From: Micromonospora ureilytica
Lineage (GTDB): Bacteria; Actinomycetota; Actinomycetes; Mycobacteriales; Micromonosporaceae
Direction of reading: 5' to 3'
NCBI RefSeq assembly: GCF_015751765.1
Contig: NZ_JADOTX010000001.1
Span: 4,030,001 to 4,094,000, forward strand
Length of the DNA stretch: 64,000 nt
The notes below the pieces were generated by a model that saw nothing but the letters and a program-made list of their open reading frames with translations, was not told where the DNA came from and did no database searches. Position numbers and translations under genes: made by a program. Positions 1-64,000 of this stretch are shown in pieces (position 1 is the stretch's first letter; the number at the start of each line of letters is the position of its first letter).

Positions 1-2177
1 GTGTGTGAGCTGACCCGGCGCGGCCCGGTCTGGCCGTGCACCAGGCGAAGGCCGATCCGCAGCATCTGCCGCACCCACCACTGCGGGAACCAGACGTGGG
101 TGTAGAACGGCAGCGGCAGGGTGATCAGCAGCCCGGCGACGATCCCCACCGCCGGCAGGTACGGGTTACCGGTCCCGTCGACCAGGTCCGCCCAGAGCCA
201 CGGCAGCACCGGCCCGTCCAGCCCGAGCAGGCTGAGACCGAGGAACAGCACGATCGCGGCCGCCCCGTACCGGGGATCGTTGGTGCAGAGTCGGAAGATC
301 TCCCGCAGCGTCCGGGCCGGCGGCTCCGGCGGCAGTGGCGGCGGGTCGGCCCGGGTCGGCCCGACCGGCACGACCGGGCTGGCCTGCTCGGTCGGCGCGA
401 CCGGTTCGACAGGTGCGGGCGGCGGCTCGCTCGGCCAGGCGTCGGCCGGGCCGGGTCCGACCAGCAGGTCGGTGCCGACGCCCGTGCGACCGGCCGGCGT
501 CACCGTGGCGTACGCGGCGGCGTGGCTGGTCGCCAACAGTTCGGCGAAGCGCGTCGATGTCTCCAGCGGACCGGCCTCGACCACCGCGCCGTCGGCCAGG
601 ACGACCACCTCGTCACAGCGGCGTACCGAGGACAGTCGGTGCGCGATGACGATGCCGATCCGGTCGCGCAGCAATCGTTCGGTGGCCCGCTGCACCCGCG
701 CCTCGGTGACCGGGTCCAGGCGCGCGGTGGCCTCGTCGAGGATCACCACGTGCGGCTCCCGGACCAGGATCCGGGCGAACGCCACCAACTGCTCCTGACC
801 GGCGGAGAGCACATGCCCGCCCTCCCCCAGCCGCGTCGTCAACCCGTCCGGCAGTTCGGCGATCCACCCGGCCAGGCCCAGCTCGTCCAACGCCCGCGCC
901 GCCGCGTCGAGCAGCTCCGGGTCGAAGAGCGCGACGTTCTCGGCGAGGGTGCCGGCCAGGATCTCGGTGCGCTGCGGCACCAGCGCCACCCAACGGCGCA
1001 GCTGCTCGACGTCGAGGTCGCACAGGTCGGTGCCGCCGAGGAAGACAGTGCCCGGCGGCACGTCCACCGCCCGGGTGAGCACCTTCGCCAACGTCGACTT
1101 ACCCGAACCGGTCCGCCCGATCAACGCGTACGAACGACCGCGGGCGAAGGTGAGGCTGAGCCCGCTCAGCGCGGCCCCCCGGTCACCTTCCCCGTACCCG
1201 AATGTCAGATCCCGAATGCGCAGGTCACCCTCGCTGGGGCTGGCCCCGCCGACCGGCTCCTGCCGGGCGTTGTAGAGCAACTGCACCCGAGCCCACGCGC
1301 CGAGAGCCTCCTGGATCTCCGGCACCATCCGGCTAACGTGTTCCGCGGTCGCCCCGAAGGCCAGGGCGAGCAGCCAGATGGCGGTGAGCCGGGCGGCGTC
1401 GATCCGATCGGTGGCCAGCGCCCAGGCCCCACCGAGCACCACCACGCCGATCCCAGCCCGGATCGTCGCGGTCGCCACCGTCGCCACCCGGGCGGACAGC
1501 ACCCAGACCACCAGGCCCCGGGACAACACGGCAGCGGCCCTTCGGGCGTACAACCGCAGCACGTACGGCCGAGCCAAACTGGTGCGTACGTCGTCCTGGC
1601 CGTGCACCGCCTCCTCCATCACGGCGGCCAGGTCGGACCACGCCTCCTCCTCGGCCATCCGGGCCGGCGCGATGCGCGCGGTGGGCCGGCGTAGCCCGAC
1701 AGCGAGCACCACAGTGAGCAGCAGCATCGCGATGCCGGCCGGCCACCACACGAACAGCGCCACGACCATCGACAACAGACCGACGCAGAGACCCTGGGCG
1801 AGCCGGGTGCCCTGGTTACGAATCGCCGACGCCACCTGGTAGACGTCCCCGTCGATCCGGTCGAGCAGCTCACCCACCGGGGTGGTCTCCAGGGTCGGCA
1901 GGTCCTGCCCGAACGCGACCCGGCAGAGCCGGCGGCGTACGTCGGCGGACCAGTCGGCGGTCAGGCCGGCCATCAGCAGGCTCACCGCGAGGTCACTGAG
2001 CACCACGGCGACCAGCGCTGCGGCCAGCACGGCGAAGAAGCCAGCCGAACGATGCACCAACACCGCGCCGGCCAGCGCCGACGCGCCCGCCTGCCCCGCA
2101 GCGCCCAACACAATCAAAACCGCCACGATCGTCATACGACGGGTCGAAGTACCCCACAGATCACGGAGCAGGCGCAT
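1..2177 (-). CDS. Fused ABC exporter (TMD-NBD-TMD...), C-terminus outside window
   Basis: This is an ABC-type exporter acting in the cytoplasmic membrane; the substrate is unknown. 725 codons are visible and the reading frame is still open at the window edge. A first membrane domain (about residues 1-330) is followed by a nucleotide-binding domain with Walker A GRTGSGKST near residue 357, signature LSAGQ near 455, Walker B VVILDEAT near 477 and switch histidine AHRLSS. A Pro-rich linker then leads into a second hydrophobic domain from about residue 635, so two half-transporters are fused in one chain. The signature reads LSAGQ rather than LSGGQ. The ATG start has a GGAGGAC ribosome site 7 nt upstream and a plausible promoter behind it. 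Full length is expected to be about 1200 residues. The fused-exporter class is secure, the substrate is not. Confidence 0.9.
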   Translation of the reverse strand, partial: MRLLRDLWGTSTRRMTIVAVLIVLGAAGQAGASALAGAVLVHRSAGFFAVLAAALVAVVLSDLAVSLLMAGLTADWSADVRRRLCRVAFGQDLPTLETTPVGELLDRIDGDVYQVASAIRNQGTRLAQGLCVGLLSMVVALFVWWPAGIAMLLLTVVLAVGLRRPTARIAPARMAEEEAWSDLAAVMEEAVHGQDDVRTSLARPYVLRLYARRAAAVLSRGLVVWVLSARVATVATATIRAGIGVVVLGGAWALATDRIDAARLTAIWLLALAFGATAEHVSRMVPEIQEALGAWARVQLLYNARQEPVGGASPSEGDLRIRDLTFGYGEGDRGAALSGLSLTFARGRSYALIGRTGSGKSTLAKVLTRAVDVPPGTVFLGGTDLCDLDVEQLRRWVALVPQRTEILAGTLAENVALFDPELLDAAARALDELGLAGWIAELPDGLTTRLGEGGHVLSAGQEQLVAFARILVREPHVVILDEATARLDPVTEARVQRATERLLRDRIGIVIAHRLSSVRRCDEVVVLADGAVVEAGPLETSTRFAELLATSHAAAYATVTPAGRTGVGTDLLVGPGPADAWPSEPPPAPVEPVAPTEQASPVVPVGPTRADPPPLPPEPPARTLREIFRLCTNDPRYGAAAIVLFLGLSLLGLDGPVLPWLWADLVDGTGNPYLPAVGIVAGLLITLPLPFYTHVWFPQWWVRQMLRIGLRLVHGQTGPRRVSSH

Positions 2178-2212
2178 GGAAAGTCCTCCGGGACGTGGGT
2201 GGCGGAGACTTC

Positions 2213-2241
2213 AGCCTGCCGGCATCAACCCGTCAACTCAA
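2213..2241 (-). promoter_or_regulatory. Predicted promoter of the ABC exporter
   Basis: On the minus strand a TTGAGT -35 box and a CAGGCT -10 box are separated by 17 bp. The expected start site is about 30 nt before the ABC exporter ATG. CAGGCT is close to the TAGGCT box seen before several other genes in this window. Predicted from sequence only. Confidence 0.45.
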
Positions 2242-2480
2242 CCGATTTTCCGGTCCTGAGCAGGGCATCCGTCAGCCCAGCCAGGACCAGCAGCCGACCG
2301 GCTGAGGCCCCGCCCCACCCCCGCCCACCGTCGACCAACCTCGACAACCGGTCCCACGCCCGCACCTTCCACACCACTCGTCGCCTGAACGACCCCGACC
2401 CCGACACCGGCGCGACGCCCGACGCAGACCGTCCGGCCGGCATCACCCGGCGAAACCACCCGGCGCGGACGGCCGACGCG

Positions 2481-2704
2481 GACCGGTTAGCGCGGACCGG
2501 TTAGCGCGGACCGGTTAGCGCAGACCGGTTGGCACGGACCGGTTGGCACGGACCGGTTGGCACGGACCGGTTGGCACGGACCGGTTGGCACGGACCGGTT
2601 GGCACGGACCGGTTGGCACGGACCGGTTGGCACGGACCGGTTGGCACGGACCGGTTGGCACGGACCGGTTGGCACGGACCGGTTGGCACGGACCGGTTGG
2701 CACG
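2481..2704. repeat. 14-bp minisatellite, 16 copies
   Basis: Sixteen head-to-tail copies of a 14-bp unit. The first three read GACCGGTTAGCGC(G/A) and the other thirteen are identical, GACCGGTTGGCACG. Degenerate units (GACGGCCGACGCG, GAACGGCCGACGCG) flank both ends. Each unit contains the palindrome ACCGGT. The array is open in several frames on both strands only because 14 is not a multiple of 3 and no unit contains a stop. The resulting 14-residue repeat peptide has no start site, ribosome site or codon bias, so I do not call a gene. Confidence 0.95.
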
Positions 2705-2916
2705 GAACGGCCGACGCGGACCACCTGCCCCGGACCACTCGGCGGGGTTTACCCGGGGGGCACCTGGCGAAGCCGGCCGACGCGGAGCACGCGACGGGAT
2801 CGCCCGGCGCGGACGGCCGAGGCGGGCCGGCCGACGCGGGGACACCGCCGGGACGACCGCCGGGCATTTTGTCCGATAGGCGGGGTTCTAGGACGTCGCG
2901 CCGCTATCCGACGTCT
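2705..2916. other. Intergenic stretch without recognisable gene
   Basis: G+C-rich DNA between the minisatellite and a palindromic element. It holds scattered GGCCGACGCGG fragments that look like decayed copies of the minisatellite. No start site with a ribosome-binding sequence and no conserved protein was recognised. The segments 2242-2480 and 2988-3093 on either side are equally empty. Confidence 0.6.
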
Positions 2917-2992
2917 TGATCGACTCGGGTTTCATGAGGTCGCGGTGTCCGGGCGTCCGGGACACCGCGACTTCCGTGAACCCGAGTGGATC
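2917..2992. repeat. Palindromic element, AAGTCG/GGTGTCC family, copy 1
   Basis: A 12-bp perfect stem (GTCGCGGTGTCC at 2939-2950 with GGACACCGCGAC at 2960-2971) has a 9-nt loop. It lies inside an outer imperfect stem (ACTCGGGTT at 2923 with AACCCGAGT at 2979) bounded by GATC on both sides. Positions 2917-2978 align without gaps to the reverse complement of 12086-12147, 50 of 62 bases identical. There is no gene immediately next to this copy. Confidence 0.85.
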
Positions 2993-3093
2993 GTGTGGGT
3001 GTGGGGCGGTTCGCGTCGCCGTGGGTCCGGCGTGGGTGGGTGGTTTGTCCGGTCGTGGGTTTTGTGGGTGGTGACCGGTCGCACCCGTGGGCC

Positions 3094-3395
3094 GGAATCA
3101 TGGCCGGGCCGGGGTCGTTACATACCCTGACGATCGCAGCACCACCGACCCGCCGCCCGGCCCCGGGCCGGTAGCGCAGGTGGGAATGCCAGCCTCCACC
3201 CGGTCGTTACAGTCCCCCACGAACGACAACGGCACCGCCTTCACGAGAGGGTGCCGGCAGGTGGGCCGACCCGGAATGACCCCCGGCCCCCGGTCGTTGC
3301 AGTCCCCACGAACGGCCGCCGGCACCGCCGCGATGCGGGTGCCAACGGATGGGCCAGCCCCGGAATGACCCCCGGCCCCCGGTCGTTACACATGG
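3094..3395. repeat. 89/90-bp tandem array upstream of the lysozyme-like gene
   Basis: The block GGAAT...GGTCGTT recurs at a constant step. GGAAT occurs at 3094, 3183, 3273 and 3362, and GGTCGTT at 3113, 3202, 3292 and 3381, so steps are 89, 90 and 89 bp. Units two and three are the most alike; each carries TCGTTRCAGTCCC, then ACGAACG, then a GGCACC...GGTGCC hairpin-like segment and CCGGAATGACCCCC. The first and last units are more decayed or partial. No open reading frame explains it. The array ends about 160 bp before the start of the secreted protein. Confidence 0.8.
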
Positions 3396-3497
3396 ACCCG
3401 GCGCCACGAGCCCCCGCCCGTAGGCCGCCGACCCCGACGCCCGCCCCGTAGGCGTCACCCCCAAAGACTTCTTTGTGCAGCGCCGGACGAGGTGCTC

Positions 3498-3529
3498 ACA
3501 CCCTGCCGCCGCCCCCTGGCGGTCGGGGT
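3498..3529 (+). promoter_or_regulatory. 5' leader stem-loop before the lysozyme-like gene
   Basis: The inverted sequence ACACCC..CCGCC / GGCGG..GGGTGT folds into one long stem with a C-rich loop. It ends about 12 nt before the GAAGGAGC ribosome site of the secreted protein at 3556. It could affect mRNA stability or translation. It does not match a riboswitch consensus that I know. Confidence 0.4.
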
Positions 3530-3555
3530 GTCCTACCCCCGAAGGAGCTACCCCC

Positions 3556-4113
3556 ATGAACACGATCTTCCGCAAGAGCATGCTGTCCGTTGCTGGTCTC
3601 GCGTTCGCCGGTGGTGTCTTCGCCGGCCCGATCGCCGCCCACGCCAACCCGGCCGTGGATGCCAAGCCGGTCGCCGTGGCCGTACAGGGCGCGAAGCCGC
3701 AGGGCGACCAGTCCCGGATCACCCTGAACGACGAGCAGACCGCCAACGTCAAGGCGATCATCGCCGCGACGAAGAAGGCCGGTCTGCCGGAGCGGGCCGC
3801 GGTCATCTCCATCGCCACCAGCATGCAGGAGTCGAAGTTGGAGAACCTGGGTCACCTCGGCGACATGAACGACCACGACTCGCTGGGCCTGTTCCAGCAG
3901 CGCCCGAGCTCGGGTTGGGGCACCCCGGAACAGATCACCGACCCCGCCTACTCGACGACCGCGTTCCTCAAGGGCCTCAAGCAGGTCGACGGCTGGCAGG
4001 ACATGCCCCTGACCCAGGCCGCGCAGACCGTCCAGGTCTCCGCCTACCCGGACGCCTACGCCCAGTGGGAGCAGCAGGCCACCGACCTGGTCGGCCAGCA
4101 CTGGAACAGCTGA
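3556..4113 (+). CDS. Secreted lysozyme-like / transglycosylase-like protein
   Basis: A 185-residue exported protein. Residues 1-30 form a signal peptide: positive start MNTIFRK, hydrophobic core, cleavage likely near AHANP. The mature part has one compact domain with an AVISIATSMQESKLENLGH helix followed by SLGLFQQRPSSGWGT and DPAYSTTAFL. This pattern is typical of small actinobacterial lysozyme-fold proteins, where the Glu of the MQES helix is the likely acid catalyst. The expected role is peptidoglycan cleavage outside the cell, but the activity is inferred. The ATG follows a GAAGGAGC ribosome site by 7 nt. The gene stands alone, with a long repeat-rich leader region upstream and a strong terminator downstream. 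Reading frames continue upstream of the ATG but lack a ribosome site. Confidence 0.8.
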   Translation: MNTIFRKSMLSVAGLAFAGGVFAGPIAAHANPAVDAKPVAVAVQGAKPQGDQSRITLNDEQTANVKAIIAATKKAGLPERAAVISIATSMQESKLENLGHLGDMNDHDSLGLFQQRPSSGWGTPEQITDPAYSTTAFLKGLKQVDGWQDMPLTQAAQTVQVSAYPDAYAQWEQQATDLVGQHWNS

Positions 4114-4160
4114 CCACCACAGCACGGGAAGCACGGCAAGCACCACTCGCACGACACCGA

Positions 4161-4204
4161 CCGCTGGCCGGCACCCGCAACGGGGTGCCGGCCAGCGGCC
4201 TTTC
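4161..4204 (+). terminator. Terminator of the lysozyme-like gene
   Basis: A 16-bp perfect stem (4161-4176 with 4183-4198, CCGCTGGCCGGCACCC pairing to its complement) has a 6-nt loop and is followed by CCTTTCC. It lies 47 bp after the stop codon. The short T-run suits the plus-strand gene. Confidence 0.8.
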
Positions 4205-4341
4205 CTGCTGTCGCCGGCCACCATCCCCCGGCCGCCGTTCACCAGCCGCCGTTCACCGGCCGCCGTTCACTGGCCCGCCGCCCGCCAGCCGCCGGCCGCC
4301 GACGGAGGCGGATGACGTCGACCAGCCGGCTGCGCCCGCGA

Positions 4342-4386
4342 ATCTTGGACACTTTCCGTTCTGCGCGAACGGAAACTGTCCAAGAT
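4342..4386. repeat. Palindromic element, ATCTTGGA family, copy 1
   Basis: ATCTTGGACA, a C.C mismatch, then TTTCCGTT pair with AACGGAAA and TGTCCAAGAT across a 7-nt loop, giving a 19-position stem. It sits between two convergent genes (stops at 4113 and 4434), where it could act as a bidirectional terminator. The outer ATCTTGGA...TCCAAGATCTGCA also occurs at 11906-11955. Between this element and the terminator above are three near-identical GCCGCCGTTCAC direct repeats (4231-4272). Confidence 0.8.
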
Positions 4387-4433
4387 CTGCAGGGATACAC
4401 CAGCCAGCCACGGGCCATCCCGCAGCCAACCCG

Positions 4434-5273
4434 TCAGAAGAGGACGGTGGCCAGGGTGCCGATCGGCTGGAAGCCGCAGCGTTCGTAGACGCGGCGGGCC
4501 GGGAGGTTGAAGTCGTTGACGTACAGGCTGACGGTGGGGGCGACCCGCAGCAGCGCGTCGCGGACCACGGCTGCCATGGCGGCGGTGGCGATCCCTCGGC
4601 CTCGCCACTCCGGTGCCACCCAGACGCCTTGGATCTGTGCGGTCCGTTTGGTCACCACGGCCAGTTCGGCCTTGAAGACGACCTTGCCGTCGACGATGCG
4701 GGCGTACGCGCGACCGGTCCGAACCAGGTCGTTGACTCGCCGGCGGTAGCTGCGGCCGCCGTCCTCGGCCAGTGGGGAGACGCCGACCTCTTCGGTGTAC
4801 ATGGCCACTGCCGCCGGGAAGAGCCGGTCGACCTCGCCGGAGCGGACCTGGCGCACTTCCGGGTCGGCGGGTACCTGTGGCAGCGTGTCGGTGACCAGCA
4901 GTGGCTGATTGGGGCGGACGTCTCGCGCTGGCCCCCACGTGTCGGAGAGTCGGTCCCACAGCCCGAGGACGGCATCGGCTCGGCCGACGATGGAGGAGCA
5001 GAGCCGTTCCTCGCCCGCGAGCAGGTCGGCGAAGGCGGCCACCGCTGCATCGCTGGCCAGTACCGGGGTCAGGTTGCCGCCGAGCCAGCAGAGTGATTCG
5101 AGGTTGCGGCGGGCTCCGTACCCCAGGATTCTGCCCTCGGCCCGCCACCAGGAGAGCCCGCGCGCGGCGATCCGCTCGGCGACCTGCGCGCCCGCGAACG
5201 GGTCATGGTCGAGCAGTCGCTCGACCGCGCGGCGCTCCGATTCCCCCAGTTGGCGTACCGGCACCGTCAGCAC
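4434..5273 (-). CDS. DUF4081-type GNAT N-acetyltransferase
   Basis: A 279-residue two-domain GNAT. The N-terminal half (FAGAQVAERIAARG, WWRAEGRILGYGARRNLESL) matches the DUF4081 type. The C-terminal GNAT fold carries the acetyl-CoA loop motif APEWRGRGIATAAM and ends with YVNDFNLPARRVYERCGFQ. The homologue in M. tuberculosis (Rv2867c) lies next to ispG; here an MFS gene and a padR gene separate them. Substrate unknown. I chose the GTG at 5273 because a CAGGCT box lies 7 nt upstream, as in leaderless genes here. That start overlaps the end of the MFS gene by 71 bp, and a shorter start at the next GTG is possible. Confidence 0.8.
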   Translation of the reverse strand: MLTVPVRQLGESERRAVERLLDHDPFAGAQVAERIAARGLSWWRAEGRILGYGARRNLESLCWLGGNLTPVLASDAAVAAFADLLAGEERLCSSIVGRADAVLGLWDRLSDTWGPARDVRPNQPLLVTDTLPQVPADPEVRQVRSGEVDRLFPAAVAMYTEEVGVSPLAEDGGRSYRRRVNDLVRTGRAYARIVDGKVVFKAELAVVTKRTAQIQGVWVAPEWRGRGIATAAMAAVVRDALLRVAPTVSLYVNDFNLPARRVYERCGFQPIGTLATVLF

Positions 5274-6543
5274 GACTATCAGCCTGCCAGATCGACCCCC
5301 CGCTCCGCCGGTCGAGTGCCGAGGCCGACCCTGGTTCTGCGGGTCCACTGATCGGCCGGGTCCGCACGGCCCACCGGACGACCGGGGGCACCATGGCCCC
5401 GAGCAGGAGAAACAGGGCGCCGAGCACAAGCCAGCCCGGTACGCCCCAGCCCAGCGCGAGGGTGGTCACCACCACCGGTGCGAGCATCTTGCCCAGTTCG
5501 TAGCCCATGCCGTACGCCCCCTGGTACTGCCCCTGGGCGTCCGCCGGTGCCAGCCCGAAGGAGATCCCCCAGCCGGCGGCGGAGTGCCACAGCTCCCCGG
5601 TGACGTGCGCGACAGCCCCGAGGCCGAGCAGTCCCACCGCGCCGGCGGTGGGCAGGGCGCCGCTGGCGGCAAAGAGTACGCAGGCGAGCGCGATTGCCAC
5701 GCCCGCTCGACGGGCGGCGCGGGCGGCTCCGGGCACTGTGGCGGCGGTACGCGCGGCGCGTACCTGAAGGAGCACCACCAGCACGGTGTTGACAAGCGTC
5801 AACGCGGAGATCATCCAGGCTGGCGCTCGGGTGTGGCCGGCGATCCACAGCGGCAGGGCGATGGTGAGCAGGCTGAAGTGCATCGACATCAGCCCGTCGA
5901 CCAGTGTGAAGGCGAGGAACGGGCGGTCCCGCAGGGCGACCAGCCGAGGGCCGTGCGTCGGGGCGGCGACCGGAGCGATCCTGGGCAGTCGGAGGAAGAC
6001 GACCGCCGCGGCCAGTGACGTCGCCGCCGAGGCCAGGATCAGCGCGACGTACCCGGTTCGGGTGTCGGCGGCGATGGCGAAGCCGCCGAGGACGGCGCCG
6101 ACGGAGATCCCGACGTTGGTGGTGGCTCGCAGGTAGGCGCGGGTGCGGACCCGCTCGTCGGCCGGGATCGCGCCGGCGATCAGCGCGCCGCGGGCGCCGC
6201 GCTCGACCGCGTCGGCGAGTGCGGTGACCGCTCCCACCAGCACGAACGTGGGGAAAGACCGGACGGCGATCAGGCCGATGGTCAGGGTGCCGGCGGCGAA
6301 CAGCGCGCCGACCTGCACGCCGCGTGGACCGACGCGGTCGGCCAGGTAGCCGCTCGGTGTGCTGGCCAGGACGCCGACCAGAGCCGAGATGGTCAGCCCG
6401 ATGCCCACCTGGGTTGCCGACAGGCCGACCGACCGGGTGAGGAAGAGCGCGCTGGCGACGAGCCAGAGGCCCCGCCCGACGGTCTTGACCAGGGTGCCGA
6501 GGGTGAGGACCCGGGACGGACCCGGTGGAGGAAGCAGGCGCAT
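5203..6543 (-). CDS. MFS transporter
   Basis: A 446-residue major facilitator superfamily protein with about twelve hydrophobic segments. The conserved inter-helix loop GYLADRVGPRGV lies in the N-terminal half. It probably exports a small molecule from the cytoplasm using the proton gradient; the substrate cannot be read from the sequence. It is divergent from a PadR-type regulator, a common arrangement for drug or xenobiotic exporters. The ATG at 6543 has no ribosome site but a TAGGCT box exactly 7 nt upstream, so the mRNA is likely leaderless. The 3' end overlaps the following GNAT gene. Confidence 0.85.
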   Translation of the reverse strand: MRLLPPPGPSRVLTLGTLVKTVGRGLWLVASALFLTRSVGLSATQVGIGLTISALVGVLASTPSGYLADRVGPRGVQVGALFAAGTLTIGLIAVRSFPTFVLVGAVTALADAVERGARGALIAGAIPADERVRTRAYLRATTNVGISVGAVLGGFAIAADTRTGYVALILASAATSLAAAVVFLRLPRIAPVAAPTHGPRLVALRDRPFLAFTLVDGLMSMHFSLLTIALPLWIAGHTRAPAWMISALTLVNTVLVVLLQVRAARTAATVPGAARAARRAGVAIALACVLFAASGALPTAGAVGLLGLGAVAHVTGELWHSAAGWGISFGLAPADAQGQYQGAYGMGYELGKMLAPVVVTTLALGWGVPGWLVLGALFLLLGAMVPPVVRWAVRTRPISGPAEPGSASALDRRSGGSIWQADSRADGAGTPTGGIGAPRGRATARP

Positions 6544-6550
6544 GACCCAC

Positions 6551-6556
6551 AGCCTA
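6551..6556 (-). promoter_or_regulatory. -10 box, leaderless promoter of the MFS gene
   Basis: TAGGCT on the minus strand is separated by 7 nt from the ATG of the MFS gene. No Shine-Dalgarno sequence precedes the ATG, so transcription and translation probably start at the same place. Confidence 0.55.
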
Positions 6557-6589
6557 GCAAGACGTACGTACGGTTTGGGAAACTGAGGG

Positions 6590-6634
6590 TTGTCGCCGAT
6601 GCATTGCCGATATATCGTTGATGCATCAGCGATA
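6590..6634 (+). promoter_or_regulatory. padR promoter with two palindromic operators
   Basis: Two palindromes centred on ATGCAT lie in the divergent MFS-padR region. The first (6593-6610) matches its reverse complement at 14 of 18 positions. The second (6613-6634) runs TATCG...TTGATGCATCA...CGATA and is perfect at 20 of 22 positions. Their centres are exactly 22 bp apart, about two helical turns. A TTGTCG -35 (6590-6595) and a TATCGT -10 (6613-6618) with 17-bp spacing overlap both sites, so binding would block padR transcription. PadR proteins usually bind such dyads near their own promoter; binding here is inferred. Confidence 0.65.
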
Positions 6635-6656
6635 GTCCTAAGAGAGGAAGAACCCG

Positions 6657-7241
6657 ATGAGGTTCCACCGACAGCACCACCCGATGCACGAGGCCCGGAT
6701 GCGGGGGTTCGGCTTCCCGCCGGTCCCGCCCGGTCATGGCCACGAGCACGGACACGGCGGCCCCTGGGGCGGCCGAGGCCGTGGACGGGGTCGGGGCCGA
6801 CGCCCCAACGTCCGAGCCTCCGTGTTGGCCCTGCTCACCGAGCGGCCGATGCACGGCTACGAGATGATCCAGGAGATCGACTCCCGCACCGGCGGTGCGT
6901 GGCGGCCGAGCCCCGGCTCGATCTACCCGACCCTTCAGCTACTGGAGGACGAGGGCGTGATCGTCGCCAGCACCGAGGAGTCCGGTGGCGGGCGGAAGCG
7001 GTTCACGGTCACCGAGGCCGGTCAGGCGGAGGCCACCGAGGCCGCGCAGACCCCGCCGTGGGCGGACGTCGCCCAGGGCACGGTGAGCAGCTGGCACGAC
7101 ATCCGCGACTCCGGCGCACAGGCGATGAACGCCCTCCGGCAGGTGATGATGAACGGCACCGACGACCAGCGCGAGCGGGCCGCCCAGGTGCTCGACGAGA
7201 CCCGACGCAAGCTGTACGCGATCCTCGCCGAATCCGAGTGA
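6657..7241 (+). CDS. PadR-family transcriptional regulator
   Basis: A 194-residue PadR protein. Residues 50-125 form the winged helix with the family signature: VLALLTERPMHGYEMIQEI, then PSPGSIYPTLQLLEDEG and GGGRKRFTVTEAG. The C-terminal helices would dimerise. The first 49 residues are an unusual tail rich in His, Gly and Arg (HGHEHGHGG, GRGRGRGRGRR), which could bind metal or nucleic acid. AGAGGAAG precedes the ATG by 6 nt. It most likely represses itself and perhaps the divergent MFS exporter through the two ATGCAT-centred palindromes upstream. The inducer is unknown. Confidence 0.9.
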   Translation: MRFHRQHHPMHEARMRGFGFPPVPPGHGHEHGHGGPWGGRGRGRGRGRRPNVRASVLALLTERPMHGYEMIQEIDSRTGGAWRPSPGSIYPTLQLLEDEGVIVASTEESGGGRKRFTVTEAGQAEATEAAQTPPWADVAQGTVSSWHDIRDSGAQAMNALRQVMMNGTDDQRERAAQVLDETRRKLYAILAESE

Positions 7242-7252
7242 CACCAGCCCGC

Positions 7253-7316
7253 ACCACAGCGCCACAGCGCCACAGCGCCACAGCGCCACAGCGCCACAGC
7301 GCCACAGGGCCACAGG
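7253..7316. repeat. 8-bp tandem repeat GCCACAGC
   Basis: Eight consecutive 8-bp units: ACCACAGC, five GCCACAGC and two GCCACAGG. They lie between the padR stop codon and its terminator. The array sits in the 3' untranslated region and codes for nothing recognisable. Confidence 0.9.
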
Positions 7317-7339
7317 GCGAAGAAAGACCAGAAACGCAC

Positions 7340-7375
7340 AGCGGCCGTTCCCCGCACGGGGAACGGCCGCTTTTT
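7340..7375 (+). terminator. Intrinsic terminator of padR
   Basis: A 14-bp perfect stem (AGCGGCCGTTCCCC with its complement) and 4-nt loop are followed by TTTTT. This is the clearest rho-independent terminator in the window. It lies between padR and the convergent ispG stop codon and may serve both. Confidence 0.9.
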
Positions 7376-7387
7376 CCGAATGGAAAA

Positions 7388-8560
7388 TCAGTGCACGGTG
7401 ACGGTCGGGCCGGTGACCAGGCCGCGCAGCTCCTCGGGCAGCTCCGCGCCCATCTCGTCGGCGATCCGCAGCGCCTCCTCGATCAGCGTCTCGACGATCT
7501 GCGCCTCGGGCACCGTCTTGACGACCTTGCCCTTGACGAAGATCTGGCCCTTGCCGTTACCGGAGGCGACGCCGAGGTCGGCTTCCCGGGCCTCGCCCGG
7601 ACCGTTGACCACGCAGCCCATGACGGCGACGCGCAGCGGCACCGGCAGCCCTTCCAGACCGGCGGTGACCTCCTCGGCGAGCTTGTAGACGTCCACCTGG
7701 GCCCGCCCGCAGGACGGGCATGAGACGATCTCCAGGCCCCGCTCGCGCAGGCCGAGGGACTCCAGGATCTGGTTGCCGACCTTGATCTCCTCGACCGGCG
7801 GGGCGGACAGCGACACCCGGATCGTGTCGCCGATCCCCTCGGCCAGCAGCGCACCGAAGGCGACCGCCGACTTGATGGTGCCCTGGAACGCCGGCCCGGC
7901 CTCGGTGACGCCGAGGTGCAGCGGGTAGTCGCACTGCTCGGCGAGCTGCCGGTACGCCCGGATCATCACGACCGGGTCGTTGTGCTTGACGGAGATCTTG
8001 ATGTCGCGGAAGCCGTGCTCCTCGAACAGCGAGCACTCCCACAGCGCCGACTCGACAAGCGCTTCGGCGGTGGCCTTGCCGTACTTGCTCAGCAGGCGCT
8101 TGTCCAGTGACCCGGCGTTGACGCCGATCCGGATCGGCGTTCCCGCCGCCCCCGCGGCACGGGCGATCTCCTTGACCTTGTCGTCGAACTGCCGGATGTT
8201 GCCCGGGTTGACCCGGACCGCCGCGCAGCCGGCGTCGATCGCGGCGAAGACGTACTTGGGCTGGAAGTGGATGTCGGCGATCACCGGGATCTGCGACTTC
8301 TTGGCGATCGCGGGCAGTGCCTCGACGTCGTCCTGGGACGGCACGGCAACCCGGACGATCTGACAGCCGGACGCGGTCAGCTCGGCGATCTGCTGGAGGG
8401 TCGCGTTGATGTCGGAGGTGAGGGTCGTGGTCATCGACTGCACGGACACCGGCGCACCACCACCGACCGGGACCGAACCGACCATGATCTGGCGGCTGGC
8501 CCGACGGGGAGCGAGCGGCGGGGGTGGCACGGCGGGCATACCGAGACTGATAGCTGTCAC
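7388..8560 (-). CDS. ispG: 4-hydroxy-3-methylbut-2-enyl diphosphate synthase
   Basis: IspG (GcpE) converts methylerythritol cyclodiphosphate to HMBPP, the penultimate step of the MEP isoprenoid pathway, in the cytoplasm. The 390-residue protein has the family opening [20 protein letters not shown]. Its three [4Fe-4S] ligands are in CPSCGR (near residues 280 and 283) and GCVVNGPGE (near 315). Length is normal for the bacterial short form. The upstream neighbours rseP and dxr are contiguous on the same strand, so two MEP genes share an operon. I prefer the GTG at 8560 because AAGGTGAG lies 8 nt before it; a GTG at 8569, directly after the rseP stop, would have no ribosome site. Confidence 0.97.
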
Positions 8561-8569
8561 TTCAGGCAC

Positions 8570-9820
8570 TCACCTTGAGAAGAGCGTGATGGGGTTGACG
8601 ACGTCCGCGGCGATGGTCAGCAGCGTGAACGCGCCACCGATCAGGATCACCGCGTACGTGAAGGGCATCAGTTTGAGGTAGTCCACCCGGCCGGGGTCGG
8701 CCCGGCCGATCCGCGCGTAGACCCAGGAGCGGGCCCGTTCGAACCAGGCGATGGCGATGTGGCCGCCGTCCACCGGGAGCAGCGGCAGCAGGTTGAACAC
8801 GCCGATGAAGAAGTTCAGCGACACGAAGAGCATGAAGAAGACCAGCCAGGCGTTGTTCTCGACCGCCTCGCCGCCGAGTCGGCTGGCGCCGACCACGCTG
8901 ATCGGGGTGTCGATGTCCCGCTCGCCGCCGGTGAGGGCGGTCCACAGGGCGGGCACCTTCTGCGGGAGGCGCTGGAGCGCCTGGGCGGTGCCGACGGCCA
9001 GTTGACCTGTGAAGTCGGCGGTGGCGCCGAAGGCGCCGATCGGGCCGTACGTCACGCGGGTGGGCGTGCTGGGGACGAGCCCGACGCCGAGTGCGGCGAC
9101 CGGCGCGGCGGCGCCCTTGGGGTCGTCCAGCGGCGGACGCTGGGTCTGCGCGAGCACCGTGCTGGTGGTGCCCGGCTGGCCGTCGCGGACGTACGCGATC
9201 TGCGCGGTGTCGCCCGGCTTGAGCCCGCGCAGGGTGGTGAGCAGGTCGCCGTAGGAGTTGATCGTGGTGCCGTTGACCGAGGTGATCCGGTCACCGTTCT
9301 GCAGTTGCCCCTGGGCGGCCGGGCTGGCCGCGTCGGCGGGGGTGCACGCCCGCACCGCGTTCTCCGGAACCACGCACTGGCTGAGCTGGATGACGGCGGG
9401 CTCCTGGCGGGCCTGCGCGTCGGTGGTCGGGAAGTCGGGGTTGGGCAGGCCGGCGGAGACGGCGAGGATCCAGATCGTGACCAGGGCGAGCGCGAAGTGC
9501 GTGATCGACCCGGCGGCCATCACGATCGTCCGCTTCCAGACCGGGTAGCGCCACATCACGCGCGACTCGTCGCCCGGCTCGACGTCGTCGTCCTGCGGCG
9601 TCATCCCGACGATCTTGCAGAAGCCGCCGAGGGGGATGCCCTTGAGGCCGTACTCCGTCTCACCCCGGCGGAACGACCAGATGGTGGGGCCGAAACCGAC
9701 GAAGTACTTCGTGACCTTCATCCCGAACGCCTTGGCGGTCAACAGGTGACCCGCCTCGTGCAGGCTCACCGAGATGAGAATGGCCAGGGCGAAGAGGACC
9801 ACCCCGAGCAGGTACGACAT
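8570..9820 (-). CDS. rseP: RIP/site-2 protease (RseP-like)
   Basis: A 416-residue intramembrane zinc metalloprotease of the M50/RseP family. The first membrane helix carries the zinc motif HEAGH (residues 21-25) and the last part has the second motif NLLPLLPVDGG. Between them is a PDZ domain (about residues 130-230) with NGDRITSVNGTTI. Homologues such as M. tuberculosis Rip1 cut anti-sigma factors within the membrane. It overlaps the dxr stop codon by one base (TGATG), indicating translational coupling, and is followed directly by ispG. This dxr-rseP-ispG order is typical of actinobacteria. Confidence 0.95.
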   Translation of the reverse strand: MSYLLGVVLFALAILISVSLHEAGHLLTAKAFGMKVTKYFVGFGPTIWSFRRGETEYGLKGIPLGGFCKIVGMTPQDDDVEPGDESRVMWRYPVWKRTIVMAAGSITHFALALVTIWILAVSAGLPNPDFPTTDAQARQEPAVIQLSQCVVPENAVRACTPADAASPAAQGQLQNGDRITSVNGTTINSYGDLLTTLRGLKPGDTAQIAYVRDGQPGTTSTVLAQTQRPPLDDPKGAAAPVAALGVGLVPSTPTRVTYGPIGAFGATADFTGQLAVGTAQALQRLPQKVPALWTALTGGERDIDTPISVVGASRLGGEAVENNAWLVFFMLFVSLNFFIGVFNLLPLLPVDGGHIAIAWFERARSWVYARIGRADPGRVDYLKLMPFTYAVILIGGAFTLLTIAADVVNPITLFSR

Positions 9821-11031
9821 CAAGCTCCTTCCACCGAACCCGCGATGATCTCCTGCGCGTGCGCGCGTGCCCACGACTCGGCCGCGAGCACGTCCTCGAC
9901 GGTACCTGGTTCGTCGAAGTCCGGAGCCTCCTCCAACACCCGTTCGAGGGTGTCGACGATGCCGAGGAACGGCAGCCGGCCCGCCACGAACGCGGCCACG
10001 CACTCCTCGTTCGCCGCGTTGTAGATCGCCGGCCGGCAGCGCCCGGTCTCCCCGGCGGCCTTGGCCAGGGCGACCGCCGGGAACGCCTCGTCGTCGAGCG
10101 GCGCGAACTCCCAGGTGTGCGCGGCCGTCCAGTCGACGGCGGTGGCGGCCTCGGGCACCCGGTCCGGCCAGCCGATGCCGAGCGCGATCGGCAGCCGCAT
10201 GTCCGGTGGGCTGGCCTGGGCGATCGTCGACCCGTCGACGAACTCGACCATCGAGTGGATCACCGACTGCGGATGCACCATCACTGTGATGTCGGCGTAG
10301 GGCACGTCGAACAGCTCGTGCGCCTCGATCACCTCCAGCGCCTTGTTGACCATGGTGGCGGAGTTGATCGTGACGACCGGCCCCATGTTCCAGGTCGGGT
10401 GCGCGAGGGCCTGCTCGGGTGTGACCTGCGTCAACTCGTCGCGCTGCCGACCCCGGAACGGGCCGCCGCTGGCGGTGACGATCAGCCGACGCACCTCGCC
10501 GCGCGAACCGGAGCGCAGGCACTGCGCCAGCGCCGAGTGCTCCGAGTCGACCGGGACGATCTGCCCCGGCCGCGTCACCGCGGCCTTGACCAACGGGCCG
10601 CCGGCCACGAGCGACTCCTTGTTGGCCAACGCGAGAGTACGACCACCGCGCAGCGCGGCCAGCGTAGGAGCGAGGCCCAGCGAGCCGACCACCCCGTTGA
10701 GCACGATGTCGCACGGCCACTGGGCCAGCTCGGTCATGGCGTCCGGGCCGGCCACGATCTTGGGAAGCTTGAAGTCACCGGTGGCCCACCCACGCCGGCT
10801 CGCCTCGGCGTAGAACGCGAGTTGCAGGTCCTGCGCGGCGGACGCCTTGGCCACCCCGACCGCCTCGACGCCCAGTTCGAGGGCCTGGGCGGCGAGCAGC
10901 TCGACGTTGCCGCCGCCGGCGCCCACGGCGACCACCCGGAACCGGTCCGGGTTGCGCCGGACGATGTCGATGGCCTGGGTGCCGATCGAGCCGGTGGACC
11001 CGAGCAGTACAAGGTCGCGGGGGGAAGTCAC
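9820..11031 (-). CDS. dxr: 1-deoxy-D-xylulose 5-phosphate reductoisomerase
   Basis: Dxr makes MEP from DXP with NADPH, the committed step of the MEP pathway. The 403-residue protein begins with the nucleotide-binding motif [18 protein letters not shown]. It contains NKESLVAGG and [13 protein letters not shown] of the active site and the SGGPFRG loop. Length is normal. The GTG at 11031 is chosen because GGGGAAG lies about 10 nt upstream; a GTG at 11049 would add six residues. First gene of the dxr-rseP-ispG unit. Confidence 0.96.
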
Positions 11032-11074
11032 CCGGCCATTCTTCCCCACCCCCGCTGCACGCCCGCTGGGAGCC

Positions 11075-11722
11075 TCAGCCCTCCCCGTCCGCCGGCGCTT
11101 CGGGCAGCGCCTCCTCGCCCAGCAGGTCGGCCGGATCGATGGAGAACTCGAACGGCTCCCGCATGACGAAGCGCGTCCCGGCCGCAGCGGCAGCCACCGG
11201 CCGGTACTCCCCCTCGGTCAGCTCGTACAACGCGATGGTGGGCACCCGATTGCGCAGGTCAACCCGGAGGAAGAAGGGCACGCGGGCGGCCGCGTACTCA
11301 CGCGGGCGGTCGATGATGTCCTTGCGCCGGTTTCCGGGCGAGACGATCTCCCCGAGAAGCACTGCGTGCCTGATGTCCATCGTCGTTCGACCGCCGCCGG
11401 GAGCGTCGAGAATGACAATGTCCGGGATATAGAGATCCTGGCCCGAGACGATGTTTGTCTCAAGGTAGAGCCACAGCTTCGCCCGACGGGCTGCCTGCTT
11501 GAGGAGATAGGCGAGGCCCAGCTCCGCGTCCTGATGGTCGTAACCGGCATGTGGTGTCACGATCACGCTTCCGCTCAGGACCTCAACCTTGGGGCCGTTG
11601 GTCTCCGGCAACAGGTCGAGGGCGAGCTGCGCAGTCCAGGGCTCGTCGTGCCACCGCAGCACGTCGAACGACGGCTCGGTGTCCTGTGGCGCCGGCTCCG
11701 GCGCGAACGCGGCCTGGGCCAT
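11075..11722 (-). CDS. Uma2-family (DUF820) PD-(D/E)XK nuclease-like protein
   Basis: A 215-residue protein of the Uma2 family, which has a restriction-endonuclease-like fold. Visible core features are [10 protein letters not shown] (strand with Asp), [35 protein letters not shown] (Glu strand and following Lys/Asp helix) and an N-terminal segment [14 protein letters not shown]. The variant replaces the common E-V-L-S-P by E-I-V-S-P. The biological role of Uma2 proteins is unclear, although they are abundant in actinobacteria and cyanobacteria. It starts with ATG and sits alone behind the dxr unit. A TAGGCT -10 box lies 38 nt upstream. Confidence 0.85.
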
Positions 11723-11760
11723 CCGGGCTCACCCCCTCAGCGGGACATTCTGCTCAGGTC

Positions 11761-11766
11761 AGCCTA
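11761..11766 (-). promoter_or_regulatory. -10 box of the Uma2-family gene
   Basis: TAGGCT on the minus strand, 38 nt before the ATG at 11722. This gives a 5' leader of about 30 nt containing a GGGGGTGAG ribosome site. Confidence 0.4.
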
Positions 11767-11905
11767 GCCACCGCCGCCCCAGTTGTGCGTCATCGCACAC
11801 CCAGTCCGACACCCAAAATGGCTGACGGTCAGCCGCACTGCTCCTGACCAATGGGCCGGGGTGACACGACCACCCCCGGCACCAAGATGCGCGAGCGGTT
11901 CGTGC

Positions 11906-11955
11906 AGATCTTGGAGGGAAATCGCCCCTCCCGGGGCCGAATTCTTCCAAGATCT
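11906..11955. repeat. Palindromic element, ATCTTGGA family, copy 2
   Basis: AGATCTTGGA (11906-11915) pairs with TCCAAGATCT (11946-11955). Inside is a second small stem GCCCC/GGGGC at 11924-11937. The reverse complement shares ATCTTGGA and TCCAAGATCTGCA with the element at 4342-4386. It lies in the 422-bp gap between the GH87 gene and the Uma2 gene. Apart from this, another palindrome and a promoter box, that gap shows nothing. Confidence 0.75.
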
Positions 11956-12085
11956 CGGTGAGCGAGTTCGCCCCGCGGCTCAGCGGCGGTTGTTCGACTG
12001 CTGTCCCGCACCCCGACCGTCTCGGCGAACCCCGCCGCTGCCGGCGACGCGACGCCCACGACGGACCCTGCGCGGCGGTGCCCAA

Positions 12086-12147
12086 CACGGAAGTCGGGGT
12101 GTCCGCGACATCCGGACACCCCGACTTCACTCAAACCGTGTCGATCA
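12086..12147. repeat. Palindromic element, AAGTCG/GGTGTCC family, copy 2
   Basis: A 16-bp perfect stem (GAAGTCGGGGTGTCCG at 12090-12105 with its complement at 12113-12128) and a 7-nt loop. It is inverted relative to the copy at 2917-2978. The central C-G pair of copy 1 is replaced by G-C here, a compensatory change. The TGA stop of the following glucanase gene (12145-12147) is the first three bases of the element, so it probably works as its terminator. Confidence 0.85.
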
Positions 12148-15100
12148 GGGAGTGATGACGAACTGCGAGCCCGGCTGGATGACGATGTTGCCGTCGGCCG
12201 AGTTGGTGATGGTCACGTTGGTGAGGATGGCGTTACCGCGCGCGCCGCTCATCGCGAGGATGCCGGCACCGTTGTTGGACTTGTCGATCCGCACATTGGT
12301 GATCGCGAGGTTCGGTATGTTGCCGCCGCCGTTCTTGAACTGGATTCCGTCGTACGTGGAGTCGATGATGTCGGTGTCCCGGATCGTGACCCCGACGATG
12401 TCCCGAGTGGCCGGGAAGATCGTGATGGCACCGAACTCCTGGTCCTCGTTCCAGAACGCGCCACCGGTGCGGTAGAGCCCGTTGTTGGCGATCAGCGTCG
12501 TGCCGGAGAACGGCAGCGGGTCGTGGTCGGTCGCCAGCATGATGCCCGGGTAGTTGGCGGTGTCGTAGATCAGGTTGTTCTCGATCGAGTTGTCGTAGCC
12601 GCCGTAGATGGCGATGCCGTTGGCCCGCCAGGGCAACTGGATGGTGTTGTTGACGAAGTGGTTGTCGTGGGCGATGTCGACGCTGCGGTCCTTGACGTAC
12701 GGGTTGGCCCAGACGGCGAGCGCGTCGTCACCTGTCGTACGGAAGGACGAGTTGAACACCCGCGAGTTGCGCGTGCCGTTGCTGAAGTTGATGCCGTCGG
12801 CGTACGTGTTGCGGATCCGCATGCCGCTGAAGTCCAGCCCGTCGGCCGGGCCCCACAGGTCAGGGATGTTGTCGTAGTCGCGGCCCACCCAGACACCCAC
12901 GTTGGCGTGCTCGATCCAGACGTTGCTGATCTTCGTACCGGTGCCGAAGCGCCCGTTCAGGCCGACGCCGCCCTCGCCGTTGCCGTCACCGCCCCGGATC
13001 CGGCCCGAGCCGAAGATCGCGATGTCGGAGATCTGGGTGTTCTTGTCGATGTCGAAGCCGAAGTTGCCCTCGTGCGGGTGGTTGATGCCACCCACCACGT
13101 TCTGCGGCTCGGTCAGCGTGTAGAGCTGCGAGTGCCACATGCCGGCGCCCCGGATCGTGACGTTGCTGATGCCGACCTGGTTGTGCGTACCCCGGTTCAG
13201 CGGGTCGTCGGTCAGGATCTTCTGCTCCTGCCGCCACTGCCCGGCGGGGATCCAGACGCAGCTGATGACGCCGTTCTGGTCGTCGGTCACCGCCCGCTGG
13301 ATGGCGACGGTGTCGTCGAGCCCGTCGTTCGGGACCGCACCGTACGACGTGATCGAGGTGCAGCCGGCCGGCTGGCTCGCCGCCGGCGCCACCTGCTCCA
13401 GATCGATCGTGTCGATGACGTAGAAAGAGGCGGTGTCACCCGAGTCGCGCTGCAACTTGAACCGGGTGCCGGCCGGGTACGACTGCGCCAGCAGCGCGTT
13501 CGACTCGTCGAAGAGCCGTCGGGCGTCGGCCTGCGGGGTGTTGGTCAGCGCCTCCGGCCCGTCGGTGTTGCCGTAGAGCCAGCTGTGCTTCGACGACAGC
13601 GTCAACTTCCGGGAGAAGACGTCGTTGACGTAGAGGCTGATGGTCGCCTCGATGCCGCCACCACCCGCTGCGTCCGGGATGGAGTTGCGCACCACTATGG
13701 AGTTGGCCTGGTTGGCCGAGGTGAACTCGACGAACTGGCCGGTGCTGGTGAGCCGTACCGACTTGCGACCCGAGGACTCACTGGCGAAGTTGGTGTGCCC
13801 GAAGGTGCGCAGCGGGTCGGCCTCCAGCAGCGTGCCCTGGTAACGGCCGGCCTCGGCCTCGTAGGAGACGTACGGGACGGCAGCCCCACGGCCGACCACT
13901 ATCGACTGGCTGAACGCGTTGTTCGTCTCGTTGGTCTCGGTGACAACGTTCGTGGCGTCGGCGGTGGCGGTGATGGTGGCCCCGCCGCTGGTGGCGGTCC
14001 AGCTACCGCTGACGGCGACGGTGACCGTCGCGCCGGCGGCGATGGAGGCGGTGTTGGTGTTGAGCGTGGTGCTCCCCGCCACCAGGCGGGTGACGGTGGT
14101 CGCGCCGGTCGCGGAGGTGCCCCGGTTGCGAACCGTCACGGTGAAGGTGACGGACGCCCCGACGGCCGGGTTCGGCGGGTTCGAGGCGATGCTGAGCACC
14201 TGGAGGTCGGGGCCCGGCGCCTGCGCCACCACCAGCGGCGACGCCGCCGTGAGGCTGTTGTTGCCGTTGTTCTGTTCGACGATCGTGTTCGCCGGGTCGA
14301 CCACCGCCGAGACGGCGTAGCTGCCCATCGGCCGCGTACCAGCGTTGAACGACACGGTGGTCGACGCGCCGGCGGCGAGCGCGCCCACCGAGGCGCTGCC
14401 GGCGACCGCGCCGGCCAGGCTGAAGTTGACGGTGGTGGCCCCGGCGGACGCCGAGCCGATGTTCTGCACCACGGCCGAGAGCGTGACCGGCGAGACCTCG
14501 CTGGGCGACGTGGGCGACCAGGTCACCGAGCTGACCACCAGGTCCGGGTTGGGCGCCGGGGTGCCGCACACCTCAAGCTCGGCGACCTGGCCGGACGGGG
14601 CACCGGTGTTGCCGGTGAACCGCAACTGCACGTCGGCGGTGGTCGCGCTGACCGGGATGGTCACCACGTTGGTGCCCTGGGTGAACTGGTAGGCCGCCGC
14701 CGACACCAGACTGGTGTACGAGGACGACGCCTGGTCGCGACCGAGGACCTGGATGGTCTGGGTCCGGGTGCCCCACGACGAGTCCGGGTTGAGCTTCACT
14801 GTGACACCGGAGATGGAGTGGTTCGCGCCCAGCGCCACTGTCAGGTTCTGCGGGTAGCTCGCGGCACCCTCCCAGTAGGTGGTGAGCTGCCCGTCGTTCG
14901 CCTTGTCCGGGGTGAAGCTGAAGGTGGAGCCGCTCGCCGTCATGCTCTTGCCCTGGGCCACGTTGGTGCAGGCGGGCGGGTTGCTGCCGGTCCGGGTGAC
15001 GGTGTTGCTGTTGCCGGACAGGTTGCCGGCGCCGTCGCGGGCGCGGACGTAGTACGACACGGTCGCCGTCGCCGCCTGGGTGTCCTGATAGGTGAGGACG

Positions 15101-16113
15101 GTGCCAAGCGTCGCGATGAGGTTGCCGCCCCGGTAGACGTTGTAGCCGGCCAGCCCGCTACCGCCGGAGTCGGTGGAGGCCCCCCAGGTGAGCGTGATCG
15201 TGCTGCCCGAGGTGCTGTGCGACAGCGTCCCCGGGGTGCTCGGCGCGGTGGTGTCACCACTGCCGGTACGGGTCACCGTGTTGCTGTTGCCGGACAGGTT
15301 GCCGGCGGCGTCACGCGCCCGGACGTAGTAGGACACGGTCGCCGTGGCCGGCTGCGTGTCGTTGAACGTGGTCACGTTGCCCACGGACTGGAGGAACGCG
15401 CCGTTGCGGTAGACGTCGTAGCCGGCGACGCCGCTGCCGCCCGCGTTGTCGGTCGACGCGACCCAGTTGAGGCTGATGGTGGTGCCCGACTGGGTGTACG
15501 AGAGGTTGCCCGGAACGCTCGGCGCTGTGGTGTCGGGGGTGGTGGTGCCGCTGCCGTACACCTCCAGCTCGGAGAGCTGCCCGGCCGGCCAGCCGCTGTT
15601 GGCGGTGATGGTGATCCGGACGTAGCGGGTGGAGGTCGCGCTGAAGTTGATCGTGGCGGTGCTGCCGCTCGCCGGGTTGAAGGTGTACGTCTGCGACCCG
15701 ACCAGATCGGTGAAGGACGAACCGTTGGCGCTGCCCCGCACGCTCAACGTCTGCGTCCGGGTCCCCCAACCGGAGGTCGGCAGCTTCAGCACGACCTGGT
15801 TGACGCTCTGCGACGAGCCGAGATCGACCTGCACCCACTGCGGGAACGAGTTGTTGACGCTCTCCCAGTAGCTGCCCGCGTTGCCGTCGACGACCTTCGA
15901 CGAGTCGTAGACGTCGGCGTGGCCGCTCTCCTGGGTGGGGCGGCCCTGCGCGAGGTTGGTGGCCGCCGCAGCGAAGTCGGCGGCCGATGCGGCTGCCGTG
16001 TCGGCGGGACGGGCGGCGGCGGCCGGGTTCGCGACGGCGTTCGCCCCGGCCGTGGCGATCAGCGCGGCGGCGGCCGTGGCCGCCACCATCCTGAACAGAT
16101 TCGTTCGTCTCAT
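12145..16113 (-). CDS. Secreted multidomain GH87-type alpha-1,3-glucanase
   Basis: A 1322-residue exported enzyme. A signal peptide covers about residues 1-33. Then come an F5/8 type C (discoidin) domain (about 53-187), two fibronectin III repeats (about 192-380), a second F5/8C domain (385-520), two CARDB domains (525-750), a jelly-roll carbohydrate-binding-like domain (755-925) and a right-handed beta-helix (930-1322). The helix contains ADGINF and RTTGDDALAVW. Its Asp residues at about 1106, 1129 and 1130 have the same spacing (23 and 24) as the catalytic aspartates I recall for GH87 alpha-1,3-glucanases. The likely substrate is alpha-1,3-glucan (mutan or fungal wall glucan). The ATG at 16113 follows AAGGACAG; a GTG one codon earlier is possible. 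Confidence 0.85.
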   Translation of the reverse strand: MRRTNLFRMVAATAAAALIATAGANAVANPAAAARPADTAAASAADFAAAATNLAQGRPTQESGHADVYDSSKVVDGNAGSYWESVNNSFPQWVQVDLGSSQSVNQVVLKLPTSGWGTRTQTLSVRGSANGSSFTDLVGSQTYTFNPASGSTATINFSATSTRYVRITITANSGWPAGQLSELEVYGSGTTTPDTTAPSVPGNLSYTQSGTTISLNWVASTDNAGGSGVAGYDVYRNGAFLQSVGNVTTFNDTQPATATVSYYVRARDAAGNLSGNSNTVTRTGSGDTTAPSTPGTLSHSTSGSTITLTWGASTDSGGSGLAGYNVYRGGNLIATLGTVLTYQDTQAATATVSYYVRARDGAGNLSGNSNTVTRTGSNPPACTNVAQGKSMTASGSTFSFTPDKANDGQLTTYWEGAASYPQNLTVALGANHSISGVTVKLNPDSSWGTRTQTIQVLGRDQASSSYTSLVSAAAYQFTQGTNVVTIPVSATTADVQLRFTGNTGAPSGQVAELEVCGTPAPNPDLVVSSVTWSPTSPSEVSPVTLSAVVQNIGSASAGATTVNFSLAGAVAGSASVGALAAGASTTVSFNAGTRPMGSYAVSAVVDPANTIVEQNNGNNSLTAASPLVVAQAPGPDLQVLSIASNPPNPAVGASVTFTVTVRNRGTSATGATTVTRLVAGSTTLNTNTASIAAGATVTVAVSGSWTATSGGATITATADATNVVTETNETNNAFSQSIVVGRGAAVPYVSYEAEAGRYQGTLLEADPLRTFGHTNFASESSGRKSVRLTSTGQFVEFTSANQANSIVVRNSIPDAAGGGGIEATISLYVNDVFSRKLTLSSKHSWLYGNTDGPEALTNTPQADARRLFDESNALLAQSYPAGTRFKLQRDSGDTASFYVIDTIDLEQVAPAASQPAGCTSITSYGAVPNDGLDDTVAIQRAVTDDQNGVISCVWIPAGQWRQEQKILTDDPLNRGTHNQVGISNVTIRGAGMWHSQLYTLTEPQNVVGGINHPHEGNFGFDIDKNTQISDIAIFGSGRIRGGDGNGEGGVGLNGRFGTGTKISNVWIEHANVGVWVGRDYDNIPDLWGPADGLDFSGMRIRNTYADGINFSNGTRNSRVFNSSFRTTGDDALAVWANPYVKDRSVDIAHDNHFVNNTIQLPWRANGIAIYGGYDNSIENNLIYDTANYPGIMLATDHDPLPFSGTTLIANNGLYRTGGAFWNEDQEFGAITIFPATRDIVGVTIRDTDIIDSTYDGIQFKNGGGNIPNLAITNVRIDKSNNGAGILAMSGARGNAILTNVTITNSADGNIVIQPGSQFVITP

Positions 16114-16281
16114 CACTGTCCTTGTCGTCGGGGGACGGTTGCCGCGGTGGCGTGACCACGGGGGTGGGGGTGCGGCGGTGCAGCGCCGGCCGATGCGGGA
16201 GGGCCGGTGTGGCGCGAGACGGGGTGGTGCGGGCGGCGCGGGGGCGCCGCTCGTCCTGGAAACACCTCATGGGTACGACCA

Positions 16282-16310
16282 TCAACGGGCCTCCCCAGGA
16301 GGCCCGTTGA
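16282..16310 (-). promoter_or_regulatory. 5' leader hairpin of the glucanase gene
   Basis: TCAACGGGCCTCC pairs perfectly with GGAGGCCCGTTGA across a CCA loop. It is about 170 nt upstream of the glucanase start and downstream of its predicted promoter, so it would be transcribed. No T-run follows on the minus strand. An attenuator or mRNA-stabilising role is possible. Confidence 0.45.
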
Positions 16311-16346
16311 ATCTTCCGAGAGCATGCACAGAACCGTGCACACGTT

Positions 16347-16376
16347 TGTCAAAATCTTGCGTTACTTTGGCCAAAG
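16347..16376 (-). promoter_or_regulatory. Predicted glucanase promoter and operator
   Basis: A perfect -35 TTGACA (16352-16347, minus strand) is preceded by the 12-bp palindrome CTTTGGCCAAAG (16365-16376). Downstream of the -35, TGTGCAC and TGTGCAT form a direct repeat across the expected spacer and -10, which itself is weak. This looks like a regulated promoter, as expected for an inducible polysaccharide hydrolase. The regulator is not encoded next to it. Confidence 0.45.
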
Positions 16377-16472
16377 GTTACTGACGTGCTACGGGAGCGT
16401 CAACACTTCGACCGCCGTGACTATTGACGGACTTGTCTGCCCTGATGGCCGCCGCACCTGCTGAGCTGCCCA

Positions 16473-16530
16473 CAACTTCGGGGAAGGTGCGGCATCCCGA
16501 CGACTGGAGGCCACACCTTCCCCGAAGTTG
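16473..16530. repeat. Palindromic element, CAACTTCGGGG stem
   Basis: A 17-bp perfect stem (CAACTTCGGGGAAGGTG at 16473-16489 with its complement at 16514-16530) has a 24-nt spacer. It follows the stop codon of the GNAT gene ending at 16563 and would terminate it. The rest of the 449-bp gap up to the glucanase gene holds the promoter and hairpin listed separately. Confidence 0.85.
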
Positions 16531-16562
16531 CGCGGATCTTGCGTCAGGTCGTACGGGAACGA

Positions 16563-17114
16563 TCAGGCATCTGGTGCCGTCAGCACGAAGGTCTCCAGCA
16601 ACTCCCCGCCGTACCAGTCGGTGCGCTGACCGACATGGGTCATGCCCAGCCTCCGGGCGACAGCCATCGACGGCTCGTTGCTCGGCGAGACGACCGCGTA
16701 GATCTCCCGGGTACCGGCGGCGAACTCCCGGGCTACCGCCGCGCGGGCCGCCTCGGTGGCGTAGCCGTGACCCCACGCATCCGGGTGCAGGTGCCAGCCC
16801 ACCTCGATGTCGTCGGTCCGGCGCGACTCGTCGCGCCCCGGCAGCGGCTTGAGCAACAGAGTGCCCACCACCTGACCCGTCTCGCGTACCTCGATCGCCC
16901 AGGTGCCGTACCGGCCGCCGTCGTCGGCGTGCCGCTCCTGCCAGATCCCCAGCCGCTCGACGGCCTGGGCCGGGTTGGTCATCGGCAGACCCGACGCCAC
17001 GCCCAGATATCGGCTGATCTCGGGACGCGAGTAGATGTTGTAGATCCGGGCCAGATCGGCCGGATCATCGGTCCAATCGCGCAGGATCAGGCGTTCGGTG
17101 GTGAGAACAGTCAT
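16563..17114 (-). CDS. RimJ/RimL-type GNAT acetyltransferase
   Basis: A 183-residue single-domain GNAT of the Acetyltransf_3 type that includes ribosomal-protein N-acetyltransferases. It opens with TERLILRDWTDDPADLARIY. The acetyl-CoA site lies in HPDAWGHGYATEAARAAV, followed by SNEPSMAVARRLGM, the usual last helix. The substrate is unknown. The ATG has no ribosome site but a TAAGAT box 8 nt upstream, so the mRNA is probably leaderless. It is divergent from the YihY-like gene. Confidence 0.88.
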   Translation of the reverse strand: MTVLTTERLILRDWTDDPADLARIYNIYSRPEISRYLGVASGLPMTNPAQAVERLGIWQERHADDGGRYGTWAIEVRETGQVVGTLLLKPLPGRDESRRTDDIEVGWHLHPDAWGHGYATEAARAAVAREFAAGTREIYAVVSPSNEPSMAVARRLGMTHVGQRTDWYGGELLETFVLTAPDA

Positions 17115-17122
17115 GACCGGCG

Positions 17123-17128
17123 ATCTTA
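17123..17128 (-). promoter_or_regulatory. -10 box, leaderless promoter of the GNAT gene
   Basis: TAAGAT on the minus strand lies 8 nt before the ATG at 17114, with no Shine-Dalgarno sequence between. Confidence 0.5.
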
Positions 17129-17165
17129 AGGAGTGACGGCCCCGACGGCAGGGAAGGAGGACCCG

Positions 17166-18029
17166 ATGGGCAACGGATGGCAGCGCGCGAAACGGATCAC
17201 CAGCGCCGCATTCCGTCCGGTGCGCGGACGGGACCTGTCGCTGCACGCCGCCGCGATCACCTTCTACGGGGCGATCGCCGTGGTGCCGGTCGCGCTGCTG
17301 GCGATCTGGCTCACCGCACTGGTGGCCGGGGCCGACCGGGTACGCCGGCTCACCTCGTACGCCGTCGAGGCCCTGCCCACCGCGATCGGCGCGCCCCGGG
17401 CGGTGGACGCGCTCGTCGACGCCGGGGTGGAGTTGACCCCGCTGCTGGCGCTGGCCTCCCTGCTGCCCGCCTCCCTGTACGGCGAGGGCCTGCGCCGGGC
17501 GTTCGTCTCGGTGGCCGCGCCCCGCACCGACGAGCACCTGGTCGGCTGGCGTGGGCGGCTCCTGCTGCTGCCACTGCTCGCGCCTGCCCCCGCGCTGCTG
17601 CTGTCGATCCTGCTGGCGCTCCCGCTCACCACCCGCCTCGTACGCCAGGGCGGTTGGCTCGGTGTGCTCGGCGTCGTGCTGTCGTTCCTCGCGGTCTGGC
17701 TGGTGCTCACGCCGGTGCTGGTGTGGGTGTTCCGGGTCGTCGGGCCGGCCTCACCGGACTGGCTCTCCACCCTCGGGGTCGGGTCGTTCACCGCGGCGAA
17801 CCTCTCCGGGTTCCTGCACGGCTTCGTGCTCTTCGCCTCGCTCCCGCTGGACCTGGGAGTGCCCTTCGGCGGCTTCGACGAGATCGGCGCCGGCGTGGCC
17901 GTACTCCTCTGGCTCTACCTGTTCCACGTGATCGTCCTGGCCGGCTACTCCGCCACCCTGGCCCTCTCCCGCTGGCGCACCACCCGCCCCGCCCCCACCC
18001 CCACCCCCGCCCCTGACCCGCCGGGTTGA
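17166..18029 (+). CDS. YihY/BrkB-family membrane protein
   Basis: A 287-residue integral membrane protein with about six hydrophobic helices. It has the family opening RGRDLSLHAAAITFYGAIAVVP and an internal region with GVGSFTAANLSGFLHGFVLF. Members are conserved but functionally obscure; some were once called ribonuclease BN in error. The ATG is preceded by GGAAGGAGG at 7 nt, one of the best ribosome sites here. The tail is rich in Pro and Thr. The stop codon TGA is the first part of the palindromic element that follows. Confidence 0.85.
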   Translation: MGNGWQRAKRITSAAFRPVRGRDLSLHAAAITFYGAIAVVPVALLAIWLTALVAGADRVRRLTSYAVEALPTAIGAPRAVDALVDAGVELTPLLALASLLPASLYGEGLRRAFVSVAAPRTDEHLVGWRGRLLLLPLLAPAPALLLSILLALPLTTRLVRQGGWLGVLGVVLSFLAVWLVLTPVLVWVFRVVGPASPDWLSTLGVGSFTAANLSGFLHGFVLFASLPLDLGVPFGGFDEIGAGVAVLLWLYLFHVIVLAGYSATLALSRWRTTRPAPTPTPAPDPPG

Positions 18030-18084
18030 TCATGGAGTTAGCGGGCACCTTCGTCGGCGTGTCGCGACGCTAACTCCATGATCA
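18027..18084. repeat. Palindromic element, GATCATG(R)AGTTA family, copy 1
   Basis: A 16-bp perfect stem: GATCATGGAGTTAGCG (18028-18043) with CGCTAACTCCATGATC (18068-18083), and a 24-nt loop ending in CGGCGTGTCGCGA. It lies between convergent genes and starts with the TGA stop of the YihY-like gene. It closely resembles the element at 26078-26132. A short run of GGGGT repeats follows up to 18124. Confidence 0.9.
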
Positions 18085-18124
18085 CCGGGCTGGGGTGGGG
18101 TGGGGTGGGCTGGGGTGGGGTGGG

Positions 18125-19321
18125 TTAGGGGGTGTTGAGGGCTTCGGTGGGGGTTAGGCGGGCGGCTCGGATGGACGGGTAGACGCCGGCTACCACGCCC
18201 ACCAGGAGTGCGCCGGTGATTCCGCCTAGCACCGCGGTCAGTGGGATCGTGGGCGGCCAGCCCTGGTAGGTGGCGTAGCCGACGGTCGCGAGCACCCCGA
18301 GGGCCGCCCCGGCGGCACCGCCGAGCACGCTGAGCAGCACCGACTCGGTGAGGAACTGCACCCGGATCTGGCCACGGTTCGCGCCGAGCGCCCGGCGCAG
18401 GCCGATCTCCCGACGGCGCTCCAGCACCGAGATGACCATCGTGTTGGCCACGCCGATCCCGCCGACCAGCAGGGCAACCGCCGCCAACCCGAGGAACAGC
18501 GCGGAGAAGCTGTTCTCCGTGGCCCGTTTGGCGGCGAGCGCGTCGGAGGGGCGGCTGACCTGGACGAGCCCGGGCAACTGCGGGTTGAGGGTGGCCGGCA
18601 GCACGGCTCGGACGTCCTCCAACGCGTCCTCCCTGGCCCGCAGGTAGACGACAGTGGGGTGACCGTCGAAGCCGAGCATGGCCTTGGCGGCGTCCCACCC
18701 GACCAGCACCGACCGGTCGAGATCCGGGGAGAGCGGCAACGGGTCCAGGATGCCGATCACTGTGAACCAGCGCTCGCCGATGAACACCTGGGGTGGTTGC
18801 CGGGGGTCCACAGTGGCGTAGCCGAGCCGGCTCGCCGCGACGTGGCCGAGGACGGCGGTCGGGAGCCGGGCCGTCCCGGCGTCGAGGGCCCGACCGCTGC
18901 GGATCCGGCCGTTGACAGTTCCCAACAGGTCCGGCCGGGACGCGAGCACGCTGAGCCCGGACGTGTCGTACCTGTCCAGCAGGTCGTTGCGGCGTACTGC
19001 GGTGTGGGTGTTCGCGACAGCGCTCGCCGTGTCGACAGGGCCGATCCGCGTCACCATGGCGGCGGCGTCCTCGGGCAGGAGGGCGGGCGGATCCTGATCC
19101 GGCACGGGCTCGGCCCGCAGCAGGTTGGTGCCGAGGGCGGAGAGCTGGTCCATCAGGTCGCGCTGGCTGGACGCGGGGATTCCCACCACGACGACCAACG
19201 TGGCGATGCCGATGGAGATGCCCAGGGCGGAGAGGACGGCCCGCATCCGACGCGTGGTCACCCCGAGCAGACCGAGCCGGAGTACGTCGGTCGGGGCGAG
19301 CCGGGACGGGCTCATACTCAT
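18125..19321 (-). CDS. MacB-like ABC transporter permease (FtsX/DUF214 type)
   Basis: A 398-residue permease with the MacB layout: one N-terminal helix ([19 protein letters not shown]), a large extracytoplasmic domain (about residues 50-270) and three C-terminal helices. The FtsX segment contains [22 protein letters not shown], the usual coupling region. With the adjacent ATPase it forms a mechanotransmission-type ABC exporter. The ATG overlaps the ATPase stop by 4 bp (ATGA), so they are coupled. Together with the upstream adaptor and lipoprotein it completes a four-gene operon. Likely cargo is a peptide, antibiotic or lipoprotein; unknown. Confidence 0.92.
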
Positions 19322-20010
19322 GCCCCGCTCCCCGTTACGGTGTCGGCGACGATCCGGCCGTCGCGGATCTCCACCTGTCGAGGCGTACGGGCGGCGAGAT
19401 CGCGGTCGTGGGTGATCACGGCGATGGTGGTGCCCTCCGCGTTGAGGTTCGTGAGCAGGGCCAGCACCGCCTCCCCGTTGACAGTGTCGAGGGCTCCGGT
19501 CGGCTCGTCGGCCAGCACCAGCGCGGGCTCGTTGACGAGGGCCCGAGCTATCGCCACCCGCTGCCGCTCCCCGCCGGAGAGCTGCTGTGGCAGGTGGTCG
19601 ACCCGGTGCGCCAGGCCGACCCGGGCCAGCGCCTCGATCGCGGTGCGGCGGCGGCGACGGCGGGGCACCCCGGCGTAGAGCAGGCCGGTGGCGACGTTCT
19701 CGGCGGCGTCCAACCCGTCGGTGAGATGGAACTGCTGGAAGACGAAACCGAGCCAGCGACCCCGCAGCGCGGAGAGCCGACGGTCGGAGAGGGCGGTGAC
19801 CTCCTGCCCGGCGACGCGTACGCGGCCGCTGGTCGGCAGGTCGAGGGTGCCCATGATGTTCAGCAGCGTGGACTTGCCGGACCCGGATGGTCCGACGATG
19901 GCGAGCATCTCGCCAGCGCGCACGGTCAGTGAGACGTCGTCCAGCGCGGTCACCCCGCCGGGGTACGTCCTACTGACCCCCTCGACGTTCAGCACCGGCT
20001 CGGCGATCAC
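19318..20010 (-). CDS. MacB/LolD-type ABC transporter ATP-binding protein
   Basis: A 230-residue ABC ATPase. All motifs are intact: Walker [10 protein letters not shown] (about residues 40-48), Q-loop FVFQQFHL, signature [15 protein letters not shown], Walker [13 protein letters not shown] and switch ITHDRD. It powers the FtsX-type permease with which it overlaps. The insert [10 protein letters not shown] is an unusually basic stretch. The start is GTG at 20010, overlapping the stop region of the adaptor gene by 4 bp. Confidence 0.95.
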
Positions 20011-21140
20011 GATGCCGTCACCACGTCGAGGCCCTCGGTGACGCCTGGGCCGCTGATCTCGACCAGACCCCTGGCGAACATCCCGGTCTCCACGGCCACC
20101 AACCCACCGTCGGGCAGTTGCAGCGCATGCCCGCCCTCGCGGAGCGCCACCAGCGCGCCGACCGGCACCGCCAGCACGTTCCTGTGAACGGCGGTGGTGA
20201 ACCGGACCTGGACCGCAGCCGCGTCCAGCTTGGCCACGTCCGCCGCCCGGGTCGGGGCGACGAGGACGTCCACCGTCGGGGGGCTGCCCTGCCCGGTTCC
20301 GCCGTCCGGGCCACCGCCACGCACCGTCTGGGAGATCGAGGCGACCCTGGCCGGGATCTCGGAGCTGTCGGGCAGGGCGACGACCACGGCGGCGCCGACC
20401 GTGATGGTGCCGACCTCGGTGGCCCCGACCGGCACGGTGACCAGCTTGACCTTCTCGGTGACGGCCAGCAGCTCACCGGCGACCGGGTCACCGGGCAGCG
20501 CCTTCACCGCGCTGACCCGGGCCGGCCCGCTCAGCACCGCGACCTGCCCGACCCCGATCGTGCCGGTGGGATCCAGGCCGACGGCCTTCTGCCACTTCTT
20601 GATCGCGGCGACGAGGCTTCCGGTGAGCACTGCCTGACCCGTGCCGATCTTCGTGCCGTCGGTGCCTCGGGACGGCTGCGAGCCGGTGTGGTAGCCCAGC
20701 GCCTTCAGGTTGTCCCACACGATCCGTACGTCGCTGCCCACCAGTCCGGGTTTGTCGAGCGTACGAAAGAGCGGGGTCCCGCCGAACAGCACCGGCACGG
20801 GTCGGTCGTTGACCCGGTAGAGCGGCTTGCCCCGGGCCACCGTGTCGCCCACCTTCGGCAGCCGGGTGACGACACCCTCGCCGGCGCCCTTCACCACCCG
20901 TTCCGGGCCGAAGCCGAGCGTGCCGTTGAGCGAGCGGGTGTCCGACAGGTCGGCCCGGGTCACAGTCGTCGTGGCCACCGATGGTGGGGTGCTCGCAACG
21001 TCACCGTCGGCGTGACGTCGCAGCGCCAGCACCCCGACGCCGGCACCCACGGCGATCACCAGGGTCACCGTCGCCACCACGATCGCGGTACGCCGGGTCG
21101 TCCGCCGACCACGATCGTCGGTCGGACTACTTCTTGGCAC
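20007..21140 (-). CDS. Membrane-anchored efflux adaptor with peptidoglycan-binding-like domain
   Basis: A 377-residue periplasmic-adaptor (HlyD/MacA-like) protein with one N-terminal membrane helix ([21 protein letters not shown]) after a basic start. The first lipoyl-like half ([24 protein letters not shown]) is followed by a PG_binding_1-like helical insert ([10 protein letters not shown] ... [17 protein letters not shown]). Then come beta domains with [17 protein letters not shown]. In actinobacteria such adaptors accompany MacB-type transporters. The GTG start at 21140 overlaps the lipoprotein gene end by 14 bp and has GGAGA 6 nt upstream. An ATG 18 codons earlier would fall deep in the lipoprotein gene. 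Confidence 0.85.
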
Positions 21141-21741
21141 CGAAGATCTCCATCGTGCATTCCCTCTCGGCCTTGTCCAGCGCGGGACCCTCAAGGCCGC
21201 CGGCCGGGTCGGCGACCCCGTCGTCGTAGGTCCAGCCGGAGCCGTCCGGCAGTGAGTGGATCTTCATTCCGCGTCCACGCAGACACTGGACGTAGTCGTT
21301 CCACTGGCTCACGTAGTTCGGGTTCTTCTCCGGGTCCAGCTCCGGCGGCTGGAGCGGCAGCTTGTTCGCGCACGCCACGTAGGCCGCCTTCGGCTCCCCG
21401 CTCTGGTCGAGGGACAGGCCCGTACCGTCCCCCACCGGGCCGGGTTGTGACCGGCCGTCGTTCAGCTTCACGCCGTTGTCATGCAGGCAGATGTTGTACG
21501 TCCCCCAGAGCCGCTCCTCCTCCTCGTCGGTCATGTCCAGGCGTAGCTGCGGCCGACCGTTGGCGGCGCCCCCGGCGGGGGTGGCGCTCGCCAGGGCGGA
21601 CGGGGTGGTGAGCGACGCGACGTCACCGCCGGCGGTGCCCTTGTCGGCGCTGGACGTACCGCCGCCGCAGCCGCTGAGGGCGACAGCGAGGACTGTGAAC
21701 GCGGCGAGCCCGGCCGCGACCCGATGGATTGAGTTGGTCAT
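21127..21741 (-). CDS. Lipoprotein of the MacAB-like operon
   Basis: A 204-residue predicted lipoprotein. The signal peptide ends with the lipobox LSGC, then a Gly/Ser/Thr-rich linker. The mature part has pairs of Cys (NICLHDNGV, YVACANKL, YVQCLRGRGM, ERECTMEIF) spaced as in actinobacterial proteins with CLR-type repeats. No enzymatic motif was seen. It is the first gene of the operon with the adaptor, ATPase and permease, so it is likely part of the exporter or its sensor. I chose the ATG at 21741; a GTG five codons earlier is possible and no good ribosome site decides. Confidence 0.75.
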   Translation of the reverse strand: MTNSIHRVAAGLAAFTVLAVALSGCGGGTSSADKGTAGGDVASLTTPSALASATPAGGAANGRPQLRLDMTDEEEERLWGTYNICLHDNGVKLNDGRSQPGPVGDGTGLSLDQSGEPKAAYVACANKLPLQPPELDPEKNPNYVSQWNDYVQCLRGRGMKIHSLPDGSGWTYDDGVADPAGGLEGPALDKAERECTMEIFGAKK

Positions 21742-21841
21742 GGTGTGGAGCTTCACGCCCAGGTGTCAGAGACCTGTAAGGAACCGGTCGTCATCCGGTA
21801 GCCCCAGCTCAGCGGCACTGCCGGACCCGGTCGGGGCCACG

Positions 21842-21847
21842 TACAGT
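21842..21847 (+). promoter_or_regulatory. -10 box, leaderless promoter of the response regulator
   Basis: TACAGT lies 7 nt before the GTG start at 21855. There is no ribosome site, so the two-component operon is probably transcribed as a leaderless mRNA. Confidence 0.55.
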
Positions 21848-21854
21848 CGCTGCC

Positions 21855-22550
21855 GTGTGTGCGTACGTGCTGGTAGCCGAGGACGACCAGAAGCAGGCCG
21901 AGTTGGCGCGCCGGTATCTGGAACGCGAGGGGCACGAGGTGGTCGTGGTGGCCGACGGGCGGGCCGCCCTGGAGCAGATCCGTCAGCGGCCCCCGGCGCT
22001 ACTGGTCCTCGACGTGATGATGCCGAAGGTCGACGGCCTGGACGTCTGTCGCATCCTGCGCCGGGAGTCCGACCTGCCGGTGCTCATGCTGACCGCCCGG
22101 TCGACCGAGGACGACCTGCTGCTCGGCCTCGACCTGGGCGCCGACGACTACATGACGAAGCCGTACAGCCCGCGTGAGCTGGTCGCCCGGGCCCGCAGCC
22201 TCTTACGCCGGGGCCAGCGGACGCAGGCGGACCCGGTGCTGCGGGTCGGCGCCGTGCACGTCGACCCGGTACGCCACGAAGTACGCAGCGACGGACGACT
22301 CGTCGACTGCACCCCTGGCGAGTTCCAGCTGCTCCAGGCGATGGCCGCCCAGCCCGCCCGGGCGTTCACCCGGGACCAACTCCTGGGCTACCTGCACGGG
22401 TTCGACAGGTACATCACCAACCGGACCGTCGACGTGCACATCATGAACCTCCGCCGGAAGATCGAGCCGAACCCGCGCAAGCCGGCCCGGCTGGTGACCG
22501 TGTACGGGATCGGATACAAGTTGGTCGAAGAGTCACCCCGTGTCACGTGA
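21855..22550 (+). CDS. OmpR/PhoB-family response regulator
   Basis: A 231-residue regulator. The receiver domain (1-120) has the acidic pair EDD at 9-11, phospho-acceptor Asp53 in VLDVMMPKVDG, and the conserved Lys in MTKPYSP. The winged-helix effector (130-225) ends with RTVDVHIMNLRRKIEPNP and VTVYGIGYKL. It pairs with the histidine kinase that overlaps its 3' end by 11 bp. Divergent from the MacAB-like operon, it is the natural candidate to control it. Start GTG, predicted leaderless. Confidence 0.95.
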   Translation: MCAYVLVAEDDQKQAELARRYLEREGHEVVVVADGRAALEQIRQRPPALLVLDVMMPKVDGLDVCRILRRESDLPVLMLTARSTEDDLLLGLDLGADDYMTKPYSPRELVARARSLLRRGQRTQADPVLRVGAVHVDPVRHEVRSDGRLVDCTPGEFQLLQAMAAQPARAFTRDQLLGYLHGFDRYITNRTVDVHIMNLRRKIEPNPRKPARLVTVYGIGYKLVEESPRVT

Positions 22551-24423
22551 GGTTCCGCTGCGCCGCAGCCTGCTGCTCCGGCTGCTGGCGCTTGCCGTCC
22601 TCATCGCCGTCGGCTCGATCGCGGCGACCGCGTGGCTGGCCGTCCGCACCACCACCGGAGCGATCCGGCAGGAGCAGGGCCAGGCGCTCGCCGACGACGC
22701 GCGCATCTACGACACAGTGCTCGCGTACGCGGCGACCCACCCGAACTGGGACGGGGTCGACGCCGCCGTTCGGCCGCTCGCGCGGGACGTCGGCCGGCGG
22801 ATCGCCCTGACCACCGACACCGGTGCGCCGATCGCGGACTCGGCACCCGGCGCGGGCCCGTTGCCGACGACGTCGTCCGCGACCGTCGACGCGCTCGCCG
22901 TCGACACCGCCCTGATGCCCGGAACCACCCCGCCGAACAGCGGTGACAGCGGCACCAGCCGCATCGACCCGCGCACCACCGGGCCGTACCTGCTCCCGCC
23001 CGAGGAGCGCGCCGCACTGCGCGACAAGGCTGCCAAGGCCGTCCAGTGTCTGCGGCTGCGGGCGCAGATCGACGCCACAGTCGTGGACGGGCCCACCGGC
23101 CGCCCACGGATCGAGACCCCCGGCACCGACCTCGCCGACAGTGCCGCCTGCGGCCAGTTGAGAGAGGATCTCGCGACCCGTACGGCCACCGAGGGCAAGG
23201 CACTCGCCCAGCTCAACGCCCTGGTGAACACCTGCCTGGCGCGGCGGCGCCTGCCCGCCGTGCAGGTCGACCTGAACTGGACCTGGACGAGGCAGCCGGC
23301 GGCCAGCGCACCCGACTCCCGCAGCGCGGCCGGCGTCGACCAGGAGCACAACCGTGCGATCAGCGCCTGCGTCGGCACCAGTCGACGCGAACAACTCCTC
23401 CCGTACGTGGCCCCGGCCGCGACACTCTTCGTCACCGACCCGGGCGGTCGTCCCTCGACCACCTTCGACCTCTCCCCCGCCAACCAGACCCGCATCGTCG
23501 CGGTCGCCGGTCTCGTCCTGCTCGTGACGATCGGCTTCACAGTCCTCGCCGGCATCCGGCTGACCCGCCCGCTGCACGCCCTGACCGGGGCGGCCCAGCG
23601 GATGCGCGACGGCGACGGCTCCGCCCGGGTCCGGGTGACCGGCCGCGACGAGATCGCCCGGCTGGCCGAGGTCTTCAACGACATGGCCGAACGGCGGGAA
23701 CGGCTGGAGCAGCTGCGCCGGGCCATGGTCAGCGACATCGCCCACGAGATGCGTACGCCGGTGAGCAACATCCGGGGCTGGCTCGAGGCGGTCGAGGACG
23801 GCGTCGCGGCCCCCGACCGCCGGCTGCTCTCCTCACTGCTGGAGGAGGCGACAGTGCTCCAGCATGTGATCACCGACCTGCAGGACCTGGCCGAGGCCGA
23901 CGCGGGCGCGCTGCGGCTGCACCGCGAACAGGTCTACCTCACCGACCTGCTCAGCCAGGTCGCGGAGGCGCACCGGGCCCAGGCCGACCGGGTCGGCGTC
24001 ACCATCGCGGTACGCACGGAGGCCGACCCGCAGGTGGACGCCGACCCGGTGCGGCTCCGCCAGGCCGTCGGCAACCTGGTCGCCAACGCGGTACGGCACA
24101 CCCCGTCGGGCGGGCGCGTGACGATCAGCGCCGGCCCGACCGACGCCGGGGTCGTCGTCTCCGTGGCCGACACCGGCAGCGGTATCAGCGCCGAGGACCT
24201 GCCCCGGGTCTTCGACCGCTTCTGGCGGGCCGAGAAGTCCCGGAGTCGACAGACCGGCGGCAGCGGCCTGGGCCTCGCCATCGTGCGCAAGCTCACCGAG
24301 GCCCACGGCGGCACGGTCAGCGCCACCAGCACCCCCGCCCAAGGCTCCACCTTCACCCTCCACCTACCAGTGATCACCGAGGACGTGCGCGGAACTGGTG
24401 ACCGGTCCGGCGAGGCGGACTAG
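22540..24423 (+). CDS. Sensor histidine kinase (HAMP, HisKA, HATPase)
   Basis: A 627-residue membrane kinase. Helix 1 lies at about residues 10-30. A large extracytoplasmic sensor domain of about 290 residues follows, with paired Cys (QCLRLR, AACGQL, TCLARR, SACVGT). Helix 2 (VAGLVLLVTIGFTVLAGI) leads into HAMP and the phospho-acceptor His near residue 402 in SDIAHEMRTPVSN. The HATPase domain has NLVANAVRHTP, DTGSGISAEDLPRVFDRFW and GGSGLGLAIV. The sensor is unusually long and may detect an extracellular compound exported by the adjacent transporter. The TAG stop is part of the next gene's -10 box. Confidence 0.95.
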   Translation: MSREVPLRRSLLLRLLALAVLIAVGSIAATAWLAVRTTTGAIRQEQGQALADDARIYDTVLAYAATHPNWDGVDAAVRPLARDVGRRIALTTDTGAPIADSAPGAGPLPTTSSATVDALAVDTALMPGTTPPNSGDSGTSRIDPRTTGPYLLPPEERAALRDKAAKAVQCLRLRAQIDATVVDGPTGRPRIETPGTDLADSAACGQLREDLATRTATEGKALAQLNALVNTCLARRRLPAVQVDLNWTWTRQPAASAPDSRSAAGVDQEHNRAISACVGTSRREQLLPYVAPAATLFVTDPGGRPSTTFDLSPANQTRIVAVAGLVLLVTIGFTVLAGIRLTRPLHALTGAAQRMRDGDGSARVRVTGRDEIARLAEVFNDMAERRERLEQLRRAMVSDIAHEMRTPVSNIRGWLEAVEDGVAAPDRRLLSSLLEEATVLQHVITDLQDLAEADAGALRLHREQVYLTDLLSQVAEAHRAQADRVGVTIAVRTEADPQVDADPVRLRQAVGNLVANAVRHTPSGGRVTISAGPTDAGVVVSVADTGSGISAEDLPRVFDRFWRAEKSRSRQTGGSGLGLAIVRKLTEAHGGTVSATSTPAQGSTFTLHLPVITEDVRGTGDRSGEAD

Positions 24424-24426
24424 GCT
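24421..24426 (+). promoter_or_regulatory. -10 box TAGGCT overlapping the kinase stop codon
   Basis: TAGGCT is 8 nt before the ATG at 24435. Its first three bases are the TAG stop codon of the histidine kinase gene. Predicted leaderless promoter for the flavoprotein. Confidence 0.5.
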
Positions 24427-24434
24427 GCCGCGGC

Positions 24435-26030
24435 ATGAGCAGTGAGATTCCGGCCCGCGTCGACGTCGTGATCGTCGGTGCGGGGCACAACGGTCTGGTC
24501 TCCGCGGTCCTGCTGGCCCGTGCCGGCCTGGACGTCCTCGTGTTGGAGGCCGCCGACGTGATCGGCGGCGCGACCCGTACCGAGAACCCGTTCCCGAAGG
24601 TGCCGGGGCTGCGCCACTCCACCGGCTCGTACCTGCTCGGGCTGATGCCCCCGGAGCTGCTCGCCACCCTCGACGTACGGATCCCGGTGCTGCGCCGCGA
24701 CCCGCACTACTTCCTCCCCACCCCGGGCGGCCTCGGCTCGCCGTACCTCCTCTTCGGCAGTGACACCGCCGCCACCCGGGCGCAGCTCGCCGAGTTCTTC
24801 TCCCCCGCCGACGTGGCCGCCGACGACGCCATGCAGGCCGAGCTGGCCGCGCTGCGGGAAGACCTCGCCCCGGCCTGGCTGGCGGAGCCGCTGAGCGTCC
24901 AGGAGACCGCCGAGCGGCACATCCGCCCGGCGCTGCGTCAGGTCTTCGTCGACCTCGTGCAGGGCTCCGTCGCCGACTACCTGGCCCGGTTCGAGTTCCG
25001 CTCCGAGCTGCTGGTCAGCATGTACGCGGTCACCGACGGCCTGTCCGGGCTCAACGCCGGCCCGGACGACCCCGGCACCGGCCACAACTTCCTCGTCCAC
25101 AACATGTGCAGACTCCCCGGCTCCGGCGGCACCTGGATGATCGCCGAGGGTGGGATGGGCACGGTCTCCCGGACGTTCGCCGAGGCCGCGCGCGCCGCCG
25201 GAGCGACCATCCGGACCGGTACGCCGGTGCGAGCGGTGACAGTGGACGGCGGCGCGGCGAGCGGAGTGGTGCTGGCCGACGGTCGAGAGGTCGCCACCCG
25301 GGTGGTGCTCGGCGCGTGTGACCCGTACCGGCTGATGGACCTGTTGCCCGACGGCGCGCTCCCGGCGCGGCTCGGCGAACGGATGGCGGCGGTCCGCCGG
25401 CCCGGCACCACCCTCAAGCTGAACCTGGCGCTCACCGGGCTGCCGCGGTTCGCCTGCCTGCCGGACGGTACGCCGAGCCCGTTCGGCTCGACCATCCACC
25501 TGCTGCCCGGGTCGGCGTCGCTGGTCGGCGGGGCGGCGGCGTCGCCGATGACCGCGCTGCGGGCGATGTGGGCGGACGTGCAGGCCGGGCTACTGCCGGC
25601 GGAGCCCACCATCGAGTGGTACCTGCACACCACAGTCGATCCGTCGCTCTCCGACGCGGCCGGGCACCACTCGTCGGCGCTCTTCGTCCAGTCCGTCCCC
25701 TACGAGCTGGCCGGCACGACCTGGGACGCGGAGCTGCCCGGCTACGTCGATCGGCTCATCGGGATCGTCGAGCGGTACGCCCCCGGCACCGCCGACCTGA
25801 TCGCCGACGCGGTGCCGCTGCCGCCGCCCGGCATCGAGGAGCACTTCGGCATCACCGGGGGGCACATCCACCACGTCGACAACACCGTCTCGTTCACCGA
25901 CCGGATGCCCTACGCCACAGGCATCGACGGCGTGTACGCCGGCAGCGCCGGCTGCCACCCGGCCGGCAGCGTCATCGGCGCGGCCGGCCACAACGCCGCC
26001 CGCCGAATCCTCACCGACCTGGGCGCCTAA
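24435..26030 (+). CDS. Phytoene-desaturase-like FAD oxidoreductase
   Basis: A 531-residue flavoprotein of the carotenoid-desaturase/amine-oxidase group (PYROXD2-like). The N-terminal Rossmann motif is VDVVIVGAGHNGLVSAVLLARAG, ending at LEAADVIGGATRTE. The C-terminal FAD contact is IDGVYAGSAGCHPAGSVIGAAGHNAAR. Length is close to typical members. No carotenoid genes are adjacent, so the substrate is open. It lies between the two-component system and a convergent MBL/Rieske gene. The start is ATG without a ribosome site, 8 nt after TAGGCT. Confidence 0.85.
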   Translation: MSSEIPARVDVVIVGAGHNGLVSAVLLARAGLDVLVLEAADVIGGATRTENPFPKVPGLRHSTGSYLLGLMPPELLATLDVRIPVLRRDPHYFLPTPGGLGSPYLLFGSDTAATRAQLAEFFSPADVAADDAMQAELAALREDLAPAWLAEPLSVQETAERHIRPALRQVFVDLVQGSVADYLARFEFRSELLVSMYAVTDGLSGLNAGPDDPGTGHNFLVHNMCRLPGSGGTWMIAEGGMGTVSRTFAEAARAAGATIRTGTPVRAVTVDGGAASGVVLADGREVATRVVLGACDPYRLMDLLPDGALPARLGERMAAVRRPGTTLKLNLALTGLPRFACLPDGTPSPFGSTIHLLPGSASLVGGAAASPMTALRAMWADVQAGLLPAEPTIEWYLHTTVDPSLSDAAGHHSSALFVQSVPYELAGTTWDAELPGYVDRLIGIVERYAPGTADLIADAVPLPPPGIEEHFGITGGHIHHVDNTVSFTDRMPYATGIDGVYAGSAGCHPAGSVIGAAGHNAARRILTDLGA

Positions 26031-26077
26031 CCCCTGGCCCCTGACCCCTGGCCCCGGCCCCCCGGCCTAGCGCCGTC

Positions 26078-26132
26078 GATCATGAAGTTATTGCCCGCCG
26101 TGGCGGCGTGTCGTGACAATAACTTCATGATC
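26078..26132. repeat. Palindromic element, GATCATG(R)AGTTA family, copy 2
   Basis: A 16-bp perfect stem: GATCATGAAGTTATTG (26078-26093) with CAATAACTTCATGATC (26117-26132), and a 23-nt loop ending in CGGCGTGTCGTGA. Compared with the copy at 18027, four stem positions differ on both arms in a compensatory way while the right half of the loop is nearly identical. It lies between convergent genes (stops at 26030 and 26144). Confidence 0.9.
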
Positions 26133-26143
26133 AACCGGGCGGG

Positions 26144-27733
26144 TCAGATCACTGCCTCGCCGGCGGGGGCGGGGGTTTCCGCGTCTACCCGGTGGGCTCG
26201 GACCTTGTGGCCGACACTGGTCAGGCAGCGGCCAGAGGGGAGGTCGAACTTCCAGCCGTGCAGCTGGCAGGTGAGCTGGTCACCGTCGACGATGCCGAAG
26301 CGGGTCAGATCCGCCTTCAGGTGCGGGCACCGCCGCTGCACCACCCAGTCGCCCAACGTGATGTCCTCGGCGTCGGTGCTGCGCTCGTGCTCGTCGTACC
26401 AGCCCTCGGCGTACTGGAGTCGCTCCTCGGAGAGGCACTTGAAGAACGCGTAGACGAACTCGTTGTACTGGCCGATCCGGGCCGCCGAGAATCGGCAGGA
26501 CAGGAAGAGCGAGTTGACCCAGTCCACCTCGTCGATGAAGAGCAGGTGCTCGATCAGCGACCGCTCCATCCGGAAGCGGTAGCGCACCTTCTCGTCCGCG
26601 TACGGCCGGACCTCCTTGCCGGGGAAGTCCACAACGATCGATTCAATCGTCTCGCCGCCCGTGCCATCGGTGCCGACCAGGTCGAAACGGACCGGGCCGC
26701 CGACCCCCTTGGCCAGGTAGATCGACTCGTCGAGCAGCGGCTCGATCCGACGCTTCATCTCGCCGAGCACGTCCACCTCGGGGTGCCGCCAGGACGCCTT
26801 CTCCGCCTCGATGATCGGGCGCTTGCGCTCCCGCATCTCCTCCAGGTGCGCGACCTTGTTCGCGAAGAACTCCTCCACCGGCACCGGGTGGGTGGTGCTC
26901 GCGCCCTCGGTGGTGACCTCGGCGACGCTGCCCGGCAGCAGCACGATCCCGTTGGTGCCGCCGACCTTGGCGTACTCCGACAGGAAGACGGACTGGTCGG
27001 GGAAGATGTTGCCCTCGTCGCCATGGATGTCGTTGAACTGCCACAGGGCGTCGTCCAGGAAGCACGGCGGGCCGGCGATCGGGAAGACGTGCGACGCCTT
27101 CAGGTCGTCGATGTAGCGCCAGGTCCGGTCGAACTGCCGGTCACGCTTCTGCTTGCCGAACGCGGTCTTCGCCGCCTGCGGCAGCTCGTAGACCATCGGG
27201 TACCAGATCGCGCCGGAGAACTGGAGCAGGTGCGCGTGCACGTGCCCCAGCTCGGCGAAGACGCTCAGGTCGGTGGGGCGGGCGTCGTTCTGGTTGAGCA
27301 GCCGCACCCCGTCGTGCTCGACCCAGAGCGACGAGTCGCCGATCGGTCCGTCGGTCGGGCTGGTCAGCGCCTGAATCATGATCTTGAGGCCGCCGGGCAG
27401 CTCCACCACCTGCTCGTTGGGCGCCTTCAGGAACTTGGTGAAGCCCAACGCACGGAACTCGTCCTCCATCTCCGAGGTGGGGAACTCGGGGAGCAGGACA
27501 GTCGCGTCCTTGGAGACGAAGTCCCGCAGGTGCTTCGCGTCGAAGTGGTCCCGGTGCAGGTGGGAGACGTACAGGTAGTCGACCTGCCCCAGGCTCTCCC
27601 AGTCCAGCAGGGAATTGTCCGGAAAAGGAAACCACGACGCGAAGTAGGCCGGGTTGACCCACGGGTCGCACAGGATGCTGCCCGCGGCCGTGTCGATCCG
27701 CATGCTGGCGTGCCCGGTTCCGGTCACTCGCAC
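26144..27733 (-). CDS. Metallo-beta-lactamase fold protein with C-terminal Rieske domain
   Basis: A 529-residue protein. The N-terminal MBL-fold (UlaG-like) domain has the metal motif HLHRDHFD near residues 58-65. The C-terminus is a Rieske [2Fe-2S] domain with CPHLKADL (C469, H471) and CQLHGWKFDLPSGRC (C489, H492). A long central region contains no domain I know. MBL and Rieske domains also combine in CMP-N-acetylneuraminate hydroxylase, but there, as I recall, the Rieske domain is N-terminal. The function is therefore inferred only as a metal-dependent, probably redox, enzyme. The GTG at 27733 is chosen because GGGGGA lies 7-8 nt upstream. Confidence 0.8.
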   Translation of the reverse strand: MRVTGTGHASMRIDTAAGSILCDPWVNPAYFASWFPFPDNSLLDWESLGQVDYLYVSHLHRDHFDAKHLRDFVSKDATVLLPEFPTSEMEDEFRALGFTKFLKAPNEQVVELPGGLKIMIQALTSPTDGPIGDSSLWVEHDGVRLLNQNDARPTDLSVFAELGHVHAHLLQFSGAIWYPMVYELPQAAKTAFGKQKRDRQFDRTWRYIDDLKASHVFPIAGPPCFLDDALWQFNDIHGDEGNIFPDQSVFLSEYAKVGGTNGIVLLPGSVAEVTTEGASTTHPVPVEEFFANKVAHLEEMRERKRPIIEAEKASWRHPEVDVLGEMKRRIEPLLDESIYLAKGVGGPVRFDLVGTDGTGGETIESIVVDFPGKEVRPYADEKVRYRFRMERSLIEHLLFIDEVDWVNSLFLSCRFSAARIGQYNEFVYAFFKCLSEERLQYAEGWYDEHERSTDAEDITLGDWVVQRRCPHLKADLTRFGIVDGDQLTCQLHGWKFDLPSGRCLTSVGHKVRAHRVDAETPAPAGEAVI

Positions 27734-27930
27734 CGCACAGTCCCCCTCAAACAGACAATCAGGTGTACGCCAAACGCTACCGGAGCGAGTCTGACCACCG
27801 CCCCGCGACGCCGGTAGTGCCATCCAGCCCGGCTGGGGAGGGCCGATGGCCAGGAAACCCCCACCCCACCGCGTCGCGCACGAGGCGTGCCAGACTAACC
27901 AAAGATCCGATCGCGAGGGAAGGACCGACA

Positions 27931-28152
27931 GTGGCAGGAAGCGAGCCGGTAACGTCGCCAGACCAGCACAAGCCCGGGCACCGCAAGGCCGGGCAGATCG
28001 GCGCCGTGCTGTCCGCACTGGCGCTGCTGGCGATGATCTGCGGCAACCACGAGGGCAAGGTCGAGGACATCTGGCTGATCGGCCTGGCCGCGCTGCTGCT
28101 GATCATCGTGATCGGCGACATCGTGCTGCGGCGCAGTGGTCTGCGCTCCTGA
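27931..28152 (+). CDS. DUF2631 small membrane protein
   Basis: A 73-residue protein with a hydrophilic start (SPDQHKPGHRKAGQ) and two predicted helices (IGAVLSALALLAMICG and IGLAALLLIIVIGDIVL). It matches the DUF2631 family of actinobacterial small membrane proteins, of unknown function. M. tuberculosis carries one in the same genomic neighbourhood. The GTG start follows GAGGGAAGGA by about 6 nt. It is convergent with the DivIVA-like gene and shares a terminator hairpin. Confidence 0.8.
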   Translation: MAGSEPVTSPDQHKPGHRKAGQIGAVLSALALLAMICGNHEGKVEDIWLIGLAALLLIIVIGDIVLRRSGLRS

Positions 28153-28180
28153 TCCGACCCACCGCCGGACGACCGGCCGA

Positions 28181-28230
28181 CGTACGCCGAGGGCCCGCCC
28201 CCACCCGGGGGACGGGCCCTCGTCCGTACG
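28181..28230. terminator. Bidirectional terminator hairpin
   Basis: GAGGGCCCG..CCCCC pairs with GGGGG..CGGGCCCTC with one bulge; CGTACG at both ends extends the stem. It lies between convergent genes (DUF2631 stop 28152 and DivIVA-like stop 28239). Confidence 0.75.
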
Positions 28231-28238
28231 CGTCGGGG

Positions 28239-29447
28239 TCAGCGGCCGAAGAGGATGTCCTGCACGTCCTTGAGCGCGGCGTCGACCTCGGCCTCGAAGT
28301 AGCCACCCGGCACCAGGCCGAACCGGAGCGTGTCCAGGTCCTTCGGGTCGACAGGCATCGGGTTGCGGCGCTGCATGCCGCCGAGCAGGGTGTCGAAGAA
28401 CCGGTCCACCTGGTCGGGGTCGTACCCGCTGCCGAACCGGCGCACCTGGAAGCTACGGCGGATCTGGTCCACCCGGTACAGGTCGCTGCCGGGCGGACCG
28501 GCCATCGGCGGACCACCCATCGGGGGACCACCCATGGGCGGGCCACCCATCGGCGGGCCGGCCACCGCGGGCGGGCCGGCCATCGGCGGACCACCCATGC
28601 CCTGCTGCGGCAACGGAGGCGGACCGGCCGGACCACGGCGCATGTCGCGCAGGTCCCGCTCCGGCATCCGGATCTCGGCCGTCATGTCGGCGCGACCGTG
28701 CCGCCCGGCCTCGAAGCCGTCGAAGCGCGGCTCCTCCGGCGGCGGCGGATAACCGCCGGGCGCCCGCTGGTCGTCGGGGCCGTACCCGCCGCGCTGATCA
28801 TCCGGGCCGTACCCACCGGGTGAGCGCTGGTCGTCCGGGCCGTACCCACCGGGGGCGCGCTGGTCGTCCGGGCCATACCCACTGGGGCCGGCGGGCAGGC
28901 CGCGCTGCGGCATGCCGTGGCCACCCATCGGGCCGGGGCCCATCGGGCCACCGGGACCCATCGGGGGCCCGGCCGGGCCACGTGGCGCGTCGTAACCACC
29001 GCCGCGAGGGGCGTCGTACCCGCCGGCGAAGGCACCTGTCGGCTCGTCGTAGCGACCGTAGGGCGGGCCGGCCTGCGCGGGCATCGGCCGGGGCGGCATC
29101 GGCTGCGGAACCATGCCCCGGTCGTCACGCATCGGCGGACCCATCCGGTCCGGTGGGCCCATCCGGTCACCCATCCGGGGGTCGGCACCGCGCCCGGCGT
29201 TGTTGCGCTCCTCCAGCTCGGCCAGCTGCCGCTCGACCCGATCCAGGTGCAGGTCGACCTGCCACTCGTCGTAGCCGTTGAAGCGGACCCGGAAGACGAC
29301 GTCGTGAACCTCCTGGGAGGCCACCGGGGCGCCGACCTGTCGGCCGTCGAGCGTCGCCTCGACCCGGTCGAGGAAGGCATCCACCTCGTCGACCTTGTAT
29401 CCCCGGCGGAGCGCCTTGCGCCGGAAACGCTGACCCTGACTCGCCAC
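28239..29447 (-). CDS. DivIVA-domain protein with long Gly/Pro/Met-rich linker
   Basis: A 402-residue protein with two DivIVA-like modules. The first is at the N-terminus (FRRKALRRGYKVDEVDAFLDRVEATL, then a coiled segment DLHLDRVERQLAELEERNN). The second is at the C-terminus (FQVRRFGSGYDPDQVDRFFDTLL). Between them is about 230 residues of low-complexity linker with four GYGPDDQR repeats and runs of GPPMGGPPM. DivIVA modules bind curved membrane and scaffold polar growth; this variant is not the main Wag31 protein. GGAGA precedes the GTG start by 4 nt. It lies 31 bp after rlmN on the same strand. Confidence 0.85.
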   Translation of the reverse strand: MASQGQRFRRKALRRGYKVDEVDAFLDRVEATLDGRQVGAPVASQEVHDVVFRVRFNGYDEWQVDLHLDRVERQLAELEERNNAGRGADPRMGDRMGPPDRMGPPMRDDRGMVPQPMPPRPMPAQAGPPYGRYDEPTGAFAGGYDAPRGGGYDAPRGPAGPPMGPGGPMGPGPMGGHGMPQRGLPAGPSGYGPDDQRAPGGYGPDDQRSPGGYGPDDQRGGYGPDDQRAPGGYPPPPEEPRFDGFEAGRHGRADMTAEIRMPERDLRDMRRGPAGPPPLPQQGMGGPPMAGPPAVAGPPMGGPPMGGPPMGGPPMAGPPGSDLYRVDQIRRSFQVRRFGSGYDPDQVDRFFDTLLGGMQRRNPMPVDPKDLDTLRFGLVPGGYFEAEVDAALKDVQDILFGR

Positions 29448-29478
29448 TATGTCTCCTGGTCTCGTTCGCCACGCCCGG

Positions 29479-30636
29479 TCACGCCGGTGCCTCTCCGGCG
29501 CGGTCGGTGAAGGTGTCGTTGTCCTCGGCGGCGGCGAGCTGGCCACACGCGCCGTCGATCTCGCGACCTCGGGTGTCCCGAACTGTGGTGGACACCCCGG
29601 CATCGCGCAACCGCCGGACGAACTCCCGCTCGACCGGCTTCGGGCTCGCGTCCCAGCGGCTGCCCGGCGTCGGATTGAGCGGAATGAGGTTCACGTGCGC
29701 CAATTTGCCGGCCAGCAGCCGTCCGAGCAGGTCGGCTCGCCACGGCTGGTCGTTCACGTCCTTGATCATCGCGTACTCGATCGACACGCGACGGCCCGTC
29801 CGGGCGGCGTAGTCCCACGCTGCGTCCAGCACCTCGGCTACCTTCCAGCGCTGGTTTACCGGCACGAGTTCGTCGCGCAGATCATCATCGGGCGCGTGCA
29901 ACGACAACGCAAGGGTCACTGAGAGGTCTTCGCTGGCCAGTCGGCGGATGGCCGGAACCAGGCCGACCGTGGAAACGGTGATGTGCCGCTGGGACAGGCC
30001 GAGCCCCTCCGGGGCCGGGCTGACCAGCCGACGGATCGCCGCGATCACCCGGTTGTAGTTGGCCAGCGGCTCGCCCATGCCCATGAAGACGACACGCGAC
30101 AGCCTCGGCGGGGAACCAGCGACCACGCCGGAGGCAGCCACCCCGGCCATGTACACCGCCTGGTCGACGATCTCCGCCGTCGACAGGTTGCGGGTCAGCC
30201 CGGCCTGGCCGGTCGCGCAGAACGGACAGGCCATGCCGCAACCCGCCTGGCTGGAGATGCAGACGGTCACCCGGTCCGGGTAGCCCATCAGCACGCTCTC
30301 CACCAGCGCACCGTCGTGCAGCCGCCAGAGCGCCTTGCGGGTCGCGCCGTCGTCGCAGGCCAGCTCGCGAACCGGGTTGAGCAACGTCGGCAGCAACTGG
30401 TCGGCCAGCCGCTCCCGGGTCGCCGCGGGAAGATCGGTCATCGCCTGCGGGTCGCGGACCAACCGCCCGAAGTAGTGGTTGGAGATCTGCTTGGCGCGGA
30501 AGGCCGGCTCCCCCAGCCCGGTGACCAACGCCTGGCGGCCGGCCAGGTCCAGGTCAGCGAGGTGCTGAGGAGGCATGGAGGCCCGGCGCGCGGCGGGGGC
30601 GACCGAGATGGCGGGGATCAGGGGCAGGCTCGTCAT
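29479..30636 (-). CDS. rlmN: 23S rRNA (adenine-2503-C2)-methyltransferase
   Basis: RlmN is a radical-SAM enzyme that methylates A2503 of 23S rRNA and A37 of some tRNAs. The 385-residue protein has the cluster motif [11 protein letters not shown] and the GMGEPLANY motif of SAM binding. The C-terminal region ends at [18 protein letters not shown], with the conserved catalytic Cys. Length is normal. It lies between cdsA and the DivIVA-like gene in the usual actinobacterial order. Confidence 0.97.
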
Positions 30637-30740
30637 GGCTGGTCCAGTGTGTCACGCCGTCTGCGGCGGATGCCGGTCCGGAGGTGTCGAACGGGCTGCG
30701 ACCGCCGCAGCCGGATGGCCAGGTAGCCGTGATTCATACC

Positions 30741-32120
30741 TCAGCTCACCACCGGCACGAGGACCGCCAACAGCAGGTAGGCCGTCGGCACCGCGAACAG
30801 AATCGAGTCCAGTCGGTCCATCAGACCGCCGTGGCCGGGCAGCAGGTTACTCATGTCCTTCACGCCGAGATCCCGCTTGATCATCGACTCGGCCAGGTCG
30901 CCGAGGACCGCCGCGCAGGAGACGGCCACCCCGAACAGCGCACCCCACCAGGGGGCCACCTCGAACATCAGCCACAGCAGCAACGCGCTACCCAGGGCCG
31001 CCGCGGTGACCGAGCCGGCGAAGCCCTCCCAGGACTTCTTCGGGCTGATCGACGGGGCCATCGGGTGACGGCCGAAGGAGACGCCGGCGGCGTACCCACC
31101 GGTGTCGGAGAGGACCACCCCGATCAGCGTGGCCAGGATGCGCAGGTGGCCGTCGCCGGGGGCCGCCGCCAGCAACGCCGCGAAACCGGCGAGGAACGGC
31201 ACGTAGACGGCGATCAGGGTGGCCGCGGTGAGATCCCGCTGGAAGCCGGCCGGCCCGTCACCCAACCGCCAGATCATGGTGCCCAGCACCGTGACCAGCA
31301 GCCCCAGGCTGAGCGCGTCCGGGCCGGCGTACCAGGCCAGACCCACTGTCAACACGCCACCGCCGATCAGTGGCACCAGCGGCGGGTGCGCACCGCTGCG
31401 CCGGACCGCGCGGGCCATCTCCCACATGCCGACGGCGACCGCGGCGGCGATCACCGGCAGGAACGCCAACGGGTAGACGACAAGCGGCACCACGATCAGC
31501 GCGCCGAGGCCGAGGCCGACCCCGATCGCCGCAGGAAGGTTGCGCCCGGCCCGGCCGTTGCCCAGCTGCTGGGTGGCAGGTCGGTCGAGACTGGCCCGAC
31601 GCCGGCCCTTCGGCCGTCGACCGGTCGTCGGAGCCTCGTCCGGCGCCACCTCCGCCCGGACGGGCGCGAGCTGCTCGGTCGGGTACCCCGGGTCGTCGAG
31701 GCGGGCCGGATGGCTCGGCTCGTCGAAACGCACACGGTCCGGGCCGTCGTAACGGGGCGGCCCGTCGCCGGCGGCGGGAGGTCGGTCCGGGTACCGGTCA
31801 CCGCGACCCCGGTCGTCGTACCGGTCGGGCTGGTTGCGGTCGTCCACGTGCCGGTCGAGGTCGTCGAAACGATCGTGCCGGTCACGGTCGTCGAAACGAT
31901 CATCCGGTCGGACCGGGCGGCCACGCTCGTCGTACGGATCCGCGGCGTGCGGGTCGGCGTACGGTCGGGCGTGCGGGTCGGCGTACAGCTCAGGGCCGGC
32001 GGCCGGACGGCGGCTCCACTGGCCGGCCTCCAGCTCCTGCTCCGGCCAGGGCAGCGCCACCGGGCGCTCCGGCCGGTCCCAGCCGCGAGGCTCGCTACCG
32101 TAGGGGTCGGGGTGGGACAT
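30741..32120 (-). CDS. cdsA: Phosphatidate cytidylyltransferase with disordered N-terminus
   Basis: CdsA makes CDP-diacylglycerol from phosphatidate and CTP in the cytoplasmic membrane. The C-terminal 270 residues carry about eight helices and the CDS signature SMIKRDLGVKDMSNLLPGHGG followed by MDRLDS. The first 190 residues are hydrophilic and repetitive, full of Asp, Arg, His and Pro (DDRFDDRDRHDRFDD). Such extensions are common in actinobacterial CdsA and have no known role. The start at 32120 is the first ATG after stops in frame; no strong ribosome site. Confidence 0.93.
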   Translation of the reverse strand: MSHPDPYGSEPRGWDRPERPVALPWPEQELEAGQWSRRPAAGPELYADPHARPYADPHAADPYDERGRPVRPDDRFDDRDRHDRFDDLDRHVDDRNQPDRYDDRGRGDRYPDRPPAAGDGPPRYDGPDRVRFDEPSHPARLDDPGYPTEQLAPVRAEVAPDEAPTTGRRPKGRRRASLDRPATQQLGNGRAGRNLPAAIGVGLGLGALIVVPLVVYPLAFLPVIAAAVAVGMWEMARAVRRSGAHPPLVPLIGGGVLTVGLAWYAGPDALSLGLLVTVLGTMIWRLGDGPAGFQRDLTAATLIAVYVPFLAGFAALLAAAPGDGHLRILATLIGVVLSDTGGYAAGVSFGRHPMAPSISPKKSWEGFAGSVTAAALGSALLLWLMFEVAPWWGALFGVAVSCAAVLGDLAESMIKRDLGVKDMSNLLPGHGGLMDRLDSILFAVPTAYLLLAVLVPVVS

Positions 32121-32388
32121 CACGCACCGCGAGGCGACACGAGACCCACCACATGACGCAAGACCACAAGCATCCCCTACACGTGCGATGTTCCTCCGAT
32201 TGACCGCCCCGACGGTCGGTCGATCCCCGGTGTTCACCACCCGGTGGCCGGGAATCCTGCCGAGCCTACTGCACACACCGGATCGGCACGGCGGACGAGG
32301 CACGCCTTCGGACGCCACCCCTCGCCGCCAGGCCGCCCGCCAGCGACGCAGACCCATCCGGTACGGCAGACTCGGCTGATCTACGGCA

Positions 32389-32422
32389 CGAGGCCCGTTC
32401 CCGACGTCGGGAACGGGCCTCG
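32389..32422 (-). terminator. Terminator after frr
   Basis: CGAGGCCCGTTCCCGA pairs perfectly with its complement (32407-32422), with almost no loop. It lies 31 bp after the frr stop codon. The remaining part of the 333-bp gap up to cdsA (32121-32388) shows no gene and should hold the cdsA promoter, which I could not pin down. Confidence 0.75.
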
Positions 32423-32453
32423 GAGCGTCGCAATCCGTCCGACCGGCGGACGA

Positions 32454-33011
32454 TCACACCTCGAGTAGCTCGGTTTCCTTGTGCTTCACCAGGTCGTCGA
32501 TGCTGGCCACGTACCGCTGGGTCAGGTCGTCGAGTTCCTTCTCGGCACGGCGACCGTCGTCCTCGCCGGCCTCGCCGTCCTTGACGATCCGGTCCAGCTC
32601 CTCCTTGCCACGGCGGCGGACGTTGCGGATCGCCACCTTGGCCTCCTCGCCCTTGTGCCGAGCCACCTTGATCATGTCGCGGCGGCGTTCCTCGGTCATC
32701 TGCGGGAGCAGGATGCGCAGCTGGTTGCCCTCGTTGTTCGGGTTCACCCCGAGGTCCGAGTCGCGGATCGCCTTCTCCATCGCGTTGATCTGCGAGTTGT
32801 CGTACGGCTTGATGATGGCCATCCGCGGCTCGGGGACCGCGATGGACGCCATCTGCGTCAGCGGCGTGGGCGTGCCGTAGTAGTCGATGATGACCTTGGA
32901 GAACATGGCGGCGTTGGCGCGACCGGTACGGATGGCGCCGAACTCCTCCTTGGCGTGCTCAACCGCACGCTCCATCTTTTCCTCGGCCTCGAGGAGGGTG
33001 TCGTCGATCAC
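32454..33011 (-). CDS. frr: Ribosome recycling factor
   Basis: RRF splits the post-termination ribosome with EF-G. The 185-residue protein is of standard length and shows the family core: [22 protein letters not shown], then [14 protein letters not shown] and the conserved C-terminal helix region [24 protein letters not shown] start with GAGGAG upstream. It follows pyrH by 82 bp on the same strand, the usual arrangement. Confidence 0.98.
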
Positions 33012-33093
33012 CGGTCTCCTCGCCTCCTTCTGTGCTCGTCGTGGGCTCTGCTGAAAGTCGTCAGACCGCTGCTGTCGTCGCCGTCGGCGGGAC

Positions 33094-33861
33094 TCAGGCG
33101 GTGATCAGGGTGCCGATCTTGTCGCCACCCACCGCGCGGATGATGGTGTCGTCACCCTGCGCGCCGAAGACCAGCATCGGCAGGCCGTTCTCCATACAGA
33201 GGCTGAACGCCGCCGCGTCGGCCACCCGCAGGTTGCGGCGCAGCGCCTCGGAGAAGGTGATCGAGTCGAGCTTGCTGGCGGTGGGGTCGATCCGCGGGTC
33301 GGCGGTGTAGACGCCGTCCACGCCGTTCTTGCTCATCAGCACCACGTCGGCCCGGATCTCCAGCGCCCGCTGGGCGGCCACCGTGTCGGTGGAGAAGTAC
33401 GGCATCCCCGCGCCGGCGCCGAAGATGACCACACGGCCCTTCTCCAGGTGCCGGATGGCCCGCAGCGGAATGTACGGCTCGGCGACCTGGGCCATCGTGA
33501 TGGCGCTCTGCACCCGGGTCTCGATGCCCTCCTTCTCCAGGAAGTCCTGGAGCGCGAGGCAGTTCATCACGGTGCCGAGCATGCCCATGTAGTCGGCACG
33601 GGCCCGGTCCATCCCACGCTTCTGCAGCTCCGCGCCGCGGAAGAAGTTGCCGCCGCCAACCACCACGGAAACCTGCACGCCGCGGCGGACCACTGTGGCG
33701 ATCTGCCGGGCGATGGCCTGGACGACGTCCGGGTCGACGCCGATCGCGCCGCCACCGAAGACCTCGCCGGAGAGCTTCAGCACCACCCGGCGGGCACGTC
33801 CCGGCGGTGGTGCCGTCGGATCGTCCAGCTCCAGCGTCCGGTCACTCACAACCTGCGTCAT
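33094..33861 (-). CDS. pyrH: UMP kinase
   Basis: Uridylate kinase of the bacterial amino-acid-kinase type, which converts UMP to UDP. The 255-residue protein starts with a short extra tail before [15 protein letters not shown]. It has [28 protein letters not shown] and [22 protein letters not shown], all typical. It lies between tsf and frr. Confidence 0.98.
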
Positions 33862-33933
33862 CCGCCCCGCCCTTCCCCACGCGCACGCCCCGTGCGGCGC
33901 GTACCGCGAACCTGCCGCTGCCGACCCTATGTG

Positions 33934-33979
33934 ACGAGGAGGCCGCGGTGCCTGTCACGTACACCGGCGGCCTCCTCGT
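33934..33979 (-). terminator. Terminator after tsf
   Basis: ACGAGGAGGCCGC (33934-33946) pairs with its complement (33967-33979), and CGGTG/CACCG extends the stem inward. It lies 44 bp after the tsf stop and separates tsf from pyrH. Confidence 0.75.
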
Positions 33980-34022
33980 TTATGTCTCCTGCCCACGGGC
34001 GCGCGCGGCGCCCGGTGGCGGC

Positions 34023-34850
34023 TCAGGCCTGGCCGACCTCGAACCGCACGAAGCGGGTGACCTCGATGCCGGCCTCGGCCAGCAGCTGCTTCACCGACTT
34101 CTTGTTGTCAGAGACGGACGACTGCTCGATCAGGACGAAGTCCTTGAAGAAGGAGTTCACCCGACCCTCGATGATCTTCGGCAGGGCCGCCTCGGGCTTC
34201 TTCTCCTCGCGGGCGGTCTGCTCGGCGATGCGCCGCTCGGACTCGACGACCTCAGCCGGAACCTCGTCCCGGGTGAGGTACTTCGGCCGCATCGCGGCGA
34301 TCTGCATGGCCACACCACGGGCGTCGGCGTCGCCGGCCTCGTCGGTCTTGCCGGTGTACGACACCAGCACGCCAACGGCCGGCGGCAGGTCCTGGGCCTT
34401 GCGGTGCAGGTAGACGGCGGTGGTGCCCTCGACCCGGGCGAACCGGTTGAGCACCAGCTTCTCGCCGATCTTGGCGGACTGCTCCTGGATCAGGTCCGCG
34501 ATGACCTTGCCGTCGAGCTCGGAGGCGAGCAGCTCCTCGGCGGAGTTCACGCCGGCGCGCTCACCGTGCTCGACCAGCTGCTGGCCCAGCGCGATGAACG
34601 ACTCGGTCTTGGCGACGAAGTCGGTCTCGCAGTTGAGCTCGAGCAGCGCCTTGCCGGAGTGGGCGACCAGGCCGTTCGCGGCCGTACGGCCGGCCCGCTT
34701 GCCAACGTCCTTGGCGCCCTTGACGCGCAGGATCTCGACGGCCTTGTCGAAGTCGCCCTCGGCCTCGGTCAGCGCCTTCTTGCTGTCCATCATGCCGGCG
34801 CCGGTGAGGTCGCGGAGCTTCTTGACGTCCGCGGCGGTGATTTGGGACAT
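34023..34850 (-). CDS. tsf: Elongation factor Ts
   Basis: EF-Ts recycles EF-Tu by GDP release. The 275-residue protein has [19 protein letters not shown] and the catalytic TDFVAK motif ([15 protein letters not shown]). Length is normal for actinobacteria. It follows rpsB, separated by a hairpin, so it may also have its own promoter. Confidence 0.98.
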
Positions 34851-34931
34851 GGCTCTCTCTTCGGTGTTGAGACGGCGTGTGGATGGTCAGAGGTGCCGGT
34901 TACCCGGATCCGGGCGGATCGTGCCCGGCGT

Positions 34932-34980
34932 ACCGTCGCTGCCCGCCGTTCGCGAAAACGGACGGCGGGGCAGCGACGGT
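34932..34980 (-). terminator. Hairpin between rpsB and tsf
   Basis: ACCGTCGCTGCCCGCCGT pairs with the complementary strand at 34962-34980 with one bulged C. It is a long stem right after the rpsB stop codon. It probably attenuates or terminates rpsB mRNA before tsf. Confidence 0.75.
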
Positions 34981-34984
34981 GCGA

Positions 34985-35914
34985 TCACTCCGCGGCGGCG
35001 GCGGCCGGCTGCTCGGTGGCGGCCTGCGCCGGCTGCTCCGGGGTGGCGGGCTGCTCGGCGGCGGCAGCGGCGGGCTGCTCGGCCGCGGCGGCCGGAGCAG
35101 CCGGAGCAGCCGGAGCGGCCGACTCGTCGGCCTTCTTCGGCTCGAGCAGCTCGCGCTCCCACTCGGTCAGCGGCTCGTCGCTCGCGACACCCTCGGGCTT
35201 CTCGTCGTTGCCCCGGCGACGGCCAGAACGCGCGATCAGACCATCCGCGACGGCGGCGGCGACGACCTTGGTCAGCAGCTCGGCCGAGCGGATCGCGTCG
35301 TCGTTACCCGGGATCGGGAAGTCGACCTCGTCCGGGTCACAGTTGGTGTCCAGCACCGCGATGACCGGGATGCCCAGCTTGCGGGCCTCGTCGACAGCGA
35401 TGTGCTCCTTCTTGGTGTCGACGATCCACACCGCGGCGGGAAGCTTCTGCATGTCCCGCAGGCCACCGAGGGTGCGGGTCAGCTTGATCTTCTCGCGGGA
35501 GAGCTGCAGGGTCTCCTTCTTGGTGTAACCGGCGGCGGTGCCGCTGAGGTCACCCAGGCCCTCCAGCTCCTTCATCCGCTGGAGCCGCTTGTACACGGTC
35601 TGGAAGTTGGTCAGCATGCCACCGAGCCAGCGGTGGTTGACGTACGGCTGGCCGACCCGGGTCGCCTGGTCGGCAATCGCCTCCTGGGCCTGCTTCTTGG
35701 TGCCGACGAACAGGATGCTGCCACCCTCGGCGACGGTCCCACGCACGAACTCGTACGCCTTCTCGATGTACTCGAGGGTCTGGCGCAGGTCGATGATGTA
35801 GATGCCGTTGCGCTCGGTCATGATGAAGCGCTTCATCTTCGGGTTCCAGCGCCGGGTCTGGTGCCCGAAGTGGACACCGCTCTCCAGCAGCTGACGCATG
35901 GTCACGACGGCCAT
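34985..35914 (-). CDS. rpsB: 30S ribosomal protein S2 with Ala/Glu/Pro-rich tail
   Basis: Ribosomal protein S2, 309 residues. The core has [42 protein letters not shown] and [17 protein letters not shown]. After the core (about residue 255) an extra tail of about 50 residues consists almost only of Ala, Glu, Gln and Pro ([20 protein letters not shown]). AAGGAG lies 9 nt before the ATG. The upstream 250 bp hold a TACACT box at 36096-36101 that could be the promoter, implying a long leader. Confidence 0.98.
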
Positions 35915-36165
35915 GGTTGGGGTACTCCTTCAAGGTCCCTGGTTGTCACGCCCGGCCGGTGGCCGGGCGTCCTGGCGCCTGGTCGCCGACCCATGGTGGA
36001 CCCGATCAAGATCGGGACCAGGGAGGCCGTCGCTCCACGACGATTCGTGAAGAGGGCGCGCGAGGTCGACCGCACGAGGCGGTCGCCAGTTGGCCAGTGT
36101 ACGCCCCTCACCCGTTCAGCTGCCCCGGGGTGCGCGCGGGCGCCGCTCCGGGGCCCGGTCGCGGG

Positions 36166-37287
36166 TCAGCCGGCGGCGAGCGCGGCGGCCACGAAGAGCA
36201 CCAGCCCGACGGTCAGGTAGGCGGTCGGTGGGCGAAGCCAGCCCCGACCGTTGTCGGCGAGCGCCAGACCTCCGGTTCGTAGCCCGTACAGCCCGGTCGC
36301 GAAGATCGGCAGTCCGGCGACCAGGGCGATACCCACCACCACGTTCCCGGCGTCCACGGGATCACCGGTCACGCCCGCCAGCAACACCCGCAGCGCCGGG
36401 ACCTCGAAGACCAACACCAGCAGAGCGAAGAGTACGGCCAACACCGGTCGACGGGTCCGATAGACGCCATCGGCGGCCGGCGGATACGCCGGGGGCTCGC
36501 CCGGGGACAGGTCGGGTCGCGGGCCGATCCCCGGCATCGGGCCGGTCGGCATCTCCAGCGGGTGCGGCGTGTCGCCGCCGCCCCGGGTCGGCTCGACGAT
36601 CGGGTACCCACCGAGCGGAGCGGGACGAGCCTGGTCAGTGAGCACGCTGGCCGGCGCTGTCGACGTACTGTCCCGGGACGTCTCCGGCGCCGCGCTGGGC
36701 ACCGGAGATCCCGCCGTGGTCGTCTCGCGGGCGGCCCGGCGACCGGGCAGCTCACCGGAGGTCTCCGAGGGGTCCCGGTCAGCTCGCCGCGACCGGGTGG
36801 CCCGGTAACCGTCCGCCTCCGGCCGCGCGGCGCCCAACGGGTCGACCGCGCCGAAACGCCCCGAATCAGCCTCACTCGCCCCGAACCGACCGGACTGATC
36901 GTCCAGGGCGCCGAAACGACCGGAGTCCGACTCGGGCGTACCGAAGCGGCCCACGTCCACCGCGCTCAGACGACCCGAGTCCGACTCGGGCGGACCGAAG
37001 CGGCCCACGTCCACCGCGCTCAGACGACCGGAGTCCGACTCGGGCGGACCGCCGAAGCGGCCCGCGTCGACGGCGCCGAAGCGTCCCGAGTCCGGCTCGC
37101 GGCGTCGGCCGACGCCGGTGTCCTCGACGGAGCGGCCGTCTTCCGCGCCGCGCTGCTCGGGAATCTCGCCGTCCCGGTACCGCGGCTCGCCCGCGCCGCG
37201 CCACTCCGACTCGCCGTAACCGCGACCCCGCTCGTCGGGGTACCAGCGCGACTCCTGATCTTCCGGAAAACTCCGTCGTCCGTCCAC
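36166..37287 (-). CDS. Membrane protein with SGRFGA-type repeats
   Basis: A 373-residue protein that I do not recognise. Residues 1-260 are hydrophilic and include about eight tandem copies of a 13-18-residue unit of the form [16 protein letters not shown]. Three hydrophobic helices follow at the C-terminus ([53 protein letters not shown]). The repeats would be cytoplasmic if the N-terminus stays inside. The GTG at 37287 is chosen because TACGGT lies 7 nt upstream (leaderless); a GTG three codons earlier is also possible. It is divergent from yraN. Confidence 0.7.
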
Positions 37288-37294
37288 GTCAGGC

Positions 37295-37300
37295 ACCGTA
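37295..37300 (-). promoter_or_regulatory. -10 box, leaderless promoter of the repeat membrane protein
   Basis: TACGGT on the minus strand lies 7 nt before the GTG at 37287; there is no ribosome site. Confidence 0.45.
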
Positions 37301-37405
37301 TGCGACAGGCCACGCCCGCGCCATTTCAGCACGGCCGGCAGCTCGCCACCGGTCCCCCGGCAGCGCGGGGCAGGCGTCGCGTCGAGGTGGCGCGGGCCCA
37401 CACCG

Positions 37406-37467
37406 TGATCAAGTGATGGAAAGCAGGCCAGCAGTGGCTCTGACACCTACTTCTCATCACCTGATCA
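37406..37467. repeat. Imperfect palindrome in the divergent region before yraN
   Basis: TGATCAAGTGATG (37406-37418) pairs with CATCACCTGATCA (37455-37467) with one mismatch, and the pairing continues inward (18 of 22). Unlike the other palindromes here, it lies between divergent genes, so a terminator role is unlikely. The 340-bp gap around it also holds two TTGTCCACA boxes. Confidence 0.65.
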
Positions 37468-37547
37468 TGGCGGTCCCGTCGGTGGAGCGCGGCCGACGCC
37501 CTAGCGGACTCGAACGCCGTTAGCACACCGGGGGCATGATCGTTTGG

Positions 37548-37574
37548 TTGTCCACAGCTCACCCGTTGTCCACA
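37548..37574 (+). promoter_or_regulatory. Two DnaA-box-like sequences TTGTCCACA
   Basis: TTGTCCACA occurs at 37548-37556 and 37566-37574, both within GTTGTCCACAGCT, 18 bp apart in the same orientation. This is the Streptomyces-type DnaA box consensus. A matching pair in opposite orientation occurs at 44001-44028. There are too few for an origin. Confidence 0.6.
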
Positions 37575-37628
37575 GCTGGGCCGTTGCCGGGTCGCGGTGA
37601 GCGCCCTCCGACGGGCACGGTGCCGGCC

Positions 37629-37988
37629 ATGACGAAGCGGAACCAGGCCGTTGGGGCGTACGGCGAGCGGTGCGCGGCCCGGCACCTGACCGAGGCGGGG
37701 CTGCGCCCCATCGCCCGGAACTGGCGCTGCCCGGCCGGGGAGATCGACATCATCGCGTGGGACGGGCCCGTGCTCGCCTTCTGCGAGGTCAAGACCCGCC
37801 GGGGTGAGGGCTTCGGCACCCCGGCCGAGGCGGTCGTGCCGGCCAAGGCCCGCAGGCTGCGGGGGCTCGCCGCGCGGTGGCTGACCGAGACCGGCACGAC
37901 CGCCGAGGAGGTGCGGTTCGACGTGCTGTCGGTGCGGCTGCCCGACGCCGGCCCGGCGCAGGTCGACCACCTCAAGGGCGCGTTCTGA
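37629..37988 (+). CDS. yraN: YraN/UPF0102 endonuclease-like protein
   Basis: A 119-residue protein of the UPF0102 family with a Holliday-junction-resolvase-like fold. It shows the conserved start NQAVGAYGERCAARHL, then PAGEIDIIAWDG and FCEVKTRRG, the E-D-E-V-K active-site pattern. Its role is unproven, but it is regularly next to yifB and dprA, as here. I chose the ATG at 37629, which matches the family start; a frame extension to 37536 would cover the TTGTCCACA boxes. Confidence 0.93.
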   Translation: MTKRNQAVGAYGERCAARHLTEAGLRPIARNWRCPAGEIDIIAWDGPVLAFCEVKTRRGEGFGTPAEAVVPAKARRLRGLAARWLTETGTTAEEVRFDVLSVRLPDAGPAQVDHLKGAF

Positions 37989-38018
37989 CATGCGTACCCG
38001 GAGGATCGGTGACGCGTC

Positions 38019-39539
38019 GTGAGCTACGCGAAGGTGCTCTGCGTGGGGCTGGTCGGGGTGACCGGCCACCTCGTCGAGGTGGAGGCCGACCTGGCCGCCG
38101 GCCTGCCGGCGGTGGTGATCTCCGGTCTGCCGGACACCGCCCTGCACGAGGCCCGCGACCGGGTCCGCGCCGCCGTGGTCAACTCCGGCCAGCGCTGGCC
38201 CAACCGGCGGATCACCCTCAACCTGCTGCCCGCCACAATGCCGAAATTCGGGTCGGCCTTCGATCTGGCCATCGCCGCGGCGCTGCTGGGCGGCTCGGGT
38301 GAGCTGCCGCTCCTCCCGCTGGAGGGGGTGGTGGTCCTCGGCGAGCTGGGGCTCGACGGGACGGTCCGGCCGGTGCGCGGCGTACTCCCGATGGTCGCCG
38401 CCGCGGCCCAGGCCGGTGTCACGCGGGTGATCGTCCCGGTCGGCAACGCCGCCGAGGCCGCCGTCATCCCCGGGGTACTGGTGCGAGCGGTGGACAACCT
38501 GCACCGGCTCGTCGCCTTCGTCCGCGACGGGACCCCGCTGATCGAACCACCGGCGGACATCCCGACGCCGGTGGTCGGTGGGCCGGATCTCGCCGACGTC
38601 GCTGGGCAGCAGATGGGTCGGCGCGCCCTGGAGGTCGCCGCGGCCGGCGGGCACCACGTGGCACTGCTCGGCCCGCCGGGCGCCGGCAAGACGATGCTCG
38701 CCGAACGACTGCCGTCGATCCTGCCCGAGCTGGACGACGACGCGGCGCTGGAGGTCACCGCGCTGCACTCGGTCGCCGGGCTGCTGCCGCCGGGCGGTCG
38801 GTTGCTGCGTCGCCCGCCGTTCCAGGCGCCGCACCACACCGCGACCGTGCCGTCGCTTGTCGGTGGCGGCTCGGGGCTGGCCCGGCCCGGCGCGGTGTCG
38901 CTGGCACACCGCGGGGTGCTCTTCCTGGATGAGGCTCCCGAATTCAGCAAGGGTGCGCTGGAGGCGCTACGCCAGCCGCTGGAGCACGGCCGCATCCAAC
39001 TGAACCGCAGCGGGGGCGGCACCGTCTACCCGGCCCGCACCCAGTTGGTGCTGGCCGCCAACCCCTGTCCGTGCGCGAAGCCGGCCGGTGACGCGCACTG
39101 CGAGTGTTCGCCGCTGGCCCGCCGCCGTTACCTGGGAAGACTCTCCGGGCCGCTGCTCGACCGGATCGACGTTCAGGTGCAGCTGAATCCGGTACGGGCG
39201 GCCGAGCTGATGGCGACCGACGGCGACGTCGAGCCCTCGGCGACGGTCGCCGCCCGGGTGGCGGCGGCCCGGCAGGCGGCGGCCACCCGCTGGGCCGACC
39301 TCGGTCGGCGGCTCAACGCCGAGGTGGAGGGCCCGCACCTGCGCCGACCACCGTGGCGGCTGCCGGCCCGGGTCACCGTCGAGCTGCGTGGCCGGCTCGA
39401 CTCCGGCTCGCTCTCGGCGCGCGGCTTCGACCGGGTGATCCGGATGGCCTGGACCATCGCTGATCTGGACGGTCGCAATCGGCCGGACCGGGACGACGTC
39501 CGGGAAGCGCTTCAACTACGGACGGGGGAGGCGACGTGA
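38019..39539 (+). CDS. yifB: YifB-family Mg-chelatase-like AAA+ protein (ComM)
   Basis: A 506-residue AAA+ ATPase related to ComM, a helicase that promotes branch migration during transformation. The N-terminal Lon-protease-like domain carries GLPDTALHEARDRVRAAV. Walker A is LLGPPGAGKTM and Walker B is LFLDEAPEF. A zinc-like cluster CPCAKPAGDAHCEC and a C-terminal domain with SARGFDRVIRMAWTIADL complete the family pattern. GTG start with GGAGGATC about 12 nt upstream. It overlaps dprA by 4 bp. Confidence 0.95.
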   Translation: MSYAKVLCVGLVGVTGHLVEVEADLAAGLPAVVISGLPDTALHEARDRVRAAVVNSGQRWPNRRITLNLLPATMPKFGSAFDLAIAAALLGGSGELPLLPLEGVVVLGELGLDGTVRPVRGVLPMVAAAAQAGVTRVIVPVGNAAEAAVIPGVLVRAVDNLHRLVAFVRDGTPLIEPPADIPTPVVGGPDLADVAGQQMGRRALEVAAAGGHHVALLGPPGAGKTMLAERLPSILPELDDDAALEVTALHSVAGLLPPGGRLLRRPPFQAPHHTATVPSLVGGGSGLARPGAVSLAHRGVLFLDEAPEFSKGALEALRQPLEHGRIQLNRSGGGTVYPARTQLVLAANPCPCAKPAGDAHCECSPLARRRYLGRLSGPLLDRIDVQVQLNPVRAAELMATDGDVEPSATVAARVAAARQAAATRWADLGRRLNAEVEGPHLRRPPWRLPARVTVELRGRLDSGSLSARGFDRVIRMAWTIADLDGRNRPDRDDVREALQLRTGEAT

Positions 39540-40756
39540 GCGCCGAGGAGGAACGCAGGCTGGCCCGGGTCGCTCTGACCTGGTTGGCGGAGCCGGGCAC
39601 GCGCGCGGTGCATCACCTGGTCGACCGGCACGGCCCGGTGGCGACCCTGGAACTGCTGCTCGACGGAGGCAGCCCGGACGGCTGGCTGCACACCACTGTC
39701 GCCGCCCGCTCGGCGGCCGGCGACGCGCGGGCGGTGGCGGCGGAGGCCCTGGAGCGGGCGGGCCGACTTGGCGCCCGGCTGGTCACGCCGGACGACGAGG
39801 AGTGGCCGGCCCAGGTTGCCGACCTGGCCACGTTGCGTCTGCCGGACGCCAGCCGCCGGGTGGACGCCGAGACCGCCCCGCCGCTCTGTTTCTGGGTACG
39901 CGGAAGCTGGCAGCTCGGCGAGGCCCTGGATCGTTCGGTGGCCGTGGTGGGGGCGCGGGCCGCCACCGGCTATGGGCAGCACGTCGCGACCGAGTTGGGG
40001 TACGGGTTGGCAGAGCGGGACTGGACCGTCGTGTCCGGTGGCGCCTTCGGCATCGACGCCGCCGCCCACCGAGGCGCCCTCACCGCGGGTGGACTGACCG
40101 TCGCGGTGCTCGCCTGCGGGCTGGACCGTCCGTACCCGATGGGCAACGCGGCGCTCTTCGACCGGATCGCCGAGACGGGGCTGCTGGTCAGCGAGTGGCC
40201 GCCCGGTGCCGAGCCGCTGCGACCCCGGTTCCTGATCCGCAACCGGGTGATCGCCGCGGGCACCCGGGGCACCGTCGTGGTGGAGGCGTCGGCGCGCAGT
40301 GGCGCGACGCAGACCGCACGGCGGGCCATCCACGGCAATCGGGTGGCAATGGTGGTGCCGGGGCCGGTGACCTCGGCGATGTCCGTCGGCGCCCACGAGT
40401 TCCTGCGCGAGTTCCCTGACAAGGCCCGGCTGGTCACCGGGGTGGCGCACGTGCTGGAAGAGGTGGGCCGGATCGGCGCGGACCTGGCCCCGCTGGCCCG
40501 TGGACCACAGCGTGCCACCGACGCGCTGGACGACGACGCACGGTCGCTGCTGGAGGCGCTGCCCCGCCGAGGCGCGATGGGTGTGGACCGGCTCTCCTCG
40601 CGCGCCGGTGTCGACGTACGGACGGCGTTGCGCAAGCTGTCGCTGCTGGAGGAACTGTCCATGGTGGTCCGTCGCGACGACGGCTACGCCCTCGCGCCAC
40701 CCGCCAAGCCCAAGCGAGGAGCGGCGGCGGACACGTCCGATCGGCCTGGTACCTGA
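39536..40756 (+). CDS. dprA: DNA-processing protein DprA
   Basis: DprA (Smf) loads RecA on incoming single-stranded DNA. The 406-residue protein has the Rossmann-like core with VAVVGARAATGYGQHVA, VVSGGAFGIDAAAHRGAL, and RFLIRNRVIAAGTRGTVVVEAS. A C-terminal winged helix (RRGAMGVDRLSSRAGVDVRTALRKLSLLEEL) is the DprA winged-helix domain. The start overlaps the yifB stop (GTGA). No competence uptake genes are visible, as is usual for actinobacteria. Confidence 0.95.
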   Translation: MSAEEERRLARVALTWLAEPGTRAVHHLVDRHGPVATLELLLDGGSPDGWLHTTVAARSAAGDARAVAAEALERAGRLGARLVTPDDEEWPAQVADLATLRLPDASRRVDAETAPPLCFWVRGSWQLGEALDRSVAVVGARAATGYGQHVATELGYGLAERDWTVVSGGAFGIDAAAHRGALTAGGLTVAVLACGLDRPYPMGNAALFDRIAETGLLVSEWPPGAEPLRPRFLIRNRVIAAGTRGTVVVEASARSGATQTARRAIHGNRVAMVVPGPVTSAMSVGAHEFLREFPDKARLVTGVAHVLEEVGRIGADLAPLARGPQRATDALDDDARSLLEALPRRGAMGVDRLSSRAGVDVRTALRKLSLLEELSMVVRRDDGYALAPPAKPKRGAAADTSDRPGT

Positions 40757-40828
40757 GCGGATGCGTCACGGTCGTCCGGATGCCCGCACCCCCGCACGCT
40801 CGGGGCCCCGGCCAGCCGACACTGCCGG

Positions 40829-40834
40829 TACCGT
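40829..40834 (+). promoter_or_regulatory. -10 box, leaderless promoter of the 36-residue membrane protein
   Basis: TACCGT lies 8 nt before the ATG at 40843 with no ribosome site between. Confidence 0.5.
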
Positions 40835-40842
40835 GCCCGGTC

Positions 40843-40953
40843 ATGGGTGCAATCAAGCCGTGGCACATCAGCGTTCTCTGCTGTCTCGTCGTGACCGCCG
40901 TGCTCGTTGTCGGCCTGGTCGTGTTCTTCATCAAGAGGAGCAACAGCCGGTAG
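40843..40953 (+). CDS. 36-residue single-helix membrane protein
   Basis: This short gene encodes MGAIKPWHISVLCCLVVT followed by more hydrophobic residues and the basic end IKRSNSR. A single membrane helix covers about residues 9-30, with the positive tail inside. The MGxxKPWH start resembles the N-terminus of actinobacterial TatA proteins, but the amphipathic helix of TatA is missing. Support for being real: a clean start with a TACCGT box 8 nt upstream, a clear helix, and a basic end. It lies alone between dprA and xerC. Function unknown. Confidence 0.7.
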   Translation: MGAIKPWHISVLCCLVVTAVLVVGLVVFFIKRSNSR

Positions 40954-41010
40954 CCGTGGCGAACACCGACACCAACACCGTCATGTCCGGTGCCGTACCC
41001 GGACCGGCCG

Positions 41011-41016
41011 TAGGCT
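41011..41016 (+). promoter_or_regulatory. -10 box upstream of the xerC leader
   Basis: TAGGCT is 6 nt before a GTG at 41023 that opens a 21-codon frame ending in the xerC start codon. It is the probable xerC promoter. Confidence 0.45.
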
Positions 41017-41022
41017 GATGCC

Positions 41023-41088
41023 GTGCCAGCCGTGAGTGAGGGTGCCTGGGCCGTTGCACCGGCCGGCACGTTGGCGCGGCCACGATGA
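41023..41088 (+). CDS. Putative 21-residue leader peptide of xerC
   Basis: GTG CCA GCC GTG AGT... runs for 21 codons and stops at TGA 41086-41088. This stop overlaps the xerC start in ATGA. TAGGCT lies 6 nt before the GTG, giving a leaderless start. The xerC ATG itself has no ribosome site, so re-initiation after this leader would explain its translation. The peptide (MPAVSEGAWAV...) has no recognisable features. Speculative but structurally consistent. Confidence 0.4.
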   Translation: MPAVSEGAWAVAPAGTLARPR

Positions 41089-42071
41089 GTCGGCCCGACC
41101 GGGGCACCCGGGCCATGCACCAGGCACTCCCGCCGGCGCTGCGCGACGCGGTCGACGACTTCGCCGAGCACCTGTCCCGGGTCCGTAACCGGTCGGCGCA
41201 CACCGTCCGCGCCTACGTCACCGATCTCGTCTCGCTTCTCGACCACGCCGTCCGGATGGGCTGCGTCGACCTCGCCGAGCTGGACCTGTCGGTGCTGCGT
41301 AGTTGGCTGGCGCGGCAGCGCACCACCGGTGCGGCCCGCACGTCGTTGGCCCGGCGGGCCGCGTCGGCACGGGCGTTCAGCGCCTGGGCACATCGGTCCG
41401 GGCTGCTCCCCGCCGACGTGGGCGCCGCGCTGGCCAGCCCTCGCGCGCACCGGGAACTGCCCAGCGTGCTGCGCGCCGACCAGGCCGCCGCGCTGGTCGA
41501 GGCGCCCGCCCGACGGGCACCACCCAGCGACCCGCCAGCGGAGCCGGGGGCGGGTGCCGCCGCCGCGGCGGTGCCGCTGCGGGACCGGGTGCTGCTGGAG
41601 CTGCTCTACGCCACAGGCGTACGGGTCAGCGAGGCGTGCGGGTTGGACGTCGGCGACGTCGACCACGGCCGGCGGGTGATCCGGGTGTTCGGCAAGGGCG
41701 GGCGGGAGCGCTCGGTGCCGTACGGGGTGCCCGCCCAGCGAGCGTTGGACGACTGGCTGCGCCGGGGCCGCCCGGCGATGGTGAGCGCCCGCTCCGGCGA
41801 CGCGCTGCTGCTGGGCGCCCGGGGCGGTCGACTCAACCCGACGACGGCGCGTCAGATCGTCGGTGCGTACGCCGAGACGGCCGGGCTGCCCCGGACCAGC
41901 CCGCACGATCTCCGCCACTCCGCGGCCACCCACCTCCTGGAGGGTGGCGCCGACCTGCGCGCCGTGCAGGAGCTGCTCGGTCACTCGTCGCTGGCGAGTA
42001 CGCAGATCTACACCCACGTGTCGGTCGAGCGGCTGCGCGCCGCGTACCGGCAGGCGCACCCGCGCGCCTAG
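41085..42071 (+). CDS. xerC: XerC-type tyrosine recombinase
   Basis: A 328-residue site-specific recombinase expected to act with XerD at dif to resolve chromosome dimers. The SAM-like N-terminal domain contains VRNRSAHTVRAYVTDLVSLL. The catalytic domain has all residues: Arg in ATGVRVSEACGL, Lys in FGKGGRERSV, HDLRHSAATHLL, LGHSSLASTQ and the nucleophile Tyr in IYTHVS. An insert rich in Ala/Pro (about residues 145-165) precedes the catalytic half. The location near dprA and yifB matches M. tuberculosis xerC, though the local order is reversed. Confidence 0.92.
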   Translation: MSRPDRGTRAMHQALPPALRDAVDDFAEHLSRVRNRSAHTVRAYVTDLVSLLDHAVRMGCVDLAELDLSVLRSWLARQRTTGAARTSLARRAASARAFSAWAHRSGLLPADVGAALASPRAHRELPSVLRADQAAALVEAPARRAPPSDPPAEPGAGAAAAAVPLRDRVLLELLYATGVRVSEACGLDVGDVDHGRRVIRVFGKGGRERSVPYGVPAQRALDDWLRRGRPAMVSARSGDALLLGARGGRLNPTTARQIVGAYAETAGLPRTSPHDLRHSAATHLLEGGADLRAVQELLGHSSLASTQIYTHVSVERLRAAYRQAHPRA

Positions 42072-42130
42072 ACAAGGGCCGGAGGGCCCGCACGCGCGCC
42101 TGATCAAGGGCCGGAGGGTGCGCGAGCGCG
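42063..42130. repeat. Short tandem duplication at the xerC 3' end
   Basis: The sequence CGCGCGCCT, then AAGGGCCGGAGGG and a GC-rich end occurs twice, about 35 bp apart. The first copy includes the xerC stop codon TAG, and the second has TGA at the same place. It looks like a local duplication of the gene's end. Confidence 0.6.
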
Positions 42131-42135
42131 GCGGT

Positions 42136-42141
42136 TACGAT
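42136..42141 (+). promoter_or_regulatory. -10 box, leaderless promoter of the aminotransferase
   Basis: TACGAT lies 6 nt before the GTG at 42148; no ribosome site is present. Confidence 0.4.
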
Positions 42142-42147
42142 CATCAC

Positions 42148-43329
42148 GTGAGCGTCCCGCAGCCCCCTGAGCCGATCCCGGGCGCCCGCCTGCTCTTCTC
42201 CCTGGACCCGGCGGTCAGCCACCTCAACCATGGTTCGTTCGGCGCGGTGCCGATCGGTGTGCAGCGCGCCCAGCAGCGGCTGCGCGACGAGATGGAGGCG
42301 AACCCGCTGCGCTTCTTCACCCAGGGGCTCGTCGACCGGATCGCGCACAGCCGCCGGCACCTCGCCGGGTTCCTGGGCGCCGACCCGGACGGCAGCGCCC
42401 TGGTGGGCAACACCACCACCGGCGTCGCCGTGGTGCTCCAGTCGGTGGGCCTGCAGGCCGGCGACGAGGTGCTGAGCACCGACCACGGGTACGGGGCGGT
42501 GAGCCTGGCCATCCAGCGCGAGTGCCGCCGTACCGGCGCGGTCAGCCGGGTCCTGCCGATCCCCCTGGCCGCCACCGACGAGCAGATCGTGCAGAGCATC
42601 CGGGACGGCCTGCGCCCCGGGCGGACCCGGCTGCTCGTCGTCGACCAGCTCACCTCGGCCACCGCCAAGCTCTTCCCGACCGCCGCCATCGTCGGGGTGG
42701 CCCGCGAACAGGGCGTGCCGGTCCTGGTGGACGCCGCGCACGCCCCGGGCATGCTGACCACCCCGGTGGCGAGCATCGGCGCGGACTTCTGGGTGGGCAA
42801 CCTGCACAAGTGGGCGTACGCGCCGCGCGGCACGGCCCTGCTGGCGGTGGCACCGCAGTGGCGGGACCGGATCGAGCCACTTGTGGTGTCCTGGGAGCAG
42901 GAGTCGGGTTTCCCGGCCCGGCTCGAGTGGCAGGCGACTCTCGACTACACGCCCTGGCTGGCCGCCCCGGCGGGCCTGTTCACGATGCGCAGCCTCGGCG
43001 TCGACCGGGTGCGGGCGCACAACGCCGCGCTCGCCGCGTACGGCCAGCGGGTGGTGGGGGACGCTCTGGGGGTGGACCCCGCCGACCTGCCCGACCCCGG
43101 CGGGCCGGGGGTGGCTCTGCGTCTCATCCCGCTGCCGCTCGGCCTGGGCAGCACGATCGACGCGGCGCGGGCGTTGCAGACGCGGATCGGTGCGCGGCTC
43201 GCCGCCGAGGTGGCGGTGATGAGCTGGAGCGGCCGGGGGTGGCTGCGGCTCACCGGCCAGGTCTACAACGCCGCCGACGAGTACGAACGGCTGGCCGCAC
43301 GGCTGCCGGCACTGCTCGCCCAGCGCTGA
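42148..43329 (+). CDS. Class V aminotransferase-fold PLP enzyme
   Basis: A 393-residue PLP enzyme of the isopenicillin-N-epimerase-like branch of class V aminotransferases. It has HLNHGSFGAVP at the start, NTTTGVAVVLQ, the aspartate of VLVDAAHAPG and the Schiff-base lysine in NLHKWAYAPRG. Members include cysteine-desulfurase-like and epimerase enzymes; the substrate cannot be predicted. Predicted leaderless GTG start. Its 3' end overlaps the convergent M23 gene by 80 bp. Confidence 0.9.
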   Translation: MSVPQPPEPIPGARLLFSLDPAVSHLNHGSFGAVPIGVQRAQQRLRDEMEANPLRFFTQGLVDRIAHSRRHLAGFLGADPDGSALVGNTTTGVAVVLQSVGLQAGDEVLSTDHGYGAVSLAIQRECRRTGAVSRVLPIPLAATDEQIVQSIRDGLRPGRTRLLVVDQLTSATAKLFPTAAIVGVAREQGVPVLVDAAHAPGMLTTPVASIGADFWVGNLHKWAYAPRGTALLAVAPQWRDRIEPLVVSWEQESGFPARLEWQATLDYTPWLAAPAGLFTMRSLGVDRVRAHNAALAAYGQRVVGDALGVDPADLPDPGGPGVALRLIPLPLGLGSTIDAARALQTRIGARLAAEVAVMSWSGRGWLRLTGQVYNAADEYERLAARLPALLAQR

Positions 43330-43948
43330 CCGGACCTACCGCGAGCAACAGCACCGGGCCGACCGGGAGCAGGCGCACCGGGCCGAGGCCGAGCAGAGCC
43401 AGCGGGTCGAGATACTCCTCGCCCCGGCGCAGGCCCCAGTGCAGGCACGCCTCGGCCGGGCAACCCGGGTGCCCGGGCAGCAGCTCGCCCAGCGGTGCGC
43501 CGGCGGCGACCGGCTGGCCGGGGCGTACGCCGGGTTGGACCGGTTCGTGGGTGGTCCGCAGCCCGTCGGCGTGCCCCACGGTGACCACCGGTCGACCGGC
43601 CACCAGGCCGGCGTAGAGCACGGTGCCCGGCCCGGCGCTGCGGACCACCGCTCCGGCGGGGGCGGCCAGGTCGACGCCGCGATGCCCGGGTAGCCACGGT
43701 CGCGGCGGCCTGTCGAACCGGCGAACCGGACGGGGTGGCCCGTCGACCGGCCAGCGGAACCGTCCGGCGGGCGTCGGGGCGGCGACCGGCTCCCCCAGGA
43801 CCGCGACCGGCATGGTCGGGGTCGGTGGTTGGCCGGGCGCCGCCGCTACCAGCACCGCCAGCCCGCAGAGCTGGACGGTCAGTGCGAGCGGAAGCGCGGC
43901 GCAGAGCAGCACCGTGCGGCGGATCGAACGGACGGGTGGCTGTCGCAT
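43250..43948 (-). CDS. M23-family metallopeptidase (LytM-like), exported
   Basis: A 232-residue protein with an N-terminal membrane/signal segment (TVLLCAALPLALTVQLCGLAVLV) and an M23 (lysostaphin-type) domain at about residues 65-185. It has HRGVDLAAPAGAVVRSAGPGTV and ACLHWGLRRGEEYLDPLALL, so the zinc ligands His and Asp and the later H-W-G are present. It may cleave peptidoglycan cross-bridges or act as an activator. A hydrophobic, Arg-ending tail follows. In M. tuberculosis an M23 gene sits next to rpsB, so this copy belongs to the inverted block. The last 80 bp overlap the convergent aminotransferase gene. Confidence 0.85.
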   Translation of the reverse strand: MRQPPVRSIRRTVLLCAALPLALTVQLCGLAVLVAAAPGQPPTPTMPVAVLGEPVAAPTPAGRFRWPVDGPPRPVRRFDRPPRPWLPGHRGVDLAAPAGAVVRSAGPGTVLYAGLVAGRPVVTVGHADGLRTTHEPVQPGVRPGQPVAAGAPLGELLPGHPGCPAEACLHWGLRRGEEYLDPLALLGLGPVRLLPVGPVLLLAVGPVSAGRAVPAAVRPAVRTRRRRCRPGR

Positions 43949-44000
43949 GACGGCAGCCTCCGGCCGAGGCCGGGCCGACCGCCAGCCCCGCCGACGCGGC

Positions 44001-44028
44001 TGTGGACAACCGGAGGCGCTGTGGACGA
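44001..44028 (-). promoter_or_regulatory. Two DnaA-box-like sequences, inverted pair
   Basis: TGTGGACAA (44001-44009, the complement of TTGTCCACA) and TGTGGACGA (44020-44028) lie 19 bp apart in the same orientation. They are opposite to the pair at 37548-37574. The two pairs flank the reversed M23-to-yraN block. Confidence 0.5.
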
Positions 44029-44142
44029 CCACCCGACGGCTCCGATGATCTGCTATGCCCGGGGCCGCCGAACGCCGTCCACGGCCCGTCGCGCCAAGGC
44101 CGCCGCACTTCCGCTGCCGTTTTCGGGCCGCCGCGCAGGGCC

Positions 44143-44148
44143 TAGGCT
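44143..44148 (+). promoter_or_regulatory. -10 box of the sulfite-oxidase-like gene
   Basis: TAGGCT lies 46 nt before the ATG at 44195, which has its own GGGGAGG ribosome site. The mRNA would have a leader of about 40 nt. Confidence 0.4.
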
Positions 44149-44194
44149 GGGCCGGGTACGGCGGGTGCCGCCGTCTGTACCGGGGAGGCCCCGC

Positions 44195-45337
44195 ATGACC
44201 ACTCTCGATGACCGGAAGCCGTCCTCCCGCGAGCCGACGCTGGCCGACGTGAGCGGCCCGTCCCGGCTCGCGGAGCCGGACGAGGCGATCAGCGCCGAGG
44301 AGTTGCAGCTCGCGGCCCGCAACCACGGCATTCCGTTGGAGGCGCTGCGCTACGACGTCACCCCGGCCGGGCTGCACTACCTGCTGATCCACTACGACAT
44401 CCCGGAGCTCGACCCGGCGACGCACACGCTGACCATCGGCGGGGCGGTGGACCGGCCGCTGACTGTCACCCTCGCCGACCTGCGCGAGCGGCAACGGGTC
44501 ACCCGACAGGTGACCCTGGAGTGCGCCGGCAACGGACGAGCCCTGCTGCACCCCCGGCCGGTCAGTCAGCCCTGGCTGGTCGAGGCGGTCGGCAACGCCA
44601 AGTGGACCGGCACCCCCCTCGCACCGCTGCTGCGGGAGTCGGGCATCGACCCGGACGCGGTGGACGTGGTCTTCACCGGCGCCGATCACGGTGTGGAGCG
44701 CGGGGTCGAGCAGGACTACCAGCGGGCGCTTCCGGTCGCCGACGCGCTGCGCGAGGAGGTGCTGCTGGCGTACGAGATGAACGGCGCTCCCCTGCTGCCG
44801 CAGCACGGCGCGCCGCTACGGCTGATCGTGCCGGGCTGGTACGGCATGGCGCACGTGAAGTGGGTCCACTCCGTCGAGCTGCGGACCGAGCCGTTCGAGG
44901 GGTACCAGAACGCGGTGGCCTACCGGGTACGCCGCGACGCCGACGATCCGGGCGTGCCGGTCACGCGGATCGAGCCGCGGGCAGTGGTCCGCCCGCCCGG
45001 CTTCCCCGACTTCATGTCCCGCCGCCGGGTGCTGCGACCCGGCCCATGCCTTCTGGATGGTCGGGCCTGGTCGGGGCACGCCCCGGTGGTCGCCGTGGAG
45101 GTGACCACCGACGGCGGGGAGAGCTGGGCGCCGGCCGAGCTGGACCCGACGGACGCGGGCGATTTCGCCTGGCGGCGCTGGCGATACGAGTGGGTAGCCG
45201 ACCCCGGCCGGTACGTGCTCGGCGCGCGGGCGACCGACGCGTCCGGGCGGACCCAGCCGGTCGAGCAACAGTGGAACCGTGGCGGCTTCGCCAACAACAT
45301 GGTGCAGCGGGTCGAGGTCGTGGTGCCGGCCGAGTGA
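44195..45337 (+). CDS. Sulfite-oxidase-family molybdopterin oxidoreductase
   Basis: A 380-residue enzyme with the molybdopterin fold of sulfite oxidase. The Mo-binding Cys is in VTLECAGNGRALL. APLRLIVPGWYGMAHVKWV matches the conserved cofactor region, and the C-terminal half is the Mo-co dimerisation domain (WSGHAPVVAVEVTTDGGESWAPAEL). There is no twin-arginine signal peptide, so it looks cytoplasmic. The electron acceptor and substrate are unknown. GGGGAGG lies 8 nt before the ATG. Confidence 0.9.
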   Translation: MTTLDDRKPSSREPTLADVSGPSRLAEPDEAISAEELQLAARNHGIPLEALRYDVTPAGLHYLLIHYDIPELDPATHTLTIGGAVDRPLTVTLADLRERQRVTRQVTLECAGNGRALLHPRPVSQPWLVEAVGNAKWTGTPLAPLLRESGIDPDAVDVVFTGADHGVERGVEQDYQRALPVADALREEVLLAYEMNGAPLLPQHGAPLRLIVPGWYGMAHVKWVHSVELRTEPFEGYQNAVAYRVRRDADDPGVPVTRIEPRAVVRPPGFPDFMSRRRVLRPGPCLLDGRAWSGHAPVVAVEVTTDGGESWAPAELDPTDAGDFAWRRWRYEWVADPGRYVLGARATDASGRTQPVEQQWNRGGFANNMVQRVEVVVPAE

Positions 45338-45400
45338 TCGGCGGCGGGTGTCACGCCACGGGTGGGGGGCCCGTGGCACGGCCCGGCGGCTCGGGTGCGC

Positions 45401-45724
45401 TCAGCCGCCGAAGCCGGAGTCGGCGGGCAGCGAGATGTCGGGCTTCTCCAACTCCTCGACGTTGACGTCCTTGAAGGTCATCACCCGGACGTTCTTCACG
45501 AAGCGGGCAGGACGGTACATGTCCCACACCCAGGCGTCGTGCATCTCGACCTCGAAGTAGACCTCGCCGTCGGAGTTACGCACGTGCAGGTCGACCTGGT
45601 TGGCCAGGTAGAACCGGCGCTCCGTCTCCACCACGTAGGAGAATTGGCGGACAATGTCGCGGTACTCCCGGTAGAGCTGCAGCTCCATCTCGGTCTCGTA
45701 CTTCTCGAGATCTTCCGCGCTCAT
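45401..45724 (-). CDS. DUF2469 protein
   Basis: A 107-residue protein of the DUF2469 family, nearly invariant in actinobacteria. It shows the family sequences SAEDLEKYETEMELQLYREY and YRPARFVKNVRVMTFKDVNVEEL. No function is known. It overlaps the rnhB stop codon (ATGA), so it is coupled to rnhB as in M. tuberculosis. Confidence 0.95.
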   Translation of the reverse strand: MSAEDLEKYETEMELQLYREYRDIVRQFSYVVETERRFYLANQVDLHVRNSDGEVYFEVEMHDAWVWDMYRPARFVKNVRVMTFKDVNVEELEKPDISLPADSGFGG

Positions 45725-46533
45725 CGCACTCCGCCTTCCATGGCCACATCTTCCCCCACCGGCGTCGGAGGCCGAGGCTGCTCGCCCAACGCCACGCCGA
45801 CGGTACCCCCTGACGCCCACGAGCGCTCCATCGGCTCATCCGGGCGGTGGCCGCCGGGCCGTCGAGCACGCGGCGGCCGGCCGTCGCGGCCGGAGACCGC
45901 GGCGACATTGACGTACGAGAACCGGTGCTCCCGGCACGGCCCGTGCTCCCGCAGCGCCGCCGAGTGCTCCGGGGTGATGTAGCCCTTGTGCTCGGCGAAG
46001 CCGTACGCCGGGAAGACCCCGTCCAGCTCCACCATGAGCCGGTCCCGCGTGACCTTGGCCAGGACACTGGCCGCCGCCACACACGCGGCCACCCGGTCGC
46101 CCTTCCACACCGCCAGCCCGGGAACACCCAGGCCGTCCACGCCGAAGCCGTCGGTCAGCACGTACTCCGGGCGGGTGGTGAGCGAGGCGAGCGCCCTGCG
46201 CATCGCGGCCAGGTTGCACACGTGCAGGCCGCGGGCGTCGACCTCCTCGGCCGGGATGACCACCACGGCGTACGCGAGCGCGCGGTCCACGACCTCCGCG
46301 TACACCCGTTCCCGGCTGGCCGGGGTGAGCAGCTTCGAGTCGGCCAGCCCCTCGACCTCGCCGCGCCGCCCCTCGGGCAGCACCGCCGCGGCGGCGACCA
46401 GCGGACCGGCGCACGCACCGCGGCCCGCCTCGTCGGCACCGGCGACGTGCCGGAAGCCACGTCGCTGCAACGCCCGCTCCAGGGCGTACAGGCCGGCCTC
46501 TCGGCGCACCACGGTGCGCGGCGGGGTCAGCAC
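45721..46533 (-). CDS. rnhB: Ribonuclease HII
   Basis: RNase HII removes ribonucleotides and RNA primers from DNA. The 270-residue protein has the active-site motif GADEAGRGACAGPLVAAAAV, then DSKLLTPASRERVYAEV and SVLAKVTRDRLM. A C-terminal tail of about 50 residues rich in Arg, Pro and Gly is extra. The start GTG at 46533 overlaps the NUDIX gene stop, and the last bases overlap DUF2469. Confidence 0.95.
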   Translation of the reverse strand: MLTPPRTVVRREAGLYALERALQRRGFRHVAGADEAGRGACAGPLVAAAAVLPEGRRGEVEGLADSKLLTPASRERVYAEVVDRALAYAVVVIPAEEVDARGLHVCNLAAMRRALASLTTRPEYVLTDGFGVDGLGVPGLAVWKGDRVAACVAAASVLAKVTRDRLMVELDGVFPAYGFAEHKGYITPEHSAALREHGPCREHRFSYVNVAAVSGRDGRPPRARRPGGHRPDEPMERSWASGGTVGVALGEQPRPPTPVGEDVAMEGGVR

Positions 46534-47066
46534 GACGCCTCGTCCTGGCCGGCGGTGGTCGACAGCCCGAGCCGGGTCAACAGGGCGGGCAACTCGGGCG
46601 GGTAGAACCGGTCCCCGCTGGCCACCAACTCGTCGGGACGCCACCAGTTGTGGTCGGCGATGCTGCGCCGCTCGATGTCGTTGAAGCCCGTGGTGTCCAC
46701 GAGCCAGGAGTCCACCCGGAAGAGGAAGAAGTCCTGCTCCTGGCGGTACCAGACGCCGTCGAAGGAGAACTCGGTCGCGTCGGACCAGACCGGCTCACCC
46801 AACTCGGCCGGGTCGAGCCGCAGGCCGGTCTCCTCGGCCAACTCCCGGGCCGCGCCCGCCGCTGGGGACTCCAGCGGATCGAGCCCGCCGCCGGGAGTGA
46901 ACCAGTAGCGGTGCTCGGGCCGGGCCGGGTCGAAGCCCTCGAACAGCAGGACCCGGCCGGCCGCGTCGACGAGCAGCACGCGGGCCGCACGTCGAGGGGT
47001 GTAGGCACGGTCGCCACTGCTCGCGCCTGCGGGGCTCGCAAGCTCACTCCTCGCGCTCACGGTCAC
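46527..47066 (-). CDS. NUDIX hydrolase
   Basis: A 179-residue NUDIX-box enzyme. The box GGGLDPLESPAAGAARELAEETGLRLDP shows the G-x5-E-x7-REUxEExGU pattern with the Glu residues intact, although GGG-L-D replaces the common GG-x-x-E opening. It hydrolyses a nucleotide-type diphosphate; the exact substrate is unknown. The start GTG at 47066 is 6 nt after a CAGGCT box. It overlaps rnhB by 7 bp and follows the lepB genes, the usual order in Micromonosporaceae and Streptomyces relatives. Confidence 0.85.
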   Translation of the reverse strand: MTVSARSELASPAGASSGDRAYTPRRAARVLLVDAAGRVLLFEGFDPARPEHRYWFTPGGGLDPLESPAAGAARELAEETGLRLDPAELGEPVWSDATEFSFDGVWYRQEQDFFLFRVDSWLVDTTGFNDIERRSIADHNWWRPDELVASGDRFYPPELPALLTRLGLSTTAGQDEASC

Positions 47067-47113
47067 CGCACCAGCCTGCCAGACCGACGACGGATCGCCC
47101 ACGCCCCGTCTGC

Positions 47114-47749
47114 CTACGGCTTGGGAATGCCGTCGAACCCGTCGGGCACCGTGAGCCAGGTGGCCCGGTTGACCGGCCAGAAGACGGTGAACGCCCGCCC
47201 GACCACTGAGTCCTCGGGGATCGTGGCCTCGGTGATGTTCTGCTGGGACTGCTGCCAGTGCTCCAGCGAGTCGCCGGAGGCCGACCGGTGGTCGCCCATC
47301 ACCCACAGCCGACCCTTCGGCACGGTGATGTCGAACTCCTGGTCGGCGGGCTTGTCGCGAATCCCGTCCATGGAGAAGATGTACGGCTCGTCCAACGACT
47401 TGCCGTTGATCATCAACCGTTCCTCCGGGTCGCAGCAGACCACGTGGTCGCCGGGGATGCCGATCACCCGCTTGATGAAGTCCTCCCCGTCGGGGTTGCC
47501 GCTCCACTCGGTCGGGGCCTTGAACACGATCACCTCGCCCCGGTGCGGTGATCGGAAGTCGTAGACCAGCTTGTTGACCAGCACCCGGTCATCGATCTTG
47601 AGAGTGTTCTCCATGGACGGGGAGGGGATGAAGAAGGTCTGCAGCACGAAGGCGCGGACCAGCACCGCGACCAGGATCGCCACACCCAGCAGGATCGGCA
47701 GCTCCTTCCAGAAGGAGCTGCGGGGCTTGTCGGTCTGCTCGTCAATCAC
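47114..47749 (-). CDS. lepB: Signal peptidase I (second copy)
   Basis: Type I signal peptidase anchored by one helix (ILLGVAILVAVLVRAFVLQTF). The 211-residue protein has the catalytic Ser45 in FIPSPSMENTL and the Lys in FIKRVIGIPGD. The MGDHRSASGDS box closes the fold. It removes signal peptides on the outer face of the membrane. It lies directly after a longer lepB. The GTG start has TAGGCT 7 nt upstream, so it can be transcribed alone. Confidence 0.96.
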   Translation of the reverse strand: MIDEQTDKPRSSFWKELPILLGVAILVAVLVRAFVLQTFFIPSPSMENTLKIDDRVLVNKLVYDFRSPHRGEVIVFKAPTEWSGNPDGEDFIKRVIGIPGDHVVCCDPEERLMINGKSLDEPYIFSMDGIRDKPADQEFDITVPKGRLWVMGDHRSASGDSLEHWQQSQQNITEATIPEDSVVGRAFTVFWPVNRATWLTVPDGFDGIPKP

Positions 47750-47756
47750 GCCAAGG

Positions 47757-47762
47757 AGCCTA
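47757..47762 (-). promoter_or_regulatory. -10 box TAGGCT overlapping the upstream lepB stop codon
   Basis: TAGGCT on the minus strand is 7 nt before the GTG of the second lepB. Its TAG is the stop codon of the first lepB (47762-47760). Confidence 0.55.
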
Positions 47763-48629
47763 CGTTGCCCGACTGGACGGCACCGTCCGGAACGCGCGGG
47801 AACCGCGTAGTGCGGCTGCCAGCGGAAGCATCAGCAGCACACCGCCCTCCGGAGTCGGTCGCACCGGAGGCGCAGCGGGGGACGCCGTGGCCGACCCGGA
47901 CACGTCCTCGAACGTCGGCGGCACCGACAACGCGCTCCACCGCGACGAGGGCCAGACCACCATGAAGGCCCGGCCGACCACGTTCTCGATCGGCACCGGC
48001 CCCTGGCAACGCGCGTCCTGGGAGACCTCACGGTGGTCGCCCATCACGAAGATCTGACCGGGCGGCACGACGACCTCGTCGAAGCGCCGGGAGCGACACT
48101 CCGACGGGTTGGGGGGCAGATCCAGTGGGGAGTCCCGCAGGACGTACGGCTCATTGAGCGGCGTGCCGTTCACTGTGACCCGCCCCTGGCTGTCGCAGCA
48201 CTTGACCCGGTCACCGGGGAGACCGATCACCCGCTTGATGAAGTCCTTCTCACCGGGGCGGCTCACCCCGATCAGATCGCCGACGGTCCGGGTGAGCCGG
48301 CCGGCGACACCGGGCTTCGGCTGATCGTCGACCTGCGGCGCCCAGCGGTCGGTGCCCCGGAAGACCACCACCTCGCCGCGCAGCGGGTCACGAACGTCGT
48401 AGACGACCTTGTTGACCAGCACCCGGTCACCGACGAGGAGGGTGTCCTCCATCGAGCCGGACGGGATGAAGAACGCCTGGAGCAGGAAGGTCCGGATCAG
48501 CACCGCGAGGCAGAACGCGACCACCAGCAGCAGCGGCAACTCCTGCCAGAGGGGCATCTGCCGGCGGGTGCGGCGAGCCCGTCGGCGCCACGGATCGACG
48601 GTGCCGTCCTCGTCAAGCGTCTGCACCAC
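47760..48629 (-). CDS. lepB: Signal peptidase I (first copy, extended)
   Basis: A 289-residue type I signal peptidase. A basic N-terminal tail (PWRRRARRTRRQ) leads to the membrane anchor LLLVVAFCLAVLIRTFLLQAF. Ser59 is in FIPSGSMEDTLLVGDRV, the Lys in FIKRVIGLPGDRVKCC and MGDHREVSQDARC closes the box. The C-terminal extension of about 50 residues (after FEDVSG) has a hydrophobic stretch LMLPLAAAL that could be a second anchor. The GTG follows GGGGAG. Confidence 0.96.
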   Translation of the reverse strand: MVQTLDEDGTVDPWRRRARRTRRQMPLWQELPLLLVVAFCLAVLIRTFLLQAFFIPSGSMEDTLLVGDRVLVNKVVYDVRDPLRGEVVVFRGTDRWAPQVDDQPKPGVAGRLTRTVGDLIGVSRPGEKDFIKRVIGLPGDRVKCCDSQGRVTVNGTPLNEPYVLRDSPLDLPPNPSECRSRRFDEVVVPPGQIFVMGDHREVSQDARCQGPVPIENVVGRAFMVVWPSSRWSALSVPPTFEDVSGSATASPAAPPVRPTPEGGVLLMLPLAAALRGSRAFRTVPSSRAT

Positions 48630-48653
48630 GCCACTCCCCGGTCCGCAGAAACA

Positions 48654-48696
48654 CCACCGCCCGGGAGCCTCGTCGAGGCTCCACGGGCGGTAGTGG
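48654..48696 (-). terminator. Hairpin between rplS and lepB
   Basis: ACCGCCCG and GAGCCTCG pair with CGAGGCTC and CGGGCGGT, interrupted by one bulge on each side, with a 1-nt tip. It lies downstream of rplS and before the first lepB, likely ending the rpsP-rplS operon. Confidence 0.7.
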
Positions 48697-48811
48697 ACAA
48701 CTGCCCGCCACGTGGGCGGGACCGCTACCTCGCTGCGCCCGTACCGACCAGGGTAGTGCGCTCTGGTCGGTACGGCATACGCGCAGCTCGGGCAGCGTGG
48801 CGAGCGGGAAG

Positions 48812-49168
48812 TCAGCTGGGCTGCTTCTCCCGCTTCTCCTTGATCTTGGCCTTCTTGCCGCGCAGCTCGCGCAGGTAGTAGAGCTTGGCGCGACGCACGT
48901 CACCGCGGGTCACGATCTCGATCCGGTCGATGCCCGGGCCGTTGAGCGGGTAGGTCCGCTCGACGCCGACACCGAAGCTGACCTTGCGGACCGAGAAGGT
49001 CTCGCGCAGACCGTCACCCTGGCGGCGGATCACGACGCCCTGGAAGATCTGGACACGGGACCGGTTGCCCTCGACGACGCGGGCGTGCACCTTGACGGTG
49101 TCACCGGCCCGGAAGTCGGGAAGGTCGGTCCGCTTCGACTGGGCGTCAAGGGCGTCCAGGATGTTCAT
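48812..49168 (-). CDS. rplS: 50S ribosomal protein L19
   Basis: Ribosomal protein L19, 118 residues, standard length. It contains [22 protein letters not shown] and [30 protein letters not shown]. The ATG at 49168 follows GAGGACG. It is the last gene of rpsP-khpA-rimM-trmD-rplS. Confidence 0.98.
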
Positions 49169-49312
49169 CGCTGCGTCCTCGTAAGGCTCACGGCGCACCG
49201 TCACTCGGTGCGCGGGTGGGTGATTCTGATTCCCGGGTGGTGATCGGCGGACCGACCCCCGGTCGGGGATCCTCGCAGCCGACCGCGGGCGCGGACGGAT
49301 GCGGCAACCCCA

Positions 49313-50086
49313 CTACTTTGCCACATCCCCCGGCGGAGGTTGAAATCCGGCCTGGTCGAGGGCCGCGATGTCCCGTTTGTCGAGCCGATCGGCGGGCAGC
49401 GCGGCCAGCAGGTCCGGACGGCGGGCCGCGGTCCGCAGCAGACCCTCCTCGCGCCGCCAGCGGGCGATCTTGCCGTGGTCACCGGAGCGGAGCACCTCCG
49501 GCACGTCGTGCCCACGCCAACTCGGCGGCTTGGTGTAGATCGGCGCCTCCAGCAGCCCGTGCGCGTGCGACTCCTCGTCCAACGAGCCCGCGTTGCCCAG
49601 CACCCCCGGCAGCAGCCGGGTGACCGCCTCCAGCATCACCAGGACCGCGACCTCGCCGCCGAAGAGCACGTAGTCACCGAGCGACACCTCGGTGACCGGC
49701 ATCCGGGTGGCGGCGTGCGCCAGGACCCGCTGGTCGATCCCCTCGTAGCGGCCACAGGCGAAGAGCAGATGCGACTCGGCCGCCAACTCGTACGCCATGG
49801 CCTGGGTGAACGGGGCACCGGCCGGCGACGGCACCAGCAGCCGGGGCGGCGGGGCGTCGACCGGCGCGAGGGCGTCCAACGCCTCACCCCACGGCTCCGG
49901 GCGCATCACCATCCCCGGCCCGCCGCCGTAGGGGGTGTCGTCGACAGTGCGGTGCACGTCGTGGGTCCAGGTCCGCAGGTCGTGCACGGCGAGCTGGAGT
50001 ACGCCGTTGGCCCGCGCCCGTCCGATCAGCGACAGGTCCAGCGGGGCGAAGTACTCCGGAAAGATCGACACGACGTCGACGCGCAT
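49313..50086 (-). CDS. trmD: tRNA (guanine-37-N1)-methyltransferase
   Basis: TrmD methylates G37 of tRNAs. The 257-residue protein has the trefoil-knot SAM site: [18 protein letters not shown], then [15 protein letters not shown] and [17 protein letters not shown]. The C-terminal arm ends near [24 protein letters not shown], the tRNA-binding segment. It starts 11 bp after the rimM stop. Confidence 0.98.
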
Positions 50087-50097
50087 GCGGGCTGGTC

Positions 50098-50652
50098 CTA
50101 AAGGTCGAGCAGTCCGGCTGGCGGGTCGACGACCACACGTCCGCCGGCCAGGTCGACCTCCGGAACGATCGCCCGGACGAACGGGATCAACGCGGTACGC
50201 CCCTCGGGGCGCCGCAACACCAGCAGGTCGGACGAGGGAGCGTGGTCGATGCGGGCGACCTCACCCAGGCGTTCGCCGGCGGGGGTCACCACGGCCAACC
50301 CGACCAGCTGGTGGTCGTGGAACTCCTCCGGGTCGTCCGGTGGGGCCACGTCGGCGCTGTCCACCACGAGCAGCGTCCCACGCAGCGCCTCGGCGGTGTT
50401 GCGGTCCAGGATGCCGTCGAACGCGATAAGCACCCGGCCCTGGTGGAAGCGGGCTTCCTCGATGGTCAGCTCCGCCGGAACCCGGAACGGCACGCCGGGC
50501 TCGTCGGTGGCTGGAGGGGGTGTCGCCCCTGGCTCAGTGCGGAGCACTGTGCCAGGGGCGAACCGTGCCTCGGGCTCGTCGGTCCGCACTTCCACGGTGA
50601 CCTCACCGCGGACACCGTGCGGCTTGCCGATCCTGCCGATGACGAGCTGCAT
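50098..50652 (-). CDS. rimM: 16S rRNA-processing protein RimM
   Basis: RimM binds S19 and helps 30S assembly. The 184-residue protein has the start [17 protein letters not shown] and the PRC-barrel region [20 protein letters not shown], ending with [28 protein letters not shown]. The ATG overlaps the khpA stop (TGATG). Confidence 0.97.
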
Positions 50653-50885
50653 CAGTACGAGTCGACGATGTCGACGCGGACTCCGCGCCCGCCGATGGAG
50701 CCGATCACCTGGCGCAGCGCCTTGGCGGTCCGGCCGGACCGCCCGATCACAGTGCCGAGGTCCTCGGGGTGCACGCGGACTTCGAGCCGCTTGCCCCGAC
50801 GGGAATCGACAAGCCGCACCCGGACGTCATCCGGGTGGTCGACGATGCCCTTGACCAGGTGCTCCAACGCCGGACGCAGTGGCAT
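50652..50885 (-). CDS. khpA: KH-domain RNA-binding protein KhpA
   Basis: A 77-residue single KH domain with the GxxG loop in VIGRSGRTAKALRQVI. KhpA (YlqC) is a general RNA chaperone that in many Gram-positive bacteria works with KhpB. It starts one base after the rpsP stop and overlaps rimM, so it is tightly coupled in the operon. Confidence 0.95.
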   Translation of the reverse strand: MPLRPALEHLVKGIVDHPDDVRVRLVDSRRGKRLEVRVHPEDLGTVIGRSGRTAKALRQVIGSIGGRGVRVDIVDSY

Positions 50886-50886
50886 G

Positions 50887-51432
50887 TCAGGCCTGCTCAC
50901 CGGCGTCGGCAGCGGCCGGGGCCTCGGCCGGAGCCTCGGTCTTCGGCGCCTCGGCCGTCGGAGCCTCAGCCGCAGCCTCGGTCTTCGGCGCCTCGGTCTT
51001 CGCAGCCTCGGTCTTCGGAGCCTCGGTCTTCGGAGCCTCGGCAGCCTTGGCGGCCTTCTTGGCCGGCTTGGCCGGGGTCTCCGGGGCGAGCCCGGCGGCG
51101 GCCTTCGCCTCAGCCTCGTACGCCGCCTTGCGGTCGGCCCGCTCGGGGGCGACCAGGAGCGGCGGCGGGGCGGGCAGGCCCTTGTACTTCTGCCAGTCAC
51201 CGGTCAGCTCCAGCAGCCGCTGCACCGCCTCGCTCGGCTGGGCGCCGACGGACAGCCAGTACTGGACCCGCTCCGACTTGACCTCGATGATCGAGGGGTC
51301 TTCCTTGGGCTGGTAAATCCCGACGAACTCGATCGCCCGACCGTCGCGCTTGGTGCGCGAGTCGGCGATGACGATGCGGTACTGCGGGTTGCGGATCTTG
51401 CCCATCCGCAGGAGCCGGATCTTTACGGCCAC
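50887..51432 (-). CDS. rpsP: 30S ribosomal protein S16 with long repetitive tail
   Basis: S16 core (residues 1-80: [52 protein letters not shown]) followed by about 100 extra residues made of Ala, Pro, Glu, Lys and Thr. These include repeats of EAPKTEA. Total 181 residues, roughly twice the E. coli protein. It is the first gene of the operon. The 219 bp upstream (51433-51651) must hold its promoter; no clear boxes were picked. Confidence 0.97.
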
Positions 51433-51651
51433 AGTTGTTTCGCTCCTGTTGCGATCTCACCGGCCCAAACGGGCGGTGTGCATGGGTGAGCGCCGACCGG
51501 ACCCGTGGGGTTGGGCCGGAGACTACTCGGTGGACTGGCAACGCGCCTGGGTTAGAGGGCGCCGGACGCGCGCCGGATACCAGCGACCCATTCTGCCAGA
51601 TGAAGCGCCGATCACTCACACCGGAGCCCCAGACCGGCCCGCCCGACGCCG

Positions 51652-53739
51652 CTACGTGACCGACATCACTCTGCCTTCGGGGTCCACGGGGCCCGGCAAC
51701 CCGGGGGTGGCCAGCCAACCCAGCAGCTCGCGGGCCGGACCGGCGGGCACGATCCGCAGCGCCTCTCGCGCCCGTTGGGCGTGTTCGGCGATCAGGCCGA
51801 GCAGACCGGCCACCCGGGGGTCGTCGGGCGCAACCGCCCCGGGCTGCGCCGCCCCACCCCACCGGGACGCCCCTGCCAGCTCCCGAAGCTGCTCGCCGAG
51901 GGCGTGGGCCGCGCCGACCTCACGACCGTACGTGGCCAGCGCGTTCACCACCGGAACCCGGGCGCCTCCGAGCCGGCCGCCGAGCCGACACGGCAACTCG
52001 AACGCGATGGCGGCGCGCCCGGCCAGGACGGCACCGCCGGCTCCCCCGCCCGACGACGGGTCGTCGCGCAACTCCTGAGCCCGACCTTCACAGGCCACTG
52101 TCAACGCCTCGGCGAACTCGGCGACCACCGGGCCGCCGCCCTGCGCGGCGAACTCGTACGCACGGGCCAACAGGAAGTCCGCGACCAACACCGCGAACCG
52201 GTTGCCCCACGGCGTCGGTCGGGGCCCGGTCGACCGGGGCTCCTCCCGGGCGCTGTCCACCGCCAGCCCGGCGAGCAAACCGAGGTCAACAGCTGCGGCG
52301 AGGGCGTGCCGAAGCGGATGCTCACGGCCCCCGACCGCCGCGGCGACCAGCAGCAGCACCGCCGGACGCAGCGAGAGGGTCGACAGGTCCTCGTCCACCC
52401 CGCCGAGCCGGACGAACATCGGCCAGTCCTCGCGTACGCAGCCGGCCAGCAGCTCGCCCACCGCCATGAGATCGCGCCGCAGGTCACGGGCGAGGCCCGG
52501 AGCTGGCTGGGGCAGCGGGTCCAGCAGGACACCCGCCCGCGCCCCGTCCGGGAAGAGCGCCAGCCGGCGGCAGAGGGCGAACAGTGGCCGGTCGTCGTCG
52601 AAGGTGGCGTCGAGCACCCGCCAGGCGAGCAGGTAGCGGCGCACCGAGTACCGGCCGGTCTCGAAGTAGCCGGACTGCCGGGCGGCGAGCTGCCGAGCGT
52701 ACGGAGCCGGGTCCACCGGTCCCGTCTCGGCGCGGCGGAGTGCCGTGTCGATCCGGTCGGCGGCGAGCAGGCCCGATTCCAGGGCGAAGCTGATGCCCTC
52801 ACCGGTGAACGGGCTCACCAGCCCCGCCGCGTCGCCGACCAGCAGCAGCCCTGGCACACCGCACCGGGACGGGTCGAAGTCCAACCGCAGTGGCGCACCG
52901 GTCATCGGTCCGGCCGGACGGGCCGCCCGGAACCGGTGGTCGGTCGCCACCAGCTCGGTGACGAAACGCTCGTACAGCACTCGGACGTTCTCCCGGTGGG
53001 TCGGGTCGAAGAGGCCCACGCCAACGTTTGCCGTCCCGTCGCCGACCGGAAACACCCAGCCGTAGGAGGGCAGCACCCGCCGGTCCGTGACGTCCGCCAG
53101 CGGAAGGTGGATCTCCAGCAACTCGTCGAGGTCCGCGATCTGGGTGAAGTAGCCCCGGACGGCGAACCCGGTCCATTCCCGGTCCGGGCTACGCAACCCG
53201 GCCTGGTGAGCCAGCCGCGAAGAGGCCCCGTCGGCGGCGACCACAGCCGGGGCACGCACCGGAAAACGGCGGCCCGCGTACTCGACCTGCACGCCGTGGA
53301 CCCCGGCGGCGCCGCCGAGCAGCCGGGTGGCACGTGCCCCGGTCCAGAGCACCGCGCCGGCGCGCACCGCCCGCCGGCACAGCACCGCGTCCAGCTCCAG
53401 CCGGGGCACCACCATGCCGTACCCGGTGCCGTCGGGGTCCTCGTAGTGGAAGTCGCGACCGCCCCGCCCGCGCATCCGGATCCGCACCCCGCCGACCCGC
53501 TGGGCACCCGTCAGCTCGTCGAGCACTCCCATGTCCGCGAGCAGACGTACGGCGCTGCGGGTCAGGCCGTCGCCGCAGCACTTGTCGCGGGGGAACTCGC
53601 GCCTGTCGATCAGCAGAACCCGGCGGCCCAGCACCGCCAGCCGGTAGGCCGCGGCGGCGCCGCCCGGGCCGGCGCCCACGACGACCGCGTCGAAGCCGTC
53701 GAGCCGGTCCGGGACCATCGGCGGGTCCGGCGTAGCCAT
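51652..53739 (-). CDS. Geranylgeranyl-reductase-family FAD enzyme fused to a pseudo-prenyl-synthase domain
   Basis: A 695-residue fusion. Residues 1-430 are a flavoprotein of the geranylgeranyl reductase family (GAGPGGAAAAYRLAVLGRR at 22-40, FPRDKCCGDGL, GWVFPVGDGTANVGVGLF, GLLLVGDAAGLVSPFTGEGI). From about residue 454 comes a second domain that aligns with the neighbouring prenyl diphosphate synthase: LRPAVLLLVAAAV, WG.RFAVLVADFLLARA, FELPCRLGGRLGGA, LATYGREVG. Both Asp-rich motifs are lost (VDSAREE near 492-500 where DDVMD is expected; GEQLR near 615 where DDALD is expected). The first domain probably reduces a prenyl chain, perhaps of menaquinone. The ATG is one base after the synthase stop. 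Confidence 0.88.
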   Translation of the reverse strand: MATPDPPMVPDRLDGFDAVVVGAGPGGAAAAYRLAVLGRRVLLIDRREFPRDKCCGDGLTRSAVRLLADMGVLDELTGAQRVGGVRIRMRGRGGRDFHYEDPDGTGYGMVVPRLELDAVLCRRAVRAGAVLWTGARATRLLGGAAGVHGVQVEYAGRRFPVRAPAVVAADGASSRLAHQAGLRSPDREWTGFAVRGYFTQIADLDELLEIHLPLADVTDRRVLPSYGWVFPVGDGTANVGVGLFDPTHRENVRVLYERFVTELVATDHRFRAARPAGPMTGAPLRLDFDPSRCGVPGLLLVGDAAGLVSPFTGEGISFALESGLLAADRIDTALRRAETGPVDPAPYARQLAARQSGYFETGRYSVRRYLLAWRVLDATFDDDRPLFALCRRLALFPDGARAGVLLDPLPQPAPGLARDLRRDLMAVGELLAGCVREDWPMFVRLGGVDEDLSTLSLRPAVLLLVAAAVGGREHPLRHALAAAVDLGLLAGLAVDSAREEPRSTGPRPTPWGNRFAVLVADFLLARAYEFAAQGGGPVVAEFAEALTVACEGRAQELRDDPSSGGGAGGAVLAGRAAIAFELPCRLGGRLGGARVPVVNALATYGREVGAAHALGEQLRELAGASRWGGAAQPGAVAPDDPRVAGLLGLIAEHAQRAREALRIVPAGPARELLGWLATPGLPGPVDPEGRVMSVT

Positions 53740-53740
53740 C

Positions 53741-54724
53741 TCAACCGGCCCTGGTGACGGCGTAGTCGGCGAGTCGGACCAGCGAGTCCCGGGCCGGGCC
53801 GGGCGGCAGCGGGTCGAGTCGCCGGGCGGCCCGAGCGGCACGGCTCCGGGCCTCGGCGAGGACCTCGTCCACGGCACCCGAAGCGACGACCAGCTCCGCC
53901 ACCTCGGCCAGCTCCGCCGGGGTGGGCTCGCGTACTTCCAGGAGGTCGCGTACCCGGCCGGCCGCCGGTGTGTCGCGGGCCAGCAGGCGCAGCACCGACA
54001 TGGTGTAGATCCCTTCTCGCACGTCCGTCAGTGGCCGCTTGCCGAGCGCCGCGTAGCTGCCGCGCACGTCGAGCGCGTCGTCGGCGAGCTGGAAGGCGAC
54101 GCCGAGGTCGTGGCCGTACCCGGCCAGCGCCTCGACGGTCGCCGGCGGCGCCCCGGCGAGCAGCGCGCCCAACCGGCAGGGCAACTCGAACAGGGTCGCT
54201 GTCTTGCCGGCGATGATCTCCAGGTGCTCCGCCTCGGTCAGCCCGGTGTGGAACGCGTTCTCCGTCTCGCGGAGCTGCCCGGTGCAGAGCGCGACCAGCG
54301 CCGCGGCCGCCTCCCGGCCGTACCTGTCGTCGAAGGCGGCGAGCAGGGCGATCGCCCGGGCCACCAGGAAGGTCCCGGCGACGACGGCCGCCGGCTCGCC
54401 CCATTCGGCGTTGACGCTGGGGCCGTGCCGCCGCGTGACGGCGCGGTCCATCACGTCGTCGTGGTAGAGCGAGGCCAGGTGCAGCAATTCCAGCGCCGCG
54501 GCGGCGTCGAGCAGATGTGCCGAACGGACGGTGCCGAATTCGGCCGCGACCAGCAGTAGCGCGGGACGGATCCGCTTGCCACCTCGGCGCTGCAGTGCCG
54601 TCGCCATCGCCCACAGCGCCGGGTCCGACGCTGCGACGGCGTCCCGCATCCGCCGGTCCAGGCCGGCCAGCGCCTCCCGGGTACGGGCGCTGGCCAGCCA
54701 GTCCAGTTCAGGTGCGTCACCCAC
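53741..54724 (-). CDS. trans-Prenyl diphosphate synthase
   Basis: A 327-residue polyprenyl diphosphate synthase of the FPP/GGPP/heptaprenyl family. It has GGKRIRPALLLVAAEFG, the first Asp-rich motif DDVMD (89-93) with RRHG after it, and the second motif DDALD (215-219), so it should be active. Small residues (Ala84, Ser85) before the first motif suggest a long-chain product. It is coupled to the downstream reductase fusion, as menJ and grcC1 are adjacent in M. tuberculosis, so a role in menaquinone side-chain synthesis is likely but inferred. GTG start overlapping the protease gene stop. Confidence 0.9.
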   Translation of the reverse strand: MGDAPELDWLASARTREALAGLDRRMRDAVAASDPALWAMATALQRRGGKRIRPALLLVAAEFGTVRSAHLLDAAAALELLHLASLYHDDVMDRAVTRRHGPSVNAEWGEPAAVVAGTFLVARAIALLAAFDDRYGREAAAALVALCTGQLRETENAFHTGLTEAEHLEIIAGKTATLFELPCRLGALLAGAPPATVEALAGYGHDLGVAFQLADDALDVRGSYAALGKRPLTDVREGIYTMSVLRLLARDTPAAGRVRDLLEVREPTPAELAEVAELVVASGAVDEVLAEARSRAARAARRLDPLPPGPARDSLVRLADYAVTRAG

Positions 54725-56255
54725 CGTGACCGGCGCTCCCACCGCCACCGCAGCCACAGCCGCCGTCGCCGCGCCGCCCACTGCCCGGAGCGCACAGAGT
54801 GGGCACCCGCTCGACCAACTCCTGCGCCTTCTGCAGCAGCTGCTCGTCGTCGAGCATCCGCAGGATCTCCATCGGAGTACGACCAACGGCGTCGTTCGCC
54901 AGCGCCAGCACCTCCTCGGCGGCGGAGAGTTCCTCGGTGGTCAACCGGTCCGCGAAGCGGCGCAGCGTCTTGCGGGCCTCGTCGATGTGCTCGGTGGTGA
55001 GCGTCGCCTCGGAACGCTGCGGCTGGAGCATCGCCGCGCGGGCCGTCTCGGCGTAGGTGTCGTAGAGCTTCTGCAGGTGCCGCCGGTCGGCGTCGGAGAG
55101 CTTCGTCGCCCGCGCCCGGGCGACCAGCCGGTCCTCGTTGGCGAAGTAGGTGTCGACAGCGAACCGGCCGACCCGGGTCTGCTGCAGGTAGCGCTGCCGG
55201 AACTCCTTCTCGACCGCCACATCGAGGTCGACGTCACGGTCCAGGACCCGGCGGGCGGTGCTGCTGGAGGCGCAGCCGCAGGCGCTCTCGTTGCCACCTT
55301 CGCCGCCCAGGTAGACCACCGACCCGGAGTCGCCACCCTCGGACAGGTGGGCGGTGGCGATCTGGCCCTCGAAGCTCAACACGCCGACGCCGGGGCCGTA
55401 GTCGATGCTCGCGCTGACATCCAGCTCGGTCACCGTGGAGGTGGTGTACTCCGTGGTCCGGCCGACCTTCTCCACATTGCTGCCGATGTCGACGCCGGCG
55501 ATGGCGTTCGCACCGCTCAGAAACGTCACGTCGAGCTGTTGCAGCACCTCGTCGATGGGGTTGATCAGGGTCCGGTTGCACGAGCCCGCGAAGAGCAGAC
55601 CGATCGCCGGGTGGTCGCTGTTGGCCACCGGGAAGATGTCGTCTTTCACCCGGTCGACCACGTCGTTGGGCTGGGAGACCTGGCCGATAGCGCAGTCCAC
55701 CCGATTGCCGGCCGCGTTGATCATGACGAATCGCTTGAGCGTGGCGATGGTGTCGGCCGGCGCGGTGCCGCCGTCGGCCGGGCCGGGCTGCACGATCGCG
55801 TCGCCGATCGCCCCGGCGTTCGAGTTGGCCAGCACGTGGTTGTTGCTCAGGATGCAGAGCGACCCGTCGGTGTTGTCGGTGACCAGCGCGCCGAGCGTGC
55901 CGGCCGTGACGTCGATGTGCGCGACGCTCACCCCGTTGGGCGCCGGGCGTTCCCGAGCGGTGAACTCCTGGGCGAAGAACGGGCCGGTCTCCACCACGTC
56001 GACCTCGACGAAGTCGGGCCCGAAGTAGACCCGCCGCGGCAGCAACCGGGTGGTCGGTAGGAACTGCCTCGGCACCTTGCGTACCACGTACACCACCAGG
56101 GCCGGCTCGTCCGTGCGGCGGCCGCTGACCTCCCGTCTGCCGTAGGCGAGGCCGCTGACGTTCGGGTCGCCCAGCAGCCCGGCCAGTGGTCCTCGACGGG
56201 CCGCCCGGGCCAACGCCCGGGCCTTGACGTAACTGTCGTCGTTGGAATTGGACAT
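54717..56255 (-). CDS. Trypsin-like serine protease, no signal peptide
   Basis: A 512-residue S1-like protease. The triad is visible: His140 in LCILSNNHVLAN, Asp187 in RVDCAIGQ and Ser310 in EGGDSGSVVY. The N-terminal 90 residues form a separate domain (VSGLAYGRREVSG, EPALVVYVVRKVPRQF) like the next gene upstream. The C-terminal 180 residues are helical and end in a Cys/Gly-rich tail (GCGCGGGG). No signal peptide is seen, so it is cytoplasmic or leaves the cell in another way. CAGGAGGC lies 5 nt before the ATG. It belongs to the cassette with the giant PKD protein. Confidence 0.8.
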   Translation of the reverse strand: MSNSNDDSYVKARALARAARRGPLAGLLGDPNVSGLAYGRREVSGRRTDEPALVVYVVRKVPRQFLPTTRLLPRRVYFGPDFVEVDVVETGPFFAQEFTARERPAPNGVSVAHIDVTAGTLGALVTDNTDGSLCILSNNHVLANSNAGAIGDAIVQPGPADGGTAPADTIATLKRFVMINAAGNRVDCAIGQVSQPNDVVDRVKDDIFPVANSDHPAIGLLFAGSCNRTLINPIDEVLQQLDVTFLSGANAIAGVDIGSNVEKVGRTTEYTTSTVTELDVSASIDYGPGVGVLSFEGQIATAHLSEGGDSGSVVYLGGEGGNESACGCASSSTARRVLDRDVDLDVAVEKEFRQRYLQQTRVGRFAVDTYFANEDRLVARARATKLSDADRRHLQKLYDTYAETARAAMLQPQRSEATLTTEHIDEARKTLRRFADRLTTEELSAAEEVLALANDAVGRTPMEILRMLDDEQLLQKAQELVERVPTLCAPGSGRRGDGGCGCGGGGSAGHGG

Positions 56256-56288
56256 GGCCGCCTCCTGCCGATGGAACGGGGTGATGGA

Positions 56289-56525
56289 TCAGGTTGGGCG
56301 GGCCTCGAACGGCCCGGTGAGCACGAAGCGCAGCGCGACACCGTCGACGCGCTCGCTGGTGCGGGCCACCAACACGGGGTCGGTGACGTAGACGGTGATG
56401 ACGTACGGTCCGGCCGGGTCGGGCCGACCGATGCCGGTGCCGACTGCGGCGAACCGTCGGGTGAGGTCAGCTCGGTGCGCGGCCAGCACGGCACGGACGG
56501 CGTCGAGCGAGCCAGGCTCAGCCAC
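56289..56525 (-). CDS. Small protein paralogous to the protease N-terminal domain
   Basis: A 78-residue protein. The stretch AAVGTGIGRPDPAGPYVITVYVTD matches the protease N-terminus (VSGLAYGRREVSG...EPALVVYVVRK) in pattern: G-x-G-R, then a short loop and a V-Y-V strand. It ends with VDGVALRFVLTGPFEARPT. It could be a free-standing pro-domain, an inhibitor or an adaptor for the protease 33 bp downstream. The start overlaps the end of the giant gene; GTG at 56525 is preferred, with a GTG at 56537 as alternative. Confidence 0.55.
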   Translation of the reverse strand: MAEPGSLDAVRAVLAAHRADLTRRFAAVGTGIGRPDPAGPYVITVYVTDPVLVARTSERVDGVALRFVLTGPFEARPT

Positions 56526-59500
56526 AGCAGCCGCCACGCAACGGCGGGTCGGATCGGCGCGCCGGGCCGGTCGCAGCGGGGTCGATCGGAACCGGGTGCG
56601 ACGTGGGGTCGCCGTGTTCGTCAGCGGAGTCGTCGTCCGGCCCGGAGGCGTCGGCGTACTCGGCGCAGAGCCGGACCAGCAGCCCTTCGGCCGACCGCCC
56701 GACGATCCGGACGGCGACGATGCCGGGGCCGGTGAGAGTCACCGTCGCCGGGCCCGGAGGCGAGTTCGCCGGCACGTCGACGCGGTCGAGTGGCGCACCG
56801 TCGTCGTCGAGCGCGGTCAGCTCGACCGGTTTGCCGCCCTGGTTGACCAGGGTGACGATGACCCGGTCCGCCGGGTGGGGCAGTCCGACCTGGACGCCGG
56901 CGCCGAGTTGCAGGGCCGCACCGCCGGTAGGCGGCCCGACCGCGACGACCACCCGGCCGACGCCGTCCACGGAACGGATGAGGAACTCGTGGTCCGTCCA
57001 CTCCGCCGGGAACTGGGTGCCGGGCTGCCGGCCGGCGAAGTCGAGGCAGTCACGCGGCCGTGGCGGCGGCGGCTCCGTCGGGCAGTACGGCTGCACGGCC
57101 AGCAGGTCCACGTCGTCGAACCACACCCGCCCGCCGCCCCTTCGGGGTTCACGCCCGTCGGCCACCGCCTCCAGGAAGACGGTCAGCGCGGCGGCCTGGG
57201 CAGCGACGCGTACCGTCAGCGGGCTCCACCGCTGGGCGCTCGTGCCGTCGCTCCAGACGACGGCGGCGGAGGTCGGGTCGGTGCCGCCGGTGGGGTCGAC
57301 GCCCAGCCGCGCGGTCGAGGGGTCGGCCTGGTCGAGGTCGTACCAGGCGGTGAGCTGGTAGGCCCAGCCCGGGTTGGCCCCGATCTGCTGCCGGACGCCG
57401 ACCCGTTGCTGCGGCCCAGGCACCAGCCCCTGTGCCCGGCGACCACCGTGCACCACGAAGTTGCTCGCGGCGTGCTGGCCGGTGCCGCCGGCCGCCGAGC
57501 CGGCGAGCACGTATGGCTCCCAGCCGTTGGCGACCTGTCCGGTGGTGCGCTGGGCGAACCCGTCCTCGAAATGCCGGTTGACCACGTCGACGGCCCGGAC
57601 CACCAACTCGTCGACACCTGTCCCGCCGTCGTCGTCGGTGACCGTGCACCGGGTCAGGAACGTTCCGCAGTCCGGGTAGCGGTGGGACAGCACGGCGGTC
57701 CCCCGGCCGATCGGCGGCTCGTGCGTCTCGTCGACCAGGGCCGGCAGCGGCGGGGTGCAGTCGCCGAAATCCCAGACCGCGGTGTGCGTGTCGCACCAGC
57801 CGGGATCGGTGAACCGGGCGGTGAGGGTCAGGACCGTGCAGGGGTAGGTGAACAGATCGGGGCCGGCATCGACCGTCGGCGGGACGTTGCGCACCGTCAC
57901 GGTTCGGGTGTCCGTCGCCATCCCGCCGTTCTGGTCCCGGACCCGCAGGGTCACCTCGTACACACCGTTGTCGCACCAGGCGTGCCGCACCGTGCTGGTG
58001 CCCTCGGCCCGGGGTGGGGTGTTGGTCTCCACGACCGTGCCCGGTTCGGTGGGTTGGGCGTCGCCGAAGTTCCAGGTGGTCTCGTGGGTGTCGGCGTACT
58101 CGACGTCGCTGAACCGGCCGACGAGCGTCACCACCTCACCCTCCTCGACGGTGAGGTCCGGGCCGGCGTCGACAGTGGGCGGCACGTTGGCGACGTACAC
58201 CAGCGCGAAGTGGCGGCTGGTGGCGCCGCCGGGCTGGTTGATCGTCAACGAGTGCGCCGCCAGGTAGGTGCCGCTGGCCGCGTAGACGTGGTTGACGTCC
58301 GCGGTGGCGGCCGGTCCCGCGCCGTCGCCGGTCAGCCAGGTGTAGCCGGCGGCGGCGCTGGTGTGCCCGGCGGCCAACAGGAGGGCCGACTGGGCCGTCC
58401 CGGTGTACGGCCCGCTGCTGCGGGCGGCGAGCACCTCGGTGCTCTCGCAGGAGCTGAGCACCTCCAGGTCGCCACCGAGGAGGAGCCCGTCGGCGTTGAT
58501 CACGATTGGGTCGAAGAAGACAGCCCTGACCCGCCCGATCCGGGCCAACTCGGGCGGCCAGCCGGTGATGCCGCTGACCGCTCCGGTGATCGGGTCGACA
58601 AGGCGCGACCCGCCGATGTTGTTGACCACGGCCGTGATCACCGCGGCGATCACGATGATGATGACCCCGATCAGGATGCTCCCGGCGCCGAAGCTGATGA
58701 TCGCCAAGATGATGGCGATGACCCAGAACAGGACCGACTCCTCGGGGTCGACGTCCGGCTCGCCGATCAGGTGGTTGTCCATCCGCTGGACCCCGTCGGG
58801 ATCGAGGTCGCCGCTCGGGGTCCAGTGCAGTCCCACGTCGGCCCGGAAGCTGGCGTCGACGTCGATGCTGCCGAGGATCGCGTCGATGACGGTCAGCTCT
58901 CCGGTCATCCGGATCGACCCGTCGCGGAGTACGACGTCCAACTCACGGACGTCCGCCTTGTCGTCGCCCTGGTCGACGCGGCGCGGCAGGTCGCTGTCCG
59001 CCCAACCGTTGGTGACCCGGGCGGAGTCGATGTTCTCCTGCACGATCGTCCCGTCGAGCAGGATGGCGAAGTCCCGACCGGCCGGTACGACGTTTGTCAT
59101 CGCCCCGATGTCGGCGCCCTCGCCGGCGTTGATCGCGATCACCAGCAGATCGGCGAAGACCCGGGTGGCGACGGTGTCGGCCTCGAACACCTCGCCACCG
59201 ACCTCCGGCGTCCACAGTGCCAGGAAGCCCCGCCCGACCAGGTCGCCGAAGAGCAGGTCGCCGATGGCCGTCTCGATCTGCGCCACGGTTGGCACCACCA
59301 CGCTCTGCGCCCCGAAGCCGTGCACCAGCGCCGCCCCCTGCTGGTTGAGCTGGGCTTGCAGCGCGTTGTCGAGGAATCCGAAGAGGGTGGCGTTGTTGGT
59401 GGTGAAGTGGGTGCCCTCGATGCCGGGTGCCGGGTTGATCGGTCCGGCGACCACGGTCGCGGTGTCGAACCGCAACGTGTACGCCCCCGGCGGGGTCTCC

Positions 59501-60291
59501 AGCGGCACCGTGATGGCGAGCCGGGTTTCCACAGCCATCGGGTCGGCCAGCGCGGGCGCCACGCCACTACCCACGATGTGGAACATCCGCAGGTAGACCG
59601 GCATGCTGATGAGGACGTGCCCCGGATCGGGCTGACTGACGTCGATCCGGTGGGCGGGGTCGGCCTGGTCGTCGTAGATCTCCAGGTGGGTGTCGAGGGT
59701 GTAACTGCCGACGCCGAGTCCCAGTACCAGCCCGGTGTCGTCCTGCTCGTGCGGGATCGCCGGGATACCGGGATGCAGCACGCCCCCGGGGCCGCCGTTC
59801 TCGTAGGCAGAGTGGACGTATTCGCCGAGGATCTGCACGAGCTTCGGGGCGAGAGGGTCGCCGCTGGTCAGAGTCGCGGTGACCGCGCTGCGGGGCAGGC
59901 CGTCAAAGCGCAGCCCCACGTTCTTCGAGTCGGGCAGCACCCCGATCGGCACGGCGGCATGCGCGGTGGCGGTGAGGTCCAGCAGTTGCGCGGATGGCAC
60001 CGGCGGGTCGGCGACGGTCACCTGGATGATCAAGCCGAAGGTGAGTTCGCAACCGTCGATGTCGGGCCGTGGGGTGGCGTCGAGCTGGTCCCGGGGGATC
60101 TCCACCTGGCCGCCGGCCGTGGTGAACCCGCCGATCCCGAGGCCGGCCGGGACCGGCAGGTATTGCGGGATACGTCCCTCGTCGGTGCTGGTGTCGCCAC
60201 ACTCGGCCGACTTCCAGGCGCCCTGCAGGGCCTTGCGGAGAACGGGCGGGGTCGCCTCGATGACGACCTCGAAGCCATGGGTGTCGGCCAT
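56518..60291 (-). CDS. Giant protein with possible TULIP-like lipid-binding part and PKD repeats
   Basis: A 1257-residue protein without a signal peptide. Residues 1-520 hold beta-rich sequence (FTTNNATLFGFLDNALQAQLN, VPAGRDFAILLDGTIV). They remind me of P47/OrfX-type TULIP proteins, but this is inference. A very hydrophobic stretch of about 40 residues (WVIAIILAIISFGAGSILIG, then VIIIVIAAVITAVV) follows near 520-560. Then come one PKD-like and two clear PKD domains (NVPPTVDAGPDL twice, WNFGD, WDFGD) and a C-terminal jelly-roll-like region (WFDDVDLLAV), ending in CCG. AAGGGGGA precedes the ATG. It overlaps the small gene and lies 113 bp after the 193-residue gene. Function unknown. Confidence 0.7.
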   Translation of the reverse strand: MADTHGFEVVIEATPPVLRKALQGAWKSAECGDTSTDEGRIPQYLPVPAGLGIGGFTTAGGQVEIPRDQLDATPRPDIDGCELTFGLIIQVTVADPPVPSAQLLDLTATAHAAVPIGVLPDSKNVGLRFDGLPRSAVTATLTSGDPLAPKLVQILGEYVHSAYENGGPGGVLHPGIPAIPHEQDDTGLVLGLGVGSYTLDTHLEIYDDQADPAHRIDVSQPDPGHVLISMPVYLRMFHIVGSGVAPALADPMAVETRLAITVPLETPPGAYTLRFDTATVVAGPINPAPGIEGTHFTTNNATLFGFLDNALQAQLNQQGAALVHGFGAQSVVVPTVAQIETAIGDLLFGDLVGRGFLALWTPEVGGEVFEADTVATRVFADLLVIAINAGEGADIGAMTNVVPAGRDFAILLDGTIVQENIDSARVTNGWADSDLPRRVDQGDDKADVRELDVVLRDGSIRMTGELTVIDAILGSIDVDASFRADVGLHWTPSGDLDPDGVQRMDNHLIGEPDVDPEESVLFWVIAIILAIISFGAGSILIGVIIIVIAAVITAVVNNIGGSRLVDPITGAVSGITGWPPELARIGRVRAVFFDPIVINADGLLLGGDLEVLSSCESTEVLAARSSGPYTGTAQSALLLAAGHTSAAAGYTWLTGDGAGPAATADVNHVYAASGTYLAAHSLTINQPGGATSRHFALVYVANVPPTVDAGPDLTVEEGEVVTLVGRFSDVEYADTHETTWNFGDAQPTEPGTVVETNTPPRAEGTSTVRHAWCDNGVYEVTLRVRDQNGGMATDTRTVTVRNVPPTVDAGPDLFTYPCTVLTLTARFTDPGWCDTHTAVWDFGDCTPPLPALVDETHEPPIGRGTAVLSHRYPDCGTFLTRCTVTDDDGGTGVDELVVRAVDVVNRHFEDGFAQRTTGQVANGWEPYVLAGSAAGGTGQHAASNFVVHGGRRAQGLVPGPQQRVGVRQQIGANPGWAYQLTAWYDLDQADPSTARLGVDPTGGTDPTSAAVVWSDGTSAQRWSPLTVRVAAQAAALTVFLEAVADGREPRRGGGRVWFDDVDLLAVQPYCPTEPPPPRPRDCLDFAGRQPGTQFPAEWTDHEFLIRSVDGVGRVVVAVGPPTGGAALQLGAGVQVGLPHPADRVIVTLVNQGGKPVELTALDDDGAPLDRVDVPANSPPGPATVTLTGPGIVAVRIVGRSAEGLLVRLCAEYADASGPDDDSADEHGDPTSHPVPIDPAATGPARRSDPPLRGGCCG

Positions 60292-60404
60292 TGGTCCCCC
60301 TTCGGGGCCGGTGTGGTGGAGGCCGGAGGGTGTGGACGGCCGGATGCCGGGCCGGACGTCGGGAGTTGCCTGGGACCGTCGCCGCGCGACGGGCCGCCTG
60401 TTGG

Positions 60405-60986
60405 TCAGCGGGGGTGGGTCTCGGGTTCCGGCTCCGGCGCTGGCGACTGGAGCCGGCCGGTCACCGCCGTCAACGGTGTGGTCACCGCACCGCTGAGGAT
60501 CGCGGCGAAGGCCCGCGGGGGCGCGAACCTCGGCCGGCGGGCGGAAACCCTCCGGTACTCCAGCAGCGGTTCCATCACCGGGTGCCGGTCCCGGAACGGT
60601 TCCAGCGGGTCGGGGCCGGCGCCGCCGGGCTGCCAGCGCGGCGGGTCGGTGTCCGGTTCATCACCGTCGGGGCAGGCCGGGAGCACGCCCAGGTCGGTCA
60701 GGAGCCGGCGGACGGTGGGGCCGTCGTCGGGGTCGACCTGACGATCGACAAGCCGGGCGATCGCGGTACGCAGCTCGGCGAGCTTCTCGGCGGCGGTCGG
60801 TCCGAGTCGGATGCGGTCGCCGATGCCGGTACGGGTGTCGGGGTTGAACTCGTAGCCGAGGTGCTCGACGGCCAGCAGCGGATTCGTGGCTGCCGCGATC
60901 GCGACGGCGGGAGCGGCATTCAGCCTGGCGAGGATCACGCCGGCGCGGGCCTGCAGGTCGGAGAAGGTGTTGATCTGGTCGACCAT
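60405..60986 (-). CDS. 193-residue protein of unknown family
   Basis: First gene of the cassette. The N-terminal 110 residues look helical (FSDLQARAGVILARLNAAP, AAEKLAELRTAIARLVDRQV). The remainder is Pro/Arg-rich, with the sequence EPFRDRHPVMEPLLEYRRVS and a Pro/Glu-rich end. There is no signal peptide or membrane helix. GGGAGA is 5 nt before the ATG, and a TAGGGT -10 box lies about 36 nt upstream. I recognise no family. Confidence 0.65.
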   Translation of the reverse strand: MVDQINTFSDLQARAGVILARLNAAPAVAIAAATNPLLAVEHLGYEFNPDTRTGIGDRIRLGPTAAEKLAELRTAIARLVDRQVDPDDGPTVRRLLTDLGVLPACPDGDEPDTDPPRWQPGGAGPDPLEPFRDRHPVMEPLLEYRRVSARRPRFAPPRAFAAILSGAVTTPLTAVTGRLQSPAPEPEPETHPR

Positions 60987-61021
60987 GAGGGTCTCCCATT
61001 ACTGGTGGTGACGTTGCCTGA

Positions 61022-61027
61022 ACCCTA
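61022..61027 (-). promoter_or_regulatory. -10 box of the cassette
   Basis: TAGGGT on the minus strand, 35 nt before the ATG at 60986. It could drive the whole minus-strand run from 60986 to 51652, since no terminator was found within it. Confidence 0.4.
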
Positions 61028-61089
61028 GGCCGCCACGTCGCGCACGCACGCTCTATGTCCGCAGGATGACACCGAGTAATCGGAGCAGG

Positions 61090-61758
61090 TCAGCGGACTG
61101 GTGCTCGGTCCCAGCCGGCGGGCAACCCGTCCGGTACACCCCAGCCCGGCGGCGGAGTGTAGTCACACCAGGTGCCGTCGAACGGGAACTCGCCGGCCTC
61201 GGCGAGCGCGATCACCCGCTCCCCCTCGGCGCGGACCGCCTTCTCGTCGGTCACCCAGTAGTCGGCGCCGAAGGCGAGTCGCTCGACGAACTCGCCCTCG
61301 TCCTTCCACTGCCAACTCAGGTCCGGGTGGACGACCACGTCCAGGTCCTGGTCCACCACGTCCACCCCGGCCACCGGCCCGTCGTCCCACCGGACGCCCG
61401 GCTCCTCCAGGTTGACGTACCAGTTCAGGAAGCGCCCCTGCGCGTCCCGGAACCACCAGACCGAGTGCGCCGCCCCTGTGGGCAGGAACTTCAGCAGCGG
61501 CGGGCCGTTCCAGCGCCCCCGCGCCAGCCGGTACGTCGACGAGATCCACTCGGCGAACGGCATCGCCCGCATCCCCAGCCCGGCCTCGGTCACCTCGTGG
61601 GCGACCGGCGAGTCCCGGGCGATCCAGACCAGCAACCCCCGGTCGTCGTCGCTGACCACGCGGGCCGGCCGGACCCACCCGATCCGGCCGTGCCGCACGT
61701 TCCGATGCATGATCAGCCGGCCCGGCTCGAACCGGTCGACAGGGTTGCCCGGCCGCAC
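61090..61758 (-). CDS. DUF402 protein
   Basis: A 222-residue protein of the DUF402 family. Members of known structure are nucleoside di/triphosphate phosphatases, and FomD in fosfomycin pathways is related. Visible family motifs are GRFLNWYVNLEEPG, DVVDQDLDVVVHPD and WQWKDEGEFVERL, which supply metal-binding acidic residues. The GTG start is one base after the proS stop, so it is in operon with proS. Confidence 0.88.
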   Translation of the reverse strand: MRPGNPVDRFEPGRLIMHRNVRHGRIGWVRPARVVSDDDRGLLVWIARDSPVAHEVTEAGLGMRAMPFAEWISSTYRLARGRWNGPPLLKFLPTGAAHSVWWFRDAQGRFLNWYVNLEEPGVRWDDGPVAGVDVVDQDLDVVVHPDLSWQWKDEGEFVERLAFGADYWVTDEKAVRAEGERVIALAEAGEFPFDGTWCDYTPPPGWGVPDGLPAGWDRAPVR

Positions 61759-61759
61759 C

Positions 61760-63166
61760 TCAGTAGGCGCGGGCGAGGATCGCGACCAGGTCGGGCTCGT
61801 CCTCCGAGTCCGGTACCGAACCATCGGCGCGCAGCAGGCAGCGCACCGTGACGCCCTGACCGTTCGCCTCCGCCTCGCCGGCCACGCCGACCGCCGACCA
61901 CGGCACCCGCGCCCAACCGGTCGCGGCGGCCTCGATCGCCTCCGCCAGGGTGGCCACCTCCACGGTGCGCGACTCGCGGTTGGCCAGCGCCTGGTCGTGC
62001 AGCACCTGCTGATCGGTCTCCAGGGCGGCCAGCACCGCGGCGACCACGTCGGCAACCGGCGTCGGGGTCTTCGAGCCGTCGGTCCGGCGCACCACCGTCG
62101 CGTTGCCCACGGCCAGGTCACGAGGGCCGACCTCGACACGTACCGGATAGCCGCGCAGCTCGGCGTCGACGGCCCGGCGGCCGAACGGGGTGTCGGTCCG
62201 GTCGTCGAGCGCGACCCGGACACCGGCGTCGCGCAGGCCGTCGCGCAGCTTGGCCGCCGCCGCGCCGACGCCGTCACCATCCTTGACGACCATGACGTAC
62301 GCCTGGATCGGTGCCAGCCTCGGCGGCACACGCAGGCCGTTGTCGTCGCCGTGCGCCATGATCAGCCCACCCAACATTCGGGTGGACGTGCCCCAGGAGG
62401 TGGTCCAGGCGTGCTCCCGGCCGCCCTCCTTGGAGGAGTAGCTGATGTCGAACGCCTTGGCGAAGTTCTGGCCCAGCTCGTGGCTGGTGCCCAGCTGCAA
62501 CGCCTTGCCGTCGCCCATCATGCCTTCGCAGGTGTACGTGGCCGTCGCGCCGGCGAACCGCTCGCGCGTCGTCTTCAGGCCCACCACCACCGGAATGCCG
62601 ATCACGTTGACCATCAGGTCCTCGTACGCCTCGTGCAGGATCCGCCGCGCGTACGCCCGGGCGTCCTCGCGGGTGGCGTGCGCGGTGTGCCCCTCCTGCC
62701 AGAGGAACTCGCTGGTACGCAGGAAGATCCGCGGACGAAGCTCCCACCGGACCACGTTCGCCCACTGGTTGAGCAGCAACGGCAGGTCCCGGTACGAGTC
62801 GATCCACTTGGCCATGAACTCGCCGATGACCGTCTCGCTGGTGGGGCGCACCACGATCGGCTCGGCCAGGGGCTTGCCACCACCGTGCGTGACGACCGCC
62901 AGCTCCGGCGAGAAGCCCTCGACGTGCTGCGCCTCGCGCTTGAGGTAGCTCTCCGGGATGAACAGCGGGAAGTACGCGTTCTCCGCACCCGCCGCCTTGA
63001 TCCGGGCATCCATCTCGAGCTGCATACGCTCCCAGATGGCGTAGCCGGCCGGTCGGATGACCATGGTGCCGCGAACCGGGCCGTTGTCGGCCAGCTTCGC
63101 CTTGGCGATCAGGTCCTGGTACCAGCGGGGGAAATCCTCCGCACGGGGAGTGAGCACGCGTGCCAT
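61760..63166 (-). CDS. proS: Prolyl-tRNA synthetase, archaeal/eukaryotic type
   Basis: ProS charges tRNA-Pro. The 468-residue protein lacks the bacterial editing insert and follows the archaeal/eukaryotic layout: VRGTMVIRPAGYAIWERMQ, IVVRPTSETVIGEFMAKWI, motif 2 RWELRPRIFLRTSEFLWQEG, EHAWTTSWGTSTRMLGGLIM. It ends in the typical terminal Tyr (LARAY). The ATG has no ribosome site but TAGGAT 8 nt upstream. DUF402 follows directly. Confidence 0.96.
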   Translation of the reverse strand: MARVLTPRAEDFPRWYQDLIAKAKLADNGPVRGTMVIRPAGYAIWERMQLEMDARIKAAGAENAYFPLFIPESYLKREAQHVEGFSPELAVVTHGGGKPLAEPIVVRPTSETVIGEFMAKWIDSYRDLPLLLNQWANVVRWELRPRIFLRTSEFLWQEGHTAHATREDARAYARRILHEAYEDLMVNVIGIPVVVGLKTTRERFAGATATYTCEGMMGDGKALQLGTSHELGQNFAKAFDISYSSKEGGREHAWTTSWGTSTRMLGGLIMAHGDDNGLRVPPRLAPIQAYVMVVKDGDGVGAAAAKLRDGLRDAGVRVALDDRTDTPFGRRAVDAELRGYPVRVEVGPRDLAVGNATVVRRTDGSKTPTPVADVVAAVLAALETDQQVLHDQALANRESRTVEVATLAEAIEAAATGWARVPWSAVGVAGEAEANGQGVTVRCLLRADGSVPDSEDEPDLVAILARAY

Positions 63167-63174
63167 GACCGCAC

Positions 63175-63180
63175 ATCCTA
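63175..63180 (-). promoter_or_regulatory. -10 box, leaderless promoter of proS
   Basis: TAGGAT on the minus strand, 8 nt before the proS ATG; no ribosome site between. Confidence 0.55.
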
Positions 63181-63234
63181 TGCGCCACGCGGGCGGCCAC
63201 CGCGTCCGGGAGTCGCCAAGCCGCGCCGTGCCGC

Positions 63235-63360
63235 ACTCCGCGCCCGCGCCGTGCCGCTCCGAGTGGTCCCGAGTGGTCCCGAGACCGCGTTGGGTGGGTC
63301 CACGGCGTTGCGTGGGTCCACGGCGGTGGGCGGGCCTGGACGACGCTGGGCGGGCCGAGG
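63235..63360. repeat. Short direct repeats in the proS-TetR divergent region
   Basis: GAGTGGTCCC occurs twice in tandem, and a GGGTGGGTCCACGGC-type unit occurs two to three times with changes. The function is unknown; this could be the operator region of the TetR gene, but no clean dyad was seen. Confidence 0.45.
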
Positions 63361-63369
63361 GTGCGACCG

Positions 63370-63375
63370 TAGAAT
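63370..63375 (+). promoter_or_regulatory. -10 box, leaderless promoter of the TetR gene
   Basis: TAGAAT lies 9 nt before the ATG at 63385; no ribosome site is present. Confidence 0.45.
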
Positions 63376-63384
63376 TCGACCACC

Positions 63385-63988
63385 ATGGCTACATCGACGG
63401 ACTCCCCTCGACAGCGGCTGCGGGACACGATCGTGGACGCCGCCCGCGCGCGGACCATCACCGCCGGGTGGGACGCGGTCCGGATGGGCGGAGTGGCCAC
63501 CACTGCCGGGGTGAGCCGGCAGACCGTCTACAACGAGTTCGGCAGCAAGGCGGGCCTCGCCGAAGCGCTCGCCCGCGCCGAGGTGGACCGGTTCGTCGGC
63601 GACGTTCGCGACGCGCTGCTCGCACACGGCTCCGACGTACGGGCCGGCGCGTACGCCGCCATCGCGCGCACCCTCTCCACAGCGGCGGACTAACCCGTTG
63701 GTCACAGCGATCCTGACCAGCGCCCGGGGCGGCTCGGACGAGCTACTGCCGTACCTCACCACCAGGGCCGAGGTGGTGCTCACCGAGGCGTCCGGCGCGC
63801 TGATCGACCGGGCCGGCGACCACCTGCCCGGGGCGGACCGGGCCGCACTGGCTTTCGCCGCCGACACCACCGTCCGCCTGGTGGTCAGCCACATCGTGCT
63901 CCCCCGCGAACCGATCGAGCAGACCGCCACGGCCCTCGCCGACCTTGCCGTACACCTCTTCAGCGCCGCCGCCCGCCCAGCCCCCTGA
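63385..63988 (+). pseudogene. TetR-family regulator broken by a one-base frameshift
   Basis: The first frame (63385-63693, 102 residues) has a complete TetR DNA-binding helix-turn-helix: LRDTIVDAARARTITAGWDA, GVATTAGVSRQTVYNEFGSKAGLAEAL. It stops at TAA 63691-63693. The ligand-binding part continues in another frame to the TGA at 63986-63988 (LVTAILTSARGGSDELLPYL, TTVRLVVSHIVLP). Removing the T at 63691 gives an unbroken protein reading STAADNPLVTAILTS, as expected in the family. Either a recent mutation or a sequencing error; the regulator would lose its effector domain. It is divergent from proS. Confidence 0.8.
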
Positions 63989-64000
63989 GCCCCCGGCCGC

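Follow-up and report, generated by a model that had tools for sequence, protein, structure and literature searches.

A six-gene operon of Micromonospora ureilytica combining a predicted tandem-TULIP protein with isoprenoid enzymes and a polymerase-thumb-like partner

What could a protein of 1257 residues, with PKD domains but no signal peptide, be doing next to a protease and two enzymes of isoprenoid metabolism? We addressed this question for a window of 64,000 nucleotides (the whole stretch of DNA analysed) from the M. ureilytica genome (7.1 Mb, single contig; NZ_JADOTX010000001.1, positions 4,030,001 to 4,094,000). An earlier note on the same DNA had described a cassette of four genes, coding for proteins of 193, 1257 and 78 residues and a protease. 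All four genes are real, and they do lie on the same strand in close packing, but the unit consists of six co-directional genes on the minus strand (51652-60986) and runs on past the protease. The coordinates assigned to the cassette, 56289..60986, left the protease (54717-56255) outside. The features of the operon are:

61022..61027, minus strand: TAGGGT, candidate -10 box of the operon, seen in the sequence
60405..60986, minus strand: P193, the helper, 193 residues; predicted DNA polymerase I thumb fold at residues 58-153, no catalytic part
56518..60291, minus strand: the giant, 1257 residues; predicted tandem TULIP (1-610), hydrophobic hairpin (~517-562), three PKD domains from ~618, then C-terminal sequence
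56289..56525, minus strand: the small protein, 78 residues; stand-alone NAL1_N-like according to hhalign
54717..56255, minus strand: trypsin-like protease, 512 residues; N-terminal NAL1_N domain, intact GDSGS motif
53741..54724, minus strand: polyprenyl diphosphate synthase (PF00348, E 5.8e-58); both DDxxD motifs
51652..53739, minus strand: geranylgeranyl-reductase-family flavoprotein (TIGR02032) with a fused polyprenyl-synthase domain devoid of DDxxD

P193 and the giant are separated by 113 bp, the giant overlaps the small protein by 8 nt, and 33 bp lie between the small protein and the protease, which the last two genes follow at its 3' side without a real gap. For the small protein we used the GTG at 56525, which overlaps the giant stop (the listed ORF has 82 residues from 56537), and the synthase start was set at the GTG at 54724 (the listed ORF extends to 54886). 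The TAGGGT box pointed out in the earlier note is present at 61027-61022, 36 nt before P193, as a candidate promoter element.

The reading we prefer, at a probability of roughly 40%, is that the six genes encode a tandem-TULIP carrier, the enzymes for its cargo, a thumb-like partner and a restrained protease, which would jointly load, mature and release the carrier. Within the open-licence PMC literature we found no paper describing this gene set. The parts are known folds and families, but among the papers searched we saw no system in which a TULIP protein, isoprenoid synthesis, a polymerase-thumb partner and a protease with a second N-terminal-type domain come together; therefore, it is the system, not the folds, that we regard as new. 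With lipid-making genes adjoining the carrier, the cargo should be identifiable from the six genes. If the reading is true, a lipid carrier has acquired a polymerase thumb as its partner, and one slot is filled by either of two unrelated proteases under the same kind of control.

Extent and distribution of the operon

The limits of the operon were read from relatives that lack it. In 18 of 18 same-genus relatives (L088-L105; the count is for Micromonospora only, two relatives of other genera being outside it) the block is absent, and the gene that precedes P193 in the window, named DUF402-like by eye, leads straight on to rpsP. The window has exactly the six genes between these two, and in eight relatives the alignment with the right flank restarts no more than tens of bases from the reductase stop codon. 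The block missing from near relatives comprises these six genes and ends with the reductase.

A search with residues 1-660 of the giant, with scoring limited to the 7995 candidates that had the most words in common, yielded 81 homologues. Scanning one genome per species (84,980 species) revealed 37 further loci with giant relatives in Actinomycetota, Bacteroidota, Pseudomonadota, Gemmatimonadota, Chloroflexota and other phyla (phylum names were assigned by us from the titles of the records). These loci were found by two peptide patterns, and the figures for rarity and phyla are therefore lower bounds. The match begins at residue 1-3 of the giant in 32 of the 37 loci and covers only part of it in five (L070-L073 and L075), where it begins at residue ~305, 591 or 619; in L075 it is the PKD region alone. 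The distant relatives in L070-L073, from Litoreibacter and proteobacterial metagenome-assembled genomes, occur without P193 and represent a second architecture; the complete ones have 1560 and 1657 residues and match from residue ~305 or 591.

Together with the window this gave 38 loci, whose ORFs were called by simple scripts. Co-occurrence of the four genes, proposed in the earlier note as a check, held for P193 (33 of 38 loci), but the trypsin-like protease and the small protein were found in only five loci each. P193 is encoded on the same strand directly 5' of the giant wherever it is present (33/33), and the five loci without it are the five with partial matches. The synthase is present in 26 loci, within 2.4 kb of the giant in 25 and at 4.3 kb in one, and the reductase, once cross-hits were separated, in 22. 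Two loci, L046 and L074, have the giant split over two frames, either by sequencing error or by decay, and there P193 precedes the first piece. Across loci, strong correlations link the distance matrices of these families, to which host relatedness may contribute; these statistics exclude the seven loci with split or distant giants (L046, L070-L075).

Two cassette architectures can be distinguished. The first, seen in eight loci, has the order P193, giant, protease, synthase and reductase with the fused synthase domain. The second, in other phyla, combines P193 and the giant with two further proteins, '246' and 'C245' (L047, L052, L061, L062 and others), the synthase and, in most loci, an unfused reductase, in varying order. 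The second half of '246' is like the giant C-terminal domain. C245 occurs in 18 loci (clipped by a contig end in one), none of which has the cassette protease, and the four C245 proteins tested matched no Pfam family over its cut-off. L074 has the synthase and the fused reductase, with neither protease nor C245. In L048, L056, L057, L060 and L068, P193 and the giant occur with no lipid genes within 3.5-10 kb on each side; the synthase is missing in seven further loci, two of them short contigs and five distant relatives.

Some cassettes have other genes close by. Directly 5' of the Dyadobacter cassette (L041:5825-9366) lie genes for a radical SAM protein, a 2OG-Fe(II) oxygenase and an aKG-HExxH peptide hydroxylase, as in a peptide-modification cluster. 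In the Massilia cassette L074, a LanC-like plus HopA1-domain protein is encoded between the giant and the reductase (L074:14800-17508).

Scans with the P193 profile alone led to the same pairing. Of 160 Micromonospora species, five encode full-length P193; of 294 genomes of the family to which G373 belongs, two do, G373 itself among them. The giant adjoins it in all seven (5/5 and 2/2), although the giant searches had already turned up some of these genomes. In the places checked, the giant N-terminus was found beside full-length P193 in 20 of 20 and beside weak P193 matches in 0 of 12.

Could the six genes be unrelated neighbours or a decaying island? The presence of P193 in so few Micromonospora species would agree with this, but it is contradicted by the pairing across phyla, the correlated distances, the intact motifs and the exact block at the empty site, and we give it almost no credence. 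At the sequence level, the operon core is shown to recur across phyla. That the giant came from a phage or plasmid was rejected, there being no matches in 72,556 plasmid records, 50,697 phage records or IMG/VR. Anti-phage defence was likewise rejected, as the four proteins of the earlier note had no PADLOC match at E 1.

The giant protein and its thumb-like partner

Residues 1-610 of the giant are predicted to form a tandem TULIP (lipid-tube) fold. In the model, a helix lies in a twisted antiparallel sheet, as in solved TULIPs, and this unit occurs twice in tandem; the nearest solved folds are P47/OrfX3, BPI and CETP. The model thus agrees with the TULIP fold suspected earlier for the first half of the protein. 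The hydrophobic stretch noticed in the same half, at ~517-562, exceeds every other part of the protein in hydrophobicity in all 66 aligned sequences (the window protein and 65 homologues, a hand-picked subset), and is predicted to form a membrane hairpin within the second TULIP domain. The reported lack of a signal peptide extends to the same set: by hydropathy window, a signal-like N-terminus is seen in 0/66.

To our knowledge, the described families of bacterial TULIP proteins are few, and what most of them carry is not known. The bacterial families listed in PMC6791001 are P47, OrfX2, YceB, DUF4403, DUF2140 and DUF2993. Membership of the giant in P47 by sequence could be ruled out: at E up to 1, no P47 family was among its Pfam matches, and the search with giant profile A2 matched PKD chains and no P47/OrfX chain. 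Having no sequence-profile match to P47, OrfX2 or OrfX3 of the botulinum-type orfX clusters, the giant also differs from them in its extra membrane hairpin and PKD tail, and its operon differs from those clusters in having a polymerase-thumb-like partner, its own protease and lipid-synthesis genes. A term search of the main text of an orfX-p47 cluster paper (PMC7020563) found neither PKD nor prenyl. BPI, CETP and juvenile-hormone-binding protein are eukaryotic TULIP lipid carriers, whereas the giant is a bacterial, 1257-residue, hairpin-bearing and only predicted carrier that, unlike them, has lipid enzymes in its operon. The viral structure library gave no convincing match to the giant.

As the giant has no signal peptide, it may simply stay in the cytosol. 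It could then be the hairpin-anchored coat of an intracellular isoprenoid-lipid body or membrane patch, with the protease and the small protein turning it over. The N-termini and the conserved hairpin of the 66 sequences are in line with this alternative, and so is the expectation that synthase and reductase are cytosolic. However, PKD domains usually work outside the cell, and certain cysteine columns of the giant are lost in the same alignment rows, both of which argue against it; we consider the alternative quite unlikely. Other conserved cysteines, 818, 882 and 1070, have no clean partner, and alignment positions 942/945 form a CxxC, missing from the window, that could bind metal.

P193 is predicted to be related to the DNA polymerase I thumb, as a protein on its own. 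In the model, built from a hand-picked alignment of 37 rows, residues 58-153 superpose on Taq 457-544 and have the character of the thumb subdomain; in this part the resemblance is to the Pol A region and not to an OrfX1-type TULIP-like partner. The match ends near the thumb, and the 193 residues include neither palm nor fingers with their catalytic residues. Compared with DNA polymerase I, P193 shares the thumb, lacks exonuclease, palm and fingers, and is a separate protein encoded beside the giant. A weak match at the thumb positions was the only match of the P193 profile in 214 of 294 genomes in one scan and in 279 of 396 in another. Among the matches listed, these are mostly ORFs of ~850-1100 residues, which, from ORF length and matched region, we read as Pol A; the window genome's own Pol A was not matched at E 0.001.

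Lipid enzymes, proteases and second N-terminal-type domains

The earlier interpretation anticipated the TULIP fold, the hairpin and the likeness of the small protein to the protease N-terminal domain, but missed the lipid genes. The window synthase has both DDxxD motifs, the first of which is present in 26 of 26 cassette synthases. Its NCBIfam prenyl synthase matches are all under their cut-offs, the best being NF041169, the Family 2 encapsulin cargo polyprenyl transferase. With 212.6 bits against a cut-off of 450 this identity was rejected, and in contrast to Family 2 encapsulin systems no capsid protein is among the six genes by the family matches obtained. For the one synthase scored from the second cassette architecture, the best match is a short-chain model, also below cut-off. 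The window reductase reaches 202 bits with TIGR02032, the geranylgeranyl reductase family (cut-off 158.8), and four of four cassette proteins tested pass this cut-off. Its long ORF contains FAD_binding_3 and, at 556-657, polyprenyl_synt, the second synthase domain without DDxxD. Synthase and reductase likely make the isoprenoid cargo of the giant. Elsewhere, LytB (IspH) is encoded beside the L046 cassette (L046:3477-4478), and the L045 cassette has as a neighbour a Nudix protein that by eye resembles isopentenyl isomerase (L045:8676-9215), both fitting isoprenoid supply.

The window protease is of the NAL1 type, combining a NAL1_N domain (32 bits, cut-off 27) with a serine protease motif, GDSGS, that is intact in the alignment of five loci. 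It matches NARROW LEAF 1 chains at E 2e-6 and phrog_20754 'protease' at E 1.4e-54; a protease search in viral contigs gave no match. Unlike NARROW LEAF 1 and other NAL1_N proteases, with which it shares this domain and motif, it has a C-terminal tail past the protease part and a free NAL1_N-like second protein in its operon. The latter resemblance, suggested by the earlier note, is backed by profile comparison: the small protein aligns with eight NAL1_N-type domains with an hhalign probability of 91% and a score of 37.3, reached by none of 100 column shuffles (best 17.0). It has no Pfam family, is not seen by a three-sequence protease profile and, compared pairwise with the window protease itself, does not rise above shuffles. 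Its nearest matches are stand-alone NAL1_N proteins, such as those of ~90 residues in small actinobacterial genomes (L083, L085); among 149 Actinomycetota genomes searched for NAL1_N, six have a match, four of them over the cut-off.

A protease adjoins the giant in 8 of 38 loci. Five are trypsin-like (three Micromonospora loci, Dyadobacter and Flavivirga) and three are subtilases in the same slot (Massilia, Bradyrhizobium and Ruegeria; L042, L043, L044), PF00082 having been tested in L042 and L043, with which L044 was grouped. L041 and L056 have weaker subtilase-like ORFs at 4.9 kb upstream. Of ten giant C-termini compared with subtilase N-termini, seven carry an extension and formed a profile (L042, L044 and five further homologues; gene neighbours are known for L042 and L044 only). 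This extension resembles the N-terminal, pro-domain-like region of the subtilases (probability 90%, score 40.3; best of 100 shuffles 21.8). The giants of L043 and P0070 and the L074 piece are without it. Crossed comparisons between the two subtypes were negative, and at E up to 0.1 no inhibitor or pro-domain Pfam family matched the L044 giant or the L042 and L043 subtilases. By these comparisons, both protease subtypes appear to come with a second domain of the protease's own N-terminal kind, encoded either free or on the giant, L043 being the exception.

A rival reading is an OrfX/P47-like secreted effector or toxin-delivery complex. The TULIP protein would then be a membrane-active effector, or carry one, and the protease would activate it, with the small protein protecting the producer and the lipid genes modifying its own membrane. 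P47 and OrfX3 are the closest solved folds to the giant model, and PMC13030710 offers, by analogy, a precedent for activation of orfX-cluster TULIP proteins by proteolysis, OrfX2 acting after it. In Dyadobacter and Flavivirga, moreover, the small protein, encoded 3' of the reductase, has at its N-terminus what by eye is a lipoprotein-like signal followed by Cys, as an envelope self-protection protein would. The lack of a P47 Pfam match for the giant at E 1 speaks against such an effector, and the lipid enzymes are more conserved companions of the giant than the protease is. The neighbourhood also argues against it: no family, toxin or other, occurs in more than two of 113 neighbour proteins (of 136; the other 23 are cassette proteins or doubtful ORFs). 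Of the 133 Pfam families matched, the 25 commonest, which are those listed, include no toxin family. Nor did any gene for export or modification recur among these neighbours. Overall, we regard an effector as unlikely.

Proposed course of loading and release

The preferred carrier reading can be laid out in five steps. The first, that the six genes form one co-directional block, is shown by the sequence and the empty site. In the second, residues 1-610 of the giant would fold into two TULIP domains with the hairpin in the second, as modelled. In the third, the synthase would make a polyprenyl diphosphate and the reductase saturate it, the motif-less synthase domain perhaps keeping the two enzymes together. 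The isoprenoid lipid, or a product of it, would then fill the TULIP tube, with the giant docked on the membrane by its hairpin and held by P193 until loading. Finally, the protease may cut the giant or its hairpin region, so that the carrier, loaded and with its PKD tail, is freed to the outside by a non-Sec route. Until then the trypsin-like protease would be restrained by the free NAL1_N-like protein and, in subtilase lineages, the protease by the pro-domain-like giant extension.

A more far-reaching version is doubtful. Here the operon would be a lipoprotein-carrier analogue with its own isoprenoid, a thumb-derived chaperone, a self-docking giant TULIP and non-Sec release by a restrained protease; its core would have spread between phyla, with the protease swapped and the second-domain logic kept. 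Counterpoints to the carrier model are the small share of loci in which a protease adjoins the giant (8/38), the loci that have P193 and the giant but no synthase, the L043 giant, which has no extension, the cysteines that have no clean partner, the missing signal peptide and the fact that no export gene recurs among the 113 neighbour proteins.

Finally, one metagenome protein of 810 residues (P0108) joins a giant fragment to the reductase and the fused synthase domain, and represents either a deletion or an assembly chimera.
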